From an uncultured Caulobacterales bacterium (GTDB lineage: Bacteria > Pseudomonadota > Alphaproteobacteria > Caulobacterales > Caulobacteraceae): 64,000 bases of DNA. Positions 1 through 64,000 of this stretch are shown in pieces; position 1 is the stretch's first letter; the number at the start of each line of letters is the position of its first letter. Both the position numbers and the translations under genes were made by a program. The stretch covers positions 32,533 through 96,532 of the forward strand of contig CAIOHT010000094.1 in NCBI GenBank assembly GCA_903858185.1, written 5' to 3'. The notes under the pieces are model-generated. The model did not search any database. It worked only from the letters and a program-made list of their open reading frames with translations, and was not told where the DNA came from.

Positions 1-2
1 TC

Positions 3-1292
3 CAGTTCCTGGAGGAGATCCCGTGGTTCGCGGGGCTCCACTACCGGATGGGCGTCGACGGCATCTCGGTGCTGTTCGTCCTGCTGACCGCCTTCCTGCT
101 GCCGCTCTGCGTGATCGCCAGCTGGACGACGATCGAGAAACGCGTCCTCGAATACATGATCGCCTTCCTGGTGCTGGAGGCGCTGGTCATCGGCGTGTTC
201 TGTGCGCTGGACCTGGTCCTGTTCTACCTGTTCTTCGAGGCGGGCCTGGTCCCGATGTTCCTGATCATCGGCATCTGGGGCGGCAAGAACCGGGTCTATG
301 CGGCCTTCAAGTTCTTCCTCTACACCCTGCTGGGCTCCGTCCTGATGCTGGCGGCGATCCTCGCCATGATCGGCATTTCCGGAACCAGCTCGATCCCCGA
401 ACTGATGACCTACAAGTTCGACGAGGGTCTGCAGACCTGGCTGTGGCTCGCCTTCTTCGCCAGCTTCGCGGTCAAGATGCCGATGTGGCCGGTCCACACC
501 TGGCTGCCTGACGCCCACGTCGAGGCGCCCACGGCGGGTTCGGTCATCCTGGCCGGCATCCTGCTGAAGATGGGCGGCTACGGCTTCATGCGCTTCAGCC
601 TGCCGATGTTCCCCAACGCCAGCGAGCTGTTTACGCCGCTGATCTTCGGGATGAGCGTGATCGCGATCATCTACACCTCGCTGGTCGCCTTCCGTCAGAC
701 CGACATCAAGAAGCTGATCGCCTACTCGTCGGTCGCCCACATGGGCTTCGTGACCATGGGCATCTTCAGCGGCAACGTGCAGGGCGAGCAGGGCGCGATC
801 TTCCAGATGCTGAGCCACGGGGTGATCTCCGGCGCGCTCTTCCTTTGCGTCGGCGTGGTCTACGACCGGATGCATACCCGCGAGATCGCCTTCTATGGCG
901 GTCTGGTGCACCGGATGCCGTTCTACGCGGCCGTCTTCATGCTGTTCACGATGGGCAATGTCGGCCTGCCCGGCACCAGCGGCTTCGTCGGCGAGATCCT
1001 GACCATGGCGGGCGCCTACGGCGCCTCGACCTGGACGGCGCTGTTCGCGGCGACCGGGGTGATCCTGTCGGCGGTCTATGCGCTGAGCCTCTATCGCCGC
1101 GTCATTTTCGGCGAGATGACCAATCCGGCGCTGGCCCAGATCACCGATCTGAACTGGCGCGAGATGGTGGTGTTCACGCCGCTGATCCTGTCGACCCTGT
1201 ACCTCGGCGTGCAGCCCGACATCGTCTTCAACATCACCGGAGCGTCGGTCGACGCCCTGGTCGGCGCGTGGCGCGCCGCGATCGCCGGGTGA
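3..1292 (+). CDS. nuoM: NADH-quinone oxidoreductase subunit M (NuoM), 5' truncated by window edge
   Basis: Membrane subunit of respiratory complex I, one of the three antiporter-like proton channels in the inner membrane. The frame is open from base 3, and the residues before the first Met at base 48 ([15 protein letters not shown]) read as normal NuoM sequence, so the true start lies upstream of the window. About 429 residues are visible. The antiporter signatures are present: [10 protein letters not shown] with the conserved membrane glutamate, then [19 protein letters not shown] with the channel lysine just before it. The rest is a series of hydrophobic helices. It ends 7 bases before nuoN in the same operon. 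Confidence 0.97.
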
Positions 1293-1299
1293 GCCGCTC

Positions 1300-2724
1300 A
1301 TGACCCTCGCCGATCTCAATCTCGTCCGGCCGGAACTGATCCTCGCGATCGGCGCCCTGGTGTTGCTGCTCGTGGGCGCCTTCCGCGGCAAGGGCGGCGC
1401 CCTGTTCGACGGCCTGTGCATGCTGGTCCTGCTGGTCGCCGGCGCGGCGGCCGTGACAGGCGGCCACGGCCGGGCCTTCGCCGGCGGCGTGGTGGTCGAC
1501 AACCTGTCGACCTTCGCCAAGGTGGCCATCTATGCGGCGAGCGCGATCGCCATCCCGCTGGGCGGGACCTGGCTGCGCAAGCGCGGTGACGACAAGTTCG
1601 AGTTCCCGGTCCTGATCCTTCTGGCCGCACTCGGCATGGGCATGATGGCTTCGGCCGGCGACCTGATCTCGCTCTACGTCGGCATCGAGCTGAGTTCGCT
1701 GGCCCTGTATGTGCTGGCCGCTTTCCGCCGCGACGATGCCAAATCGTCCGAAGCGGGCCTGAAGTATTTCGTGCTCGGGGCGCTGTCCTCGGGCCTGCTG
1801 CTGTATGGCGCGTCGCTCATCTACGGCTTCGCCGGTTCGACCCACTTCGACGTCATCGCCGCCTCGATCCAGGGCGGCCAGGCGCACACGGGCGTCCTGT
1901 TCGGCCTGGTGTTCCTGATCTGCGGCCTGGCGTTCAAGGTCTCCGCCGCGCCGTTCCACATGTGGACGCCGGATGTCTACGAAGGCGCCCCGACCCCGGT
2001 CGTCGGTTTCTTCGCCGGCGCTCCGAAGATCGCCGCCATGCTGCTGCTGGCCCGCGTCCTGTCGGAGGGTTTCGGCGCCGCCATCGGCCAATGGCAGCAG
2101 GTGATCGTCATCGTCGCCCTGTTGTCGGTATTCGTTGGCGCGTTCGCCGGTCTGGCCCAGAAGAACCTGAAGCGTCTGTGGGCCTACAGCTCGATCGCCA
2201 ACATCGGCTACGCCCTGCTGGGTCTGGCCGCGGGCGGTGAGGCCGGCATCCAGGCCATGCTGCTGTTCATGGTGCTCTACCTGGTCGACGTGACCGGCTT
2301 CTTCGCCTGCCTCAGCGCGCTGCAGCGCAACGGCAAGCCGATGGAGACGATCGAGGACATGGCGGGCCTTGTCCGGCAACAGCCCGGCATCGCCCTTGCC
2401 ATGACGGCCTTCGCGCTCTCTGCGCTCGGTCTGCCGCCGTTCAGTGGCTTCTTCGCCAAGTATTTCGTGTTCAAGGCGGCGCTTGGCGGGGATCTGGTCT
2501 GGCCGGCGGTGCTTGGCCTGCTCGGCAGCGTCGTGGCGGCCGTCTACTACCTGCGCCTCCTGAAGGTCATGTGGTTCGACGCTCCGACCGGCGAGGTCGA
2601 GGCGCCTCCGGTGACGGCGAAGACCGTTGCCATTGTCGCCGCGCTGTTCTCGTTCCCGGTCGCCCTGTTCGCGCTGGGCTGGCTCGAGCAAGCGGCGCTC
2701 GCTGCCGCTGCCGCCTTCGGCTGA
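1300..2724 (+). CDS. nuoN: NADH-quinone oxidoreductase subunit N (NuoN)
   Basis: Last membrane subunit of complex I (proton-pumping NADH:ubiquinone oxidoreductase). The 474-residue product has the usual family length and is almost wholly hydrophobic. Recognisable antiporter motifs are LYVGIELSSLALYVLAAFRR in the first third (membrane glutamate) and FHMWTPDVYEGAPTPV near the middle. The ATG at 1300 follows nuoM by 7 bases with GTGAGCCGCTC upstream as a weak ribosome site, so translation is probably coupled. nuoN closes the nuo operon here; birA follows after one base. Confidence 0.97.
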   Translation: MTLADLNLVRPELILAIGALVLLLVGAFRGKGGALFDGLCMLVLLVAGAAAVTGGHGRAFAGGVVVDNLSTFAKVAIYAASAIAIPLGGTWLRKRGDDKFEFPVLILLAALGMGMMASAGDLISLYVGIELSSLALYVLAAFRRDDAKSSEAGLKYFVLGALSSGLLLYGASLIYGFAGSTHFDVIAASIQGGQAHTGVLFGLVFLICGLAFKVSAAPFHMWTPDVYEGAPTPVVGFFAGAPKIAAMLLLARVLSEGFGAAIGQWQQVIVIVALLSVFVGAFAGLAQKNLKRLWAYSSIANIGYALLGLAAGGEAGIQAMLLFMVLYLVDVTGFFACLSALQRNGKPMETIEDMAGLVRQQPGIALAMTAFALSALGLPPFSGFFAKYFVFKAALGGDLVWPAVLGLLGSVVAAVYYLRLLKVMWFDAPTGEVEAPPVTAKTVAIVAALFSFPVALFALGWLEQAALAAAAAFG

Positions 2725-2725
2725 C

Positions 2726-3460
2726 GTGACCACGCCGCGCATCGAAGCGCTGGACGAGATCGATTCCACCAACGCCGAGGCGCGTCGCCGCGCCGAGGCC
2801 GGGGAGATCGGCCCCCTGTGGATCACCGCCGCCCGCCAGACAGCCGGCCGCGGTCGCCGCGGCCGCACCTGGGAGACCGGGCAGGGCAACCTCGCCGCCA
2901 CCCTGCTGTTCGTCACCGACCGTCCGCCGGCCGAGGCCGCCCAGATCAGCTTTGTCGCCGCCCTCGCGGTCGCGGATCTGGCGGACGCTTTCGTGCCGTC
3001 CTCGCTGGTCACGCTAAAGTGGCCCAACGACCCTATGATCGCCGGCCGCAAGACCAGCGGCATTCTGGTGGAGTCCGGCCAACACGGCGACGGCCTGTGG
3101 GTCGCCGTCGGTGTCGGTGTGAACCTCGCCACGCCACCGGAAGCGTCCGAGCGCCCCGCGACTGCCTTCGCGGATCATATGACGGTGCAACCACCAAAGC
3201 CGCTCGAGGCGCTGGCGATCCTGTCCGCATCGTTCGAGCGCTGGCGCGGGGTCTGGCAGTCCGCTGGCTTCCCGCCGATTGCCGAGGCCTGGACCCGCCG
3301 GGCGCACGGGCTGGGTGAGGCTTGCACCGCCCGTCTCGGCCATGAAACGGTCGCCGGAATCGCCGAAGGCCTCGACCCCGACGGCGCGCTGCGTCTGCGC
3401 TTGCCAGACGGCATGCTGCGGCGCATCACGGCTGGCGACGTCTTTTTCGGAGCTACCTGA
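2726..3460 (+). CDS. birA: Biotin--[acetyl-CoA-carboxylase] ligase, monofunctional BirA
   Basis: Attaches biotin to the carboxyl carrier of acetyl-CoA carboxylase and other biotin enzymes by way of biotinyl-AMP. I place the start at GTG 2726, one base after the nuoN stop; a longer reading from 2627 would overlap nuoN. The 244-residue protein starts directly with the catalytic domain (EIDSTNAEARR) and has the biotin/AMP loop GRGRRGRTW near residue 45 and LKWPNDPMI near residue 95. There is no N-terminal helix-turn-helix, so this is the enzyme-only form without the biotin repressor function. It is translationally linked to nuoN and coaX. Confidence 0.94.
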   Translation: MTTPRIEALDEIDSTNAEARRRAEAGEIGPLWITAARQTAGRGRRGRTWETGQGNLAATLLFVTDRPPAEAAQISFVAALAVADLADAFVPSSLVTLKWPNDPMIAGRKTSGILVESGQHGDGLWVAVGVGVNLATPPEASERPATAFADHMTVQPPKPLEALAILSASFERWRGVWQSAGFPPIAEAWTRRAHGLGEACTARLGHETVAGIAEGLDPDGALRLRLPDGMLRRITAGDVFFGAT

Positions 3461-4246
3461 ATGCTGCTGGCTATCGAGCAGGGCAATACCAACACCCTGT
3501 TCGCCGTCCATGACGGCGAGTCGTGGATCGCCCAGTGGCGTTCGGCCACCGAGAGCACCCGCACCGCCGACGAATACGCCGTCTGGCTGTCGCAGCTGTT
3601 CGAGATGAACAGCCTGACGATGAAGAGCCTGAGCGGCTGCATCATCTCCAGCGTCGTGCCGCAGTCGATCTTCAACCTGCGCAACCTGTCGCGCCGCTAT
3701 CTGGGCGTCGAGCCGCTGATCATCGGCGAGAATGCCGAGCTCGGCGTGGATGTCCGGATCGACAAGCCGTCCGAAGCCGGGGCCGACCGGCTGGTCAACG
3801 CCGTGGGCGCCCACATCGCCTATCCGGGACCGCTGATTGTCATCGACAGCGGCACGGCGACCACCTTCGATATCGTCGCCTCCGACGGGGGCTTCGAGGG
3901 CGGGATCATCGCCCCGGGCGTGAACCTCTCCATGCAGGCATTGCACGACGCTGCCGCGAAGCTGCCGCGGATCGCCATCCAGCGGCCCGAACGCAACCGC
4001 GTGGTCGGCACCGATACCGTGACCGCCATGCAGTCGGGTGTGTTCTGGGGCTATATCGGACTTATCGAGGGGCTGATCGCCCGCATCAAGGCGGAACGGG
4101 GTGAACACCTGACCGTTGTCGCGACCGGAGGCGTCGTCTCCCTGTTTGAAGGCGCTACCGACATGATCGACCACTACGACCCGGATCTGACGATCCGGGG
4201 CCTGCTGGAAATCCATCGCCGCAACGCCCATCTGCGCAGCCGATGA
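3461..4246 (+). CDS. coaX: Type III pantothenate kinase
   Basis: Phosphorylates pantothenate in the first step of coenzyme A synthesis; the type III enzyme is an ASKHA-fold kinase that is not feedback-inhibited by CoA. The ATG directly follows the birA stop. The product has 261 residues. The phosphate loop reads [11 protein letters not shown], where many homologues have an aspartate (AIDVGNTN); from memory Glu at this place is common in alphaproteobacterial CoaX, so I do not treat it as damage. [11 protein letters not shown] and [11 protein letters not shown] are the conserved substrate and metal segments. It overlaps the next gene by ATGA. Confidence 0.95.
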
Positions 4247-5922
4247 AAGCGCGAAAGAACGACGAGCTGGTCTTCCTGCCCCTGGGCGGGTCCAACGAGA
4301 TCGGCATGAACTTCAATCTCTATGGCTACGGGCCGGAGCACGATCGCAAGTGGATCGTCGTCGACCTGGGCATCACCTTCGGCGACCAGACGACGCCCGG
4401 TGTCGAGGTGATCCTGCCGGACCCCAGTTATATCGAGGACTATGCCGACGACATCCTCGGCATCGTGCTGACCCACGCCCATGAGGATCACATCGGCGCG
4501 GTCGCCTGGCTCTGGCCGCGCCTGAAGGCGCCGGTCTACGCCACGCCGTTTACCGCCTTCCTGCTGCGCGAGAAGCTGCGCGACGCGGGCATCCTCGACG
4601 AGGTCGACATCACCGAGGTGCCGCTGAGCGGCAAGATCTCGCTGGGGCCGTTCGAGCTCGAGCTGATCACCCTGACCCATTCGATCCCGGAGCCGAACGG
4701 CCTGGCGATCCGCACCCCGCTGGGGACGGTGCTGCACACCGGCGACTGGAAGATCGATCCCGATCCGCTGCTTGGCGGCGTCACCGATGACGAGGCGATC
4801 CGCAAGCTCGGCGACGAGGGCGTGCTGGCCATGGTCTGCGACAGCACCAATGTGTTTGTCGACGGCCACGCCGGTTCTGAGGCCGATGTCCGCAAGGCGC
4901 TGGCCGCGCTGATCAAGCCGCTGACGGGCAGGGTGGCAGTCGCCTGTTTCGCCTCAAACGTCGCGCGGATGGACAGCGTGATCCGCGCCGCCGAGGCCGC
5001 CGACCGGCGGGTCTGCCTGGTTGGCCGCTCGATGCACCGAATGAGCGCCGCCGCGCGCTCGGTGGGGCTGATGAGCGGGCTGAAGGAGTTCATCAACGAG
5101 AAGGAAGCCAAACACTTCCCGCAGGACAAGATCCTCTACCTCTGCACCGGCAGCCAGGGCGAGGCGCGGGCGGCGCTGGCGCGGATCGCGTCGGGGACTC
5201 ACCCGCACGTCAATCTGGGCAAGGGCGACCACGCGATCTTCTCGTCGCGCGTCATCCCGGGGAACGAGGTGCCGATCCGCAATCTCCAGAACAGCCTGGC
5301 CGACCGTGGCGTGCGCCTCTGCACCGAGCGTGACCATCCGGGCATCCATGTCTCCGGCCACCCGTGCCGCGACGAGTTGGCCCAGATGTACGCCTGGGCC
5401 CGGCCGCAGATCGCGGTGCCGACCCACGGCGAGCGACGCCACCTGCTCGAACACGCGGCCTTCGCCCGCGACCTGCAGGTGCCTCAGACGGTCAGCCCGC
5501 GAAACGGCGATATGGTCCGCTTGGCGCCTGGCCGCGCGGAGATCATCGACGAGGTTCCGGCCGGTCGGCTGTACATCGACGGCGGTATGGTCACGCCCGA
5601 AAACGGCGATGCCCTGAAGGAGCGCCGTCACGCGGCCTTCAACGGCGTGCTGATGGTCACCATCGCCCTCGACGGAAAGGGCCGGATCGTCTCCGGACCG
5701 CAGATCCGCGCCATCGGCCTCGCCGGCGACGCCGACTTCCCGCTGGACGAGGCGCTCGACGACCTGTGCCGCGACGCCGAACAGGCGGTGAAGAAGGTCC
5801 CGGCCGAGGAGCGCGCCTTCGACGAGATCGTCGAGAGCGCCCTGTCCCGGGTGGTCAAGAAGGGTGCCTTCCGGATCTGGGAACGCAAGCCCGTGGTCGA
5901 GACGACGGTGCTGCGCATCTAG
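4243..5922 (+). CDS. rnj: Ribonuclease J
   Basis: Metallo-beta-lactamase/beta-CASP ribonuclease acting as a 5'-3' exonuclease and endonuclease in RNA turnover and rRNA maturation. The 559-residue product carries the zinc motif THAHEDH at residues 77-83 (H78, H80, D82, H83), [11 protein letters not shown] near residue 165, and the beta-CASP signature around [13 protein letters not shown]-terminal RNase J domain sequence is present, so it looks full length. The ATG overlaps the coaX stop (ATGA). The gap after it holds a palindromic repeat. Confidence 0.95.
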
Positions 5923-5924
5923 CT

Positions 5925-6050
5925 TGCGTCCTTCGACACCCGGATTAGTCCGAGGCCTGCTTCGCAGGCTGCCCAGGATGACGTAGACAGCGACGTCACA
6001 AGTTCTACGTCATGCCGAGCAGCGCCGCAGGCGCCTGTCGAGGCACGCAA
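5925..6050. repeat. Palindromic repeat, TTCGAGACG family (diverged copy)
   Basis: The space between rnj and mce carries TGCGTCCTTCGACACC on the left and, inverted, CTGTCGAGGCACGCA on the right, with CAGGATGACG and CGTCATGCCGAGCAG inside. This is the same pattern as the elements at 52059, 55413, 56570 and 57346 but more diverged. An internal hairpin CAGCCTGCGAAGCAGG (read on the minus strand) is also visible. No ORF with gene-like composition lies here. Confidence 0.7.
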
Positions 6051-6065
6051 ACCCGGAGGCCCTTC

Positions 6066-6485
6066 ATGATCGGCAAGCTAAACCACGTCGGGGTCGCCAC
6101 GCCCTCGATCGACGAGGCGCTCAACATGTACCGTGACCTGCTGGGCGCGACGTCGTGGACCGACAAATGGGCGATGCCGGAGCAGGGCGTCTGGGTCTGC
6201 TTCGTCAACCTGCCCAACAGCCAGATCGAGCTGATCGAGCCCTATGGCGAGAAAAGCCCGATCCACGGCTTCCTGGCCAAGAACCCCAAGGGCGGCCAGC
6301 ATCACATCTGCTTCGAGGTCGAGGACATCTACGAGGCGCGCGACGCCCTCGTCGCCAAGGGCGCGACGGTGCTGGGCGAACCGCGCATCGGCGCCCACGG
6401 CACACTGATCATCTTCGTGCACCCCAAGGACATGGGCGGCATGCTGGTCGAGCTCATGGAAACCCCGAAGGACGGACATCACTGA
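6066..6485 (+). CDS. mce: Methylmalonyl-CoA epimerase
   Basis: Interconverts (S)- and (R)-methylmalonyl-CoA, the step that lets propionyl-CoA carbon reach succinyl-CoA. It is a small VOC/glyoxalase-fold metalloenzyme. Start at ATG 6066, with GGAGG at 6055-6059; an upstream in-frame ATG at 6012 would translate the repeat and lacks a ribosome site. The 139 residues begin MIGKLNHVGVATPSIDEA (metal-binding His7) and contain GGQHHICFEVEDI in the second half-repeat and LVELME at the end, all typical of the family. It overlaps the next gene at TGATG. Confidence 0.95.
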   Translation: MIGKLNHVGVATPSIDEALNMYRDLLGATSWTDKWAMPEQGVWVCFVNLPNSQIELIEPYGEKSPIHGFLAKNPKGGQHHICFEVEDIYEARDALVAKGATVLGEPRIGAHGTLIIFVHPKDMGGMLVELMETPKDGHH

Positions 6486-6742
6486 TGGGCATCGCGACCG
6501 GCATCGCCATCTATCTGACCGTCTGGTGGACCACCCTGTTCGCCGTGCTGCCACTCGGCAACCGCACCTATGCGGAGTCCGGCATCGAGGTGAAGGACGG
6601 CGGCGACCCCGGCGCGCCGGTCAATCCCAACCTCAAGCGCAAGTTCATCACCACGACCTGGGTGGCCGCGCTGATCTGGTGCGTGATCTGGCTGGTCATC
6701 CGGTTTGGCTTGATCACCCTGCCGTCGATGCCCAGCAGCTGA
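6485..6742 (+). CDS. DUF1467 family small membrane protein
   Basis: Short 85-residue protein of unknown function, a family I know as a neighbour of mce in alphaproteobacteria. The ATG at 6485 shares its A with the mce stop, so the two are translationally coupled. It shows an N-terminal membrane segment (GIATGIAIYLTVWWTTLFAV), a short basic and proline-containing loop (PVNPNLKRKF) and a second membrane segment (WVAALIWCVIWLVIRFGLI). Both the location and the two-helix layout fit DUF1467. The role is not known; a link to methylmalonyl-CoA metabolism is only guilt by association. Confidence 0.85.
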   Translation: MGIATGIAIYLTVWWTTLFAVLPLGNRTYAESGIEVKDGGDPGAPVNPNLKRKFITTTWVAALIWCVIWLVIRFGLITLPSMPSS

Positions 6743-7083
6743 CGATCTTCATTGGCCATCCTGGCCCGGACAAGCCGGGCCATGACGCGTTGGGCCAGGC
6801 GCCCAGGGTTTCGGCGCCCGGTGTCACAGACCGCTCCCGTCGCCCAAACTTTGGGCGATTGTCGCGAGCCCCCGCCCCATCCATCGGTCAGCACTCTGCG
6901 GCGCGCCAGTCAGGCGTAGCCTTGGCTCATGGAAGGCCGGTTCGCCGGTCTTGCTCCGTGGCGTTTTTCCCCGACGATGACTTGCAAGGCCGCCGGCGAC
7001 CCCGGCGGCCTTCTTTTCGCCGCCCGCGTTGCCAATGAAGGGCCGGCGAGGGTAAGTCAGGCGCTCGTTTCATGGGGTTACCG
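6743..7083. other. 341-bp gap between the DUF1467 gene and proS: hairpins and a possible small RNA
   Basis: No convincing protein gene. In order it holds a hairpin GGCCCGG-ACAAG-CCGGGCC (6763-6781), a near-perfect palindrome CGCCCAAA-C-TTTGGGCG (6841-6857), a hairpin closed by a UUCG-type loop, AAGGCCGG-TTCG-CCGGTCTT (6933-6952), and a strong terminator at 6986-7012. The last two would form the 3' end of a plus-strand transcript ending about 70 bases before proS. Confidence 0.6.
6986..7012 (+). terminator. Rho-independent terminator upstream of proS
   Basis: Perfect 11-bp stem AAGGCCGCCGG / CCGGCGGCCTT with a 5-base loop, followed directly by CTTTTC. It lies about 250 bases after the DUF1467 stop, so it ends either a long 3' UTR or a separate small RNA. 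Confidence 0.8.
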
Positions 7084-8412
7084 ATGCGCCTGTCGCGCTA
7101 CTTCCTGCCTGTCCTCAAAGAGGCGCCTTCGGACGCCCAGATCGTTTCGCACCAGCTGATGCTTCGCGCCGGCCTGATCCGTCAGGAAGCGGCGGGCATC
7201 TACGCCTGGCTGCCGCTGGGCCTGCGGGTGCTGAAGAAGGTCGAGCAGATCGTCCGCGAGGAGATGGATCGCGCCGGCGCCGTAGAACTGCTGATGCCGA
7301 CCATCCAGCTGGCGGACCTGTGGCGCGAGAGCGGCCGTTACGAAGCCTATGGCGACGAGATGCTGCGCATCACCGACCGCCACAAGCGCGACCTGCTGTT
7401 CGGGCCTACCGCCGAAGAGGTCGTGACCGATATCTTCCGGGCCTATGTGAAGAGCTACAAGGACCTGCCGCTGAACCTCTACAACATCCAGTGGAAGTTC
7501 CGCGACGAGCGTCGTCCGCGTTTCGGCGTGATGCGCGGCCGCGAGTTCCTGATGAAGGACGCCTACAGCTTCGACCTCAACGAGGCCGACGCCCGCAAGG
7601 CCTACAACCGGATGTTCATCGCCTATCTGAACACCTTTGCCCGCATGGGTCTTAAGGCCGTACCGATGAAGGCCGACACCGGCCCGATCGGCGGCGACCT
7701 GAGCCACGAGTTCATCGTGCTGGCCGAGACCGGCGAGAGCCAGGTGTTCTGTCACAAGGATCTGGTCGAGATGGGCGCGCCCGGGCCCGACGTCGACTGG
7801 GACGGCGACCTGCAGCCACTGGTCGACCAGCGCACGGGCCTCTACGCGGCGACCGAGGAAATGCACGACGAGGCGGCCTTCGCCGCGGTGCCCGCCGACA
7901 AGCAGCTGTCGGCCCGCGGCATCGAGGTCGGCCACATCTTCTATTTCGGCGAGAAATACTCCGAGCCGATGAAGGCCCGGGTGACCGGTCCCGACGGCGT
8001 GGACGTCAACGTCCACATGGGCAGCTATGGCGTCGGCGTCTCGCGGCTGCTCGGTGCGATCATCGAGGCCAGCCACGACGAGGGCGGCATCATCTGGCCC
8101 GAGGCCGTCTCACCGTTTGACATCGCCCTGATCAATCTGCGGCCGGGCGACGAGGCCTGCGACGCAGCGTGCGAGCAGGCCTATGCGGCCCTGACCGCCG
8201 CCGGCCGCGCCGTGCTCTATGACGACACCGCCGAGCGGCCCGGCGGCAAGTTCGCCCGCGCCGACCTGATCGGTCTGCCCTGGCAGATGATCGTCGGTCC
8301 CAAGGGCCTTGCCGATGGCAACGTCGAGATCAAGAACCGCGCGAGCGGCGAGCGCTCGACAGCGCCCCTGGCCGATGTGATCGCCGGTCTTTCGGCGAAG
8401 GCGCCCGCGTGA
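7084..8412 (+). CDS. proS: Prolyl-tRNA synthetase (ProS, short alphaproteobacterial form)
   Basis: Charges tRNA-Pro with proline. I choose ATG 7084 (MRLSRYFLP), preceded by GGGG at 7075-7078; a start at 7072 would add MGLP. The product has 442 residues. Class II motifs are visible: motif 2 region [21 protein letters not shown]-type sequence around residue 140 and motif 3 [13 protein letters not shown] near residue 320, followed by the anticodon-binding domain. The roughly 180-residue editing insertion of the E. coli-type enzyme is absent, as is usual for the alphaproteobacterial form. It overlaps lolC by four bases (GTGA). Confidence 0.95.
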
Positions 8413-9695
8413 CCCAGCCCGCCGGTTCCGTCGCGCCGCCGTTTGGCCTGTGGGAGCGGGCTGTCGCCGCCCGTTACCTGCGCGCCAAGCGCAAGCACGG
8501 TGGGGTGGCGCTGATCTCGCTGATCTCGTTCATCGGCATCACGCTGGCCGTCATGGTCCTGATCGTCGTGATGAGCGTCATGAACGGCTTCCGGACTGAA
8601 CTGCTGGACCGGATCCTCGGCTTCAATGGCCACGCCTATGTCACCGGCGCACCGCTCAGCAGTCCCGACAGGACCGCGATCGTTACCCGCCTGCGGGCCG
8701 TGCCCGGGGTCAAGCAGGTGATCCCGGTCGTCGAGGGTCAGGCCATGGTGCTGGGCCCCAACCAGATTGCCGGCGCCATCGTCCGGGGCGTAACCCCGGC
8801 CGACCTCAAGGCCACGACCATCGTCTCAGGCAACATCAAGTCCGGGTCGCGCGACGGCTTCGGCCAGGGCGACTACGGCGGCGACCTGATCCTGCTGGGC
8901 GACCGGCTGGCGGCCAGTCTGGGCGTCGCCCCCGGCGATTCCGTCACACTGATCTCGCCTGCCGGGTCGTCGACCGCCTTCGGCACGAGTGTGACCCAGA
9001 AGGACTACACGATCGGCGGCATCTTTTCGGTAGGGATGAGCGAATACGACCAGGCCTTCATCTACATGCCGCTTGCCCAGGCGCAGCTGTTCTTTGGCCG
9101 CGACAACAGCGTCGATGCCATCGAGATCATGCTGGATGACCCCGATGCGGTCGAAGACATCAAGCCGCTGCTGATCGGCGCGGCCGGTCCCGGTTCGGCC
9201 GTCACCGACTGGACCCAGAAGAACCAGAGCTTCTTCGAGGCGCTGCAGGTCGAGCGGGCCGCGATGCGGCTGATCCTCATGTTCATCGTCGCCATCGCGG
9301 CCATGAACATCATCTCTGGCCTGGTCATGCTGGTGAAGAACAAGGGCCGCGACATCGGCATCCTGCGCACCATGGGAGCGGGGCAGGGGGCGATCATGCG
9401 CATCTTCTTCATGTCCGGCGCGGCGGTCGGCGTCGCCGGCACCTTCGCCGGCCTGCTGCTGGGCGTGGTCATCTGCAGCAACATCGAGGCGATCCAGAAG
9501 GCCGTCGAATGGGTCACCGGCGCCAACGTGTTCAACGCCGACATCTACTTCCTGACCCATGTCCCGGCGAAGATCGAGTGGCGCGAGGTCGGCATCATCA
9601 CCGGCTGGTCGCTGTTCATGAGCTTCATCGCCACCCTGCCGCCGGCCTGGCGGGCCTCGCGCATCGATCCGGTCGAGGCCCTGCGTTATGAGTGA
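8409..9695 (+). CDS. lolC: Lipoprotein-releasing ABC transporter permease (LolC/LolE type)
   Basis: Inner-membrane permease that, with LolD, extracts mature lipoproteins and hands them to the periplasmic carrier LolA. GTG start at 8409 overlaps the proS stop. The 428 residues show the MacB/FtsX-type layout: N-terminal membrane helix (about residues 30-55, [20 protein letters not shown]), a large periplasmic domain, then three C-terminal helices beginning near residue 290 ([20 protein letters not shown]) and ending [20 protein letters not shown]. Only one permease gene is next to lolD, so a homodimer is likely here instead of the LolC/LolE pair. Confidence 0.94.
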
Positions 9696-10380
9696 GCCGG
9701 TCCTCTCGCTGCGGGGCGTGACCCGCACCTACATCACCGACGCCGGACAGCTGCCGGTGCTCAAGGGCGTCGATCTGGACGTCATGCCCGGCGAGATCGT
9801 CGGGCTGATTGGTCCGTCGGGTTCGGGCAAGTCATCGCTGCTGCATGCCGCCGGCCTGCTGGAGCGGCCCGACGGCGGCACGGTGACGGTCGCCGGTCAG
9901 GACTGCACGAAGCTGGGCGACCGGCCGCGCACCCGGATGCGGCTCGGCACCATCGGGTTCGTCTACCAGTTTCACCATCTGCTGCCGGAGTTCTCGGCGA
10001 TCGAGAACGTCGCCATGCCCGCCATGATCGCCGGGAAACCGCGCGCGGTCGCCGGCGAGCGGGCCGAGGTGCTGTTGACCCGTCTGGGCCTGGCCGAGCG
10101 GCTGCACCATCAGCCGGGTCAGCTGTCCGGCGGTGAACAGCAACGGGTCGCCATCGCCCGCGCCCTGACCAACCAGCCGCGCCTGCTGCTGGCCGATGAG
10201 CCGACCGGCAACCTCGATCCGGACACGGCGGCCTCCGTCTTCCAGGCCCTCTACGACCTCGCGAGGGACACTGGCGTCGCGGCGCTGATCGCGACTCACA
10301 ATATGGAGCTGGCCCGCTATATGGACCGGGTCTTCGCCCTGAAGGACGGCCACCTGGAAGCCCGCACGCCGGGCTTCTAG
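9688..10380 (+). CDS. lolD: Lipoprotein-releasing ABC transporter ATPase (LolD)
   Basis: ATPase powering lipoprotein release from the inner membrane. The 230-residue protein has Walker [12 protein letters not shown] near residue 43, the LolD/MacB-type Q-loop region [19 protein letters not shown], the signature [15 protein letters not shown] near residue 148, and Walker [13 protein letters not shown]. The start ATG overlaps the lolC end by 8 bases (ATGAGTGA), which indicates coupled translation of the permease and ATPase. Confidence 0.96.
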
Positions 10381-10472
10381 ACCGTCACCCCTCACGCTTT
10401 CGTCAGCGCCGCGCTTTCGCCCAGATCGCGGGGTCTTACGACTGTTCCTGTTTCATCGGCTGGGAGCGTACC

Positions 10473-10829
10473 TTGACCCGCCATCTCGACATCGCCGGCC
10501 TGTCCGGCAACCTCTACCGCTACAAGGCCCTCGAAGACATGCGCCCGGTTCCGCCGGGCGGGGCCAACTTCATCTATGTGCACTGGAAAGGCGATGCGCC
10601 CGTGATCGTCTACGCCGGCGAGACCGACAGTCTGCACCGCAGCGTTTTCGAGACCTGGGATGAGGCACAGAGCGGCTTCGGCGCCACCGAGATCTTCGCA
10701 CGCCTGAACATCACCGGCGTCGTGCGTCGCGAGGAGCACGAAGACATCGTCGGCCAGCACCAGCCGCCGATGAACGCCGGAGACCTCAATTCGGCGAGTC
10801 GGAAGAAAGCGTCTCCCCGCGTGGTGTGA
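10473..10829 (+). CDS. GIY-YIG-like small protein
   Basis: 118 residues from a TTG start with GGGAG at 10462-10466. The pattern FIYVHWKGDAPVIVYAGETDSL followed by an arginine-poor helix, ...FGATEIFARLN..., EEHEDIVGQHQPPMN resembles the GIY-YIG nuclease fold: paired beta strands with V-Y-A-G-E-T in place of YIG, then the late glutamate helix and a terminal asparagine motif (QPPMN). Several canonical catalytic residues appear changed, so nuclease activity is uncertain. It stands between lolD and the SidA-like micro-gene. An ATG at 10539 is an alternative but would remove the first strands. Confidence 0.7.
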   Translation: MTRHLDIAGLSGNLYRYKALEDMRPVPPGGANFIYVHWKGDAPVIVYAGETDSLHRSVFETWDEAQSGFGATEIFARLNITGVVRREEHEDIVGQHQPPMNAGDLNSASRKKASPRVV

Positions 10830-10909
10830 TTTCGCAGAACGGATTGGGCGCCGTCTCCCATTGTGGCGCGCCTCAATCGCTGTTCCAGGACATCAATGTC
10901 GGAATGCGC

Positions 10910-10950
10910 TTGACGGGAGAACAAAACGGGAATTAGAACAAACGGGCAAC
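10910..10950 (+). promoter_or_regulatory. Candidate LexA-controlled promoter of the SidA-like gene
   Basis: TTGACGG at 10910-10916 matches the Caulobacter -35 consensus exactly; 17 bases after TTGACG comes TTAGAAC (10933-10939), matching TANAWC of the -10. Two LexA-type half-site pairs, each one base off the alphaproteobacterial operator (GAAC-N7-GAAC), are superimposed: GAAC-N7-GAAT at 10919-10933 between the -35 and -10, and GAAC-N7-CAAC at 10936-10950 over the -10 and start site. The two form a 17-base tandem repeat (GAACAAAACGGG / GAACAAACGGG). Confidence 0.65.
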
Positions 10951-10969
10951 TTGAAATGAGGAGGCTCGA

Positions 10970-11059
10970 ATGGCCCGCATCGCTCGTGAATCCCTCGCTT
11001 TGGCCTCCGTCGTCGGCTTTGTCTGGATGATGTGTTCGGTCGCCTACGTTGTGGCCTGA
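10970..11059 (+). CDS. sidA: 29-residue membrane peptide, probable SidA (SOS-induced cell division inhibitor)
   Basis: A 30-codon ORF with an ideal ribosome site, AGGAGG at 10959-10964, five bases before the ATG. The peptide begins [17 protein letters not shown] and continues [12 protein letters not shown]: a short basic N-terminus and a single membrane span. Caulobacter SidA is known as a 29-residue, LexA-regulated inner-membrane peptide that blocks division through the late divisome (FtsW/FtsN); the length, topology, and LexA-like promoter here match, and my memory is that sidA lies near dnaE there too. I infer orthology from these facts, not from an alignment. It is below common ORF length cut-offs and would often be missed. 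Confidence 0.72.
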
Positions 11060-11117
11060 CTTGCTGCTGGAATGCGAGCGCCGGGCGGGCGATTGTCCGT
11101 GGAGTGACTCGTTTCGA

Positions 11118-11138
11118 CGTCCGGCCGAACGCCGGACG
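11118..11138. other. Hairpin between the SidA-like gene and dnaE
   Basis: Perfect 8-bp stem CGTCCGGC / GCCGGACG with a CGAAC loop, 59 bases after the micro-gene stop and 24 before dnaE. No T-run follows, so it could be a weak terminator or a leader structure for dnaE. Confidence 0.45.
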
Positions 11139-11161
11139 CAGTGATCTGAAGGGATAGCGCC

Positions 11162-14100
11162 ATGGCGCGGGACAGGGCAGGGGGCAGCGCGGACGGCGGC
11201 TTCGTTCATCTGCGGGTCCGGTCGGCCTATTCCCTGCTCGAGGGCGCGATCAAGGCCGAGGCGGTCGGCAAGATGGCGGAAGCTGCGGGCATGCCTGCGG
11301 TGGCCGTGACCGACCGGGCCAATCTGTTCGGCGCCCTGGAGTTTTCCGTCACAGCCAAGGAGTCGGGGGTTCAACCGCTGATCGGCTGCGCCCTGCCGGT
11401 GACAGGCATCGGCGAGGGGCAGGCGCACCGCTGGGCGCGGACCCCGACCATCGTGCTTCTGGCGCAGAACGAGGCCGGGTATCTGAACCTCTCTGCGCTG
11501 TCGTCCGCCGCCTATCTGGACAACGACGGCGTGGCAGAGGCCTGTGTCGCCTGGTCGCGGGTTGTGGAACACGCCGAAGGCCTGATCCTGCTCAGCGGCG
11601 GGACCGACGGCCCGGTCGATCCGCTGTTCGCGATCGGCAAGACCGGTGAGGGCGGTGCGGCGCTGGCCGAGATGGCCCGGGTGTTCGGCGACCGGTTCTA
11701 TGTGGAACTGCAGCGGCACGGCCTGCCCGAACAGGCGGCGGCCGAGGCGGGGCTGGTGCACTGGGCCTACGAGCACGATGTCCCGCTCGTGGCGACCAAC
11801 GACGTCTATTTCGCCAAGCGCGACATGTACGACGCGCATGATGCGCTGCTCTGCATTTCCGATGGCGCCTTCATCGGCCAGGACGAGCGGCGGCGGGTGA
11901 CGGCCGAGCACTGGTTCAAGCCGGCGGCGGACATGCGGGCGCTGTTCTCGGATCTGCCCGAGGCCTGCGACAACAGCATCGATATCGCCCGTCGCTGCGC
12001 CTTCATGGTTAGCAAGCGGGACCCGATCCTCCCCAGTTTCCCGACCTCCGCCGGACGCGATGAAAACGCGGAACTGGCCTGGCAGGCCGCTGAAGGTCTG
12101 CGCATGCGACTTGAGGGGCTGGTTCTGGCTGCCCCGGAAGCCGACTACTGGGCCCGGCTGGAGCGCGAGATCGGCGTCATCCAGACGATGGGCTTCTCCG
12201 GCTACTTCCTGATCGTGTCGGACTTCATCAAATGGGCCAACGCCCAGGGGATTCCGGTCGGGCCGGGACGCGGCTCGGGGGCCGGCTCGCTGGTCGCCTG
12301 GGCCCTCACCATCACCGGACTGGACCCCCTGCGGTTCGGGCTTCTGTTCGAGCGGTTCCTCAATCCCGAACGGGTCTCGATGCCCGACTTCGATATCGAC
12401 TTCTGCCAGGAGCGGCGGGAGGAGGTGATCGAGTATGTGCAGGACAAGTACGGCGTCGGGCGCGTGGCCCAGATCATCACCTTCGGCACCCTGCAGGCGC
12501 GCGCCGTGCTGCGCGATGTCGGCCGGGTGATGCAGCTGCCGCTCGGCCTCGTAGACCGGCTCTGCAAGATGGTGCCGAACAATCCGGCCAACCCCACGAC
12601 CCTGGCCCAGGCGATCAATCTTGAACCGCGGCTTCGTCAGGCGCGCGACGATGATCCGTCGGTCGCCCAGTGTCTCGAGGTCGCCCTGCGGCTGGAGGGG
12701 CTCTATCGCAATGCCTCGACCCACGCTGCGGGCGTGGTCATCGGCGACCGGCCGCTGATCGAACTGACTCCGCTCTACAAGGATCCGCGCTCGGAGCTGC
12801 CGGCGACCCAGTACAACATGAAGTGGGTCGAGGCGGCGGGGCTGGTGAAGTTCGACTTCCTCGGTCTCAAGACGCTGACGGTGCTCGACCGGGCCGTGAA
12901 ATACCTGGCCAAGCGCGGGGCGGCGGTCGACCTGGAGAAGCTCGCCCTGGACGACGCGGCGTCCTACGAGCTGATGTCGTCGGGTCAGACCGTCGGGGTG
13001 TTCCAGCTGGAAAGCCAGGGCATGCGCGACACCCTGCGCAAGATGCGGCCGGGCAGCATCGAGGAGATCACCGCCCTGATCTCCCTTTACCGGCCGGGCC
13101 CGATGGACAACATCGACCTGTTCATCGACACCAAGTTCGGCCGGCGTCCGATGGACGTCATGCACCCGTCCCTCGAGGCGGTGCTGAGCGAGACCTACGG
13201 CGTCATCGTCTACCAGGAACAGGTGATGCGCATCGCCCAGGTGCTGGCCGGCTACAGCCTCGGCGAAGCCGACATGCTGCGCCGGGCGATGGGCAAGAAG
13301 AAAAAGGAGGAGATGGACCAGCAGAAGGCCCGGTTCGTCTCCGGCGCCATCGAGCGTGGGGTGGACGGCGACAAGGCCGGAGCCATCTTCGAACACGTCG
13401 AGAAGTTCGCCGGCTACGGCTTCAACAAGTCGCACGCCGCCGCCTATGCGCTCATCGCCTACCAGACGGCCTGGCTGAAGGCCAATACGCCGGTCGAGTT
13501 CCTGGCGGCCTCGATGAGCCTCGACCTCAGCAATACCGACAAGCTGGCGGTGTTCTACCAGGACGCTCGGAAATTCCAGGTCAGGGTGCGGGCGCCGGAC
13601 ATCAACCGCTCCAGCGCCGATTTCGAGGTCGAGGACGGCGAGGTGCTCTATGCCCTGGGGGCGGTCCGCAACGTCGGCTTCGCGGCGATGGAGCATGTCG
13701 CCGCCGTGCGGGCCGAGGGCGGGCCGTTCCGCGACCTGTTCGACTTCGTCGAGCGGGTCGACCCGCGCCAGGTCAACAAGCGGGCGCTGGAAAGCCTTGC
13801 CCGCGCCGGGGCCTTCGACAGCATCCATCCCAATCGCGCGCAGATCGTCGAGGCCGCTGACGTGCTGGTCGCCCATGGCCAGAGCCTGGCGGCGGACCGC
13901 GCCTCGGCCCAGGTCAGCCTGTTTGGCGGCGAGCAGCCCGACGCCTCGCGGCCGCGCCTGCCGCGCACCGAGCCCTGGGACCAGATTCGCCGGCTCGACG
14001 AGGAGCTGGCGGCGGTCGGCTTCTATCTGACCGGCCACCCGCTGGAGGACATGGTCGAGATGCTGCGACGCCGCCGCACCACCATGCTCAGCGACGCCAT

Positions 14101-14611
14101 CGTCCAGGCCGAAGCAGGGACCGAGGCCTTCCGCATGGCCGGGATGGTCCGCCGCCGGCAGGAGCGCACCCAGCAGAGCGGCGAGCGGTTCGCCTTCGTC
14201 TCGCTGTCCGATCCGACCGGTGAATACGAGGTGCTGTTTCCGCCGGAGGCCCTCAAGCGCTGCCGCGACATCCTCGAGCCGGGCAAGGCGGTGTCGATCA
14301 AGGTCCGGGCCAAGTCCCGCGACGGCGAGGTGCGCTTCTTCGGCGACGACGCCGAACCGATCGACAAGGCCATGGAGTCGGTCGCCGCCAGCCTGCGGGT
14401 GCATGTCTCGCCCCATTCGATGGAGATCGAGGCCCTGAAGAAGCGCCTCTCGGTCGCGTCGTCCCAGCGGGGCGGGGAGGTGGTGCTCGTCGCCGGACTG
14501 GGTGGTGGCCGCGAGGTCGAGGTCAAGCTGCCGGGGTTCTACACGCTCGATGCCAGCCTGCGCGGGGCGCTCAAGACTGCGCCGGGAGTGGCGTACCTGG
14601 AGGACGTGTAG
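11162..14611 (+). CDS. dnaE: DNA polymerase III alpha subunit (DnaE)
   Basis: Catalytic subunit of the replicative polymerase. The 1149-residue product has an N-terminal PHP domain ([18 protein letters not shown] at residues 14-31), the palm with catalytic aspartates in MPDFDIDF (residues 407-414), the helix-hairpin-helix/tau-binding region, and a C-terminal OB fold ([20 protein letters not shown]). The start ATG has AAGGGA 8 bases upstream. This is the replicative DnaE1 type by its full length and by its location; the mutagenic DnaE2 is expected elsewhere with imuAB. It follows the SidA-like gene but appears to have its own leader. Confidence 0.97.
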
Positions 14612-14623
14612 CCCCCTACGCTT

Positions 14624-14759
14624 CGCTCATCCTCGCGAAAGCGAGGACCCAGGCTTTTTCAGTGCTTCGGTTCACGGTTCAGACAAGGCAGCGGGCTGAC
14701 CCGAAAGGTGAGTCGCTGGATCAAAAACACCTGGGTCCTCGCTTTCGCGAGGATGAGCG
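14624..14759. repeat. Paired inverted repeat, CCTCGC-GAAA-GCGAGG family
   Basis: A 30-bp arm at 14624-14653 is repeated as an exact reverse complement at 14730-14759, 76 bases apart. Each arm itself folds as CCTCGC-GAAA-GCGAGG. The element begins 13 bases after the dnaE stop. A shorter relative lies at 38192-38212. Confidence 0.9.
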
Positions 14760-14846
14760 GGTTTTGAGTGGCCGATTTGGGCGCATTGGCCAAGGCGCAC
14801 CGCCCCCTGATGTCTTGACGGCCAGCTTGCTCCGGCGGCGACCCTG

Positions 14847-14901
14847 GTCAAGGACGGGCCCGCAGGGCCCGCCGCTGCGCGGCGGCGAAGCGGTCCTTGA
14901 C
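14847..14901. repeat. Palindromic repeat with GTCAAGGAC ends
   Basis: Ends GTCAAGGAC and GTCCTTGAC are exact reverse complements; inside are GGGCCC-GCA-GGGCCC and CCGCCG-CTGCG-CGGCGG hairpins. Single copy in this window. Confidence 0.75.
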
Positions 14902-14973
14902 GAAGGTTTCCGCCCGGAGCTCCAATTCCATCAAGGCCTTCAGGGCGTATCAGCATCCGGATAAGCTCTGGTC

Positions 14974-15077
14974 CGTTTTCCCGGCGAAGGCCGGGATCCA
15001 GATCCAGCCGCGCGATTGGCGTCTGGATCCACGATGGCGCTCTTTGATCTGGGCCCCGGCCTTCGCCGGGGAGGCGG
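14974..15077. repeat. Paired inverted repeat, CCCGGC-GAAG-GCCGGG family (copy 1)
   Basis: Left arm contains TTCCCGGCGAAGGCCGGGAT followed by CCAGATC; right arm, about 50 bases on, is its near reverse complement (GATCTGGGCCCCGG then CCTTCGCCGGGGA). A second copy is at 42244-42329. Confidence 0.88.
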
Positions 15078-15127
15078 ATTGGGGGGGAGTATCCGCCGTT
15101 CCGACGCTCCCGAAACCGCACCCCCGC

Positions 15128-15156
15128 TTGCATTTCCGCCCGCCATCCCCTACATG
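15128..15156 (+). promoter_or_regulatory. Candidate housekeeping promoter of rpsB
   Basis: TTGCATT (15128-15134), 14 bases, then CCTACATG (15149-15156), fitting the Caulobacter pattern TTGACGS-N10-14-GCTANAWC at most positions. It leaves a leader of about 120 bases before the rpsB ATG. Confidence 0.45.
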
Positions 15157-15222
15157 CGCGCCTCATCACGCACGTGGACGTTCGGGCCGGTCGGGGAGAA
15201 ATCCTGATCAGTCCGTTCCGGT

Positions 15223-15238
15223 CCCTGGAAATCCAGGG
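15223..15238 (+). other. rpsB leader hairpin
   Basis: Perfect stem CCCTGG-AAAT-CCAGGG in the rpsB 5' leader, 42 bases before the ATG. A possible S2 autoregulatory element; only the stem is seen. Confidence 0.35.
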
Positions 15239-15280
15239 GTTTGTCCGCGGAGGCGATAACCGGAAAAAGGACAAGACCAC

Positions 15281-16180
15281 ATGGCTCTCCCCGAGTTCTC
15301 CATGCGCCAGCTGCTTGAAGCCGGCGCCCACTTCGGCCACCAGACGCACCGCTGGAACCCGAAGATGGACCGCTACATCTTCGGCTCGCGCTCGAACATC
15401 CACATCATCGATCTGTCGCAGTCGATCCCGCTGCTGCACCAGGCCCTCGTGAAGGTCCGCGAAGTCGCGGCCGCCGGTGGTCGCGTGCTGTTCGTCGGCA
15501 CCAAGCGTCAGGCCTCGGATCCGGTGGCCACGGCCGCCAAGCGCTGCGCCCAGTACTATGTGAACCACCGCTGGCTCGGCGGCACCCTGACCAACTGGCG
15601 CACCATCTCCGGTTCGATCTCGCGTCTGCGCGAGCTGGAAGGCGTGCTCGACGGTGAAGGCGGTGGCCGCACCAAGAAGGAGCTGCTGCAGCTGACGCGC
15701 GAGCGCGACAAGCTCGAGCTGAGCCTGGGCGGCATCAAGAACATGGGCGGCATTCCCGACATCATGTTCGTGATCGACACGAACAAGGAAGCGATCGCCA
15801 TCCTCGAGGCCCGCAAGCTGAACATCCCGGTCATTGCGATCCTGGACACCAACTGCGACCCCGACGGCATCACCTATCCGATCCCGGGCAACGATGACGC
15901 CGCGCGCGCCATCCAGCTGTACTGCGACCTGATCGCCGACTCCGTGCTCGACGGCATGGCCGCCGGCGTGGTGGCCAGCGGCGTCGATATCGGCGCCTCG
16001 GAAGCCCCGGTCGAGCCGACGCTCGCCCGAGAGCTGACGCCGGAGCCTGCCCCCGTCGCCGCTGCCGAAGCCCCCGCTGAACCGGAGGCCGTCGCGGCCC
16101 CGGAAGCCGCTCCGGCCGAAGCCCCCGTGGCGGCCGAAGCAGCTGTTGAAGCTGTTTCGGAAGAACCCGCCGCCAGCTGA
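15281..16180 (+). CDS. rpsB: 30S ribosomal protein S2, with Ala/Pro/Glu-rich C-terminal tail
   Basis: Component of the small ribosomal subunit that binds late in assembly and interacts with S1. The ATG at 15281 follows AAAAAGGACAAG. The first about 235 residues are standard S2 ([47 protein letters not shown]). The last roughly 65 residues, from SEAPVEPT onward, are a low-complexity Ala/Pro/Glu tail, so the 299-residue product is longer than the 240-260 usual in E. coli-type S2. rpsB and tsf are paired here as in most bacteria. Confidence 0.97.
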
Positions 16181-16182
16181 TC

Positions 16183-16200
16183 GCTCTCCTTCGGGAGAGC
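16183..16200 (+). other. Hairpin between rpsB and tsf
   Basis: Stem GCTCTCC-TTCG-GGAGAGC (7 bp, UUCG loop) 3 bases after the rpsB stop. A second inverted repeat, GCCCGG/CCGGGC at about 16225-16244, follows. Without a T-run these look like attenuating or RNA-stabilising structures that lower tsf relative to rpsB. Confidence 0.5.
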
Positions 16201-16279
16201 CTTGGCGTCACACCGTTTTCGCAGCCCGGTCGTAAGGCCGGGCCGCGACCCTATAAGTCCCAACTCAGGAGGACACGAT

Positions 16280-17215
16280 ATGGCGGAAATCACCGCTGCG
16301 CTGGTCAAGGACCTGCGCGAGAAGACCGGCGTCGGCATGATGGACTGCAAGAAGGCGCTCGTCGAAAACGACGGCGACATGGAAGCGTCGATCGACTGGC
16401 TGCGCGCCAAGGGCCTTTCCAAGGCCGCCAAGAAGGCTGACCGCGCCGCCGCTGAAGGCCTCGTGGCCATTGCCACGCGCAACGACGGCAAGGGCATGAC
16501 CGCTTCGGTCATCGAACTGAACGCCGAAACCGACTTCGTCGCGCGCAACGAGCTGTTCCAGAACGCCGCACGGTCCACGGCCAAGGCCGGTCTGGACGTC
16601 GACGGCGTCGAGGCGATCACCGCGGCGAAGACGGCCGACGGCGAAGTCATCGGCGAGATGGTCACCCAGCTGATCGCCACGATCGGCGAGAACATGATGG
16701 TGCGCCGTTCGAAGCGCTTCGTCGTGGCCGAGGGCGCCATCGGCGCCTACATCCACAACGCCGTCGCGCCGGAACTCGGCAAGATTGGCGTGCTGGTGGC
16801 CATCGAGGGCGCCGGAGACCAGGCGGCCATCACGGAGCTGGGCCGCAAGATCGCCATGCACGTGGCCGCGACCAACCCGCTGTCGCTGTCGACCGATGAC
16901 CTGGACCAGGCCAACGTCGAACGCGAGCGCGCCGTCTTCACCGAACAGGCGCTGGCCTCGGGCAAGCCCGAGTCGGTCGTCGAGAAGATGGTCGAGGGCC
17001 GGATCCGCAAGTTCTACGAGGAAGTCGTGCTGCTGAAGCAGGCCTTCGTCATGAACCCGGACCAGACCGTCGAGCAGCTGGTCGAAGCCACCGGCAAGGA
17101 ACTGGGTTCGTCGCTGAAGGTGCAGGGCTTCGTTCGCCTGGCCCTCGGCGAGGGCGTGGAAAAGGAAGTCACCGACTTCGCCGCCGAAGTGGCGTCGATG
17201 ACCGGCGGAAACTGA
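16280..17215 (+). CDS. tsf: Elongation factor Ts
   Basis: Nucleotide exchange factor that regenerates EF-Tu-GTP. ATG 16280 has a perfect AGGAGG at 16267-16272; an upstream in-frame start at 16202 would run through the rpsB-tsf hairpins and is rejected. The product has 311 residues. The N-terminal UBA-like domain carries the signature [19 protein letters not shown] at residues 11-29, and the EF-Tu contact TDFVARNE follows near residue 80. A strong hairpin closes the gene. Confidence 0.97.
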
Positions 17216-17239
17216 TCCGCGTTCCGAATACCTGATTGG

Positions 17240-17269
17240 GGGCGCTCCCGGCTGACGCCGGGGGCGCCC
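17240..17269 (+). terminator. Strong hairpin after tsf
   Basis: 13-bp stem GGGCGCTCCCGGC / GCCGGGGGCGCCC with one G-U pair and a TGAC loop, then TTGG. The poor T-run suggests an inefficient terminator or attenuator between tsf and pyrH. Confidence 0.6.
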
Positions 17270-17316
17270 TTGGTCTATGGTCTCCACGCCCTGACTCGCG
17301 AACTGCCCGGAAAGCC

Positions 17317-18039
17317 ATGCCGACAAAGACCTACAAGCGAATCCTGGTGAAGGTGTCCGGCGAGGTGCTGATGGGCGATTCCGCCTTCGGCATCGACATG
17401 GAGACCGTCGAGGCCGTTGCGCAGGACCTGAAGCAGGTGGCCGACAGCGGCGTTGAGCTCTGCCTCGTTATCGGCGGCGGGAATATCTTCCGCGGCCTGG
17501 CGGGCGCGGCCAAGGGCATGGAACGGGCCAGCGCCGACTACATGGGCATGCTGGCGACCGTCATGAACGCCCTGGCGATGCAGGACGCGCTCGAGCGCAT
17601 CGGCGTCTCTACCCGCGTGCAGTCCGCCATTCCCATGCCGACCGTCTGCGAGCCCCTCATCCGCCGTCGCGCCGAACGCCATCTGGAAAAGAAGCGCGTA
17701 GTGATCTTCGCCGCCGGCACCGGCAATCCGTTCTTCACCACCGACAGCGGCGCGGCGCTCCGCGCGGCCGAGATGAACTGCGACGCCCTGTTCAAGGGCA
17801 CCAGCGTGGACGGCGTCTACACCGCCGATCCGAAGAAAGACAAATCCGCTCAACGCTTTGACCGGCTGACCTATCACGACGTTCTGTCCCGCGATCTCAA
17901 GGTCATGGATGCGTCAGCGATCAGCCTGATGCGGGAAAACGGCATTCCGATCGTGGTCTTCTCGATCCGCGAGCGGGGCAATCTGATGAAGGTGCTGCGC
18001 GCCGAGGGCGTCCACACCGTCATCTCCGAAGCTGCATAG
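17317..18039 (+). CDS. pyrH: Uridylate kinase (UMP kinase)
   Basis: Converts UMP to UDP with ATP in pyrimidine nucleotide synthesis; a hexameric amino-acid-kinase-fold enzyme. Start at ATG 17317 ([20 protein letters not shown]); the longer reading from 17236 would include the tsf hairpin. The 240 residues contain [10 protein letters not shown] near residue 55, the UMP-binding [12 protein letters not shown], and [20 protein letters not shown]. It starts the pyrH-frr-uppS-cdsA-dxr-rseP run, an arrangement conserved in many bacteria. Confidence 0.96.
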
Positions 18040-18059
18040 GAAGAAGAGGGAGCCTGCAC

Positions 18060-18626
18060 ATGGCCGCCACCGAGAAACCCGTGCTCGCCAACTACAAGGG
18101 GCGCATGGACAAGGCCGTCGTCGCCCTGAAGGAAGAGTTCGGCAGCCTGCGCACCGGGCGGGCGTCCGCCGGCCTGCTCGACCAGGTGATGGTCGAGGCC
18201 TACGGCAACACCGTGCCGCTCAACCAGGTCGGTTCGGTCAGTGTTCCTGAGCCGCGCTCGATCAGCGTCAGCGTCTGGGACCGCGCGCTGGTGGTGTCGG
18301 TCGAGAAGGCCATCCGCAACTCCGGTCTGGGTTTCAACCCGGTGGTCGAGGGCCAGAACCTGCGCATTCCGGTGCCGCCCCTGACCGAAGAGCGCCGCAA
18401 GGACCTGGTCAAGATCGCGGGCAAGTACGCCGAGCAGCAGAAGATCGCCGTGCGCAATGTGCGCCGCGACGCCATGGACGATCTGAAGAAGGCCGAGAAG
18501 GACTCCGCCATCACCCAGGACGAGCATCGCCGCATGGACGGCGAGGTCCAGAAGATGACCGACGAGTGCGTCAAGCGCATTGACGAGACCCTGAAGACCA
18601 AAGAACAAGAGATCATGCAGGTTTAA
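18060..18626 (+). CDS. frr: Ribosome recycling factor
   Basis: With EF-G it splits post-termination ribosomes. The product has 188 residues, with [20 protein letters not shown] near residue 31 and the hinge and helical-bundle segments [20 protein letters not shown] and [23 protein letters not shown] lies 8 bases before the ATG. The gene sits 20 bases after pyrH, as in most bacterial genomes. Confidence 0.97.
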
Positions 18627-18674
18627 GCTGTACGTCCTGCGGGGACGGCGCGCGACGGACATGAGGGAGTGGCG

Positions 18675-19409
18675 ATGACGCCGACGGACGGGCCGCTGCA
18701 TGTCGCCATCATCATGGATGGCAACGGGCGCTGGGCCAAACAGCGCGGCCTGCCACGCACCTTCGGTCATCGCGAGGGCGTGAAGGCCCTCAAGAGGACG
18801 GTCGAGGCCGCCGGCGGCCTCGGCGTCTCGACCCTGACGGTGTTCGGCTTCTCGACGGAGAACTGGCGCAGGCCGATGGCCGAGGTCTCCGAGCTGATGA
18901 GCCTGCTCAAGGCTTATGTGGAAAGCGACCTGGAGCGCCTGGTCCGCGAAGGTGTCCGCGTGCGCATCATCGGTCGCCGCTCGGGGCTCAAGCCCGACAT
19001 TCTGGCCATCATCGACCGCGCCGAGGCCCGCACGGCGCACAACAACAAATTCCTGCTCCAGGTGGCGTTCAACTACGGCGGCCGCGCGGACATCACCGAC
19101 GCCGCCCGCCGCTTCGCCGAAGAGGTCGAGCAGGGCAGGGCACGAGCCGAGGACCTCGACGAGGCGCTGTTCGAAAAGCAGCTCTCCACGGCCGACGCAC
19201 CGGCGCCGGACCTTATTGTCCGCACCAGCGGGGAACAACGCATCTCCAACTTCCTGCTCTGGGAATGCGCCTACGCTGAACTGGTGTTCCAGGACGTCTA
19301 CTGGCCCGACTACGGGCCGGACCATCTCAAGGCGGCGATCGCCGAGTACCGGGCCCGTGAGCGGCGTTATGGCGGAGCCACGTCCAATGACGTCCTCGCT
19401 GCCGGCTAG
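18675..19409 (+). CDS. uppS: Undecaprenyl diphosphate synthase (isoprenyl transferase)
   Basis: Makes the C55 lipid carrier precursor for peptidoglycan and O-antigen by cis-condensation of isopentenyl diphosphate. ATG 18675 is chosen because GAGGGAG (18663-18669) is spaced 5 bases away; a GTG at 18669 falls inside that site. The 244-residue protein has IIMDGNGRWAKQRG (catalytic Asp15), GHREGVKAL, TVFGFSTENWRRP, and the C-terminal RTSGEQRISNFLLWECAYAE. It overlaps cdsA by 23 bases. Confidence 0.95.
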   Translation: MTPTDGPLHVAIIMDGNGRWAKQRGLPRTFGHREGVKALKRTVEAAGGLGVSTLTVFGFSTENWRRPMAEVSELMSLLKAYVESDLERLVREGVRVRIIGRRSGLKPDILAIIDRAEARTAHNNKFLLQVAFNYGGRADITDAARRFAEEVEQGRARAEDLDEALFEKQLSTADAPAPDLIVRTSGEQRISNFLLWECAYAELVFQDVYWPDYGPDHLKAAIAEYRARERRYGGATSNDVLAAG

Positions 19410-20241
19410 AGACTTCGACTGGAAGAACCTCGCGATCCGCGTCGCTTCCGCCACTGTCCTGGTGCCGACGGTGCTGGGCGCGATCTGGTATGGCGGCGGG
19501 CCGTTCCTGCTGATGATCGCGGTGGCCATCGGCCTGCTTGCAGTCGAGTGGGGCAAGATGTGCGCGCCGGAGGCGCCGGCCGAGGTGGCCGTAACGATCA
19601 CGGTTGCGGTCCTGGCGGCCGTCTTCGCGGCGCACGTAGGCTGGTATCGCAGCGCCTGGTTGCTGATGGTCGGCGGCGGCCTGCTCGCGGCCTTCATTAC
19701 GCGGCACAAGGCCGATCGCGCTGCGGATGCGGCCTACGGCGTGGTCTATATAGCCCCGGCCTGTATCGCGATGGTCTGGCTGCGCAACCCGGCCGGCGAA
19801 AGCGTGAGCTGGGACCTGACGCCGGGCGTTGCCTGGATGCTGCTGCTGTTCGTCATTACCTGGGCCGCGGATATCTGCGCTTTCGCGGTCGGCAGTGCGC
19901 TGAAGGGCCCGAAGCTCTGGCCGCGGTTCTCACCCAACAAGACGTGGTCAGGCTTTGCAGGCGGACTCGTGGGGTCGGTGCTGGCCGCGATCGCTTTCGC
20001 TCACTTCGCCGGTCTGGATCTGTCCTGGCCGACGGCGGGAATCTTCGGCCTGGTGGGAGGCCTTGCGACCATGGCGGGGGATCTCTGGGAGTCGATGTTG
20101 AAGCGACGGTTTGGCGTGAAGGACTCCGGTGATCTCATCCCGGGACACGGCGGTCTGCTCGACCGCGTCGATGGCCTGCTGTTCGCCAGCATTGCCATCG
20201 CCGGCGCGCGCATCGTTGTCCATTGGGGATGGGCCACTTGA
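19387..20241 (+). CDS. cdsA: Phosphatidate cytidylyltransferase (CDP-diglyceride synthase)
   Basis: Forms CDP-diacylglycerol, the branch-point intermediate of phospholipid synthesis, in the inner membrane. I place the start at ATG 19387 ([19 protein letters not shown]); a nearby upstream ATG (MAEPRP) is possible. The 284 residues are rich in membrane helices and end with the family signature around [19 protein letters not shown], including the conserved Asp pair. Translation is coupled to uppS, and the stop overlaps the dxr start region. Confidence 0.93.
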
Positions 20242-21431
20242 GCACGTGTCGCACGGTTGTTGTCCTGGGCTCGACCGGCTCGATCGGGGTCTCGACGCTC
20301 GACCTGTTCGAGAAATCGGGGGCCGAGGTGGAGATCCTCGCCCTCACCGCGGGCCGCAATGTCGAACTGCTCGCCCGGCAGGCGCTGCGTTGGCGGCCGA
20401 TGCTGGTGGTCATCGAGGACGAGTCGAAGCTCGGTGAACTGCGCGAGCGGCTCAGCGGGAGCGGTCTGCAGGCCGCCGGCGGGGCCGCCGCGATCGCCGA
20501 CGCCGCGGCGATGGGCGCTGATTGGGTTATGTCGGCGATCGTCGGCGCTGCGGGCCTCGCCCCGACCCTGGCCGCGGCCCGCAAGGGCTCGGTGATCGCG
20601 CTGGCCAACAAGGAAAGTCTTGTCTGCGCAGGCCCGGCGCTGCTGGAAGCCTCGCGGCTGGCCGGCGGTCGGGTGATCCCGGTCGATTCCGAGCATTCGG
20701 CGATCTTTCAGGTGCTGCAGCCCGACTGCATCCAGCGCGTGGCGCGGCTGATCCTGACGGCGTCCGGCGGTCCTTTCCGCACCTGGACCCGAGATCGGAT
20801 GCGGTCCGCGACGCCCGAGCAGGCGGTCGCCCATCCCAACTGGAGCATGGGCGCCAAGATTTCGATCGATTCCGCGACCATGATGAACAAGGGGCTCGAG
20901 ATGATCGAGGCCTCGTACCTCTTCTCCACGCCCGCGGAGCGCATCGATGTGCTCATCCATCCCCAGTCGGTGATCCACAGCATGGTCGAATATGAAGACG
21001 GTTCGACCCTGGCCCAGCTCGGGCCGCCGGACATGCGCAGCCCGATCGCCTGCGCATTCGCCTGGCCGGACCGTCTGCCCTGGCCGGCGCCGAAGCTGGA
21101 TCTGGCCGCCATGGGGCAACTGACCTTCGAGGCGCCGGATTCGGAGAAGTTCCCGGCGATCGATATCGCCCGGGCTGCCCTCAAGGCCGGAGGCGGTGCG
21201 CCGGCGGCGATGAACGCGGCCAACGAGATCGCCGTGGCGGCTTTCCTTGACCGCAAGATCGGCTTTCTCGATATTGCCCCGCTGGTTTCCGATACCCTCT
21301 CCCGCATGAACGGGCTGGGGGATCTGGACGCCGGTGTGGGGGACGGCGCGCTTGAGGGCGCGATGATGGTCGATGCGAGCGCGCGCCGGGTTGCGGCGGA
21401 AGCGGTTTCGCAGCGTCCAGCCTTCCACTGA
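20238..21431 (+). CDS. dxr: 1-deoxy-D-xylulose 5-phosphate reductoisomerase
   Basis: Second step of the non-mevalonate isoprenoid pathway, NADPH-dependent conversion of DXP to MEP. I prefer TTG 20238, which overlaps the cdsA stop (TTGA) and has GGGGATGGG just upstream; ATG 20229 is the alternative but its ribosome site would abut it. About 397 residues. Nucleotide-binding [15 protein letters not shown] opens the protein, NKESLVCAG and [10 protein letters not shown] mark the metal and substrate site, and [16 protein letters not shown] follows. Confidence 0.94.
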
Positions 21432-21450
21432 CTGTAATGGAGTAGCCGGC

Positions 21451-22656
21451 TTGCCTGACCTCGTGTCCTGGATCCTGCCGTTCCTGTTCGTGCTGACCCT
21501 GGTGGTCACGATTCACGAGCTGGGACATTACTGGGCGGCCCGGTCCTTTGGCACCGTGATCGACAGCTTCTCCGTGGGTTTCGGCCGGGCGATCTTCAAA
21601 TGGCGCGACAAGCACGGCGTTGAGTGGCGGATCGGCTGGATTCCGCTGGGCGGCTACGTCCGTTTCGCCGGCGATGACAACGCCGCCAGCGTGCCGGACC
21701 ACGACGACCTGGCGGAGATGAAAGCGAAGATCCTCGAGCACAACGATCCCGAGGCCTTGCAGAAGTTCTTCCATTTCAAGCCGGTCTGGCAGCGGGCGAT
21801 CATTACCGTCGCCGGTCCGGTCGCCAATTTCATCCTGGCCATCGCGCTGTTCGCGCTGCTGCTGGGTGTGTTCGGCGAAGTGCGCAGCACGCCACGCGTG
21901 ACCGAGGTCACCCCGGGCGGGGCGGGGCAGAAGGCCGGCTTCGTCGCCGGCGATATCATCACCAAGGCCGACGGCCAGGCCGTGCAGGACTTCCAGGACA
22001 TCGTCCGTCACACCGTCGTGCGCGCCAATGTGCCGATCGTATTCACGGTCGAGCGTGCGGGTCGCGAGCTTGAGCTCGTCGCGACACCCGCGCTCAAGGA
22101 AGTCGTCGATCCCACCGGAGCGCGCCAGAAGATCGGCGTTCTGGGCCTAAGCCACCAGGCGACCGCCGAAGACACCCGGCGGGTCCGTTACGGGCCGATC
22201 GAGGCGGTGGCGGCGGGCGCGGGCAAGACCTGGGACGTGCTGTCGACGACATTCTACTATCTGGGCCGTCTGGTGCGAGGGCAGGTGCCCGCCGACCAGC
22301 TCGGCGGGTTTATCGGCATCGCAGCGGCGTCGGACGCCGTAGCCAAGGCCGGCGCCGAGGGCGCGCCCAACCCGGCGATGGGCGTTTTCGGGTCCTTTGT
22401 AGCGCTTCTGCAGCTGTCAGCGATTCTTTCGGTCAGCGTGGGCTTCCTGAATCTGCTGCCGATCCCCGTTCTGGATGGCGGACATCTGGTGTTTTACGCG
22501 TATGAAGCCGTTGCGCGCAGGCCACTGGCGGCAAAAGTCCAGGCGGTGGGATACCGCCTTGGTCTTGCCTTGCTGTTGGGATTCATGCTGTTCGCGGTCT
22601 GGAACGACCTGCAGCGCTACAACGTGTTCAATTTCCTTGGTGGTCTGTTCTCGTGA
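21451..22656 (+). CDS. rseP: Site-2 metalloprotease RseP (RIP family)
   Basis: Intramembrane zinc protease that cleaves membrane-bound anti-sigma and signal-peptide substrates. I use TTG 21451 with GGAG at 21439-21442; the ORF extends upstream into dxr without a good start. The 401 residues have HExxH at 22-26 (IHELGHYWAARSFG), one PDZ domain (ATPALKE... region preceded by GGAGQKAGFVAGDIITKADG) and the second active-site motif NLLPIPVLDGGHLVFY with its metal-binding Asp. It lies directly before bamA, the usual envelope-assembly order. Confidence 0.95.
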   Translation: MPDLVSWILPFLFVLTLVVTIHELGHYWAARSFGTVIDSFSVGFGRAIFKWRDKHGVEWRIGWIPLGGYVRFAGDDNAASVPDHDDLAEMKAKILEHNDPEALQKFFHFKPVWQRAIITVAGPVANFILAIALFALLLGVFGEVRSTPRVTEVTPGGAGQKAGFVAGDIITKADGQAVQDFQDIVRHTVVRANVPIVFTVERAGRELELVATPALKEVVDPTGARQKIGVLGLSHQATAEDTRRVRYGPIEAVAAGAGKTWDVLSTTFYYLGRLVRGQVPADQLGGFIGIAAASDAVAKAGAEGAPNPAMGVFGSFVALLQLSAILSVSVGFLNLLPIPVLDGGHLVFYAYEAVARRPLAAKVQAVGYRLGLALLLGFMLFAVWNDLQRYNVFNFLGGLFS

Positions 22657-25073
22657 GCACCCGCCGACCGCCGATGGCAGACCATATGAAGCATGCTCGT
22701 GCGCACAGCGCTGCGATTGTTACCCTCGCTGCGATCCTTCTGGGGACGACGGCGCTCACCGCCCCGACCGCGGCCTATGCCCAGGCCGAGCAGGGGGTGG
22801 TCCAGCGCGTCCTCGTCCAGGGCAATGAACGCATCGAAGCGGGAACCGTTATCTCCTACCTGCCGATCCAGGCCGGGGACGTGGCCGACTCTGCGCGGAT
22901 CGACGTCGCGCTGAAGACGCTGTTCCGCACCGACCTGTTCGCGGACGTGAAGATCGACCTCCAGCCCAACGGCGACCTGATCGTGCGTGTGGTCGAGAAC
23001 CCGATCATCAACCGCGTGATCTTCGAGGGCAACTCGGCGCTCAAGGAAGACAAGCTGCGCGAGGAAGTGACGATCCGCCCGCGCGGCATCTTCACCCGCG
23101 CCAAGGTTCAGTCCGACGTCCAGCGCCTGATCGAACTCTATCGCAAGTCCGGCCGCATCGGCGTGACCGTGACGCCCAAGGTTGTCGAGCTGCCGCAGAA
23201 GCGCATCGACCTGATCTTCGAGATCAGCGAAGGTCCGAAGAGCGGCGTTCTCGACGTCAACATCCTGGGCAACGTGGCGTTCTCCGACGGCGACCTGGCT
23301 GACGTGATCGTCACCGAGGAGTCCCACTGGTACAAATTCCTGTCGAGCAACGACAACTACGACCCTGACCGGATCGAGTACGACAAGGAGCAGCTGCGGA
23401 AGTTCTACCGCAACAAGGGCTACTACGACTTCCGGGTCATCTCGGCGGTGGCCGAGCTCTCCCCCGAGCGCAACGGCTTCGTGGTCACCTACACGATCGA
23501 GGAAGGCCAGAAGTACAAGTTCGGCAAGCTGACGGTCGAGACCGAGCTGAAGAAGCTGGACGGCACCGTGCTGCAGCAGCTCCTGCCGATCCGCTCGGGC
23601 CAGATCTACCAGGACGAGCTGATTGAGCAGGCGACGGACTCGCTGACCTTCGCCGCCGGTGCGGCCGGCTTCGCCTTCGTCGATGTCCGTCCGCGTTACA
23701 TTCCCAACCGGGAAACGCGCACCGTTGACGTGGTCTTCGCCGTCAAGGAAGGCCCGCGCGTCTACATCGACCGCATCGACATCGTCGGCAACACCCGCAC
23801 GCTCGACTATGTCGTCCGTCGCGAGATGAACGTCACCGAGGGCGACGCCTACAACCGCGTGCTCGTCGATCGTTCGCGTCAGCAGATCCGCGGCCTTGGC
23901 TTCTTCAAGGACGTGACGATCGAGGAAGTCCCCAGCGGCGTGCCGGATCGCACGACCCTGCGGGTGCAGGTCGAAGAGCAGCCGACGGGCGAGTTGTCCT
24001 TCAGCGCGGGCTACAGCTCGGTTGACCAGTTGATTCTCGATCTCGGCATCAGCGAGCGGAACTTCCGCGGCCGAGGCCAGAACGTCCGGGCCCGGGTGTC
24101 GGTCGGTTCGCTGCGCCAGCAGATCGACTTCTCGTTCACCGAACCGCGCTTTCTCGGCCGCGACCTGCGCGCCGGTATCGACATCTATTCGTACAAGTAC
24201 GACTTCAGCCAGCAGACCGCTTTCGACACCGCCTCGACCGGCATGGGCTTGCGGCTGGGCTTCCCGCTGACGACCAATGCCTCGATGGGACTGCGGTACA
24301 CCCTGCGCACCGACGACGTGGTGGTGGACGACTCCTACTGCATCGTTGGTCAGGAAGTGGTCTCGCCGGCGCTCTGCGCGCAGCGCGGCTCCAACGTGAC
24401 CTCGCTGATCGGCTACACGGTCCGACTCGACCGCCGGAACGACCTGCTGAAGCCGACCCGCGGCTATTTCATCGAGCTGAACCAGGACCTCGCCGGTCTG
24501 GGCGGCGATGTGAACTACCTGAAGACCGAGGCGAGCGGCGGCTGGTACTACGGTTTCAACAAGGACTTTGTTCTCAGCGCGACCGGCAACTTCGGCTACA
24601 TCGACGGCTGGCACGGCGACAACATCCGCATCAACGATCGCTTCTACAAGGGCGGCAACAGCTTCCGCGGCTTCGAGGTCGCCGGTATCGGTCCGCGCGA
24701 TACCTCGTTCGGCCGCACGGACGCCCTCGGCGGCAAGCTCTATGCGATCGGCTCGCTGGAGCTGTCCGTGCCGACCTTCCTGCCGGAACAGTATGGCATC
24801 AAGGCCTCGCTGTTCACCGATGTCGGCACCGTCGGTCTGCTCGACGACGCGGATCTGCGCGACCGTTTCGGCCAGATTATCGACTGCGACACCTCGACCA
24901 CGACAGTTACGCCCTGCATCAAGGATGATATCGGATTGCGCGCTTCTGCCGGCCTGTCGATCTTCTGGCGGTCGCCGATGGGGCCAATTCGCTTCGACTT
25001 TAGCCAAATTCTGGCCAAAGAAGAGTACGACAAGACGGAAACTTTCCGCTTCTCCACCTCCACAAGGTTCTAG
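22653..25073 (+). CDS. bamA: Outer membrane protein assembly factor BamA
   Basis: Central Omp85 barrel of the BAM complex, inserting outer-membrane proteins. 806 residues from GTG 22653 (overlapping rseP by GTGA); in-frame ATGs at 22674 and 22686 are alternatives, the latter giving a tidier signal peptide (MKHARAHSAAIVTLAAILLG, cleavage after AYAQA). Five POTRA repeats occupy roughly residues 45-430, followed by the C-terminal barrel with GGNSFRGFEVAGIGPRD in the conserved L6 loop region and the terminal RFSTSTRF ending in Phe. Confidence 0.96.
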   Translation: MSTRRPPMADHMKHARAHSAAIVTLAAILLGTTALTAPTAAYAQAEQGVVQRVLVQGNERIEAGTVISYLPIQAGDVADSARIDVALKTLFRTDLFADVKIDLQPNGDLIVRVVENPIINRVIFEGNSALKEDKLREEVTIRPRGIFTRAKVQSDVQRLIELYRKSGRIGVTVTPKVVELPQKRIDLIFEISEGPKSGVLDVNILGNVAFSDGDLADVIVTEESHWYKFLSSNDNYDPDRIEYDKEQLRKFYRNKGYYDFRVISAVAELSPERNGFVVTYTIEEGQKYKFGKLTVETELKKLDGTVLQQLLPIRSGQIYQDELIEQATDSLTFAAGAAGFAFVDVRPRYIPNRETRTVDVVFAVKEGPRVYIDRIDIVGNTRTLDYVVRREMNVTEGDAYNRVLVDRSRQQIRGLGFFKDVTIEEVPSGVPDRTTLRVQVEEQPTGELSFSAGYSSVDQLILDLGISERNFRGRGQNVRARVSVGSLRQQIDFSFTEPRFLGRDLRAGIDIYSYKYDFSQQTAFDTASTGMGLRLGFPLTTNASMGLRYTLRTDDVVVDDSYCIVGQEVVSPALCAQRGSNVTSLIGYTVRLDRRNDLLKPTRGYFIELNQDLAGLGGDVNYLKTEASGGWYYGFNKDFVLSATGNFGYIDGWHGDNIRINDRFYKGGNSFRGFEVAGIGPRDTSFGRTDALGGKLYAIGSLELSVPTFLPEQYGIKASLFTDVGTVGLLDDADLRDRFGQIIDCDTSTTTVTPCIKDDIGLRASAGLSIFWRSPMGPIRFDFSQILAKEEYDKTETFRFSTSTRF

Positions 25074-25078
25074 ACTCC

Positions 25079-25750
25079 ATGTTCTTCAACAAGACCCTCG
25101 CGGTCGCGGCCGGCGCGGCCGCTGCTCTCGCCTTCGCCTCGGCCGTCGCGGCCCAGACGCCCCCGCCGCGTCCGGCCGGTCCGCCCGTCGCGGCCGTGGC
25201 GGCGCCCGCGCCCGTCCAGGTCCGTCATGGCCCGGCCCTGCCGGGGGTCTGCACCTACAACGGCGACCAGGCCGTGCAGGACTCGGAAGTCGGCAAGTAT
25301 GTCGCCGCGCGCATGAAGCAGATCATCGCCGAAGTGAACGCCGAGCTGACCGCCGAAGACACCGCGATCAAGAACGAAGCCAAGGCGATTGATACCGCCC
25401 GCGCCGCAGGTCCGACCGATGCGCTGGAAGCCCGCGCCGCGAACCTCCAGGTCCGCTTCAACGCCTTCAAGCGCAAGCAGCAGCTGCGTCAGGCCGAGGT
25501 CCAGCAGACCGAACGCAAGGCGCTCCTGCGCGTCCTTCAGGAACTCGACCCGATCGCGGTCAGCGTCTACCAGGCCCGCAACTGTTCGTTGCTGCTCGGC
25601 GAAGGCGTGCTGCTCGGCAATCCGGCCATGGACATCACCGGTCAGGTGGTCACGGGCCTGAACGCCAAGATCAAGTCCTTCACCTTCAACCGTGAGCGCA
25701 TGGACACCCCGCCGGCCGGCGCGCCCGCTACGCCGCCGCGCGCGAACTAG
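25079..25750 (+). CDS. OmpH/Skp family periplasmic chaperone
   Basis: A 223-residue secreted protein five bases after bamA. It has a signal peptide (MFFNKTLAVAAGAAAALAFA, cleavage near AVAAQT), a proline-rich stretch, and then a long charged helical section (residues about 70-160, RMKQIIAEVNAELTAEDTAI... with many Gln/Glu/Arg) fitting the Skp coiled-coil arms. The position between bamA and lpxD is the classical place of skp. The tail PPAGAPATPPRAN is low complexity. Sequence similarity to E. coli Skp is weak by eye. Confidence 0.85.
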   Translation: MFFNKTLAVAAGAAAALAFASAVAAQTPPPRPAGPPVAAVAAPAPVQVRHGPALPGVCTYNGDQAVQDSEVGKYVAARMKQIIAEVNAELTAEDTAIKNEAKAIDTARAAGPTDALEARAANLQVRFNAFKRKQQLRQAEVQQTERKALLRVLQELDPIAVSVYQARNCSLLLGEGVLLGNPAMDITGQVVTGLNAKIKSFTFNRERMDTPPAGAPATPPRAN

Positions 25751-25783
25751 CCGACTCGCGCTATCGCGGGTCTGTGCGAGGAT

Positions 25784-26812
25784 ATGATGCCTGACCCGCG
25801 ATTTTTCGAGACCAGGGCGCCCCTGTCGTTGGGGGATATCGCCAGCCTGACCGGTGCAGTGGTGGCCGGTCAGGACCTGTCCGATCGGCGGATCGTCGGT
25901 GTGGCTCCTCTGGATCGGGCGGGCCCGGCCGACGTCGCTTTTCTCGGGGACAGGAAGTATCTGGCCGCGCTGCGAGCGACGCGCGCCGGCGCCTGTTTCG
26001 TCCATGAAGCGCAGGCCGCCGAGGCGCCGGCTGGTTGTATCGCGCTTGTGGTCGGGAAGCCGCAGGCCGCCTGGGTGGCGGCCGCGAACGCCCTGCATGC
26101 GCCGCGGTTTGCCGATGCCGGCGCCGACCGTATTCATCCTGATGCGCAGATCGAGGACGACGTACACCTCGCCCCCAATGTCACGATTTCCGCCGGAGCG
26201 AGGATCGGTCGTGGCACCCGGATCGCGCCGGGCGCGGTCATCGGCCCCGGCGTTGCTATTGGCCGCGACTGCGAGATTGGCGCGAACGCCACCATCGGCT
26301 TCGCCCTGCTCGGTGATCGGGTGAAGATCTATGCCGGGGTCCGGATCGGGGAGGCCGGTTTTGGCGCAACGGCGGGCACCGCCGGCGTCGTCGACGTGCC
26401 CCAGCTGGGTCGGGTTATCCTGCAGGACGGCGTCACCGTCGGCGCGAACAGCTGCATCGACCGTGGCGCCTGGGAAGACACGGTGCTGGGTGAGAACACC
26501 AAACTCGACAACATGGTGCACATCGCCCACAACGTGCGGATCGGGCGTAACTGTGTTCTGGCGGGCTTCACGGGGGTCTCGGGAAGCGTGACGATCGGTG
26601 ATGGCTGCGCCTTTGGCGGCCAGTCCGGGGTTGCCGACCACGTCACCATCGGCGATGGCGCCCAGTTGGCGGCCGGCGGTGGGCTGTTTCGCGATATTCC
26701 GGCCGGCGAGACCTGGGGCGGCTTCCCGGCCCAGCCAATCCGGATGTGGCTGCGAGAGACGGCGACGCTGGCCCGCCTGGCCCGTGAAAAGAAAAGGACT
26801 GGTCATGAGTGA
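25784..26812 (+). CDS. lpxD: UDP-3-O-(3-hydroxyacyl)glucosamine N-acyltransferase (LpxD)
   Basis: Third step of lipid A synthesis, adding the N-linked hydroxyacyl chain. The 342-residue product has an N-terminal uridine-binding domain and a left-handed beta-helix of hexapeptide repeats (residues about 115-300, for example APNVTISAGARIGRGTRIAP). The catalytic-region segment NMVHIAHNVRIGRNC carries the expected His. ATG 25784 is followed at once by another in-frame ATG (25787), which is an equal candidate; GAGGAT lies just upstream. It overlaps fabZ by 8 bases. Confidence 0.95.
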   Translation: MMPDPRFFETRAPLSLGDIASLTGAVVAGQDLSDRRIVGVAPLDRAGPADVAFLGDRKYLAALRATRAGACFVHEAQAAEAPAGCIALVVGKPQAAWVAAANALHAPRFADAGADRIHPDAQIEDDVHLAPNVTISAGARIGRGTRIAPGAVIGPGVAIGRDCEIGANATIGFALLGDRVKIYAGVRIGEAGFGATAGTAGVVDVPQLGRVILQDGVTVGANSCIDRGAWEDTVLGENTKLDNMVHIAHNVRIGRNCVLAGFTGVSGSVTIGDGCAFGGQSGVADHVTIGDGAQLAAGGGLFRDIPAGETWGGFPAQPIRMWLRETATLARLAREKKRTGHE

Positions 26813-27272
26813 CGGCGAAGAATCCCTTCCGACGATCGAGATCAACGAGATCCTCGCGCGGCTGCCGCACCGCTACCCGTTCCTTCTGGTCGACCGCGCA
26901 GAGCAGTACAGGCCAAGCGAGTCGCTGGTCGGCATCAAGTGCGTGACGATCAACGAGCCGTACTTCCCGGGCCATTTCCCCGGCAATCCGGTCATGCCGG
27001 GCGTGCTGGTGGTCGAGGCCCTGGCCCAGGTCGGGGCGCTGCTGATGTCCAAGTCCTGGGATATCGACATCAGCAAGACGACGATCTTCTTCATGTCCGT
27101 GGACGGTGCCCGCTTCCGTCTGCCGGTGCGCCCCGGCGATGTGCTGAAGCTGCATGTGGACGTGGTGAAAATCCGCGCGCCGGTGGTCAAGTTCAAGGGC
27201 CGGGCGCTCGTCAACGGCAAGCTGGCGGCCGAGTGCGAGTTCTCGGCCATGAAGGCGGACAACCCGGCGTGA
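26805..27272 (+). CDS. fabZ: 3-hydroxyacyl-[acyl-carrier-protein] dehydratase FabZ
   Basis: Dehydrates 3-hydroxyacyl-ACP in fatty-acid elongation; it competes with LpxA/LpxD for hydroxyacyl-ACP and so balances phospholipid and lipid A. The 155 residues include [12 protein letters not shown] and the hot-dog active site [20 protein letters not shown] (His and Glu). AAAAGGACTGGTC precedes the ATG. It overlaps both neighbours (ATGAGTGA with lpxD, GTGA with lpxA). Confidence 0.97.
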
Positions 27273-28063
27273 CCCTGATTCATCCCACGGCCATCGTCGA
27301 CAAGGCTGCGCAGATCGACCCCAGCGTGGAGATTGGTCCCTACTGCCTTGTCGGACCAGGTGCGACCCTGTCGAAGGGCGTGAAGCTGCTGTCTCACGCG
27401 ATCGTCGAGGGCGTCACCGAAGTCGGCGAGGACTGCATCCTGCATCCGTTCGCCTGCCTCGGCGGACCGCCGCAGCATTCGGCGCACAAGGGCGAACCGA
27501 CCCGCGTGGTTGTCGGCGCCCGCAACGTTTTCCGCGAGCATGTGACCGTCCATGCGGGCACGGCCGTCGGACGCGGCGTCACGACGATCGGCTCGGACGG
27601 CCTGTTCATGGTCAGCGTTCATGTCGGCCATGACTGCGTGATCGGCGACAAGGTCACCATGGCGCCCAGCGTGGCGGTCGGTGGCCACGTGACGGTCAAC
27701 GACTTCGTTTTCCTCGGCGGACTTGCGGCGATCCACCAGTTCACCCGCATTGGCCGGTATGCCTTCGTCGGCGGCGGCGGGATCGTCACCAAGGACGTCA
27801 TTCCCTACGGCTCGGTCTGGGGCAACCACGCCCACCTCGAGGGCCTGAACCTGATCGGCCTGAAACGGCGGAATTTCACGCGTGAGCAGATCGCCACCCT
27901 GCGCGCGGCCTACCGTCTGCTGTTCGCCGACGAGGGCACGTTTCAGGAGCGCCTCGACGACGTCACCGAAGCCTATCCCGATGTCCCGGAAATCATGGAA
28001 ATCGTGGCCTTCATCCGGGATGACGCCACGCGGCCGCTGTGCCTCCCCGAGCGCGAGGTCTGA
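27269..28063 (+). CDS. lpxA: Acyl-ACP--UDP-N-acetylglucosamine O-acyltransferase (LpxA)
   Basis: First step of lipid A synthesis. GTG 27269 overlaps the fabZ stop. The 264 residues open with hexapeptide beta-helix repeats ([20 protein letters not shown]) and include [19 protein letters not shown] and [14 protein letters not shown] with the catalytic His. The C-terminal helical domain ([20 protein letters not shown]) is normal. Length matches E. coli LpxA. Confidence 0.96.
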
Positions 28064-28065
28064 CC

Positions 28066-28905
28066 GTGCGCAAGCTCGGAATCGTCGCCGGGGGCGGAGG
28101 CCTGCCGGCCGAGATAGCGTCGCGTTGCGCCCGCACGGGCCGGCCCTATTTCGTTGTCCGCCTGAAGGGCTTTGCCGACGAGGCCACGCTTGGCCATCCC
28201 TCCGCCGAGATCGGCCTCGCGGAACTGGGGAAGGTTTTCAAGACTTTGCGAGCGGAACAGTGCGAGGCGGTCTGTTTCGCCGGGACCGTGGCACGCCCCG
28301 ACTTCGGCAAGCTTAAACCGGATATCCGTGGCATGGCCGCCCTGCCGTCGATCATCGCCGCAGGCCGCAAGGGCGATGACGGCCTGCTGCGCGCCGTGCT
28401 CGACGAGTTCCGCAAGGAGGGCTTCGCGATCGAAGGCGCCCATGAGGCAGCCGCGTCGATGACCCTGCCGCTTGGAATTCTGGGAACGGTGTCTCCGGCG
28501 GAATCCTGCGGCGAAGACATCCAGCGGGCGCTTGTCGCTGCGCGGGCGATCGGTCGGCTCGATATTGGCCAGGGCGCGGTTGTCTGCCATGGCCTGGTGC
28601 TGGCGGTGGAGGCCCAGGAGGGCACCGACGCCATGCTGCACCGTGTTCGCGGTCTGCCCGAAGCTGTTCGCGGCGCGCCGGGCCGGATGGCCGGGGTGCT
28701 GGCCAAGGCGCCCAAGCCGATCCAGTCGACCGATGTGGACCTGCCGACCATCGGCGTCACCACGGTGCGCGGGGCGGCCCAGGCCGGCCTGGCGGGCATC
28801 GTCGGCGAGGCCGGGCGTCTGCTGATCGTCAACCGCGAGGAAACGGAAGCCATGGCCAATGACCTTGGTCTGTTCATCCTCGGCGTTGAGGCGAAGGACG
28901 AATGA
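28066..28905 (+). CDS. lpxI: UDP-2,3-diacylglucosamine pyrophosphatase LpxI
   Basis: Hydrolyses UDP-2,3-diacylglucosamine to lipid X by attack on the alpha phosphate; it replaces LpxH in many alphaproteobacteria and was characterised in Caulobacter. GTG 28066 lies two bases after the lpxA stop. The 279-residue protein (DUF1009 family) starts VRKLGIVAGGGGLPAEIASR and has the conserved VVCHGLVLAVEAQEGTDAML and a late DVDLPTIGVTTVRGA segment. It sits exactly between lpxA and lpxB, consistent with its pathway step. Confidence 0.95.
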   Translation: MRKLGIVAGGGGLPAEIASRCARTGRPYFVVRLKGFADEATLGHPSAEIGLAELGKVFKTLRAEQCEAVCFAGTVARPDFGKLKPDIRGMAALPSIIAAGRKGDDGLLRAVLDEFRKEGFAIEGAHEAAASMTLPLGILGTVSPAESCGEDIQRALVAARAIGRLDIGQGAVVCHGLVLAVEAQEGTDAMLHRVRGLPEAVRGAPGRMAGVLAKAPKPIQSTDVDLPTIGVTTVRGAAQAGLAGIVGEAGRLLIVNREETEAMANDLGLFILGVEAKDE

Positions 28906-30077
28906 CCCGACCCCTGACCGTCATGCTGGTGGCCGCCGAGGCCTCGGGTGACGCTCTGGGGGCAGGACTGGCCCGCGCCCTGAAAGCCCGACTGGGCGAC
29001 GGGGTCCGGTTCGTCGGCGTCGGCGGCAGCCGCATGGCGGCCGAGGGCGTCGATAGCCCGTTCGACATCGCCAGCCTCTCCATTCTCGGGATCTTTGAAG
29101 CCGTGGCGGCCTACAGGACTGTGGTCCGGCGCGTGGCCGACACCGCCGCCCTGGCCGCCCGGGAAAAGCCCGACGTCGCGGTGCTGATCGACAGCTGGGG
29201 TTTCACCCTTCGCGTGGCCCAGGCGCTGCGCAAGGCGTCGCCGGATCTGCCGCTGGTCAAATACGTCGGGCCGCAGGTCTGGGCGACACGGCCGGGGCGG
29301 GCGAAGACGCTCGCCGCGTCGGTCGATCACTTGCTGTCGATCCACAGCTTCGACGCCCCCTGGTTCGAGGCGGAGGGTCTCAAGACCACCTTTGTCGGCA
29401 ACCCCGCGCTGGCGAAGGACTTCTCAAGGGCGGACCCGGCGCGTTTGCGCGCTGCTATCGGGGCAGGCGCGGGGGACGACATCCTGCTCGTGCTGCCCGG
29501 CAGTCGGCCGGCGGAGATCAAGCTGGTAATGCCCGTGTTCGAGGAGGCGGTGAAGCGCCTCAAGGCCGGGCGGCCGGATCTGCACGTGGTCATTCCGGCC
29601 GCCGGCACGGTGCTGGAGTCGGTCAGGGCGAAGGTCGCCGGATGGCCCTTCCGCGCCCATGTCATCGAGGACGAACAGCTCAAGGACGACGCCTTCGTCG
29701 CCGGTACGGTGGCCCTGGCCTGCAGCGGCACAGTGACCACGGAACTGGCGCTGGCCGGCGCGCCCATGGTGGTCGCCTACAGGATCGGCGCGGCCAGCTA
29801 CGCGATCCTCAAGCTGATCTTCAAATCGCCCTGGGTAACGATGTTCAACATCGCGGCGAAGGATTTTGTTGCGCCGGAATTCCTGCAGGCGGAGTGCACG
29901 CCTGACAGACTGGCTGCGGCTGTCGCCGAGCGGCTCGACGACCCGGCCCTGCGGGCCCGTCAGACGGCCGCACAGAACGCGGCGCTGGAAGTGATGGGGC
30001 GGGGCGGGCCCGATCCCTCGGAGAAGGCGGCAGACACCCTCCTGGCCCTGCTCGCCGAGCGTGGCGTGAAGGCGTAG
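28902..30077 (+). CDS. lpxB: Lipid-A-disaccharide synthase (LpxB)
   Basis: Glycosyltransferase joining UDP-diacylglucosamine and lipid X to form the lipid A disaccharide. The 391-residue product begins with VMLVAAEASGDALGAGLARA (the GEPSGD-type motif of the family, here AEASGD). YVGPQVWATRPGR and LLVLPGSRPAEIKLVMPVF are further hallmarks, as is the C-terminal CSGTVTTELALAGAPMVVAY. ATG overlaps lpxI by four bases. It closes the bam-lpx block. Confidence 0.95.
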   Translation: MTRPLTVMLVAAEASGDALGAGLARALKARLGDGVRFVGVGGSRMAAEGVDSPFDIASLSILGIFEAVAAYRTVVRRVADTAALAAREKPDVAVLIDSWGFTLRVAQALRKASPDLPLVKYVGPQVWATRPGRAKTLAASVDHLLSIHSFDAPWFEAEGLKTTFVGNPALAKDFSRADPARLRAAIGAGAGDDILLVLPGSRPAEIKLVMPVFEEAVKRLKAGRPDLHVVIPAAGTVLESVRAKVAGWPFRAHVIEDEQLKDDAFVAGTVALACSGTVTTELALAGAPMVVAYRIGAASYAILKLIFKSPWVTMFNIAAKDFVAPEFLQAECTPDRLAAAVAERLDDPALRARQTAAQNAALEVMGRGGPDPSEKAADTLLALLAERGVKA

Positions 30078-30086
30078 GACTGCGTC

Positions 30087-30446
30087 ATGCGTATCCTTCC
30101 GCTTCTTGCCCTCCTTCTGCTCACCGCCTGTGCGCCGGTGGCCGGCCCCTCGTCGCCACCGGTCGCACCGCCGACACCTCCGCAATCGTCAGCCAGTGCC
30201 GATGACGTCACCTGCGCGGCGCGGGGCGGGACGATCCGGCCGGTCTGTCGCATGCAGCGCCCGGCCTGCGTCGTCGCCTATGAGGACGCCGGCAAGGCCT
30301 GCACCGATGGCGATCAGTGTGAGGGGCGTTGCGTCGTCCTGACCGGGGACGGGTCAAAGGGCGGGGTTTGTGAGGCCGACAGCGACCCCTGCGGCTGCAC
30401 GACCGAACTGATCGGCGGTGTGCCGCGTTCGATCTGCGTGGACTGA
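30087..30446 (+). CDS. Cysteine-rich lipoprotein of unknown function
   Basis: 119 residues with a lipobox LLTAC (Cys at residue 15) after a short hydrophobic signal, so it is predicted to be a membrane-anchored periplasmic lipoprotein. The mature part has a proline/serine linker and then about ten cysteines (for example CAARGGTIRPVCRMQRPACV and SDPCGCTTELIG), which suggests a small disulfide-bonded domain. I do not recognise the family. It starts nine bases after lpxB and ends three bases before the next flavoprotein gene, so it is probably co-transcribed. Confidence 0.75.
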   Translation: MRILPLLALLLLTACAPVAGPSSPPVAPPTPPQSSASADDVTCAARGGTIRPVCRMQRPACVVAYEDAGKACTDGDQCEGRCVVLTGDGSKGGVCEADSDPCGCTTELIGGVPRSICVD

Positions 30447-30448
30447 CC

Positions 30449-31630
30449 ATGCAGACCTTTGATGTCGTGATCGTCGGGGCCGGTGCTGCCGGCATGATGT
30501 GTGCGGTCGAGGCAGGCCGTCGCGGACGCTCGGTGCTGATCCTCGACCACGCCAGGGCCCCCGGTGAGAAGATCCGCATCTCCGGCGGCGGCCGCTGCAA
30601 CTTCACCAACATCCACACCGGGCCGCAGGCCTTCCTGTCGGACAACCCGCGGTTCTGCCTTTCGGCGCTGCGTCGCTATACGCCGAAGGACTTCATCGCC
30701 GCCGTCGATGCGCGCGGCATCGCCTGGCATGAGAAGACCCTGGGCCAGCTGTTCTGTGACGGCTCGGCGGTCCAGATCATCACCATGTTGACCGACGCGA
30801 TGGCGCAGGCCGGTGTTGAGTTGCGACTCGGCGTGGGCGTCGAGCGCGTCGACCGGGCCGGCGAAGGCTTCGCCCTGACCCTGTCCGACGGCGGCCGGGT
30901 CAGCGCGGCCTCGCTGGTCGTCGCGACGGGCGGCAAGTCGATTCCCAAGATGGGTGCGACCGGCTGGGCCTATGACGTGGCGCGGCAGTTCGGCGTGCCG
31001 GTCACCGACACCCGGCCGGCCCTCGTTCCCCTGACCTTCGAGATCGGTCTGCTGGAGAAGTGGCAGCCGCTGTCGGGTGTGGCGGTCGACGCGGTGGTGG
31101 CCAGCGGCAAGACGAAGTTCGCCGAGGCGATGCTGTTCACCCATCGCGGACTCAGCGGGCCGTCGATCCTGCAGATCTCGTCCTACTGGCGGGAGGGGCA
31201 GGAGATCGCGGTGACCATGGCGCCGGGTCAGGACGTGTTCGCCACGCTCAAGGCCGCCAAACAGACCAACCCGCGCCAGGCGGTGCACACCGCGCTCGGC
31301 GCCTTGCTGCCCGCCCGCCTGGCCCAGAAGCTGGCCGAGGAGGCCGGTGCGCGGGGCAACCTCGCCGACACGCCTGACGCGGTCCTGCGGGCGCTGGATA
31401 CCGCTGTAAACGGCTGGCGGGTCAAGCCGGTGGGGTCGGAGGGTTATCGCACGGCGGAAGTGACGCTGGGCGGCATCGACACGCACGCGCTGAACTCGAA
31501 CACGATGGCGGCGAACGCCGTCCCGGGCCTCTATTTCATCGGTGAATGCGTCGACGTCACCGGATGGCTGGGCGGCTACAATTTCCAGTGGGCCTGGTCG
31601 AGCGGCTGGGCGGCGGGGCAGGTGGTCTAG
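30449..31630 (+). CDS. HI0933-family NAD(P)/FAD-dependent oxidoreductase
   Basis: A 393-residue flavoprotein of the HI0933/BaiN group, whose members are described as aminoacetone oxidases or uncharacterised reductases. Visible features are the N-terminal dinucleotide fold VVIVGAGAAGMMCAVEAGRR, the family hallmark ISGGGRCNFTN near residue 50, VVATGGKSIPKMGATGWAYD in the middle, and the C-terminal FAD segment GGYNFQWAWSSGWAAG. The substrate cannot be told from sequence. It ends four bases before a palindromic element at a convergent junction. Confidence 0.88.
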   Translation: MQTFDVVIVGAGAAGMMCAVEAGRRGRSVLILDHARAPGEKIRISGGGRCNFTNIHTGPQAFLSDNPRFCLSALRRYTPKDFIAAVDARGIAWHEKTLGQLFCDGSAVQIITMLTDAMAQAGVELRLGVGVERVDRAGEGFALTLSDGGRVSAASLVVATGGKSIPKMGATGWAYDVARQFGVPVTDTRPALVPLTFEIGLLEKWQPLSGVAVDAVVASGKTKFAEAMLFTHRGLSGPSILQISSYWREGQEIAVTMAPGQDVFATLKAAKQTNPRQAVHTALGALLPARLAQKLAEEAGARGNLADTPDAVLRALDTAVNGWRVKPVGSEGYRTAEVTLGGIDTHALNSNTMAANAVPGLYFIGECVDVTGWLGGYNFQWAWSSGWAAGQVV

Positions 31631-31633
31631 AGC

Positions 31634-31719
31634 GGGGACATGTACCGCAGGTACGTGTCCCCTGATCCAACCGCCGTCGTGCCTCGATTAGGGGACGCGT
31701 ACCTGCGGTAAATGTCCCC
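31634..31719. repeat. Convergent-junction palindromic element, copy 1
   Basis: Two 29-bp units in inverted orientation (31634-31662 and 31691-31719). Each unit is a hairpin opening GGGGACATGTACC and closing GGTACGTGTCCCC or its equivalent. It occupies nearly all of the 94-base gap between two convergent genes. The right unit is the most diverged (GGGGACGCG..., ...GGTAAATGTCCCC). Confidence 0.95.
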
Positions 31720-31724
31720 TGCGC

Positions 31725-32030
31725 CTACTTCAGCAGCTTCTGGCCTTCATCCTTCAGGCGCCCGCCGATCTTGCCGGCGAGCAGGCCGAGGATGCCGGGC
31801 AGGACGATCTCCATCCGGACCGCGTCGGCCATCACCTCCAGGGCGCCGGTGATGCTCTGGCCGCTGATCTGCGCGTCGAAAATGAGCCGGTCGCCGTCCC
31901 AGCGCTGGTCGATCTTCGCCGCGCCGCCGGGCAGCTTTGAGGTCATCTCCGCCAGACCGGTCTCGAGCCGGCGGCGGGCCTCGGCGATGCCGAGTTGGTG
32001 GGGAATGGAGACGGTGAGGGGCTTGGCCAT
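31725..32030 (-). CDS. Polyhydroxyalkanoic acid system family protein (PHA_gran_rgn type)
   Basis: A 101-residue protein resembling the small family found near polyhydroxyalkanoate granule genes. It starts MAKPLTVSIPHQLGIAEARR, which matches the family pattern (short strand, then an 'LGxxEAxxR' helix), has a central WDGDRLIFDAQISGQSITG sheet and ends LAGKIGGRLKDEGQKLLK. The function is not established; it may bind lipids or granules. No pha genes are visible in this window. It is transcribed divergently from the TraB/GumN gene. Confidence 0.8.
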   Translation of the reverse strand: MAKPLTVSIPHQLGIAEARRRLETGLAEMTSKLPGGAAKIDQRWDGDRLIFDAQISGQSITGALEVMADAVRMEIVLPGILGLLAGKIGGRLKDEGQKLLK

Positions 32031-32135
32031 GGCTCTACAGGCAGGACGGGCGGAAAACGCTCCTTTCCGTCCCTGATGGAGCCGTGGTTTGGCCCCAAAG
32101 TCCGGTACAGGATGGGTCGGAACATAGGGACGAGC

Positions 32136-33089
32136 ATGCGCCTGTTAAAGACCACCGGCCTGATTGTGGCCCTGGCCCTGTCCTTCGGAACGGCGACCGC
32201 CGCGCCGATCGAGGATCCCGAGGGCACCGTTGTCGACGCCTTTGTGGTCCAGGCGGTCGAACCCGGCCCGGCCTGGTGGCGGGTCTCCGACGGCGATTCC
32301 ATTGTCTACATCCTGGGCGCGCCCGAGAGCCCGATGCCGCCGGGCGTGACCTGGGACAAACGGACGGTCGAGCGGCGCCTTGCCGGAGCAAACGGTCTTC
32401 TGATGGGCTCGTCGATGACCGCTGGCCTGCGCGATCTGCCAGCTCTGCTGAAGATCCGCGCCCAGCTGAAATCGAAAACCCCGCTGGAGCCCGGCCTGTC
32501 GCCTGCGCTGCGTGCGCGGTTCGTGGCGGCACGGACGCGGCTCGGCCAGCCGGCCAGCAAGTATGCCGGCTGGACGCCACTTGTTGCCGGCGCGCTGATC
32601 TACGGTGACAGCCGGGATCGCAAGAAGGGCTGGAGCTACACGCGCGCGGCGGTGACCCAGGCGGCGAAGAAGCGGAAGGTGAAGGTGACCTTCTCGGCCC
32701 AGTACAAGGCCGTCCCGTTCGCACGGGCGGCCATCGCCGGTCTGACGCCGGCGATCCACCAGCAGTGTCTCGAGAGCGCCCTGGAAGACCTGGAGACCTC
32801 CGATGCGCGGGTCCGCGCCTCGGCCGCCGGCTGGGCCCGCGGCGATGTGGCGGTGGCCCTGACCGCGCCGCGCAACTTCGACCGCTGCCTGTTGCTGCTG
32901 TCGGGCGGCGCGGAGCTGTGGCGGCGGCAGTCGCGGGACGACGCTGCGGCCATCGCCACCGCGCTGAAGAAGCCCGGCAAGGCCGTGGCGGTCATCGGTC
33001 TGCGACGCCTGCTGGCCGAGGACGGCGTCCTTGAGCAACTGCGGGACAAGGGGTTTGACGTGGCCGGGCCAGGCGAAGCGCTGCCATAG
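32136..33089 (+). CDS. TraB/GumN family protein with signal peptide
   Basis: 317 residues from ATG 32136, with AGGGA 6-10 bases upstream. An upstream in-frame extension to 31995 would be antisense to the PHA-type gene and is rejected. The N-terminus MRLLKTTGLIVALALSFGTA is a signal peptide (cleavage near TAAAP). The body has the TraB/GumN pattern: WWRVSDGDSIVYILGAPESP, a helical middle, and DKGFDVAGPGEALP at the end. The usual metal-binding GxxH motif at the first strand is GAPES here, so it may be a diverged, inactive member. Confidence 0.72.
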   Translation: MRLLKTTGLIVALALSFGTATAAPIEDPEGTVVDAFVVQAVEPGPAWWRVSDGDSIVYILGAPESPMPPGVTWDKRTVERRLAGANGLLMGSSMTAGLRDLPALLKIRAQLKSKTPLEPGLSPALRARFVAARTRLGQPASKYAGWTPLVAGALIYGDSRDRKKGWSYTRAAVTQAAKKRKVKVTFSAQYKAVPFARAAIAGLTPAIHQQCLESALEDLETSDARVRASAAGWARGDVAVALTAPRNFDRCLLLLSGGAELWRRQSRDDAAAIATALKKPGKAVAVIGLRRLLAEDGVLEQLRDKGFDVAGPGEALP

Positions 33090-33090
33090 C

Positions 33091-33175
33091 GGGGACATGT
33101 ACCGCAGGTGCCTGTCCCCCAAACGAGCCTTTGCTGAGTGGGACTAGGGGACACGTACCTTCGGTACATGTCCCC
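33091..33175. repeat. Convergent-junction palindromic element, copy 2
   Basis: Units at 33091-33119 and 33147-33175 in inverted orientation; the left one opens GGGGACATGTACCGCAGG and the right GGGGACACGTACCTTCGG. Fills the 92-base gap between the TraB/GumN gene and gltA, which converge here. Confidence 0.95.
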
Positions 33176-33181
33176 GGCGGC

Positions 33182-34462
<1,281 letters not shown>

Positions 34463-34523
34463 GCCTGAGTCCCCTTGAAAACACACATAGGCCCGAACGG
34501 GCGTTTGAAGTCGTTATAGCGTT

Positions 34524-35936
34524 TCACGCGGCAGGCGAAAGCGCATCGTCGAGGCGCGCCAGACTCTCCTCGCGACCGAGCGCGGAAAGCGTGCGGCCGA
34601 GGTCCGGCGATGCCGCTCCGCCGGTCAGTACCGCGCGCAGCGCCGGACCGAACTTGCCGAAACCGACGGCCTCGGATTCGGCGAAGGCCTTGAGCAGCGC
34701 CTCGAGCGACTCGGCGCTCCAGTCGTTGGCCGCAGCGAGCAGGCCCCGCAGGCGCGACAGGCGCGCGCGGGTCTCGTCGGTCAGTTGTCCGCGGGCCTTG
34801 TCGTCGAGAACCATCGGCCGCGCGTGGAACAGGAAGGTCAGCTGGTCGGCCAGCTCAACGATCGTCTTCGCCCGCTCCTTGACCAGCGGAATGGCCCGCA
34901 GCGCGTGCGCCTTGCGGGCGGCGTCGAGGGGATCGCCACGCGTGCTGAAGACCTCGGCGACCAGATCGACGAGACGCGCGTCGTCCGCCAGGCGGATGTA
35001 ATGGGCGTTGACGTGGTTCAGCTTGTCCCAGTCGAGCCGCGAGGCGCCCCTGTTGGCGTCGGCGATGTCGAACCAGGCGATGGCGTCCGCGTCGCTGAAC
35101 AGTTCGTCGTCGCCGTGGCTCCAGCCGAGACGCGCCAGGTAGTTGCGCATCGCTTCGGGCAGGTAACCTAGGCTGGCGAAATCGGTCACCGCCGTGGCGC
35201 CGTGGCGCTTGGAGAGCTTGGCCCCGTCCTCGCCATGGATCAGCGGGATGTGGGCGAACGCCGGAACGTCCCAGCCCATGGCCTGGTAGAGCAGGCTCTG
35301 GCGGGCGGCGTTGTTCAGATGGTCGTCGCCACGGATGACATGGGTGACGTCCATATCGTGGTCATCCACGACCACGGCGAGGTTGTAGGTCGGCGCGCCA
35401 TCGGAGCGCAGCAGGACCAGATCGTCCAGGTCGCGGTTGCGGAACGTGACCTCGCCCTGCACCAGGTCGGTGACGACGGTGTCGCCGTTTCTGGGTCCCC
35501 GGAAGCGAATGGCGTGGGGTCTGTCCAGATCGGCCGGCGAGGGGTCTCGGTCTCGCCAGGGGGAGCGCAGGGCATGGCCGGCGGCCTGGGCCTTCTCGCG
35601 AGCGGCCGTGAGCTCGTAGCCGGACAACCAGCAGCGGTAGGCCTTGCCGGCTTCCAGCAGCTCCAGCACCACAGCGCGATGCCGGTCAGCGCGGGCGGCC
35701 TGGAACACCGGCTCGCCGTCGAACGGCAGGCCCAGCCAGGCCAGGCCGTCGAAGATCACCTGCACGGCTGCCTCGGTTGACCGCTCGCGGTCCGTGTCCT
35801 CGACACGCAAAAGGAAGCGCCCACCCGTGTGTTTCGCGTATAGGTAGTTGAACAGGGCGGTGCGCGCCGTGCCGATGTGCATGGAGCCGGTCGGCGAGGG
35901 GGCGATGCGGGTGACGACGGGCCTGGAGTCGGACAT
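34524..35936 (-). CDS. gltX: Glutamyl-tRNA synthetase
   Basis: Charges tRNA-Glu (and in many alphaproteobacteria also tRNA-Gln). The 470-residue protein has class I motifs APSPTGSMHIGTARTALFNY (HIGH form HIGT) at the start and KLSKRHGATAV in the middle, followed by the helical anticodon-binding half. Start ATG is at 35936. It is divergent from comEC with about 37 bases between the starts, so the two promoters overlap. Only one gltX is visible here; alphaproteobacteria often carry two. Confidence 0.96.
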   Translation of the reverse strand: MSDSRPVVTRIAPSPTGSMHIGTARTALFNYLYAKHTGGRFLLRVEDTDRERSTEAAVQVIFDGLAWLGLPFDGEPVFQAARADRHRAVVLELLEAGKAYRCWLSGYELTAAREKAQAAGHALRSPWRDRDPSPADLDRPHAIRFRGPRNGDTVVTDLVQGEVTFRNRDLDDLVLLRSDGAPTYNLAVVVDDHDMDVTHVIRGDDHLNNAARQSLLYQAMGWDVPAFAHIPLIHGEDGAKLSKRHGATAVTDFASLGYLPEAMRNYLARLGWSHGDDELFSDADAIAWFDIADANRGASRLDWDKLNHVNAHYIRLADDARLVDLVAEVFSTRGDPLDAARKAHALRAIPLVKERAKTIVELADQLTFLFHARPMVLDDKARGQLTDETRARLSRLRGLLAAANDWSAESLEALLKAFAESEAVGFGKFGPALRAVLTGGAASPDLGRTLSALGREESLARLDDALSPAA

Positions 35937-35973
35937 CTCGGAAGGGTCTGGGAGGTCGGGGGCGCCTCATAGC

Positions 35974-38073
35974 ATGGTCGCTCGCGCCGCTCATAGCCTT
36001 GCCGGACTGCGCGCCGAATTCGCGGCGCAGGCGAGCCGCTGGACCCTGTGGACGCCGGTGGCGTTCGGCCTCGGTGGGGCAGGCTATATGGCCCTGAGGG
36101 CCGAACCACCGCTTTGGCTCGCGCTGTTCCTCGCCAGTGTCGCGCTGGTCTGCTGCCGGGCGGTGCGTCGGTGGCGCGGAGACGGCATGGCCATTGTGAT
36201 CGCGGTTCTGGCGGCCTTCGCCACGGCCGGTTTTCTCGGCGCCAAGGTCCGTTCCGATCGCGTGGCTGCTCCGGCCGCGCCGACGGCGGACGCGCCGCGC
36301 CGGATCGAAGGCTGGGTCGTCGATGTGCCCAGCCGGGGCGCCGGCGGCATGCGAGTTCTGGTCGCGCCGGTGTGGATCTCGGGCCTGCCCCCCGAGGAAA
36401 CGCCGGTGAGGGTCCGGGTCACCCTGCGCGACGGGATCAGCCCGTTGCCACCCGGAACACCGATCCGCCTGACAGCAATGATCGGACCGCCGCCCGACCC
36501 GGCCAGTCCGGGCGCCTACGACTTCGCCCGCGACGCCTGGTTCGACAGGGTCGGCGGGGTCGGCTTCTCGCTCGGCGCACCAGAGGAGGCCGAGCTGGCG
36601 CGACCGCCCTGGCGACTGCGGCTGGCGATGGCGATCAACGCTGCCCGCTGGCGACTGGCCCAGCGAATCGTCGCGCGGATGGGCGAGACCAGCGGCGGCA
36701 TTGGCGCGGCGATGGTCACCGGCCACGAGGCCTGGATCACACCGCAGCAGACCGAGGACATGCGTGCGTCAGGCCTTGCGCACATCCTGTCGATTTCCGG
36801 ACTGCATATGGCCATCGTCGGCGGCTTCGTGTTCGCGGCCGTGCGGCTGCTGGTCGCCCTCTGGCCGTGGCTTGCGCTGAGGGTCCCCGGCAAGAAGGTC
36901 GCGGCGGCCGCGGGTCTGCTGGCGGTCGGAACCTATCTCGTGGTGTCCGGCGCGCCGCCGCCGGCCGAGCGGGCGGCGATTACCGCTTCGGTCGCCTTTG
37001 CCGCCATCCTCTTCGACCGGCAGGCGATCAGTCTGCGCACGCTGGCCGTGGCGGCGCTGATCATCCTGGCTCTGCAGCCGGAGGCCGCCGCTGCGCCCGG
37101 GTTCCAGATGTCGTTCGCCGCGACGACCGCGCTGGTGGCGCTGGCCGAGGCCTGGCCCCGGCCGGTCCGCGAGATTTCGACGCCCTTGTGGATCCGGGGG
37201 CCCCAGGCAGTGATGGTCTGGCTGCTGGCGGCGCTGGCGGCCAGCTTCGTGGCGGGTCTCGCGACCGGACCGTTCGCGATGCACCACTTCAATCGCATCG
37301 CCAGCTACGGCCTGTTCGCCAATCTGGTGGTCTCGCCGCTCTCGAGCTTCATCATCATGCCCTTTCTGGCGCTGGGTGGCGCATTGGAGTCGCTGGGCCT
37401 CGGCGGGCCGTTCCTGTGGGTCGCGGGGCAGGGAATCGACGCGATGGTGGGCGTGGCGCACACGACGGCCGTCCAGCCCGGCGCCCAGGTGACCATCGCC
37501 AGCGCGCCGGGCGCGGCCCTGCCCACAGCCTTCCTCGGCATCATGCTGCTTTGCCTGTGGAAGGGACGCCTGCGCTGGCTGGGCGCGCCGCTGGCGATGG
37601 CGGTGCTGATCTGGCCCCGGCCGGCACCGCCCGACGTCTGGATCGCCTCGGACGGTGCGGCCGTCGCGGTTCGACAGGGACGGGAGGCGATCCTGCTGCG
37701 GCCGGAGGCCCGCCGCTTCGCCGCCGACCTCTGGGCGCGCAGGCGAGGCCTTGCGATCCACGGGGATCCCGAGGCGGTCCGCGACGCGATGTTCCGATGC
37801 GACCGGTTCAGTTGTCTGCCGGAGCAAGGCCCTGACATTGCGCTATGGGCGGGGAAGAGACGGCCGAAACTGTCTGTTTATGGTGATCTTTGTGCGCCAG
37901 GGCGGCTGGTCATCCTGCGATCGGAGGCGCCCTGGCGGGGTTGCGAGGGCGCCTTCCTGCTGACCGCGCGCGACTTTGCCGAAGGTGGTTCGGCGGAACT
38001 GTGGCGGACGCCGGACGGCTGGCGGGTCCGCTGGGCGAATGACACCAGAGGACGTCGACCCTGGACCAGGTAG
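35974..38073 (+). CDS. comEC: ComEC/Rec2 family competence protein
   Basis: Inner-membrane channel for uptake of single-stranded DNA in natural transformation. From ATG 35974 it has 699 residues; the ORF extends upstream antisense to gltX, which I reject. It has N-terminal membrane helices with a DUF4131-type periplasmic domain (about residues 95-190), then the Competence domain beginning near residue 235 with SGLAHILSISGLHMAIVGGF and about eight helices. The C-terminal 180 residues lack any HxHxDH, so there is no intact metallo-beta-lactamase domain. Whether the organism is competent is not shown here. Confidence 0.9.
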   Translation: MVARAAHSLAGLRAEFAAQASRWTLWTPVAFGLGGAGYMALRAEPPLWLALFLASVALVCCRAVRRWRGDGMAIVIAVLAAFATAGFLGAKVRSDRVAAPAAPTADAPRRIEGWVVDVPSRGAGGMRVLVAPVWISGLPPEETPVRVRVTLRDGISPLPPGTPIRLTAMIGPPPDPASPGAYDFARDAWFDRVGGVGFSLGAPEEAELARPPWRLRLAMAINAARWRLAQRIVARMGETSGGIGAAMVTGHEAWITPQQTEDMRASGLAHILSISGLHMAIVGGFVFAAVRLLVALWPWLALRVPGKKVAAAAGLLAVGTYLVVSGAPPPAERAAITASVAFAAILFDRQAISLRTLAVAALIILALQPEAAAAPGFQMSFAATTALVALAEAWPRPVREISTPLWIRGPQAVMVWLLAALAASFVAGLATGPFAMHHFNRIASYGLFANLVVSPLSSFIIMPFLALGGALESLGLGGPFLWVAGQGIDAMVGVAHTTAVQPGAQVTIASAPGAALPTAFLGIMLLCLWKGRLRWLGAPLAMAVLIWPRPAPPDVWIASDGAAVAVRQGREAILLRPEARRFAADLWARRRGLAIHGDPEAVRDAMFRCDRFSCLPEQGPDIALWAGKRRPKLSVYGDLCAPGRLVILRSEAPWRGCEGAFLLTARDFAEGGSAELWRTPDGWRVRWANDTRGRRPWTR

Positions 38074-38083
38074 GTCTGAGCAG

Positions 38084-38102
38084 GACGATGAGCCTCATCG
38101 TC
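38084..38102. terminator. Hairpin at the comEC/lexA convergent junction
   Basis: Stem GACGATGA / TCATCGTC with a GCC loop, 10 bases after the comEC stop. No T-run on either strand. It may end both converging transcripts. Confidence 0.4.
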
Positions 38103-38191
38103 GAACCTGTTCCAACGGCCCGGGAACACGCGGGCGAAGAAAAAGGGACGCAGTCGGCGCCGCGCCCCTTCCGAAAGCCTGTGACCATCGG

Positions 38192-38212
38192 TCCTCGCGT
38201 TGCGCGCGAGGA
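38192..38212. repeat. Short palindrome related to the 14624 family
   Basis: TCCTCGCG-TTGCG-CGCGAGGA followed by TGACGG, close to the arms of the element at 14624-14759. It lies just downstream of lexA, between lexA and comEC. Confidence 0.65.
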
Positions 38213-38232
38213 TGACGGTGGGGTTCTGGCCG

Positions 38233-38934
38233 CTAGTGGTACTTCCGGATCAGCCCGACCAGCTTGCCCTGAACCTCGACCTGGTCGGGGCCATAGACGC
38301 GGGTCTGGTACTTGGGGTTCGCTGCTTCCAGCGCGATGCTGGCGCCCTTGCGGCGCAGGCGCTTGAGCGTGGCTTCCTCGCCCATGACCAGGGCCACGAC
38401 GATCTCGCCGCTGTGGGCTGTGTCGGTGCGGCGGATCAGCACGAAGTCGCCGTCGAGAATGCCCGCGTCGATCATCGAGTCGCCCTGGACCTCCAGGACA
38501 TAGTGCTCGCCGGCGCCGAGCATGCTCTCGGACACCAGCATCTTCTCGCGTTCGACCTGCAGCGCCTCGATCGGCGAGCCGGCGGCGATCCGGCCGAGCA
38601 GCGGAATCTCGCGGACATCGTTGGCGATGATCGGCGCCGACGAAGCGCTCGGCTTGTCGCCGGTCACGACCTGCGGCTTGAAGGCCTGGCGGCCGCCGGA
38701 CGGTGCGGAGGTCGTTGCCTGTTGCGGCAGCTTGGTCACTTCCAGCGCCCGGGCCCGGTGCGGCAGGCGGCGCAGGAAACCGCGTTCCTCCAGCGCCGTG
38801 ATGAGCCGGTGGATGCCGGACTTGGAGGCCAGATCGAGCGCCTCCTTCATCTCGTCGAACGAGGGCGAGACACCGCTCTCCTTGATCCGCTCGTGGATGA
38901 ACATGAGCAGTTCGTGCTGCTTGCGGGTGAGCAT
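38233..38934 (-). CDS. lexA: SOS repressor LexA
   Basis: Represses the DNA-damage regulon and self-cleaves on RecA filaments. I choose ATG at 38934 ([20 protein letters not shown]), the standard LexA N-terminus; the ORF continues to 38970. The 233 residues comprise a winged helix-turn-helix (residues 1-70), the cleavage site Ala118-Gly119 in [10 protein letters not shown], and catalytic Ser153 (QGDSMIDAG) and Lys191 (EEATLKRL). A perfect GTTC-N7-GTTC operator lies 56-70 bases upstream of the start, so autoregulation is expected. Confidence 0.97.
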
Positions 38935-38989
38935 CTGCCGGGCCTCGTCACCGAATCTGTCGCGGAACAAACCGCTAACAACTGTCGAT

Positions 38990-39018
38990 GTTCTCTAGGC
39001 GTTCTTGGTTTCTGTCAA
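38990..39018 (-). promoter_or_regulatory. lexA promoter with LexA operator
   Basis: On the plus strand GTTC (38990-38993), seven bases, GTTC (39001-39004): a perfect alphaproteobacterial SOS box. On the minus strand TTGACA (complement of 39013-39018) stands 14 bases before CTAGAG, so the operator covers the -10 region and part of the spacer. Confidence 0.88.
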
Positions 39019-39110
39019 GTTAACGGCAATCGGGAACCAAAACCGGCAAGTCGGGTTCCCTGACGTGGCTCGCAAGAGGCCCGGTCGCGCCTGCCATGCG
39101 CCGGGGCAGG

Positions 39111-39626
39111 CTATTCGCTCCGGACCGGACGGTGCGTTTGCGGAACCGGCTTGCCCAGCAGGGCGCACAGGGCGGCGACATCATGACGATCAACCGGTCG
39201 CGGCGGGTAGCTCGTCTTGAACCGGAGCAGGACGTCGGCGCTGACACAGTTCACTGGCAGCGTCCCGAGGCGACCCTGGCCGGTCAGGGAACCGGCCGGG
39301 TAGGCGGTTCCGGCGAGCGGCGCGCCGAGGACGCCGAGCTTGTCATCAAGCTCCACAACGTGGACGTCGATCCTGCGCCCGTCCGGATCGGCAAGAACGA
39401 AGTTCCACGCATTCGAGTCATGTGAGGGCGCTTCGGCATAGCCGCGGGCCGCCAGGAGCCTGCGCAGCGCGGCCACATCCTTCGCCTCTGCCGCGATGTC
39501 GAGATCAGCGTGGGACCGTGTCTCGCGACCGACCAGCGCGTCCACCGCCCAGCCTCCGTCAATCCAGATGTCGACGCCGGCGTCCGCCAGAGCCTTGTAG
39601 AGTTCGACAACTACATTGCATTGCAT
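39111..39626 (-). CDS. Nucleotidyltransferase resembling lincosamide/aminoglycoside nucleotidyltransferases
   Basis: 171 residues from ATG 39626 (a TTG at 39662 would add 12). The segment WIDGGWAVDALVGRETRSHA followed by DLDIAAE matches the nucleotidyltransferase fold active site (GGW...D, then H-x-D-x-D) seen in Lnu/LinB-like resistance enzymes. A second Asp region, DGRRIDVHVVEL, follows. Its substrate is unknown and many chromosomal members of this family are not resistance genes. It sits between trpC and lexA, where, as I recall, Caulobacter has moaC and moeA. The first codons are less GC-rich (CAA TGC AAT GTA GTT). Confidence 0.75.
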   Translation of the reverse strand: MQCNVVVELYKALADAGVDIWIDGGWAVDALVGRETRSHADLDIAAEAKDVAALRRLLAARGYAEAPSHDSNAWNFVLADPDGRRIDVHVVELDDKLGVLGAPLAGTAYPAGSLTGQGRLGTLPVNCVSADVLLRFKTSYPPRPVDRHDVAALCALLGKPVPQTHRPVRSE

Positions 39627-39759
39627 GGTCGGAAGGTATCGGGTCGGGGCGTCGTCAGGCAACCTTGCGGCCCGTTGGCGGTAAGGGCGGGGCAGAGCAG
39701 ATCCAGTTTCACCGTCATGGTCCGAACAGGTTGGGCCAGGACGGGTTTGGGATGAGGGG

Positions 39760-40551
39760 CTATGCGCTGAGCAGCGTCCGTGTCGCCGCTTCCACGTCCG
39801 ACTGACGCATCAGACTCTCGCCGACCAGCATCGCCTTCGCGCCGACGCCCTCAAGTCTGGTCGCGTCTGCGGGGGTGAAGATGCCGCTTTCGGTCACCAG
39901 CAGGGCGCCCGCCGGCGCGCGGGCGGCGAGGCGTTCGGTGATGGCCAGATCGACTGTGAAGGTCTTCAGGTCGCGATTGTTGACGCCGACCAGCGCTGCC
40001 CCGAGCGCCCCGGCGCGGTCCATCTCGGCCTCGTCGTGCACCTCGACCAGCGCGTCCATGCCGAAGCGGGCGGCCTCGGCCATCAGGTCGGCGGCAAGCG
40101 CGTCGTCGATCATCGCCAGGATCACCAGGATGGCATCGGCGCCGAGCGCCCGGCTCTCGGCCACCTGCCAGGGGTCGACGAGGAAGTCCTTGCGGATGCA
40201 GGGCAGGGCGGTCGCGTCGCGAGCGGCTACGAGATAGCGGTCGTCGCCCTGGAAACTGGGACCATCGGTGAGAACCGACAGGCAGGCCGCACCGCCGGCT
40301 TCGTAGGCCGTCGCCAGCGCCGGCGGGTCGAAGTGCTCGCGGAGTACGCCCTTCGACGGACTGGCCTTCTTGATTTCGGCGATCAGGGCCAGGCGACCTG
40401 GCGCATGATGCCGCTCCAGTGCGGCCTTGAAGCCTCGCGGCTCGCTGGCGGCGGTCGCAGCGGCCTCGACCTCGGCAAGCGACCGGGCCGGCTTACGCAC
40501 GGCCACCTCGTCCCGCTTGTAGGCGGCAATCTTCGTCAGGATATCGCTCAC
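39760..40551 (-). CDS. trpC: Indole-3-glycerol phosphate synthase
   Basis: Closes the indole ring in tryptophan synthesis, using CdRP. A TIM barrel of 263 residues starting [20 protein letters not shown]. Visible catalytic segments are [20 protein letters not shown] (the conserved Glu and Lys), [15 protein letters not shown], and [15 protein letters not shown]. It overlaps trpD by four bases. Not fused with trpF, which must lie elsewhere. Confidence 0.97.
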
Positions 40552-41558
40552 GCCGTCACCGCGATCAGGGTGTCCAGCGCCTTGAGGGCCCGGCCATCAT
40601 CGATGACCGCCCCGGCCAGCTCGACGCCCTCGCGCAGGGTCTCGACCTTGTCGGCGACCAGAAACGCGGCGGCGGTGTTCAGCAGGACGATGTCGCGGTA
40701 GGCGCCGGGCTTGCCATTCAGCAGATCACGCAGCGCCGCGGCGTTGAATTCCGGATCTCCTCCGGTCAGGTCAGCCAGAGAACCGCGAGGTAATCCAACG
40801 GCTTCAGGCGTAATCTGAAACAGGCGGACGCCGCCGTCCCGCCATTCGGCGACCTCGGTTTCACCGGTCACGGTCAGCTCGTCCATGCCCTGGCCATGCA
40901 CCGACCAGGCGCGGGTTGCGCCCAGCGCGCCCAGCGCATGGGCGATCGGCTCGACGAACCGCGGCGCGGAGACCCCGACGACCTGCCGCTTGGCGCCAGC
41001 AGGATTAGTCAATGGCCCCAAAAGATTGAAAATCGTACGAAATCCGAGCTGCTGGCGGATCGGCGAGACGTGCTTCATCGCCCCGTGATGCGCCTGGGCG
41101 AACAGGAAGCAGATGCCCGCCTCGTCCAGCGCCCTGCGCTGCTTTTCCAGACCTGGATCGATGTTGACGCCGAGCGCCGCCAGCACGTCGGCGGTGCCGG
41201 ACTTGCTGGTGATCGCCCGGTTGCCGTGTTTGGCGACCTTCAGGCCGCCGCCCGCGGCGACGAAGCCCACGGCGGTCGAGATGTTGAGGGTGTGCAGGCC
41301 GTCGCCGCCCGTGCCGCAGACGTCGACCGTCTCGTAGGGCAGGTCCAGACGCACCGCTGCGCGCCGCATGGCGCGGGCGCAGGCGACGATTTCGCCGACC
41401 GTCTCGCCCCGCAGGCGGATAGCCGTCACCGCCGCCGCGACCTGGGCAGGCGTGGGCTCGCCGCGAAGGCAGGCCCCGAAGAATGCCTCGGCGTCTTCTT
41501 CCGACAGGGTTGCGCCGTCAGCCAGACGGCTCAGCAGGGGCTTGAAGGCGTCCGACAC
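40548..41558 (-). CDS. trpD: Anthranilate phosphoribosyltransferase
   Basis: Transfers phosphoribose from PRPP to anthranilate. The 336-residue product shows the PRPP motif [18 protein letters not shown] near residue 78 and [21 protein letters not shown] near residue 105, then the metal-binding later region ([16 protein letters not shown]). Start at 41558, three bases after the trpG stop codon. Genes trpG, trpD and trpC form a tight operon. Confidence 0.97.
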
Positions 41559-41561
41559 GGC

Positions 41562-42152
41562 CTAGACCGCTTCCGCGCGCTTGACGCCCGCCAGATCGAG
41601 GAAGTTGGCCAGCAGGATGTGGCCGCCCTCGGTGGCGATCGACTCGGGATGGAACTGCACGCCGTGCACCGGGCGGGTCCTGTGCTGGAAGCCCATGATC
41701 TCGCCATCGTCCGTCCAGGCGGTGACCTCCAGCACGTCCGGCAGGCTCTCCTTCGGCACCGACAGGCTGTGATAGCGCGCGGCGGTGAAGGGGTTGGGCA
41801 TGCCCTTGAACATGCCCTTGTCGGTGTGATGGATCGGGCTGGTCTTGCCGTGCATGATCGACTTGGCCCGCACGACCTCGCCCCCATAGGCCTGACCGAT
41901 GGCCTGGTGGCCGAGGCAGACGCCGAGGATCGGCAGGTCTTCCGGCGCGCCGCGCAGCAGCGGCAGGCAGATCCCCGCCTGGTCCGGCGCGCACGGTCCT
42001 GGCGACAGCAGCACCGCCTCGGGCTTCATGCCGAGCGCCTCCTGCACCGTCAGCGCATCGTTGCGCCAGACAGCCGTCTCCGCCCCCAGTTCGTTCAGGT
42101 AGTGAACGAGGTTGTAGGTAAAGCTGTCGTAGTTATCGATGACGAGGATCAT
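41562..42152 (-). CDS. trpG: Anthranilate synthase component II (glutamine amidotransferase)
   Basis: Supplies ammonia from glutamine to TrpE. 196 residues of a class I glutamine amidotransferase: [17 protein letters not shown], catalytic Cys79 in [17 protein letters not shown], and the His-Glu pair in [13 protein letters not shown]. In some bacteria the same subunit also serves folate synthesis (PabA). Upstream, on its strand, lies a 466-base gap to trpE filled by a repeat and an oppositely oriented small ORF. Confidence 0.96.
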
Positions 42153-42243
42153 GGCGCGGTTGTTCTAGAGCCATTCCCCCTATCCGTCATCGACGGACTT
42201 GTTCCGACGGTCCCTGCAGGGTGATGGGCAGGGGATGAAAAAC

Positions 42244-42329
42244 CGTATTCCCGGCGAAGGCCGGGATCCAGATGAAGCCCCCTCAGCATCCCGACTGAAT
42301 CTGGACCCCGGCCTTCGCCGGGGAAACGG
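42244..42329. repeat. Paired inverted repeat, CCCGGC-GAAG-GCCGGG family (copy 2)
   Basis: Arms at 42244-42273 and 42300-42329 are near reverse complements, with TTCCCGGCGAAGGCCGGGAT in the left arm shared with the copy at 14974. It lies between trpE and trpG. Confidence 0.9.
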
Positions 42330-42381
42330 ACCTGGTGGAACTCAATTTGCGCCAAGGGGCGGCGCGATCCATCTTACCGAC

Positions 42382-42621
42382 ATGGCGCACGCTGATTCCG
42401 TTCTCGACCACGAGGCCATGGCCTACGCCAAGGGACTGCTGAAGCCGCCGCTGGAGAAGGACAGCGTCCTGGCGGCGCTGGCCGCGGCGCTGTTCGCCGC
42501 CGTGTCGGCGCTGGCGTTCGCGGTGGCGATGGTGATGGCCCCGCCGGTCACAACCAGCCGGCTGGCGCTGGAGCCGTCGTCAGGCTCATCCGAGATCGTC
42601 TCGGCGAGCGAAAACAATTAA
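42382..42621 (+). CDS. Small single-span membrane protein, hypothetical
   Basis: A 79-residue ORF from ATG 42382, antisense to the trp operon direction, in the trpE-trpG gap. The residues MAHADSVLDHEAMAYAKGLL and KPPLEKDSVLAA lead into one membrane helix (about residues 30-53, AALFAAVSALAFAVAMVMAP) and a short serine-rich tail. The third-codon-position GC bias is gene-like (GAC CAC GAG GCC ATG GCC TAC GCC AAG). No good ribosome site is seen. Its TAA stop interlocks with the trpE stop on the other strand in a shared TTAA. I do not recognise the family. Confidence 0.55.
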   Translation: MAHADSVLDHEAMAYAKGLLKPPLEKDSVLAALAAALFAAVSALAFAVAMVMAPPVTTSRLALEPSSGSSEIVSASENN

Positions 42622-44153
42622 CTGAACCGCCAGGCCTCCGCCGCCGCTCTGCGCAGGGCGTTCGACTTGTGCAGGGTCTCGTCGTACTCGGCGTCAGGAT
42701 CGCTGTCGGCCACCACGCCGCCGCCGGCCTGGACGTACATGGTTCCGTCCTTGACCAGCGCGGTGCGCAGCACAATGCAGGTGTCGACCGAGCCGTCGGC
42801 GCCGAAGTAACCGACCGCGCCGGCGTAGCCGAGGCCGCGCTTTTCGATCTCCAGCTCGTCGATGATCTCCATCGCCCGCACTTTCGGCGCGCCGGACAGG
42901 GTGCCCGCGGGCAGGGCGGCCATCAGGACGTCGACCGGGTCGAGGCCCTCAGGGGCATCGCCCTCGACGTTCGAGACGATATGCATCACGTGGCTGTAGC
43001 GCTCGATGATGAAGCTCTCGGTCACCCGCACGGCTGGTCCGCGTCTGGCCGTGGCTGGCTCATTGCGGCCCGGCTCGCGCAGACGGGCCACACGGCCGAC
43101 ATCGTTGCGGCCCAGGTCCAGCAGCATCAGGTGCTCGGCCCGCTCCTTGGGGTCGGCCAGCAGCTCCTGCTCCAGCGCCAGGTCCTGCTCCGGTGTCGCG
43201 CCGCGCGGCCGGGTCCCGGCGATCGGGCGGATGGTCACCTTCCCGTCGCGCAGCCGCACCAGGATTTCGGGGCTCGATCCGACCAGCTGGAACGGTCCGA
43301 AGTTCAGATAGAACAGGAAGGGTGAGGGGTTGGTCCGCCGCAGCGAGCGGTAGAGGGCGAACGGCGCGGCCTTGAGCGGCGCGCGGAAGCGATGGCTGGG
43401 CACCACCTGGAAGATGTCGCCGGCGCGGATGTAGTCCTTGGCCTTCTCGACGATCACCGCATAGTCCTCGCGGCTGACCGGGGTCTCGAAGACATCGGGG
43501 CCGGGGGCGCCTTCGGGCGCGGGGGCGGGCAGGGGCTGGCGCAGGTCGGCCATCACCGCGTCGAGGCGGGCAATGGCTTCGGCATGGGCCGCTTCGGCGC
43601 TGACGCCCTTCACCGGTCGCGCGGGGGTCACCAGCACGATTTCCTGGGCGATAGCGTCGAACACCGCCACGATCGACGGGCGGATCATCACCGCATCGGG
43701 CAGGCCCAGTTCGTCGGCGTTGATGTCGGGCAGCTTCTCGACCAGCCGGACCATGTCGTAGCCGATCGCGCCGTAGATCCCGGCGGCGGGCGGTGGCAGG
43801 CCGGCCGGCAGCGCGATGCGCGAGCGGGCGACCAGGTCGCGCAGGCTGTCCAGCGCCCCGCCGGGCTGCGGCGTGAAGCGGTCGGCCGCGATGGCTTCGC
43901 CCTCGGCGACCTCGGCGGCGTCGCCGCGACAGCGCCAGACCAGGTCCGGCTTCATCGCCACGATGGAGTAGCGGCCGCGCCAGGCGCCGCCCTCGACCGA
44001 CTCGAACAGGAAGGCGTAGGGCCGCTCCCGGGCGATCTTCAGATAGGCCGAGACCGGCGTCTCAAGATCATCGATCAGACGGCGCCAGACGACCTGGGGC
44101 CGCCCCGCCTCCCACGCCGCCCTGAAGCTGTCGAAGGACGGCTCGGTCGTCAC
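42618..44153 (-). CDS. trpE: Anthranilate synthase component I
   Basis: Converts chorismate to anthranilate with ammonia from TrpG. The 511 residues have an N-terminal regulatory domain with LLES-type tryptophan site (here FLFESVEGG near residue 50) and the chorismate-binding half: IRPIAGTRPRGATPEQDLAL, LMLLDLGRNDVGRVAR, SHVMHIVSNVEG and GTLSGAPKVRAMEIIDELE. It overlaps the PpiD-like gene by four bases and so is likely transcribed with it. No leader peptide for attenuation is apparent. Confidence 0.97.
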   Translation of the reverse strand: MTTEPSFDSFRAAWEAGRPQVVWRRLIDDLETPVSAYLKIARERPYAFLFESVEGGAWRGRYSIVAMKPDLVWRCRGDAAEVAEGEAIAADRFTPQPGGALDSLRDLVARSRIALPAGLPPPAAGIYGAIGYDMVRLVEKLPDINADELGLPDAVMIRPSIVAVFDAIAQEIVLVTPARPVKGVSAEAAHAEAIARLDAVMADLRQPLPAPAPEGAPGPDVFETPVSREDYAVIVEKAKDYIRAGDIFQVVPSHRFRAPLKAAPFALYRSLRRTNPSPFLFYLNFGPFQLVGSSPEILVRLRDGKVTIRPIAGTRPRGATPEQDLALEQELLADPKERAEHLMLLDLGRNDVGRVARLREPGRNEPATARRGPAVRVTESFIIERYSHVMHIVSNVEGDAPEGLDPVDVLMAALPAGTLSGAPKVRAMEIIDELEIEKRGLGYAGAVGYFGADGSVDTCIVLRTALVKDGTMYVQAGGGVVADSDPDAEYDETLHKSNALRRAAAEAWRFS

Positions 44154-46090
44154 GGAGCCTTGCCTGCCGGCGCGCTTTCGCCCTGGCCTTCCGCCGCCTG
44201 GGTCGCATCCAGGCCAATGGCCAGGCGTGCACGGGTCAGGTCGGTGCGGGTCTTCAGCTTCATGCGGGCGTAGCCGCGGGCGGCCTCGCCGATGTCGCCG
44301 AAGACGTCCTGGGTGAACTGCTGACGGCCCTGTTCGGTAGCCTGGGCCACCTGGGCCGGGTCGCCGGCGCGGATGGCCGTGACAACCGCAACGGCGACGC
44401 TGAAGTTCGGCGCGCTTGCCGTGAAGGGCTCGCCTTTCTTCGTGCCGAGGGCGCCGCCGACGAGCTCGCGACCGAGGGCCTGGTGAGCCTGCACCGTGGC
44501 GCGACTGATGGCCGGGACGCGGACGACCGTGGCGCCGGCCGAGGCGGCGACCGTCTCGATCGACTCGCCCTTGCGGATGCGGGCGGCCAGGGCCTCGGCG
44601 CGGGCCTTCATCAGGTCCGCCTGGCGCTTGAGCGTGATGGTCCTGAGCAGCTGGGGCCGGATGGTGGCCATCGGCGGCAGGGTCGGCGGCACAATCCGGT
44701 CGACCCGGACCGCGAAATACTCGCCTTCACCGGCTTCCTGGATGTCGCTCTCGCCGCCCTGGGCCAGATCGAAGGCCGCCTTGATGATCTGCGGCGAGAG
44801 GCCGGCGACCGGGTTGCCGTCCTGGCCGCGGCCATCGGCGGTGACAGGGGCGTAGACGGTGGTCGGCGCGCCGGCCTTGGCGGCCGCTTCGGTCAGGGTC
44901 GCGCCGCCTTCATGCGCATCTTCGTAGACCTTGGACATGTCCGAGAGCTTCGCCCCGGCCAGGTCGCCGCGCACCTTCGCCTCGATCGCGGCGCGATGTT
45001 CCTCGAGCGTGGCCACCTTGCCGGCGGTGATCTTCACCACCTTGACCACGGCCAGGCCGAACTGGCCCTTGATCGGCGCGCTGACGGCGCCCTCGGGCAG
45101 CGAGAAGGCTGAAGCCGCGACCGCCGGATCGAAGAAGGACGAGCGCGGCTTGTCGGCGAAGTTCACGGCCGACTTGCCGTAGGCCTTGGCAACCACGGCG
45201 GGATCCTCGCCCTTCTGCAGGCGGGCGACGATCGCGGCGGCCTGGGCCGCGTCGGCGGCGGGCACCTGGATAACGGTCCGAAGCTCGGGCCGGGACAGGC
45301 TGTCCTTCATGAAGTCGAACTGCTTCTGCACCTCGGCCGCGTCGACGGTGACGGTCTTTTCGAAATCCTTCGCTGTGAAGCGAACGACCGTGAAGCCGCG
45401 GAACTCCGGCAGTGTCATCTGCGCGGCGTTTTCCTTCATGAAGGCGTTGATGTCGGCGTCGGTCGGCGCCGGAACCGGACCGATGCTGGCCGCCGTGACG
45501 TTGAAATAGGCGAGATCGCGCTGTTCGAGCGCGAACAGACCGCCGATGGCCGAGTAGGCGCGCGGCGCCCGCAAACCGGCGACGGCGGCGGCGACAAACT
45601 GGTTGCGGCGCATCTCGTCGGTGAGGATTCCCTCGAACACGGTCGGGGTCAGGCCCTTCTCGCGCAGGGCCTCGGCATATTTGACCTCGTCAAAGGCGCC
45701 GGTGACCGAATCGAAGAAGACCGGAGCCTTGCCGAGCTCGTCGCGCAGCATCTTGTCCGAAGCGCGCAGGCCCATGCGGGCAAGCAGTTCGTCAAGGGAT
45801 TCCCGGAAGGCCAGTTCCTCGAGCACGCGGCGGTCGAGACCCTGTTCCTTGGCCAGTTCCGGCGAGATCGGCTGCTGGAAACGCTCCTCGAGCTGCTTCT
45901 TGTAGCTGTCGAACTCACGCTTGAAGTCAAAGGAACTGACCGTTCGGCCACCGGACTTGATGACGTAGTTCGAGACGCCGCCGCCCAGCATGTCCTGACT
46001 GAAGCCGAACACGGCAAAGGACGCGAGGAGGAGCACGAACAACAGGACGCCGACCCACGACCGGGCGAACTTCCGCATAAAGGCGAGCAT
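44150..46090 (-). CDS. PpiD-like membrane-anchored periplasmic peptidyl-prolyl isomerase (SurA N-domain)
   Basis: 646 residues from ATG 46090 (a second ATG at 46078 is possible); the ORF runs further upstream across the tpiA promoter but that part is not credible. The layout is PpiD-like: short basic N-terminus, one membrane helix (about residues 12-31), a SurA_N-type helical domain with the conserved opening VSSFDFKREFDSYKKQLEER, a parvulin-like domain from about residue 230 to 370, and a C-terminal helical domain. It likely acts as a chaperone for exported proteins leaving the Sec channel. It shares its transcript with trpE. Confidence 0.88.
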   Translation of the reverse strand: MLAFMRKFARSWVGVLLFVLLLASFAVFGFSQDMLGGGVSNYVIKSGGRTVSSFDFKREFDSYKKQLEERFQQPISPELAKEQGLDRRVLEELAFRESLDELLARMGLRASDKMLRDELGKAPVFFDSVTGAFDEVKYAEALREKGLTPTVFEGILTDEMRRNQFVAAAVAGLRAPRAYSAIGGLFALEQRDLAYFNVTAASIGPVPAPTDADINAFMKENAAQMTLPEFRGFTVVRFTAKDFEKTVTVDAAEVQKQFDFMKDSLSRPELRTVIQVPAADAAQAAAIVARLQKGEDPAVVAKAYGKSAVNFADKPRSSFFDPAVAASAFSLPEGAVSAPIKGQFGLAVVKVVKITAGKVATLEEHRAAIEAKVRGDLAGAKLSDMSKVYEDAHEGGATLTEAAAKAGAPTTVYAPVTADGRGQDGNPVAGLSPQIIKAAFDLAQGGESDIQEAGEGEYFAVRVDRIVPPTLPPMATIRPQLLRTITLKRQADLMKARAEALAARIRKGESIETVAASAGATVVRVPAISRATVQAHQALGRELVGGALGTKKGEPFTASAPNFSVAVAVVTAIRAGDPAQVAQATEQGRQQFTQDVFGDIGEAARGYARMKLKTRTDLTRARLAIGLDATQAAEGQGESAPAGKAP

Positions 46091-46249
46091 GGATTTCAGA
46101 ACCTTCAGAGCGCGGGGCGCTTGCGCCGCCCCGGCGGTATAGTGGAGGCGCATCCAACCCCGCAAGCGTGGCGCGGATGCGGCGTGACAGCCCGGGCGCC
46201 TTCGCGTAGGCCGCTGAGCGGGAATTGTTGAACCATGAGGGCTCTGTCC

Positions 46250-46999
46250 ATGACCGCTCCGCGGCCGCTGATCGCTGGAAACTGGAAGATGAACGGCCTG
46301 GACGCCGGGCTGGTCGAGGCCCGCGCTGTCGCGGCCGCCATGGAGGCCCGGTCGCCGGCGGCGCGCGTGGCGATCTGCCCGCCCGCGACACTGATCCACC
46401 GGCTGGCGGAAGCCCTGGCGGGAACCGGAGTCGAGGTCGGGGGGCAGGACTGCCGGGCCGAAGCCGCCGGCGCCTTCACCGGCGATCTGGCCGCCGAGAT
46501 GCTGGCCGACGCCGGCGCCGGACTGGTGATCGTGGGGCACTCAGAGCGCCGCGCCGGCTATGGCGAGACCGACGCCCTCGTCGCGGCCAAGGCCGGCGCG
46601 GCCCATCGCGCGGGTCTCGAACCCATTGTCTGCGTCGGTGAAACGCTTTCCGAGCGTGAGGCGGGACGGACCCTGCCGGTTGTCACCGGGCAGGTGAGAG
46701 GCTCGCTGCCGGAGGTGCTGGCCGGCACGCCGTTCGCTGTCGCCTACGAACCGGTCTGGGCGATCGGCACGGGCCTGACCCCGACGCTTGAGCAGATCGA
46801 GGAGGTCCATGTGGCGATCCGCGCGGTGCTGGTTGAGATGTTCGGCGACCACGGTGCGCGCGTGCCGATTCTCTACGGCGGCTCGGTGAAGCGCTCGAAC
46901 GCGGCGGACATCCTCAAGCTTCGCGATGTCGGCGGCGCCCTGGTCGGCGGCGCCTCACTGAAGGCGGCGGATTTCCTCGGGATCATCGAGGCGGCGTAG
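46250..46999 (+). CDS. tpiA: Triosephosphate isomerase
   Basis: Interconverts dihydroxyacetone phosphate and glyceraldehyde 3-phosphate. ATG 46250 (MTAPRPLIAGNWKMNG) is preferred over 46235 because GAGGG (46237-46241) is spaced 8 bases before it. The 249 residues show catalytic Lys in GNWKMNG, His in VIVGHSERRAGYGE, and Glu in AYEPVWAIGTGLTPT with the lid loop. Divergent from the PpiD-like gene with about 160 bases between the starts. Confidence 0.97.
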   Translation: MTAPRPLIAGNWKMNGLDAGLVEARAVAAAMEARSPAARVAICPPATLIHRLAEALAGTGVEVGGQDCRAEAAGAFTGDLAAEMLADAGAGLVIVGHSERRAGYGETDALVAAKAGAAHRAGLEPIVCVGETLSEREAGRTLPVVTGQVRGSLPEVLAGTPFAVAYEPVWAIGTGLTPTLEQIEEVHVAIRAVLVEMFGDHGARVPILYGGSVKRSNAADILKLRDVGGALVGGASLKAADFLGIIEAA

Positions 47000-47001
47000 T
47001 T

Positions 47002-47080
47002 GGGGACATGTACCTCTGGTACGTGTCCCCTAAACCGGGGCCGCTCGAGTGGGGGACACGTACCTGCGGTACATGTCCCC
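47002..47080. repeat. Convergent-junction palindromic element, copy 3
   Basis: Inverted units at 47002-47030 and 47052-47080. The left loop reads CTCTGG instead of CGCAGG; the right unit is the exact reverse complement of the left unit of copies 1 and 4. Fills the 85-base gap between convergent tpiA and the acetyltransferase gene. Confidence 0.95.
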
Positions 47081-47084
47081 TGGC

Positions 47085-47600
47085 TCAGAGCAACAGCCCC
47101 CAGAGCCGGCAATCCCGGCGCTCGCCGTCGCGGTCCACGTGGCCGCGGAGATAGCCTTCTTCCTCGAAGCCCAGCTTCCGGAGCAGGGCTTCCGACGCCA
47201 GGTTGCCGACGTGCGTCCGCGCCCACAGGCGTTTGAAGCCCAGCGTCGCGGCATGGCCCATAACCGCCTGCATCGCCTCGTAGCCGTAACCCAGGCCCCA
47301 GGCGTCCTTGCCGAGGATGAAGCCCACCTCTGCGCGGTGGTGACGCCAGTCGATGTCGGAAAGATCGACGCTGCCGAGGTAGCGCTGGTCGTCGTTCAGG
47401 CGCACCGACCAGTAGAAGGCCTGCTCATTGGCCATCTCGATCAGCTGGCCATGGATGAAGGCTTCGACCACGTCGGGATCGTCTATGGCGACGCTGTCCA
47501 TATGCGCCATGACCTCCGGATCGGCCATGATCGGATGGATCAGGAGGCCGTCGGCTTCGGTCACCGGGGTCAGTTTCAGGCGTTCGGTTTCCAGAATCAT
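47085..47600 (-). CDS. GNAT family N-acetyltransferase (RimJ/RimL type)
   Basis: 171 residues starting MILETERLKLTPVTEADGLL, the typical opening of RimJ/RimL-like acetyltransferases. The acetyl-CoA-binding region is WGLGYGYEAMQAVMGHAATL around residue 113 (motif Q/RxxGxG/A in degenerate form) and is followed by LWARTHVGNLASEALLRKLGF, the conserved N-x-x-S helix. The substrate is unknown: ribosomal protein N-termini, other proteins or small amines are all possible. Confidence 0.9.
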   Translation of the reverse strand: MILETERLKLTPVTEADGLLIHPIMADPEVMAHMDSVAIDDPDVVEAFIHGQLIEMANEQAFYWSVRLNDDQRYLGSVDLSDIDWRHHRAEVGFILGKDAWGLGYGYEAMQAVMGHAATLGFKRLWARTHVGNLASEALLRKLGFEEEGYLRGHVDRDGERRDCRLWGLLL

Positions 47601-47715
47601 GGACTTGCACAGCCGCGATCAATGCCCAGCTATGGCGCGGCCGCCAGCGTGGTGCTAGAGGGGCCGGCTTGTTTCGACCGCCGTCATGGCGCTCCACGGA
47701 TCCCAGAAGACCGCA

Positions 47716-48150
47716 ATGCTGCTGAACATCCTGCTCACGATCCAGATCATCGTCGCCTTCCTGCTTGGGGTGGCGGTGTTGCTGCAACGCTCTGAAGGCG
47801 GGGCGCTGGGCATGGGCGGCGGCCCGTCGGGCTTCATGACCGCGCGCGGCCAGGGCGACCTGCTGACCCGGTCGACCTGGATCCTGTTCGCGATCTTCCT
47901 CGTTCTGTGCGTCGGCCTGACCATCCTGCAGGGGCGTGAGCGCGCCGGTTCCTCGGTGGCAAACCGTGGCGGCGTGATCGAACGCTCCGCGCCGCTGACC
48001 CCGCCCGCCACGACGCCGGCAGCCCCCGTGGGTTCGGCGCCCGCGCCGCAGCTGCGTGGCTTGCCCGCCCCGACCTCCACCGCGCCCGGATCCGCCGTCG
48101 ACGGCGCGCTTGGCGGCGTGGCGCCGGTCGAGACCCCTCCGACCAAGTAA
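47716..48150 (+). CDS. secG: Preprotein translocase subunit SecG
   Basis: Small subunit of the SecYEG channel. I choose ATG 47716 (MLLNILLTIQIIVAFLLGVA), where family members start; ATG 47686 would add ten polar residues without a ribosome site. The 144 residues have two membrane helices flanking the hallmark VLLQRSEGGALGMGGGPSGF and LLTRSTWILFAIFLVLC, then a long Pro/Ala/Ser-rich cytoplasmic tail common in alphaproteobacterial SecG. It lies upstream of pyrG, a common order. Confidence 0.93.
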   Translation: MLLNILLTIQIIVAFLLGVAVLLQRSEGGALGMGGGPSGFMTARGQGDLLTRSTWILFAIFLVLCVGLTILQGRERAGSSVANRGGVIERSAPLTPPATTPAAPVGSAPAPQLRGLPAPTSTAPGSAVDGALGGVAPVETPPTK

Positions 48151-49860
<1,710 letters not shown>

Positions 49861-49963
49861 TCCCTCTTGAATCACCGGGCGGTTTCCGGCATACACCCGC
49901 CCTCACGCGGCGGCCCGACGGCCGCCGTCACTGTTTTCCATGCTCAGCGAGCAGAGTTATCCG

Positions 49964-50146
49964 ATGGCCGTTCCCAAACGCAAAGTCTCGCCCTCGCGTC
50001 GCAACATGCGTCGCTCGCACCACGCCCTCGGCGCGAACTCCTATGTCGAGGACAAGGACACCGGCGAGCTGCGCCGTCCGCACCACGTCGATCTGAAGAC
50101 CGGCATGTACGGCGGCCGTCAGGTCATCACGCCCAAGGAAGACTAG
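49964..50146 (+). CDS. rpmF: 50S ribosomal protein L32
   Basis: 60 residues from ATG 49964: [20 protein letters not shown] then [20 protein letters not shown]. The N-terminus is the invariant L32 signature. The zinc-binding cysteines of some L32 proteins are absent, the Zn-free form usual in alphaproteobacteria. An upstream in-frame ATG at 49940 (MLSEQSYP) is not typical. A strong terminator follows. Confidence 0.97.
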
Positions 50147-50177
50147 TCCTTTCGGGACCAGGCTGAAGCGAATTGAC

Positions 50178-50204
50178 GGCGCCCGGGGAGCCTCTCCGGG
50201 CGCC
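50178..50204 (+). terminator. Terminator after rpmF
   Basis: Perfect 9-bp stem GGCGCCCGG / CCGGGCGCC, then GTTCGCATTT. It lies 31 bases after the rpmF stop and before the protease gene. Confidence 0.7.
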
Positions 50205-50271
50205 GTTCGCATTTGGGCGACCCCTGTGAGGCGGTGTGCTATCCTCCCGGCAAACACGGGGGGAGGACCCC

Positions 50272-51216
50272 ATGCTGAGCCGACGTCAACTCGCTCTGGC
50301 CCTGTCCGGCGCCGCCCTGGCGCCCGGCATCGCTTTCGCCCATGAAAACGCTCCGGATCCCACGCACGACCCCGAAGAGGTCATTGGCGCGGGCGAGGAC
50401 CGCTATGACCGCCTGACCATTCCGGTGATGATCGGCGGGCAGGGGCCGTTCCAGTTCGTCGTCGACACCGGCGCGGACCGGACCGTGCTGTCGCAGGACG
50501 TTGCCGAGCAGCTGGGCCTGCCGCCAGGCCGCGATGTCCTGGTCCAGGGGATCACGGGTTCGGAGCTGACGCGGACCGTCAAGGCTCCGGAAATCACCAT
50601 CGGCAAGATAAGCCTCAAGGGCCTCGACCTGCCGGTGCTGTCGCGCGAGCGGCTGGGCGTGGATGGCCTGCTCGGCGTCGACGCGCTGCAGAAGCGACGT
50701 CTGGTGATGGATTTCCGCGCCCGAAAGCTCGAGATCCTGTCGGCGTCCGGCGCCTACAAGCCCGATTCAACGTCGAGCGACGCCTTTGTCAGCGCCCGTG
50801 ACCGGTTCGGCCGGCTGGTGGTGATCGACGCCAACGCCAATGGCGCGCCGGTAAGCGCCTTTCTCGATTCCGGCGCTGGGATGAGCATCGCCAATTCAGC
50901 CCTGGCCGAATCGATAAGCAACCGCGGCGGCTGGCGTGGCCTGGGGCGGACCGTGCCGCTCTACGGTGTGACCAGCCACCAGGCGACGGCCGAGTTGCGA
51001 CGGCTCGACTCGGTGCGGCTGGGCGGCCTGCGGTTCACCGACATTCCGGTGCTGATCGCCGATCTCGACCTGTTCGCCCAGTGGGGCATGGCCGACAGGC
51101 CGACGATCCTGCTCGGCGTCAACGTCCTGCGGCTGTTTTCGCGGGTCGAGATGGACTACGGCCGCCGCCGGGTGATGTTCCGCGTCGGCGCCGACCCGCA
51201 AATCTGGCTGGCCTGA
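50272..51216 (+). CDS. Exported two-lobed retropepsin-like aspartic protease
   Basis: 314 residues from ATG 50272, with GGGAGGA 4-10 bases upstream. The N-terminus MLSRRQLALALSGAALAPGI is a twin-arginine-like signal (SRRQLAL) cleaved near AFAHE. Two aspartyl protease motifs are seen: FVVDTGADRTVLS (Asp65) and FLDSGAGMSIANS (Asp199), one in each half, each followed by a strand and the hydrophobic-hydrophobic-Gly segment (VDGLLGVDAL; PTILLGVNVL). Both lobes are therefore encoded in one chain, unlike single-lobe bacterial retropepsins. The periplasmic substrate is unknown. Confidence 0.85.
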   Translation: MLSRRQLALALSGAALAPGIAFAHENAPDPTHDPEEVIGAGEDRYDRLTIPVMIGGQGPFQFVVDTGADRTVLSQDVAEQLGLPPGRDVLVQGITGSELTRTVKAPEITIGKISLKGLDLPVLSRERLGVDGLLGVDALQKRRLVMDFRARKLEILSASGAYKPDSTSSDAFVSARDRFGRLVVIDANANGAPVSAFLDSGAGMSIANSALAESISNRGGWRGLGRTVPLYGVTSHQATAELRRLDSVRLGGLRFTDIPVLIADLDLFAQWGMADRPTILLGVNVLRLFSRVEMDYGRRRVMFRVGADPQIWLA

Positions 51217-51224
51217 CCTCCGGG

Positions 51225-51998
51225 TCAGCCCTGCGTGCGCGCCCGCGCCTGGATACCAGCCCGCCGCGCTTCCACCGCTTCGGGCGTGACCAGACGGTTG
51301 TTGGCGGTGGACGTCTTGTTCTCGAAGGTCATGCCGTCTTCAAACGAGAGCGCATAGCCGCCGTCGATGATCCGCTTGTAGGTGGTCAGGGTCTCGACCG
51401 GGATGGTGGCCATGTCCGCGGCCAGCTTTTTCGCCGTCGCCAGCAGATCGGCCGCCGGCACGACGCGGTTGACCAGACCCCACTCGCAGGCGGTCTTTGC
51501 ATCGAGGAAGTTGCCGGTCAGGCTCAGTTCCTTGGCCCGGTAGATGCCGATCAGCCGCGACAGCTTCTGCGACAGGCCCCAGCCCGGCATGATCCCGACG
51601 CGGGCGTGGGTGTCGGCGAAGCGGGCGTTCTCGGACGCGATCAGCACGTCGCAGGCCAGGGCCACCTCGAAGCCGCCGGTGATGGCCACGCCGTTGATCG
51701 CGCCGATCACCGGCTTGGTGCACAGCTCGATCGCCTTGACCGGGTTCTCGTCGGCGCCGTCGGCGTTGGCCGCGCTCATGGCCTTGGGATCGGAACCGAG
51801 CTCCTTCAGGTCCAGACCCGCCGTGAAAGCCCGCTCGCCCGCGCCGGTCAGGATCACCACGCTGACCTCCGGATCGGCGTCCAGCGCGGTCATGGCCTTG
51901 TAGAGTTCACTGCGCATCGCCTTGGACAGCGCGTTCATCGCCTCGGGGCGGTTCAGGGTGACGACGGCGATCCCGTCCGACTTTTCGACCAGCAGCAT
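51225..51998 (-). CDS. Crotonase (enoyl-CoA hydratase/isomerase) family protein
   Basis: 257 residues of the crotonase fold: ALNRPEAMNALSKAMRSEL-type opening, oxyanion-hole segments GERAFTAGLDLKEL and NGVAITGGFEVALACD. At the first catalytic position, where hydratases have a Glu (PEI...), this protein reads FADTHARVGIMPGWGLSQKL, so that Glu is His; the second (AKELSLTG) is kept. It may therefore catalyse another crotonase reaction or only hydration of a special substrate. Start ATG 51998. It is divergent from eno, with a palindromic repeat between. Confidence 0.9.
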   Translation of the reverse strand: MLLVEKSDGIAVVTLNRPEAMNALSKAMRSELYKAMTALDADPEVSVVILTGAGERAFTAGLDLKELGSDPKAMSAANADGADENPVKAIELCTKPVIGAINGVAITGGFEVALACDVLIASENARFADTHARVGIMPGWGLSQKLSRLIGIYRAKELSLTGNFLDAKTACEWGLVNRVVPAADLLATAKKLAADMATIPVETLTTYKRIIDGGYALSFEDGMTFENKTSTANNRLVTPEAVEARRAGIQARARTQG

Positions 51999-52058
51999 GG
52001 GGTGGGTCCTCTCTTTGCATCAGGGATGGCCGGGCGACGGAGGGGCAGTCAAGCGCGG

Positions 52059-53535
<1,477 letters not shown>

Positions 53536-53536
53536 G

Positions 53537-53690
53537 GCTTCCTCTCCGCAAAGCGGGGAGGGGGACCACGCAGAGCGTGGTGGAGAGGCGGCGGGGGACC
53601 CGGTGCCTGTCCGCTTTCTGACTCAACCGTCCGCCGTCGGCGCCGCCCCTCAGTCGGGCTCCGCCTGACATCTCCCCCCAGGTGGGGAGC
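53537..53690. repeat. Structured repeat between eno and ftsB
   Basis: Holds ACCACGC-AGA-GCGTGGT, CTCCGC...GCGGGGAG, TCAGTCGGGCTCCGCCTGA and CTCCCC-CCAGGT-GGGGAG hairpins across about 150 bases. Similar sequence is, from memory, a dispersed repeat in Caulobacteraceae genomes; only one copy is in this window. Confidence 0.65.
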
Positions 53691-53754
53691 ATTAGGGTGG
53701 GCTTAACCACGCCGGTCCCAAGGTGCGCTCGTATCGCCGCCCGGATTCGCCAGC

Positions 53755-54051
53755 GTGTTCCAACGCCTGCAGCCCCTTCTTCCGACCGTCGCCCTCTTCG
53801 GGCTGATCGTCTATTTCGTGTTCCACGGCCTGACCGGGGAGCGCGGGCTGCTGCGCGGATCGCAACGCCAGGCGCTGCTCGCGGAACGGAGCAGCGAACT
53901 GCAGGTTCTGCGCAGTCGGAGGCTGGACCTGGAGGCCCGGGCCCGGCTATTACGGGACGGCAGCCTGTCGGCGGACCTTCTTGAGGAACGAGCGCGTTCT
54001 CTTCTGGGATTCGCCGATCCGAAAGATTATGTGATCCGCACCAAGCCCTGA
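53755..54051 (+). CDS. ftsB: FtsB/DivIC family septum formation initiator
   Basis: 98 residues from GTG 53755. A single N-terminal membrane helix (TVALFGLIVYFVFHGLTG) is followed by a coiled coil (RQALLAERSSELQVLRSRRL and on to about residue 70) and a short tail LGFADPKDYVIRTKP, the FtsB layout. FtsB links FtsQ and FtsL to the septal synthases FtsW/FtsI. The position between eno and pdhA is that of the Caulobacter homologue as I recall it. Confidence 0.9.
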   Translation: MFQRLQPLLPTVALFGLIVYFVFHGLTGERGLLRGSQRQALLAERSSELQVLRSRRLDLEARARLLRDGSLSADLLEERARSLLGFADPKDYVIRTKP

Positions 54052-54128
54052 CCGGGGTGGATTTTTTCCGTTCCGGCGCTCAGCGAGGGACGAACCGGCC
54101 GCAATGAGACGATCCATGGGAGCAGGCA

Positions 54129-55169
54129 ATGGCGCGGGCGCGTAAAGCGGAAACTTCATCGGGCAAAGGCAATGACACCGGTGTCAAGACTGGTGCGAAG
54201 GGCGCTTCCAGGGCGCAGCTGCTGAAATACTACCGCGACATGCTGCTGATCCGCCGGTTCGAGGAACGGGCCGGCCAGCTGTACGGCATGGGTCTGATCG
54301 GCGGCTTCTGCCACCTCTATATCGGCCAGGAAGCGATCGCCGTCGGCATGGAAGCCATCCGCGTGGCTGGCGACCAGATCATCACCGGCTACCGCGACCA
54401 CGGCCACATGCTGGCCGCCGGCATGGATCCCAACGAGGTCATGGCCGAGCTGACCGGCCGCGCGGGCGGCTCGTCCAAGGGCAAGGGCGGGTCGATGCAC
54501 ATGTTCTCGACCGAAGCCGGCTTCTACGGCGGCCACGGCATCGTCGGGGCCCAGGTGAGCCTCGGCACCGGCCTGGCGCTGGCCGACAAGTACAAGAAGA
54601 ACGGCAACGTCAGCTTCACCTACTTCGGCGACGGCGCGGCCAACCAAGGCCAGGTCTACGAGAGTTTCAACATGGCGGAGCTGTGGAGCCTGCCGGTCGT
54701 CTATGTGGTTGAGAACAACCAGTACGCCATGGGCACCTCGATCGAGCGCTCCAGTTCCGAAACCCGCCTGCACAAGCGCGGGATTTCGTTCAACATTCCG
54801 GGTGAGGAAGTGGACGGCATGGACGTCGAGGCGGTGGCCGAGGCCGGCGCCCGCGCCGCCGAACACGCCCGCAGCGGCAAGGGCCCCTACATCCTCGAGA
54901 TGAAGACCTACCGCTACCGCGGCCACTCCATGAGCGACCCGGCCAAATACCGCACCAAGGAAGAGGTCGACGAGGTCAAGAAGACCCGTGATCCCATTGA
55001 ACATACACGGGAAAGGCTGGTCGCGCTCAAGGTCACGGACGAGGAATTCAAAGCCATCGACAGCGAGGTGAAGGTCATCGTCGCCGCCTCCGCCGAGTTC
55101 GCCCGCACCAGCCCCGAACCCGACCCGTCCGAGCTATACACCGACGTCTATCTGGAGGCCGCGCAGTGA
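54129..55169 (+). CDS. pdhA: Pyruvate dehydrogenase E1 alpha subunit
   Basis: Thiamine-diphosphate-dependent decarboxylation of pyruvate, with E1 beta. The 346-residue product begins with a lysine-rich low-complexity segment ([15 protein letters not shown]), then [20 protein letters not shown]. The ThDP motif is [19 protein letters not shown] (GDG...N), and the phosphorylation-loop region is [19 protein letters not shown]. It overlaps pdhB by four bases (GTGA). Confidence 0.97.
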
Positions 55170-56545
55170 GCGTCGAGATCCTCATGCCGGCCCTCTCCCC
55201 CACGATGGAGGAGGGCACCCTCGCCAAGTGGCACGTGAAAGAGGGCGATACGGTCAAGGCCGGCGATGTGATCGCCGAGATCGAGACCGACAAGGCGACT
55301 ATGGAGGTCGAGGCCGTCGACGAGGGCGTTATCGACGCGATCCTGGTGCCTGCCGGGACCGAGAACGTGAAGGTCAACACCCCGATCGCCCGGTTGGGGG
55401 AGGGCGAGGCCAGTGCGTCCTTCGAGACGCCGGCTGCGCCGGCTCCTCAGGATGACGTAGAGGGTAGCAAAATTGCTCGTCAGCCTGAGGAGGCCGCGCC
55501 AGCGGCCGTCTCGAAGGCCGCACCGAAACCCCTCAGCGACCCCGAAATCCCCGCCGGCACGAAGATGGTCCGCATCACCGTCCGCGACGCCCTGCGCGAC
55601 GCCATGGCCGAGGAGATGCGCCGCGACGGCGACGTGTTCCTGATGGGCGAGGAGGTCGCGCAGTACCAGGGCGCCTACAAGGTCTCCCGCGAGCTCCTGC
55701 AGGAGTTCGGCGACCAGCGGGTGATCGACACCCCGATCACCGAGCACGGCTTCGCGGGTCTCGGCGTCGGCGCCGCCATGGCGGGCCTCAAGCCCATCGT
55801 CGAGTTCATGACCTGGAACTTCGGCATGCAGGCTATCGACCAGATCATCAATTCCGCCGCCAAGACGCTCTACATGTCCGGCGGCCAGATCAAATCCTCG
55901 ATCGTGTTCCGCGGCCCCAACGGCGCGGCCAGCCGCGTCGGCGCCCAGCACAGCCAGGACTACAGCGCCTGGTACGCCCAGATCCCCGGCCTGAAGGTCA
56001 TCGCGCCCTACGACGCGGCCGACGCCAAGGGCCTGCTCAAGGCGGCGATCCGCGACCCGAACCCGATCGTCTTCCTCGAACACGAGATGATGTACGGCAT
56101 CGAGTTCGACATCCCCGATGTCGAGGACTGGGTCGTGCCGATCGGCAAGGCCAAGGTCCGCCGCGAGGGCAAGGACGTGACCATCACCGCCCACAGCCGC
56201 ATGGTCGGCCTGGCGCTGAAGGCCGCCGAGGAACTGGCCGCCGAGGGCATCGAGGCCGAGGTCATCGACCTGCGCACCCTGCGCCCGCTGGACCACGAGA
56301 CGATCCTGGAAAGCGTGCGCAAGACCAACCGCCTGGTCAGCGCCGAGGAAGGCTGGGGCCCGATGGGCGTCGGCGCCGAGATCGTCGCCCGGGTCGTCGA
56401 GCATGCTTTCGACTACCTCGACGCCCCGCCGCTGCGCGTCCACCAGGAAGACGTCCCGCTGCCTTACGCCGCCAACCTGGAAGCCCTGTCGCTGCCCGGT
56501 CCGGACAAGATCGTCCGGGCTGTGAAGGCGGTTTGCTACCGCTGA
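55166..56545 (+). CDS. pdhB: Pyruvate dehydrogenase E1 beta subunit with N-terminal lipoyl domain and repeat-derived linker
   Basis: 459 residues from GTG 55166. Residues 1-80 form a lipoyl domain ([20 protein letters not shown]; lipoyl lysine in ETDKATMEV near residue 43), as is usual in alphaproteobacterial E1 beta. Residues about 83-119 are encoded by a dispersed palindromic repeat and read [13 protein letters not shown]...[14 protein letters not shown], an Ala/Pro-rich linker. From about residue 125 the E1 beta catalytic part follows ([34 protein letters not shown]). The extra lipoyl domain would let E1 take part in acyl shuttling. Confidence 0.96.
55413..55523. repeat. TTCGAGACG-family palindromic element inside pdhB
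   Basis: 111 bases (37 codons), in frame. Left arm opens GTGCGTCCTTCGAGACGCCG and ends CTCAGGATGACG; right arm opens CGTCAGCCTGAGGAGGCCGC and ends CTCGAAGGCCGCAC, its near reverse complement. Begins 247 bases after the start codon. Confidence 0.92.
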
Positions 56546-56569
56546 TGGTTTCGCTGGCCCATCCGGACC

Positions 56570-56684
56570 TGCGTCCTTCGAGACGCGGCTGCGCCGCTCC
56601 TCAGGATGACGGGCAAGGGTGGGCCGCAACTCACTTCGTCATGGTGAGGAGCGAGGCATCAGCCGAGCGTCTCGAACCACGCAC
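56570..56684. repeat. TTCGAGACG-family palindromic element between pdhB and the GFA gene
   Basis: Left arm TGCGTCCTTCGAGACGCGGC with CTCCTCAGGATGACGG, right arm TCGTCATGGTGAGGAGCGAG ending GCGTCTCGAACCACGCAC. The left arm is almost the same as in the two coding copies. Confidence 0.93.
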
Positions 56685-56696
56685 GGGATATCAGCG

Positions 56697-57098
56697 ATGA
56701 CCGGCGCCACTCACACCCACACCGGCGGCTGCCACTGCGGCGCTGTCCGGTTCGAGGCGGACCTGCCGGCCGTGGTCGAGGCCCAGAGCTGCAACTGCTC
56801 GATGTGCGAGAAGGTCGGCTTCATCCACATCATCGTGCCGGAAAGCCGCTTCCGCCTGACCTCGGGCACGGACCAGATCACGACCTACACATTCAACACC
56901 GGCGTCGCGAAGCACACCTTCTGCAAGGTCTGCGGCGTGAAGAGCTTCTATCGGCCCAGGTCCAATCCGGACGGCTGGTCGGTGAACGCCCGCTGCCTCG
57001 ACACCACCGAGGGCCTCGATCTGCGCATCGAAGCCTTCGACGGCCAGAACTGGGAGGCCCACGCGGCCGCCCTGGCGCATCTCAGTAAGGAAGACTGA
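56697..57098 (+). CDS. GFA family protein (glutathione-dependent formaldehyde-activating enzyme-like)
   Basis: 133 residues from ATG 56697: HTGGCHCGAVRFEADLPAVV, SCNCSMCEKVGFIHIIVPES and HTFCKVCGVKSFYRPRSNPD give the zinc pattern CxC...CxxC...CxxC of the GFA/CENP-V fold. Family members are mostly of unknown activity; only a few act on S-hydroxymethylglutathione. It is inserted between pdhB and pdhC, with a palindromic repeat upstream, and its stop directly touches the pdhC ATG, so it is translated within the pdh operon. Confidence 0.9.
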   Translation: MTGATHTHTGGCHCGAVRFEADLPAVVEAQSCNCSMCEKVGFIHIIVPESRFRLTSGTDQITTYTFNTGVAKHTFCKVCGVKSFYRPRSNPDGWSVNARCLDTTEGLDLRIEAFDGQNWEAHAAALAHLSKED

Positions 57099-58415
57099 AT
57101 GTCCATCGAGATCCTCATGCCCGCCCTGTCTCCGACCATGGAGGAGGGGACCCTGGCGAAATGGCACGTGAAGGCCGGCGACACGGTGAAGGCGGGCGAC
57201 GTCATCGCCGAGATCGAGACCGACAAGGCGACCATGGAGGTCGAGGCCGTCGACGAGGGCGTGGTAGAGGCCCTGCTGGTCGACGCCGGGACCGAGAACG
57301 TCAAGGTCAACGCGGTGATCGCGCGGCTGGCCGGGGAGGGCGACAGTGCGTCCTTCGAGACGCCGGCTGCGCCGGCTCCTCAGGATGACGGGCAGGGGAG
57401 CCCCAAAACTATTCGTCAGCCTGAGGAGGCCGCCCCAGCGGCCGTCTCGAAGGCCGCACCGACAACACCGCTACCGGCGCCCAAGCTCAACGGCGCGGCC
57501 GGCGAGCGGGTGTTCGCCTCGCCCCTGGCCCGCCGCCTGGCGCAAGCGGCCGGCATCGACCTCAAATCCATCGCCGGCTCCGGCCCGCATGGCCGGGTGA
57601 TCAAGGCTGACGTCGACGCCGCGCGGGGCAAAGCCCCCGCCAGCACACCAGCATCCACCGGCGCCGCGCCCGCCTCCGCGCCCGCCCGTCAGGTCCAGTC
57701 GCTGGAACAGCAGGGCATCCCCGCCGGCAGTTACGACCTCGTCCCGCTCGACGGCATGCGCAAGACCATCGCCCGGCGGATGACTGACAGCTTCCGCGAC
57801 GTGCCGCACTTCCCGCTGACCATCGATCTGGAGATCGACGGCCTGCTGGCGGCGCGGGCGAAGATCAACGCCATGCTCGAGAAGGACGGCGTCAAGGTTT
57901 CGGTCAACGACCTGGTGATCAAGGCCGTGGCCGTGGCGCTCAAGCGCGTGCCCGAGGCCAACTCCAGCTACACGCCCGAGGGCATCGCCCTGCACCACCA
58001 CGCCGACATCGCCATGGCCGTTGCCATCGACGGCGGCTTGATCACCCCGATCATCCGCGCCGCCGAGACCAAGGGGCTGGCCCAGATCGCCGTCGAGGCC
58101 AAGGATCTCGCCGCCCGCGCCCGCGACAAGAAGCTCAAGCCCGAAGAGTTCCAGGGCGGCACCTTCTCGGTGTCGAACATGGGCATGATGGGCATCAAGT
58201 CCTTCGCCTCGATCATCAACGAGCCGCAGGCCTGCATCATGAGCGTCGGCGCCGGCGAGCCGCGGCCTGTCGTGAAGAACGGCGCCCTGGCCATCGCGAC
58301 GGTGATGACCGTGACCCTGACCTGCGACCACCGCGCGGTCGACGGCGCCATCGGCGGCCGTTTCCTCAGCGTCTTCAAGGCGCTGATCGAAGATCCCCTG
58401 ACGATGATCGTTTGA
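57099..58415 (+). CDS. pdhC: Pyruvate dehydrogenase E2, dihydrolipoamide acetyltransferase, with repeat-derived linker
   Basis: 438 residues; core of the complex, transferring acetyl groups from lipoamide to CoA. Residues 1-80 are a single lipoyl domain (lipoyl Lys in ETDKATMEV), residues about 83-121 are encoded by the same palindromic element as in pdhB, residues about 145-180 form the E1/E3-binding domain ([20 protein letters not shown]), and the catalytic domain starts near residue 205 and ends with the active site [13 protein letters not shown] (His and Asp). ATG abuts the GFA stop. Confidence 0.96.
57346..57459. repeat. TTCGAGACG-family palindromic element inside pdhC
   Basis: 114 bases (38 codons), in frame, starting exactly 247 bases after the start codon as in pdhB. 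The left arm (45 bases) is identical to the pdhB copy and the right arm differs by one base, while the spacer between them is unrelated in sequence. Confidence 0.92.
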
Positions 58416-58425
58416 GGCCGTGACC

Positions 58426-59826
58426 ATGGATTTCGACGTCATCGTCATCGGCTCGGGCCCGGGCGGCTATGTGACCGCCATCCGCGCCAGCCAGCTGGGC
58501 CTGAAGACCGCCATCGTCGAGCGGGCGGAGCTGGGCGGCATCTGCCTCAACTGGGGCTGCATCCCGACCAAGGCCCTCCTCAAGAGCGGCGAGGTCTATG
58601 AGCAGCTGTCGCATCTGGCTGACTACGGCCTGTCGGCGAGCGGCGCGAACTTCGACTTCCCCAAGATCATCGAACGCTCGCGCGGTGTGGCCAAGAAGAT
58701 GGAGGGCGGCGTCGCCTTCCTGATGAAGAAGCACAGGATCGAGGTGCTGTTCGGGACCGCCAGCCTCGAGAAGGGCGCGTCCGCCCCCAGGGTGACCGTG
58801 GCCCTCAACGCCGGCGGCAAGCGGACCATCACTGCGAAACATGTCATCCTGGCCACCGGCGCCCGGGCGCGCACGATCCCTGCCATTGGCCTCGAAAGCG
58901 ACGGTGACCGGGTCTGGACCTACCGCGACGCGCTCGTCCCCAAGGCCTGTCCGAAGAGCCTGATCGTCATCGGTTCCGGCGCTATCGGGATCGAATTCGC
59001 CAGTTTCTACAGGGCGTTGGGGGCGGATGTTACGGTGATCGAAGCCCTCGACCGCATCCTGCCCGTCGAGGATGAGGAGGTCTCAAAGGCCGCGCACAAG
59101 GCGTTCGAGAAGCGCGGCCTCAAGTTCCGCGTGGCGGCCAAGGTCACGAAGCTGAGCAAGAGCAAGACCGGAGTCGCCGTGGCGTTGGAAACGGGTGGCA
59201 AGGCCGAGACGCTGGAGGCCGACGTGGCCATCGTCGCGGTCGGCATCACCGGCAATGTCGAGAACCTGGGGCTTGAGGCGCTGGGCGTCGCGGTCGACCG
59301 GGGCCACATTGTCACCGACAGCCATGGCAAGACCAACGTCGCCGGGCTCTACGCCATCGGTGACATCGCCGGCCCGCCCTGGCTGGCGCACAAGGCCAGC
59401 CATGAGGGCGTCCACTGCATTGAGCATATCGCCGGGCTCAAGCCTGCGGGACTGACCGCGCCGATCCCTGGCTGCACCTATTCCAACCCGCAGATCGCCT
59501 CGGTTGGCCTCACCGAAGCCGCCGCCAAGTCGGCCGGTCATGAGCCGAAGGTCGGCCGCTTCCCGTTCCGCGTGAACGGCAAGGCGGTCGCCGCCGGCGA
59601 GATCGAGGGCTTCGTCAAGACGGTGTTTGACGGCAAGACCGGAGCCCTGCTCGGCGCCCACATGATTGGCCACGAGGTCACCGAGATGATCCAGGGCTTT
59701 GCCATGGCCATGACGCTGGAGGCCACCGAGGAAGACCTGATGGCCACGGTGTTCGCCCACCCGACCATGAGCGAGGCCATGCACGAGTCCGTGCTGGATG
59801 CTTATGGAAGAGCGCTGCACATCTGA
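58426..59826 (+). CDS. lpdA: Dihydrolipoyl dehydrogenase (E3)
   Basis: Reoxidises dihydrolipoamide with FAD and NAD. ATG 58426 is preferred, with GAGG at 58414-58417; a GTG at 58420 is the alternative. The 466 residues have DFDVIVIGSGPGGYVTAIRA (FAD), the redox disulfide GGICLNWGCIPTKALLKSGE, the NAD fold SLIVIGSGAIGIEFASFYRA, and the C-terminal active site HPTMSEAMHESVLDA (His-Glu). It completes the pdh operon, six bases before a convergent-junction element. Confidence 0.97.
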   Translation: MDFDVIVIGSGPGGYVTAIRASQLGLKTAIVERAELGGICLNWGCIPTKALLKSGEVYEQLSHLADYGLSASGANFDFPKIIERSRGVAKKMEGGVAFLMKKHRIEVLFGTASLEKGASAPRVTVALNAGGKRTITAKHVILATGARARTIPAIGLESDGDRVWTYRDALVPKACPKSLIVIGSGAIGIEFASFYRALGADVTVIEALDRILPVEDEEVSKAAHKAFEKRGLKFRVAAKVTKLSKSKTGVAVALETGGKAETLEADVAIVAVGITGNVENLGLEALGVAVDRGHIVTDSHGKTNVAGLYAIGDIAGPPWLAHKASHEGVHCIEHIAGLKPAGLTAPIPGCTYSNPQIASVGLTEAAAKSAGHEPKVGRFPFRVNGKAVAAGEIEGFVKTVFDGKTGALLGAHMIGHEVTEMIQGFAMAMTLEATEEDLMATVFAHPTMSEAMHESVLDAYGRALHI

Positions 59827-59832
59827 TCTTCG

Positions 59833-59913
59833 GGGGACATGTACCGCAGGTACGTGTCCCCCAATCGAGCGGCTACGGGGTTTAGGGGACACGTACCTTC
59901 GGTACATGTCCCC
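59833..59913. repeat. Convergent-junction palindromic element, copy 4
   Basis: Inverted units at 59833-59861 and 59885-59913; the left unit is identical to that of copy 1 and the right to that of copy 2. Fills the 95-base gap between convergent lpdA and the DoxX gene. Confidence 0.95.
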
Positions 59914-59921
59914 GGCAGTGG

Positions 59922-60266
59922 CTACTTCTTCCGCATGCCATCCACGCTCCACGCCCCCGGTCCCGCGCAGGCGAGGAACAGGAAGATGAAGCAGAACAGC
60001 AGGGCCGGCTCGCCCCCGTTGAGGGCCGGGTAGGGGCCCTTGGCGCCGTGGACCATCCAGTAGGCCACGGCCATCATCCCTGAGAGGACGAAGGCGGTCG
60101 GGCGGGTGAGCAGGCCGAGGATCAGCAGCGCCGCGCCGACGATCTCCAGCCAGCCGGCGGCCAGCATGATCGGCGGCAGCGGGCCGTCCATGGCCGCGGC
60201 CGGGAACTGGAAGATCTTCATCAACCCGTGTTGCAGGAAGGCCAACCCCGCGACAATGCGCAGCAA
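59922..60266 (-). CDS. DoxX family membrane protein
   Basis: From the first standard start (TTG at 60266) 114 residues: LRIVAGLAFLQHGLMKIFQF, four membrane helices and a conserved EIVGAALLILGLLTRPTAFV. The family is of unclear function, with links to thiosulfate/quinone redox and oxidative stress. Frame and similarity extend upstream without an ATG, GTG or TTG: residues IERLSGYAPQAQAL precede, and a good ribosome site (GGGGAGGA on the minus strand near 60314-60321) is spaced 8 bases from an ATC codon at 60303-60305. The real start may thus be non-standard and about 13 codons longer. Confidence 0.82.
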   Translation of the reverse strand: MLRIVAGLAFLQHGLMKIFQFPAAAMDGPLPPIMLAAGWLEIVGAALLILGLLTRPTAFVLSGMMAVAYWMVHGAKGPYPALNGGEPALLFCFIFLFLACAGPGAWSVDGMRKK

Positions 60267-60333
60267 GGCCTGCGCCTGCGGCGCGTAACCAGACAGTCGT
60301 TCGATAGCGTCGTCCTCCCCTGGAAGGCTTCCG

Positions 60334-61893
60334 CTACGCCGCCCGCGCGTCCGTTTCGGCCATACGCTGGATCGCGGCGTAGTCGGTCTTGCCGGTGCCC
60401 AGAACAGGGACCTCCGGAATCTTGACGATCTTGCGCGGCACCGACAGTTCCGGCGCGCCCATGGACTGTGCGTGCGCCAGCAGCGGCGCCACGGTGGCGT
60501 CCGAGCGGTCGGTGAACAGGATCAGCCGTTCGCCCTTCTTGGCGTCGGGCATCGAGATCACCGCGTGACGGCCGTCCGGCCAGACGGCGACGGCCAGATC
60601 CTCGGCGGCGGTCAGGGAGACCATCTCGCCGCCGATCTTGGCGAAGCGTTTGACCCGGCCCTTGATCGTGACCCAGCGGTCGTCGCCCTCGATGGAGACC
60701 ACGTCGCCGGTGTCGTGCCAGCCGTCGGGCAGGGGATCGACGCCGCCCTTGTCGTTCAGATAGCCGGCCATGACGTTCGGGCCGCGCAGGAACAGGCGAC
60801 CGCCGCCGGGGATGCCCTCGACGGTCTCGATCCGCGTCTCCATGCCCGGCAGCATGCCGCCGACGGTGCCGCGACGGTTGTCGGTCGGCTTGTTGACCGC
60901 GACCACGGGCGAGGCCTCGGTGGCGCCGTAGCCCTCAAGCACCGGAATGTCGCCGAACCGGTCGAAGATCAGGTTGTGCGTCTCCTCGCGGACCTTCTCG
61001 GCGCCGCAGACGATGAACTTCAGGCCCGACAGGTCTCCCGGATCCGCCGAGCGCGCGTACTGGTTCACGAAGGTGTCGGTAGCCAGCAGGATCGAGGCCT
61101 TCGACTCGCGGATGAGCGTCGGGATCTGCTTGATGTGCAGCGGCGAGGGATACTGGAACGCCTTCATCCCGGTCAGGATCGGCAGCAGCACGCCGCCGGT
61201 CAGGCCGAAGCAGTGGAAGGTCGGCAGCGGGTTGAACATGACCCAGTCGGGATCGAGATCGATATGCGCCTCGATCTGGCGAACATTGCTGACCAGGTTC
61301 TTGTGGCTCAGCACCACGCCGCGCGGCGCGCCGAAGCTGCCCGAGGTGAACAGGATCACGCCGGGCTCATCGTGCCCCAGCTTCGCCCTGAACCGCTGGG
61401 GGAAGGCGCCGGCGGCGGCGGCGAACAGCTTGTCGGCGAGGCCTATCTGTTCGCGCAGGTCTTCCAGGTAGACGATCTTGCAGCCGCCGGTCTCCAGCGA
61501 GTCGACCAGATCGTGCAGCTTGCCCTGTTCGATGAAGGCATGGGCCGTGAGGACCGTCTTGACCCCGGCCAGCTTGCAGGCGCCCCGCAGGTTCCGCAGG
61601 CCGGCCGTGAAGTTCAGCATCGTCGGAATGCGCGCGAAGGCGTGCAGGCCGAAGAAGGTCACCACCGCTCCCGCGCTGGACGGCAGGAGCACGCCCACGT
61701 TTTCACCCTTCTCGGTGATGCCCGCGATCTTCCGGCCCAGGGCGAAGCTGCCCCGGATCAGGTCGGTGTAGGTCAGCGGTGTACGGTTCTGATCCTCAAG
61801 GATCGGCTTCTTGGCCCCGTATCGGTCGCGGGCTTCGAGAAGGGCGTCAAAGACAGACCGCTCCCCGGCCCGCGCGTCGTAAGCACGCGGCAT
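60334..61893 (-). CDS. Acyl-[ACP]/acyl-CoA synthetase, Aas C-domain-like
   Basis: 519-residue ANL-superfamily ligase. The AMP loop is LFTSGSFGAPRGVVLSHKNL near residue 185, with FHCFGLTGGVLLPIL, LEGYGATEASPVVAVN, WHDTGDVVSIEGDDRWVTIK and GRVKRFAKIGGEMVSL. These segments match the synthetase half of the E. coli Aas protein (2-acyl-glycerophosphoethanolamine acyltransferase/acyl-ACP synthetase) better than ordinary FadD. The acyltransferase half is absent. A role in recycling fatty acids into phospholipid is inferred. Start ATG 61893 with GGGGAG upstream. Confidence 0.85.
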   Translation of the reverse strand: MPRAYDARAGERSVFDALLEARDRYGAKKPILEDQNRTPLTYTDLIRGSFALGRKIAGITEKGENVGVLLPSSAGAVVTFFGLHAFARIPTMLNFTAGLRNLRGACKLAGVKTVLTAHAFIEQGKLHDLVDSLETGGCKIVYLEDLREQIGLADKLFAAAAGAFPQRFRAKLGHDEPGVILFTSGSFGAPRGVVLSHKNLVSNVRQIEAHIDLDPDWVMFNPLPTFHCFGLTGGVLLPILTGMKAFQYPSPLHIKQIPTLIRESKASILLATDTFVNQYARSADPGDLSGLKFIVCGAEKVREETHNLIFDRFGDIPVLEGYGATEASPVVAVNKPTDNRRGTVGGMLPGMETRIETVEGIPGGGRLFLRGPNVMAGYLNDKGGVDPLPDGWHDTGDVVSIEGDDRWVTIKGRVKRFAKIGGEMVSLTAAEDLAVAVWPDGRHAVISMPDAKKGERLILFTDRSDATVAPLLAHAQSMGAPELSVPRKIVKIPEVPVLGTGKTDYAAIQRMAETDARAA

Positions 61894-61972
61894 ATGGGTG
61901 AAACTCCCCGGATGTTTCCCACCAGTATTGTTGGGGGACCCTATCGTCCGGGTTCCCGCTTGAAAAGGTCCG

Positions 61973-63022
61973 TTACAGTCCGTGATCCGGCGGGCGTGTG
62001 ATCAGGATCGGCCGGGAGCCGGCGCGGACGCGTACGAAGCTGTCGACAGCGGCGAGCCAGGGTACGCGCACCGTGTCCCGCTCGAGGTGCAGGGCGTGAC
62101 CCCCTGTGGTCAGGCCGTAGGGCCTGCATTTCGCCATCGCCTTGCAGATGCGCGTCTGGACGGCGCCGTCGGCGACCCGGTCCGCACCGCCGGTGAGCAT
62201 CAGGGTCGGGGTCTCGAGGGTCGCGAGCCCGGGCTCAATGGCCTTCGACGCCGCGCGGAAGCCGGCCAGCCATCCCAGGCTTGGCCCGCCCATGCGCAGA
62301 TCCGGATTGGCGGTCTGCCAGGCCTTGCCCACCGCGCCGCGCCAGACGTCGCCGGTCAGACGCTGCGCCCGGGCGTCCGGCCCCTCGCGCGACCAGCCAG
62401 TGTTCATCGCGGCGGGCAGGCGGCCCAGGCCCGCACGGACCAGCGCCGCCTTGCCGCTGTCGACCGGGTCGGCCCCGGCGAACGACGGCGCCGACAGGAT
62501 CAGCCCCTCGGCCGGCGCGCCCTGTTCGACGGCTGCGATCGCGACCAGGCCACCGTCGGCATGGCCAAGAATGATGATCGGGGCTCCGGGCGCGCTGGCG
62601 ATCATCATCCGCGCCAGGGTTTTCACGGCCCGGATGTCGGTCCTGAAGTCCGGAACGTGGCCCAGGTCGCGGGGCAGGACGTAGCGCTCCGAGCCGCCCT
62701 GGCCCGCGCGTTCCAGGACCCAGACACTGTAGCCGCGCGCGTTGAGGTCACGCGCCGTCTCGAACCAGACTTCAGCAGATTCGCCGTAGCCGGTGAGGAT
62801 CAGCACCTGTGCCTGGGGCGTGATCGGGGTCGAGGACACGCCATACCGCTGCGCCGGGGCGTCGCCGATCTTCAGCAGGCCCCAGGCCCAGCCCTCCGGC
62901 GCCCAGAAGCGCGGCGACAGGGCCGGCGGAATGCGGCTCTCGACAAACGCGCCGCCGGCATCCCCGCCGCCACAGGCCGCGAGCAGGAACAGGAGGCCGG
63001 CGAGGAGGGAACGGGCGAGCAT
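61973..63022 (-). CDS. Lipoprotein of the alpha/beta hydrolase fold with altered nucleophile
   Basis: 349 residues from ATG 63022; the ORF runs on to 63124 through a repeat, which I reject. [20 protein letters not shown] is a lipoprotein signal (LAAC, Cys17). The fold resembles monoglyceride lipases/lysophospholipases: [53 protein letters not shown], and a late [10 protein letters not shown] and [10 protein letters not shown] (Asp and His). The nucleophile elbow GHSxG reads GHADG, so the expected catalytic Ser is Ala. It may be non-catalytic or use another residue. Confidence 0.82.
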
Positions 63023-63083
63023 CGATGGCGAGTGTCGTGGCCTTGGCGGGCGCTCGCAAGAGTGTGCACGCGGCGGGAGGTTG

Positions 63084-63139
63084 GGTGGTTCGAGACGCTC
63101 GCCTGAGGAGCCCCGAAGCGGCATCTCGAAGGCCGCACC
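63084..63139. repeat. TTCGAGACG-family palindromic element, compact copy upstream of lipA
   Basis: GGTGGTTCGAGACGCTCG ... GCATCTCGAAGGCCGCACC with CCTGAGGAG inside; a shortened version with little spacer, between the divergent hydrolase gene and lipA. Confidence 0.8.
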
Positions 63140-63194
63140 AGCTTTCCGCCCCTCAACGCTTGATCCGGGCCCTCAGAAGGACGATCTAGGCCCC

Positions 63195-64000
63195 ATGGCC
63201 ACGGTGATCGACACCCTGAAGGCGCGTCCGCGTCATCCCGAGAAGGCGAATCGGCCCGAAACGCCGCTGCTGCGCAAGCCGGACTGGCTGCGCGTCCGTG
63301 CGCCGGGCTCTGCCGGCTACAACGAGACCCGCGACATCGTCCGCTCGCACGGCCTGACCACGGTCTGTGAGGAAGCGGCCTGTCCGAACATCGGCGAGTG
63401 CTGGACCCAGAAGCACGCGACCATGATGATCATGGGCGAGATCTGCACCCGCGCCTGCTCGTTCTGCAACGTCATCACCGGCAAGCCCAACGCCCTGGAC
63501 CCCACCGAACCCGCCCGCGTCGCCGAGGCGGTGGCGAAGATGGGTCTCAAGCACGTGGTGATCACCTCGGTGGACCGTGACGATCTGGATGACGGCGGCG
63601 CCGCCCACTTCGCGGCCGTCGTCTACGCTATCCGCGCCGCGGCGCCGGACACCACCATCGAGATCCTGACGCCCGACTTCCTGCGCAAGGACGGCGCGGC
63701 CGAGATCGTCATCGACTCGGCACCGGATGTGTTCAACCACAACCTGGAAACCGTGCCGCGGCTCTATCTGACCATCCGGCCGGGCGCCCGCTACTACAAC
63801 TCCCTGCGCCTGCTCGAGCGGGTCAAGGACCGCGATCCCCGTCGCTTCACCAAGTCCGGCCTGATGGTCGGCCTGGGCGAAAGCAAGGAGGAGGTCATGC
63901 AGGTGATGGACGACATGCGTTCGGCCGGCGTCGATTTCCTGACCATCGGCCAGTACCTGCAGCCGACCCGCCGCCACGCGGCCGTCGACCGCTTCGTCCA
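63195..64000 (+). CDS. lipA: Lipoyl synthase, 3' truncated by window edge
   Basis: Radical-SAM enzyme inserting two sulfurs into octanoyl-lysine to make lipoamide, the cofactor of the lipoyl domains of PdhB and PdhC upstream. ATG 63195 ([20 protein letters not shown]); 268 codons are visible and the frame is open at the end. The auxiliary cluster motif is [12 protein letters not shown] (near residue 69) and the radical-SAM cluster motif CTRACSFC (near residue 96). [13 protein letters not shown] follows. Location next to the pdh operon fits its function. Confidence 0.96.

Follow-up and report, generated by a model that had tools for sequence, protein, structure and literature searches.

How does one palindromic DNA repeat come to lie between genes and also, in frame, inside two genes for subunits of pyruvate dehydrogenase (PDH)? 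The question is raised by a 64,000-nucleotide stretch of DNA, here called the window, from an uncultured Caulobacterales bacterium whose genome (G000) comprises 3.49 Mb in 179 contigs, with an estimated completeness of 100. At the locus, pdhA and pdhB are followed by a GFA-family gene, then by pdhC and by a dihydrolipoamide-dehydrogenase-like gene. An original prediction, made from the sequence of the window, proposed that a dispersed palindrome had been taken up as protein in both pdhB and pdhC, comparable in principle to the palindromic elements of Rickettsia, and it left independent insertion, shared duplication and gene conversion open as routes. Comparison with relatives and the noncoding copies both support the uptake. 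Beyond what had been predicted, the linkers barely grew, the same linkers hold different palindromes in other genomes, and the coding copies track their dispersed family.

A double palindrome encodes the lipoyl linkers of PdhB and PdhC

Lipoyl domains on E1 beta are usual among Alphaproteobacteria. Pfam analysis found in both proteins the domain order expected of lipoyl-bearing PdhB and PdhC: Biotin_lipoyl (4-77), Transket_pyr (137-310) and Transketolase_C (327-449) in PdhB, and Biotin_lipoyl (4-77), E3_binding (138-172) and 2-oxoacid_dh (212-437) in PdhC. As predicted, the same palindrome forms part of the reading frame in both lipoyl linkers (Table 1). The element is a double palindrome of ~110 bp, consisting of a left unit, a variable spacer and an inverted right unit, with units of ~44 bp; the coding elements run from TGCGTCC to GGCCGCA, have spacers of 20 bases (pdhB) and 23 bases (pdhC), and supply 37 to 38 codons to each linker. 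Both begin at an equal offset from the start codon, which had also been foreseen. The arms are nearly identical, as claimed: the left arms do not differ and the right arms have a single changed site, which makes 1 difference in the 90 arm bases compared. The 247 bases that precede the elements show 48 mismatches in an ungapped comparison, where about 40 had been counted originally.

Table 1. Positions in the window of the two pdh genes, their elements and the other copies of the family.
Feature	Position	Strand	Details
pdhB, pyruvate dehydrogenase E1 beta with N-terminal lipoyl domain	55166..56545	+	Pfam; element forms the linker
pdhC, dihydrolipoyl acetyltransferase (E2)	57099..58415	+	Pfam; element forms the first linker
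Element in pdhB	55414..55522	+	109 bp; left arm 55414-55457, spacer 55458-55477, right arm 55478-55522
Element in pdhC	57347..57458	+	112 bp; left arm 57347-57390, spacer 57391-57413, right arm 57414-57458
Intact intergenic family copy	56570..56683	+	3' of pdhB
Intergenic family copy	52056..52175	-	upstream of enolase gene
Degraded family copy	5925..5987	+	
Degraded family copy	63084..63139	-	near start of reading frame 61973-63124 (minus strand)

The element belongs to a dispersed family

Two core motifs, with up to two mismatches allowed, were counted 11 and 10 times in the window, where 0.57 and 0.39 occurrences were expected; none of 100 shuffles reached as many. Folded as single-stranded DNA and compared with shuffles, the pdhB copy gave a z score of -9.1, the pdhC copy -8.6 and the intact copy downstream of pdhB -5.2. 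The four copies that had been proposed outside the pdh genes are all present, those at 5925 and 63084 in degraded form. A search of Rfam with positions 51900-57700 (E up to 1) gave no match on the element; a single sub-threshold match, at 52371-52417, is unrelated.

Across the whole of G000, one arm pattern gave 57 strict matches and its reversed control none, and the core-unit pattern GAGGAGS..SCGTCTCGAA gave 118 exact matches against 1 for its control. Apart from the pdh copies, the element occupies at least 40 distinct places (55 rows minus 15 opposite-strand repeats), a lower bound because 40 of 85 candidates were scored. From 60 overlapping G000 loci we extracted 46 full-length elements of 98-121 bp, both pdh copies included. 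The dispersed elements are mostly not open, with 7 to 12 of 44 free of stops in any one frame. A partial survey of other G000 frames over copies took in 11 of the 60 overlapping loci, with 10 of 12 frames run against Pfam: three of the ten had a Pfam match (L008, L016, L019), with the element at the N- or C-terminal edge, and seven had none, so among these ten frames no clear protein-internal copy was found besides those in the pdh genes. Terminal inverted repeats, a criterion for MITEs, are present (TGCGT..TTCGAGACG / CGTCTCGAA..ACGCA). The Y1 transposase profile (PF01797, RAYT) had no match in G000; as a control it was run on 14 named genomes and matched in five, among them that of Caulobacter vibrioides.

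The element was acquired within one clade

Linkers were read from 61 genus genomes, not all of which yielded both genes, and from 80 loci, by rules that missed some. Palindromes were assigned to six genus genomes: G000, G025, G027, G052, G028 and G024. The same element is found in pdhB and pdhC of G000 and G025, and in decayed form in both genes of G052. G027 has it in pdhB only, its pdhC linker being ordinary and close to that of the outgroup G051, which has ordinary Ala/Pro linkers in both genes. G028 carries the element in pdhB, with a copy 91% identical to the G000 element at 56570..56683 directly downstream of that gene, and a GGGGGAGG-type palindrome in pdhC. In G024 a GGGGGAGG-type palindrome, itself dispersed but different from the element, is found in both genes; it gave 11 matches in G024 (three in pdh genes) and 1 in G028, and a search of G000 and G051 gave none. 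Most genus members read are without the element (50 pdhB and 48 pdhC linkers are of other kinds). A tree of E1 beta from 23 genomes has the topology (G027,((G000,G025),(G052,(G028,G024)))), with support of 99/98 for the six genomes, 100/99 for the five without G027 and 88/81 for G000 plus G025.

The element is, on this comparison, acquired and not ancestral, since the relatives lack it or carry another palindrome. The original prediction had named the opposite pattern, the same linker in all relatives and no noncoding copies, as evidence against it; we found that relatives differ and that copies abound. We give next to no credence to an ancestral linker whose likeness to the repeat reflects chance or ordinary protein-level conservation of Ala and Pro. 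Many relatives' linkers are Ala/Pro-rich as well, but the motif matches lie far above shuffles, the coding copies fold as strongly as described above, the identity reaches synonymous sites, and G051 and the genus members outside the six have other linkers. The comparison with relatives led us to reject it.

Linkers with a palindrome are barely longer than those without. In PdhB they measure 57-70 residues (n = 6) versus a median of 52.5 without (n = 50, range 46-71), and in PdhC 52-69 residues (n = 5) versus a median of 53 (n = 48, range 43-66). Given that the element amounts to 37-38 codons, most of the old linker was probably lost, at capture or later.

The pdhB and pdhC copies have a right arm of their own

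In the pdh genes the right arm reads CGTCAGCC...GGCCGCA, and dispersed copies at these bases mostly have CGTCATCC or CGTCATGG...GGACGCA or CCACGCA. This private right arm is common to pdhB of G000, G025 and G027 and to pdhC of G000 and G025; the pdh copies of G052 have it in part, and none of the other 44 full-length G000 elements has it. Its presence in both genes favours copying between them, and one pdh copy was probably made from the other. That the spacers are unrelated, as had been claimed, is doubtful. In G000 they resemble each other no more than shuffled sequences do (260 of 2000 reach the same score), but those of G025 have CCAAAACTGTT/CCAAAACTATT in common (7 of 2000). Judged from these alignments, the pdhB and pdhC spacers look homologous but diverged. 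Conversion of the whole 5' region, with homogenised lipoyl domains, was rejected: in 4 of 52 genomes the lipoyl-domain DNA of one gene finds its best match in the other gene of the same genome.

Two independent insertions of one element family at the same linker position remain to be weighed. The same linkers hold other palindromes elsewhere, which would make the site a receptive one, and those of G028 hold two different palindromes. By linker likeness, a genome's own pair comes first in 4 of the 12 genomes with a palindrome and in 5 of the 79 others, a mixed result: it is not best in 8 of the 12, several of which have a palindrome in one gene only, but it is best in L061, L066, L100 and L119, and in L062 and L094 it is second only to one other genome's copy. 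With so few differences between the G000 arms and a right arm shared with none of the dispersed elements, separate insertion is unlikely. Among the three routes that had been left open it is the least likely, given the private right arm and the ordinary pdhC linker of G027.

Coding copies match a core type abundant in their genome and, where better preserved, diverge slowly

The comparison of arms with flanks proposed at the outset, extended across genomes, shows that coding arms diverge less than neighbouring coding DNA in the better-preserved genomes. Between the pdhB genes of G000 and G027, 2 of 90 arm bases differ versus 29 of 210 in the lipoyl domain (p 0.003, for 87 in-frame bases), and at fourfold sites the counts are 0 of 19 for the arms and 55 of 204 for the lipoyl and catalytic regions (p 0.005). 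Fourfold sites alone gave 0/20 versus 32/212 for G000 and G025, which is not significant (p 0.085). The G052 arms are not better conserved than their surroundings (13/87 versus 24/210, p 0.44).

Exact core units were sorted into type A (GTCTCG), type A' (GTCGCG) and type B (GAGCAG..GTGTCG), the A and A' searches taking in 23 of the 61 genus genomes and the B search eight genomes. Counts of A/A'/B were 118/0/0 in G000, 136/1/21 in G025, 2/127/116 in G027, 88/0/98 in G028 and 11/1/96 in G052; elsewhere, type B numbered 36 in G024, 5 in G051 and 0 in G009. The coding copies are of type A in G000 and G025, A' in G027, B in G028 and decayed B in G052. The diagnostic core bases of coding copies match a type abundant in the same genome. 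G027 (A' and B) and G028 (88 A, 98 B) each hold two abundant types, and the coding copy matches one of them. Two or three independent events underlie this tracking: the change from A to A' in G027, that from A to B in the G052/G028 lineage, and the pdhC copy of G052.

Of the 129 exact units in G027, 127 show the core base change from GTCTCGAA to GTCGCGAA. The new base is also present in the left and right arms of the G027 pdhB copy, and these are the sole two arm differences from G000; they entail two amino-acid changes, E to A and S to A. The chance that two random changes over 90 bases would hit both diagnostic sites with the right base is ~3 in 100,000, calculated post hoc. At all 17 shared positions (flanks common on both sides, repeats of one place dropped) the G027 units are of the new type and the relative's units of the old, the relative being G000 in 15 of the 17. 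The comparison set 55 G027 loci against 70 overlapping loci from G000 and 25 from five other genomes. It carries a selection bias, since 50 of the G027 loci were picked by the A' pattern and many of the relatives' loci by patterns of type A; the whole-genome counts (2 A in G027, 0 A' in G000) limit that bias. Among the 15 of 17 positions inspected, at least three (L283/L335, L291/L040, L295/L048) combine an unchanged loop stem with a different core base, so a switch can affect less than one unit; in others the loop differs as well, and some positions may be separate insertions. Between the core consensus of 100 G000 units and that of 100 G027 units, 1 of 34 columns differs, the variable last column aside and about half of the 34 columns being preset by the search pattern.

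The G027 change might also reflect genome-wide avoidance of CGTCTC as a restriction site, acting separately on coding and noncoding copies. The core that changed does contain CGTCTC, and a small sample outside the elements had 3 CGTCTC in 18 kb of G027 versus 8-12 in ~19 kb of four relatives; in larger samples, however, there were 113 in 200 kb of G027 versus 144 in 199 kb of G000, which is somewhat lower but no elimination. With 127 of 129 repeat units changed despite CGTCTC persisting elsewhere in the genome, we consider avoidance quite unlikely.

Selection on structure alone is a possible account, though not one that we favour: the element would be kept for an RNA hairpin that slows the ribosome at a domain boundary or protects pdh mRNA. 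The very stable fold and conservation extending to fourfold sites are consistent with this, and the changes between private and canonical arms look paired in the sequences. A hairpin by itself leaves unexplained why the same base differs in some 60 G027 copies; moreover, the G052 copies are decayed and most genus members read do without the element.

Palindromes recur in PDH linkers of other Alphaproteobacteria

The folding of 222 pdh linkers (227 minus duplicates and the second G024 copy) was compared with that of codon shuffles: 26 are better by at least 2.5 sd and none is worse by as much. Nine of the 26 belong to five of the six clade genomes, the decayed G052 linkers missing the cut-off, and 17 to 14 other genomes. 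Dispersal of the linker palindrome was traced in three of these 14: L100, L119 and L106 gave 83, 44 and 26 matching rows, both strands counted, in their own genomes, and in each case the best match after the query itself was the other pdh gene's linker. As far as these linkers indicate, palindrome capture by PDH linkers is recurrent among other Alphaproteobacteria.

Discussion

We put at roughly 70% the explanation that a palindrome was captured in the pdhB linker, copied to pdhC and homogenised with its family. A dispersed REP/MITE-like double palindrome would have been captured in the pdhB lipoyl linker in the ancestor of the six-species clade, where it would have displaced most of the old Ala/Pro linker; its presence is judged by comparison and the replacement from linker lengths. 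After the split from G027, a copy with the private right arm would have appeared in the pdhC linker, most likely from pdhB across the common lipoyl-domain DNA. The simplest history then adds a later replacement by another palindrome in both genes of G024 and in pdhC of G028. Lipoyl linkers are disordered and tolerant of sequence, and from general knowledge of linkers the insert would work as an ordinary swinging arm.

The last part of this explanation supposes a genome-wide homogenising process that would act on the element core, coding copies included. It might work through very short conversion tracts between copies, or through a putative trans-acting factor that binds or cuts DNA or RNA and whose preference changed in G027. 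Long conversion tracts are unlikely because the private right-arm bases have not been overwritten by the dispersed consensus. A longer recognition motif under restriction avoidance would in effect equal the trans-acting version. Only tentatively, and at somewhat less than even odds, do we suggest that a sequence-specific system enforces the core genome-wide and, when its preference changes, rewrites copies in place, coding ones too.

Several known repeats resemble the element. Rickettsia palindromic elements, described as ~150 bp long and present both in intergenic DNA and, in frame, within genes (PMC10969869), are like it, by description, in being palindromic repeats of both locations; the present element differs from them in genus, in occupying the lipoyl linkers of PDH, frequently those of both genes, and in hardly lengthening the linker. 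GTAG/CGTC REPs are described as high-copy, mostly intergenic, often in opposite pairs, common in Alphaproteobacteria and sometimes in ORFs, and REP insertion in flexible linkers has been named as possibly neutral (PMC3733652). A unit of the CGTC super-family measures 20-40 bp, with a CGTC tag and a stem of 8-9 bp (PMC3733652). The units described here likewise begin with CGTC and occur in many copies and inverted pairs, but they are ~44 bp long with a longer, imperfect stem. The main text of PMC3733652 contains none of the words Caulobacter, pyruvate, dehydrogenase and lipoyl. A dispersed Caulobacter repeat reported as strictly intergenic (PMC10969869) is set apart, by its description, from the present element, which is also coding. 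The literature searched, with subscription papers mostly outside it, held no report of palindromes in PDH linkers and none of coding copies following a genome-wide base switch in a repeat. Palindromes inside genes are already known; new within that literature are the PDH-linker target and the tracking, the cause of which we infer.

Here a DNA repeat would have become a functional component of an enzyme at the centre of metabolism, and this has happened in more than one lineage, with a preference for one kind of site. Since each coding copy has dozens of noncoding counterparts in its own genome, one can test whether bacterial palindromic repeats are passive debris or have their sequence actively maintained. 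The parallel difference at one base, in intergenic copies and in a protein-coding gene alike, speaks for active maintenance. If a sequence-specific system does enforce the core, the linker sequence of a metabolic enzyme would be set in part by a family of DNA repeats instead of by selection on the protein.

Palindromic repeats in the pdh genes and elsewhere

In the genome that carries the window (G000), pdhB and pdhC are separated by a GFA-family gene. The related genome G024 has a second pdhC-like copy (locus L200, G024:C3:91036-92422), in which the linker palindrome is nearly the same; this copy may come from duplication or else from contamination, which is estimated at 4% for G024.

Two further palindromes occur within the window. 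One family, GGGGACATGTACC..GGTACGTGTCCCC, has eight copies as four pairs; the other, TTCCCGGCGAAGGCCGGGATCCAGAT, is also arranged in pairs, and its shape is a common one among Alphaproteobacteria.

Features located in the window
Feature	Position	Remark
GFA-family gene (PF04828)	56619-57098	between pdhB and pdhC
GGGGACATGTACC..GGTACGTGTCCCC, pair	31634-31731	
GGGGACATGTACC..GGTACGTGTCCCC, pair	33091-33187	
GGGGACATGTACC..GGTACGTGTCCCC, pair	47002-47092	
GGGGACATGTACC..GGTACGTGTCCCC, pair	59833-59925	
TTCCCGGCGAAGGCCGGGATCCAGAT, pair	14970-15078	
TTCCCGGCGAAGGCCGGGATCCAGAT, pair	42243-42330	

Another copy of the pdh linker element, at positions 1065-1184 of locus L008 in G000, seems to code the final ~40 residues of a tetrapyrrole-methylase-family protein (301 residues; PF00590 match at residues 27-238).

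Exact units of the GAGCAG/GTGTCG subfamily (core type B) numbered 96-116 in G052, G028, and G027, 21 in G025, and 0 across the G000 genome. Judged by these counts in close relatives, this is a repeat subfamily lost, gained, or converted at large scale.
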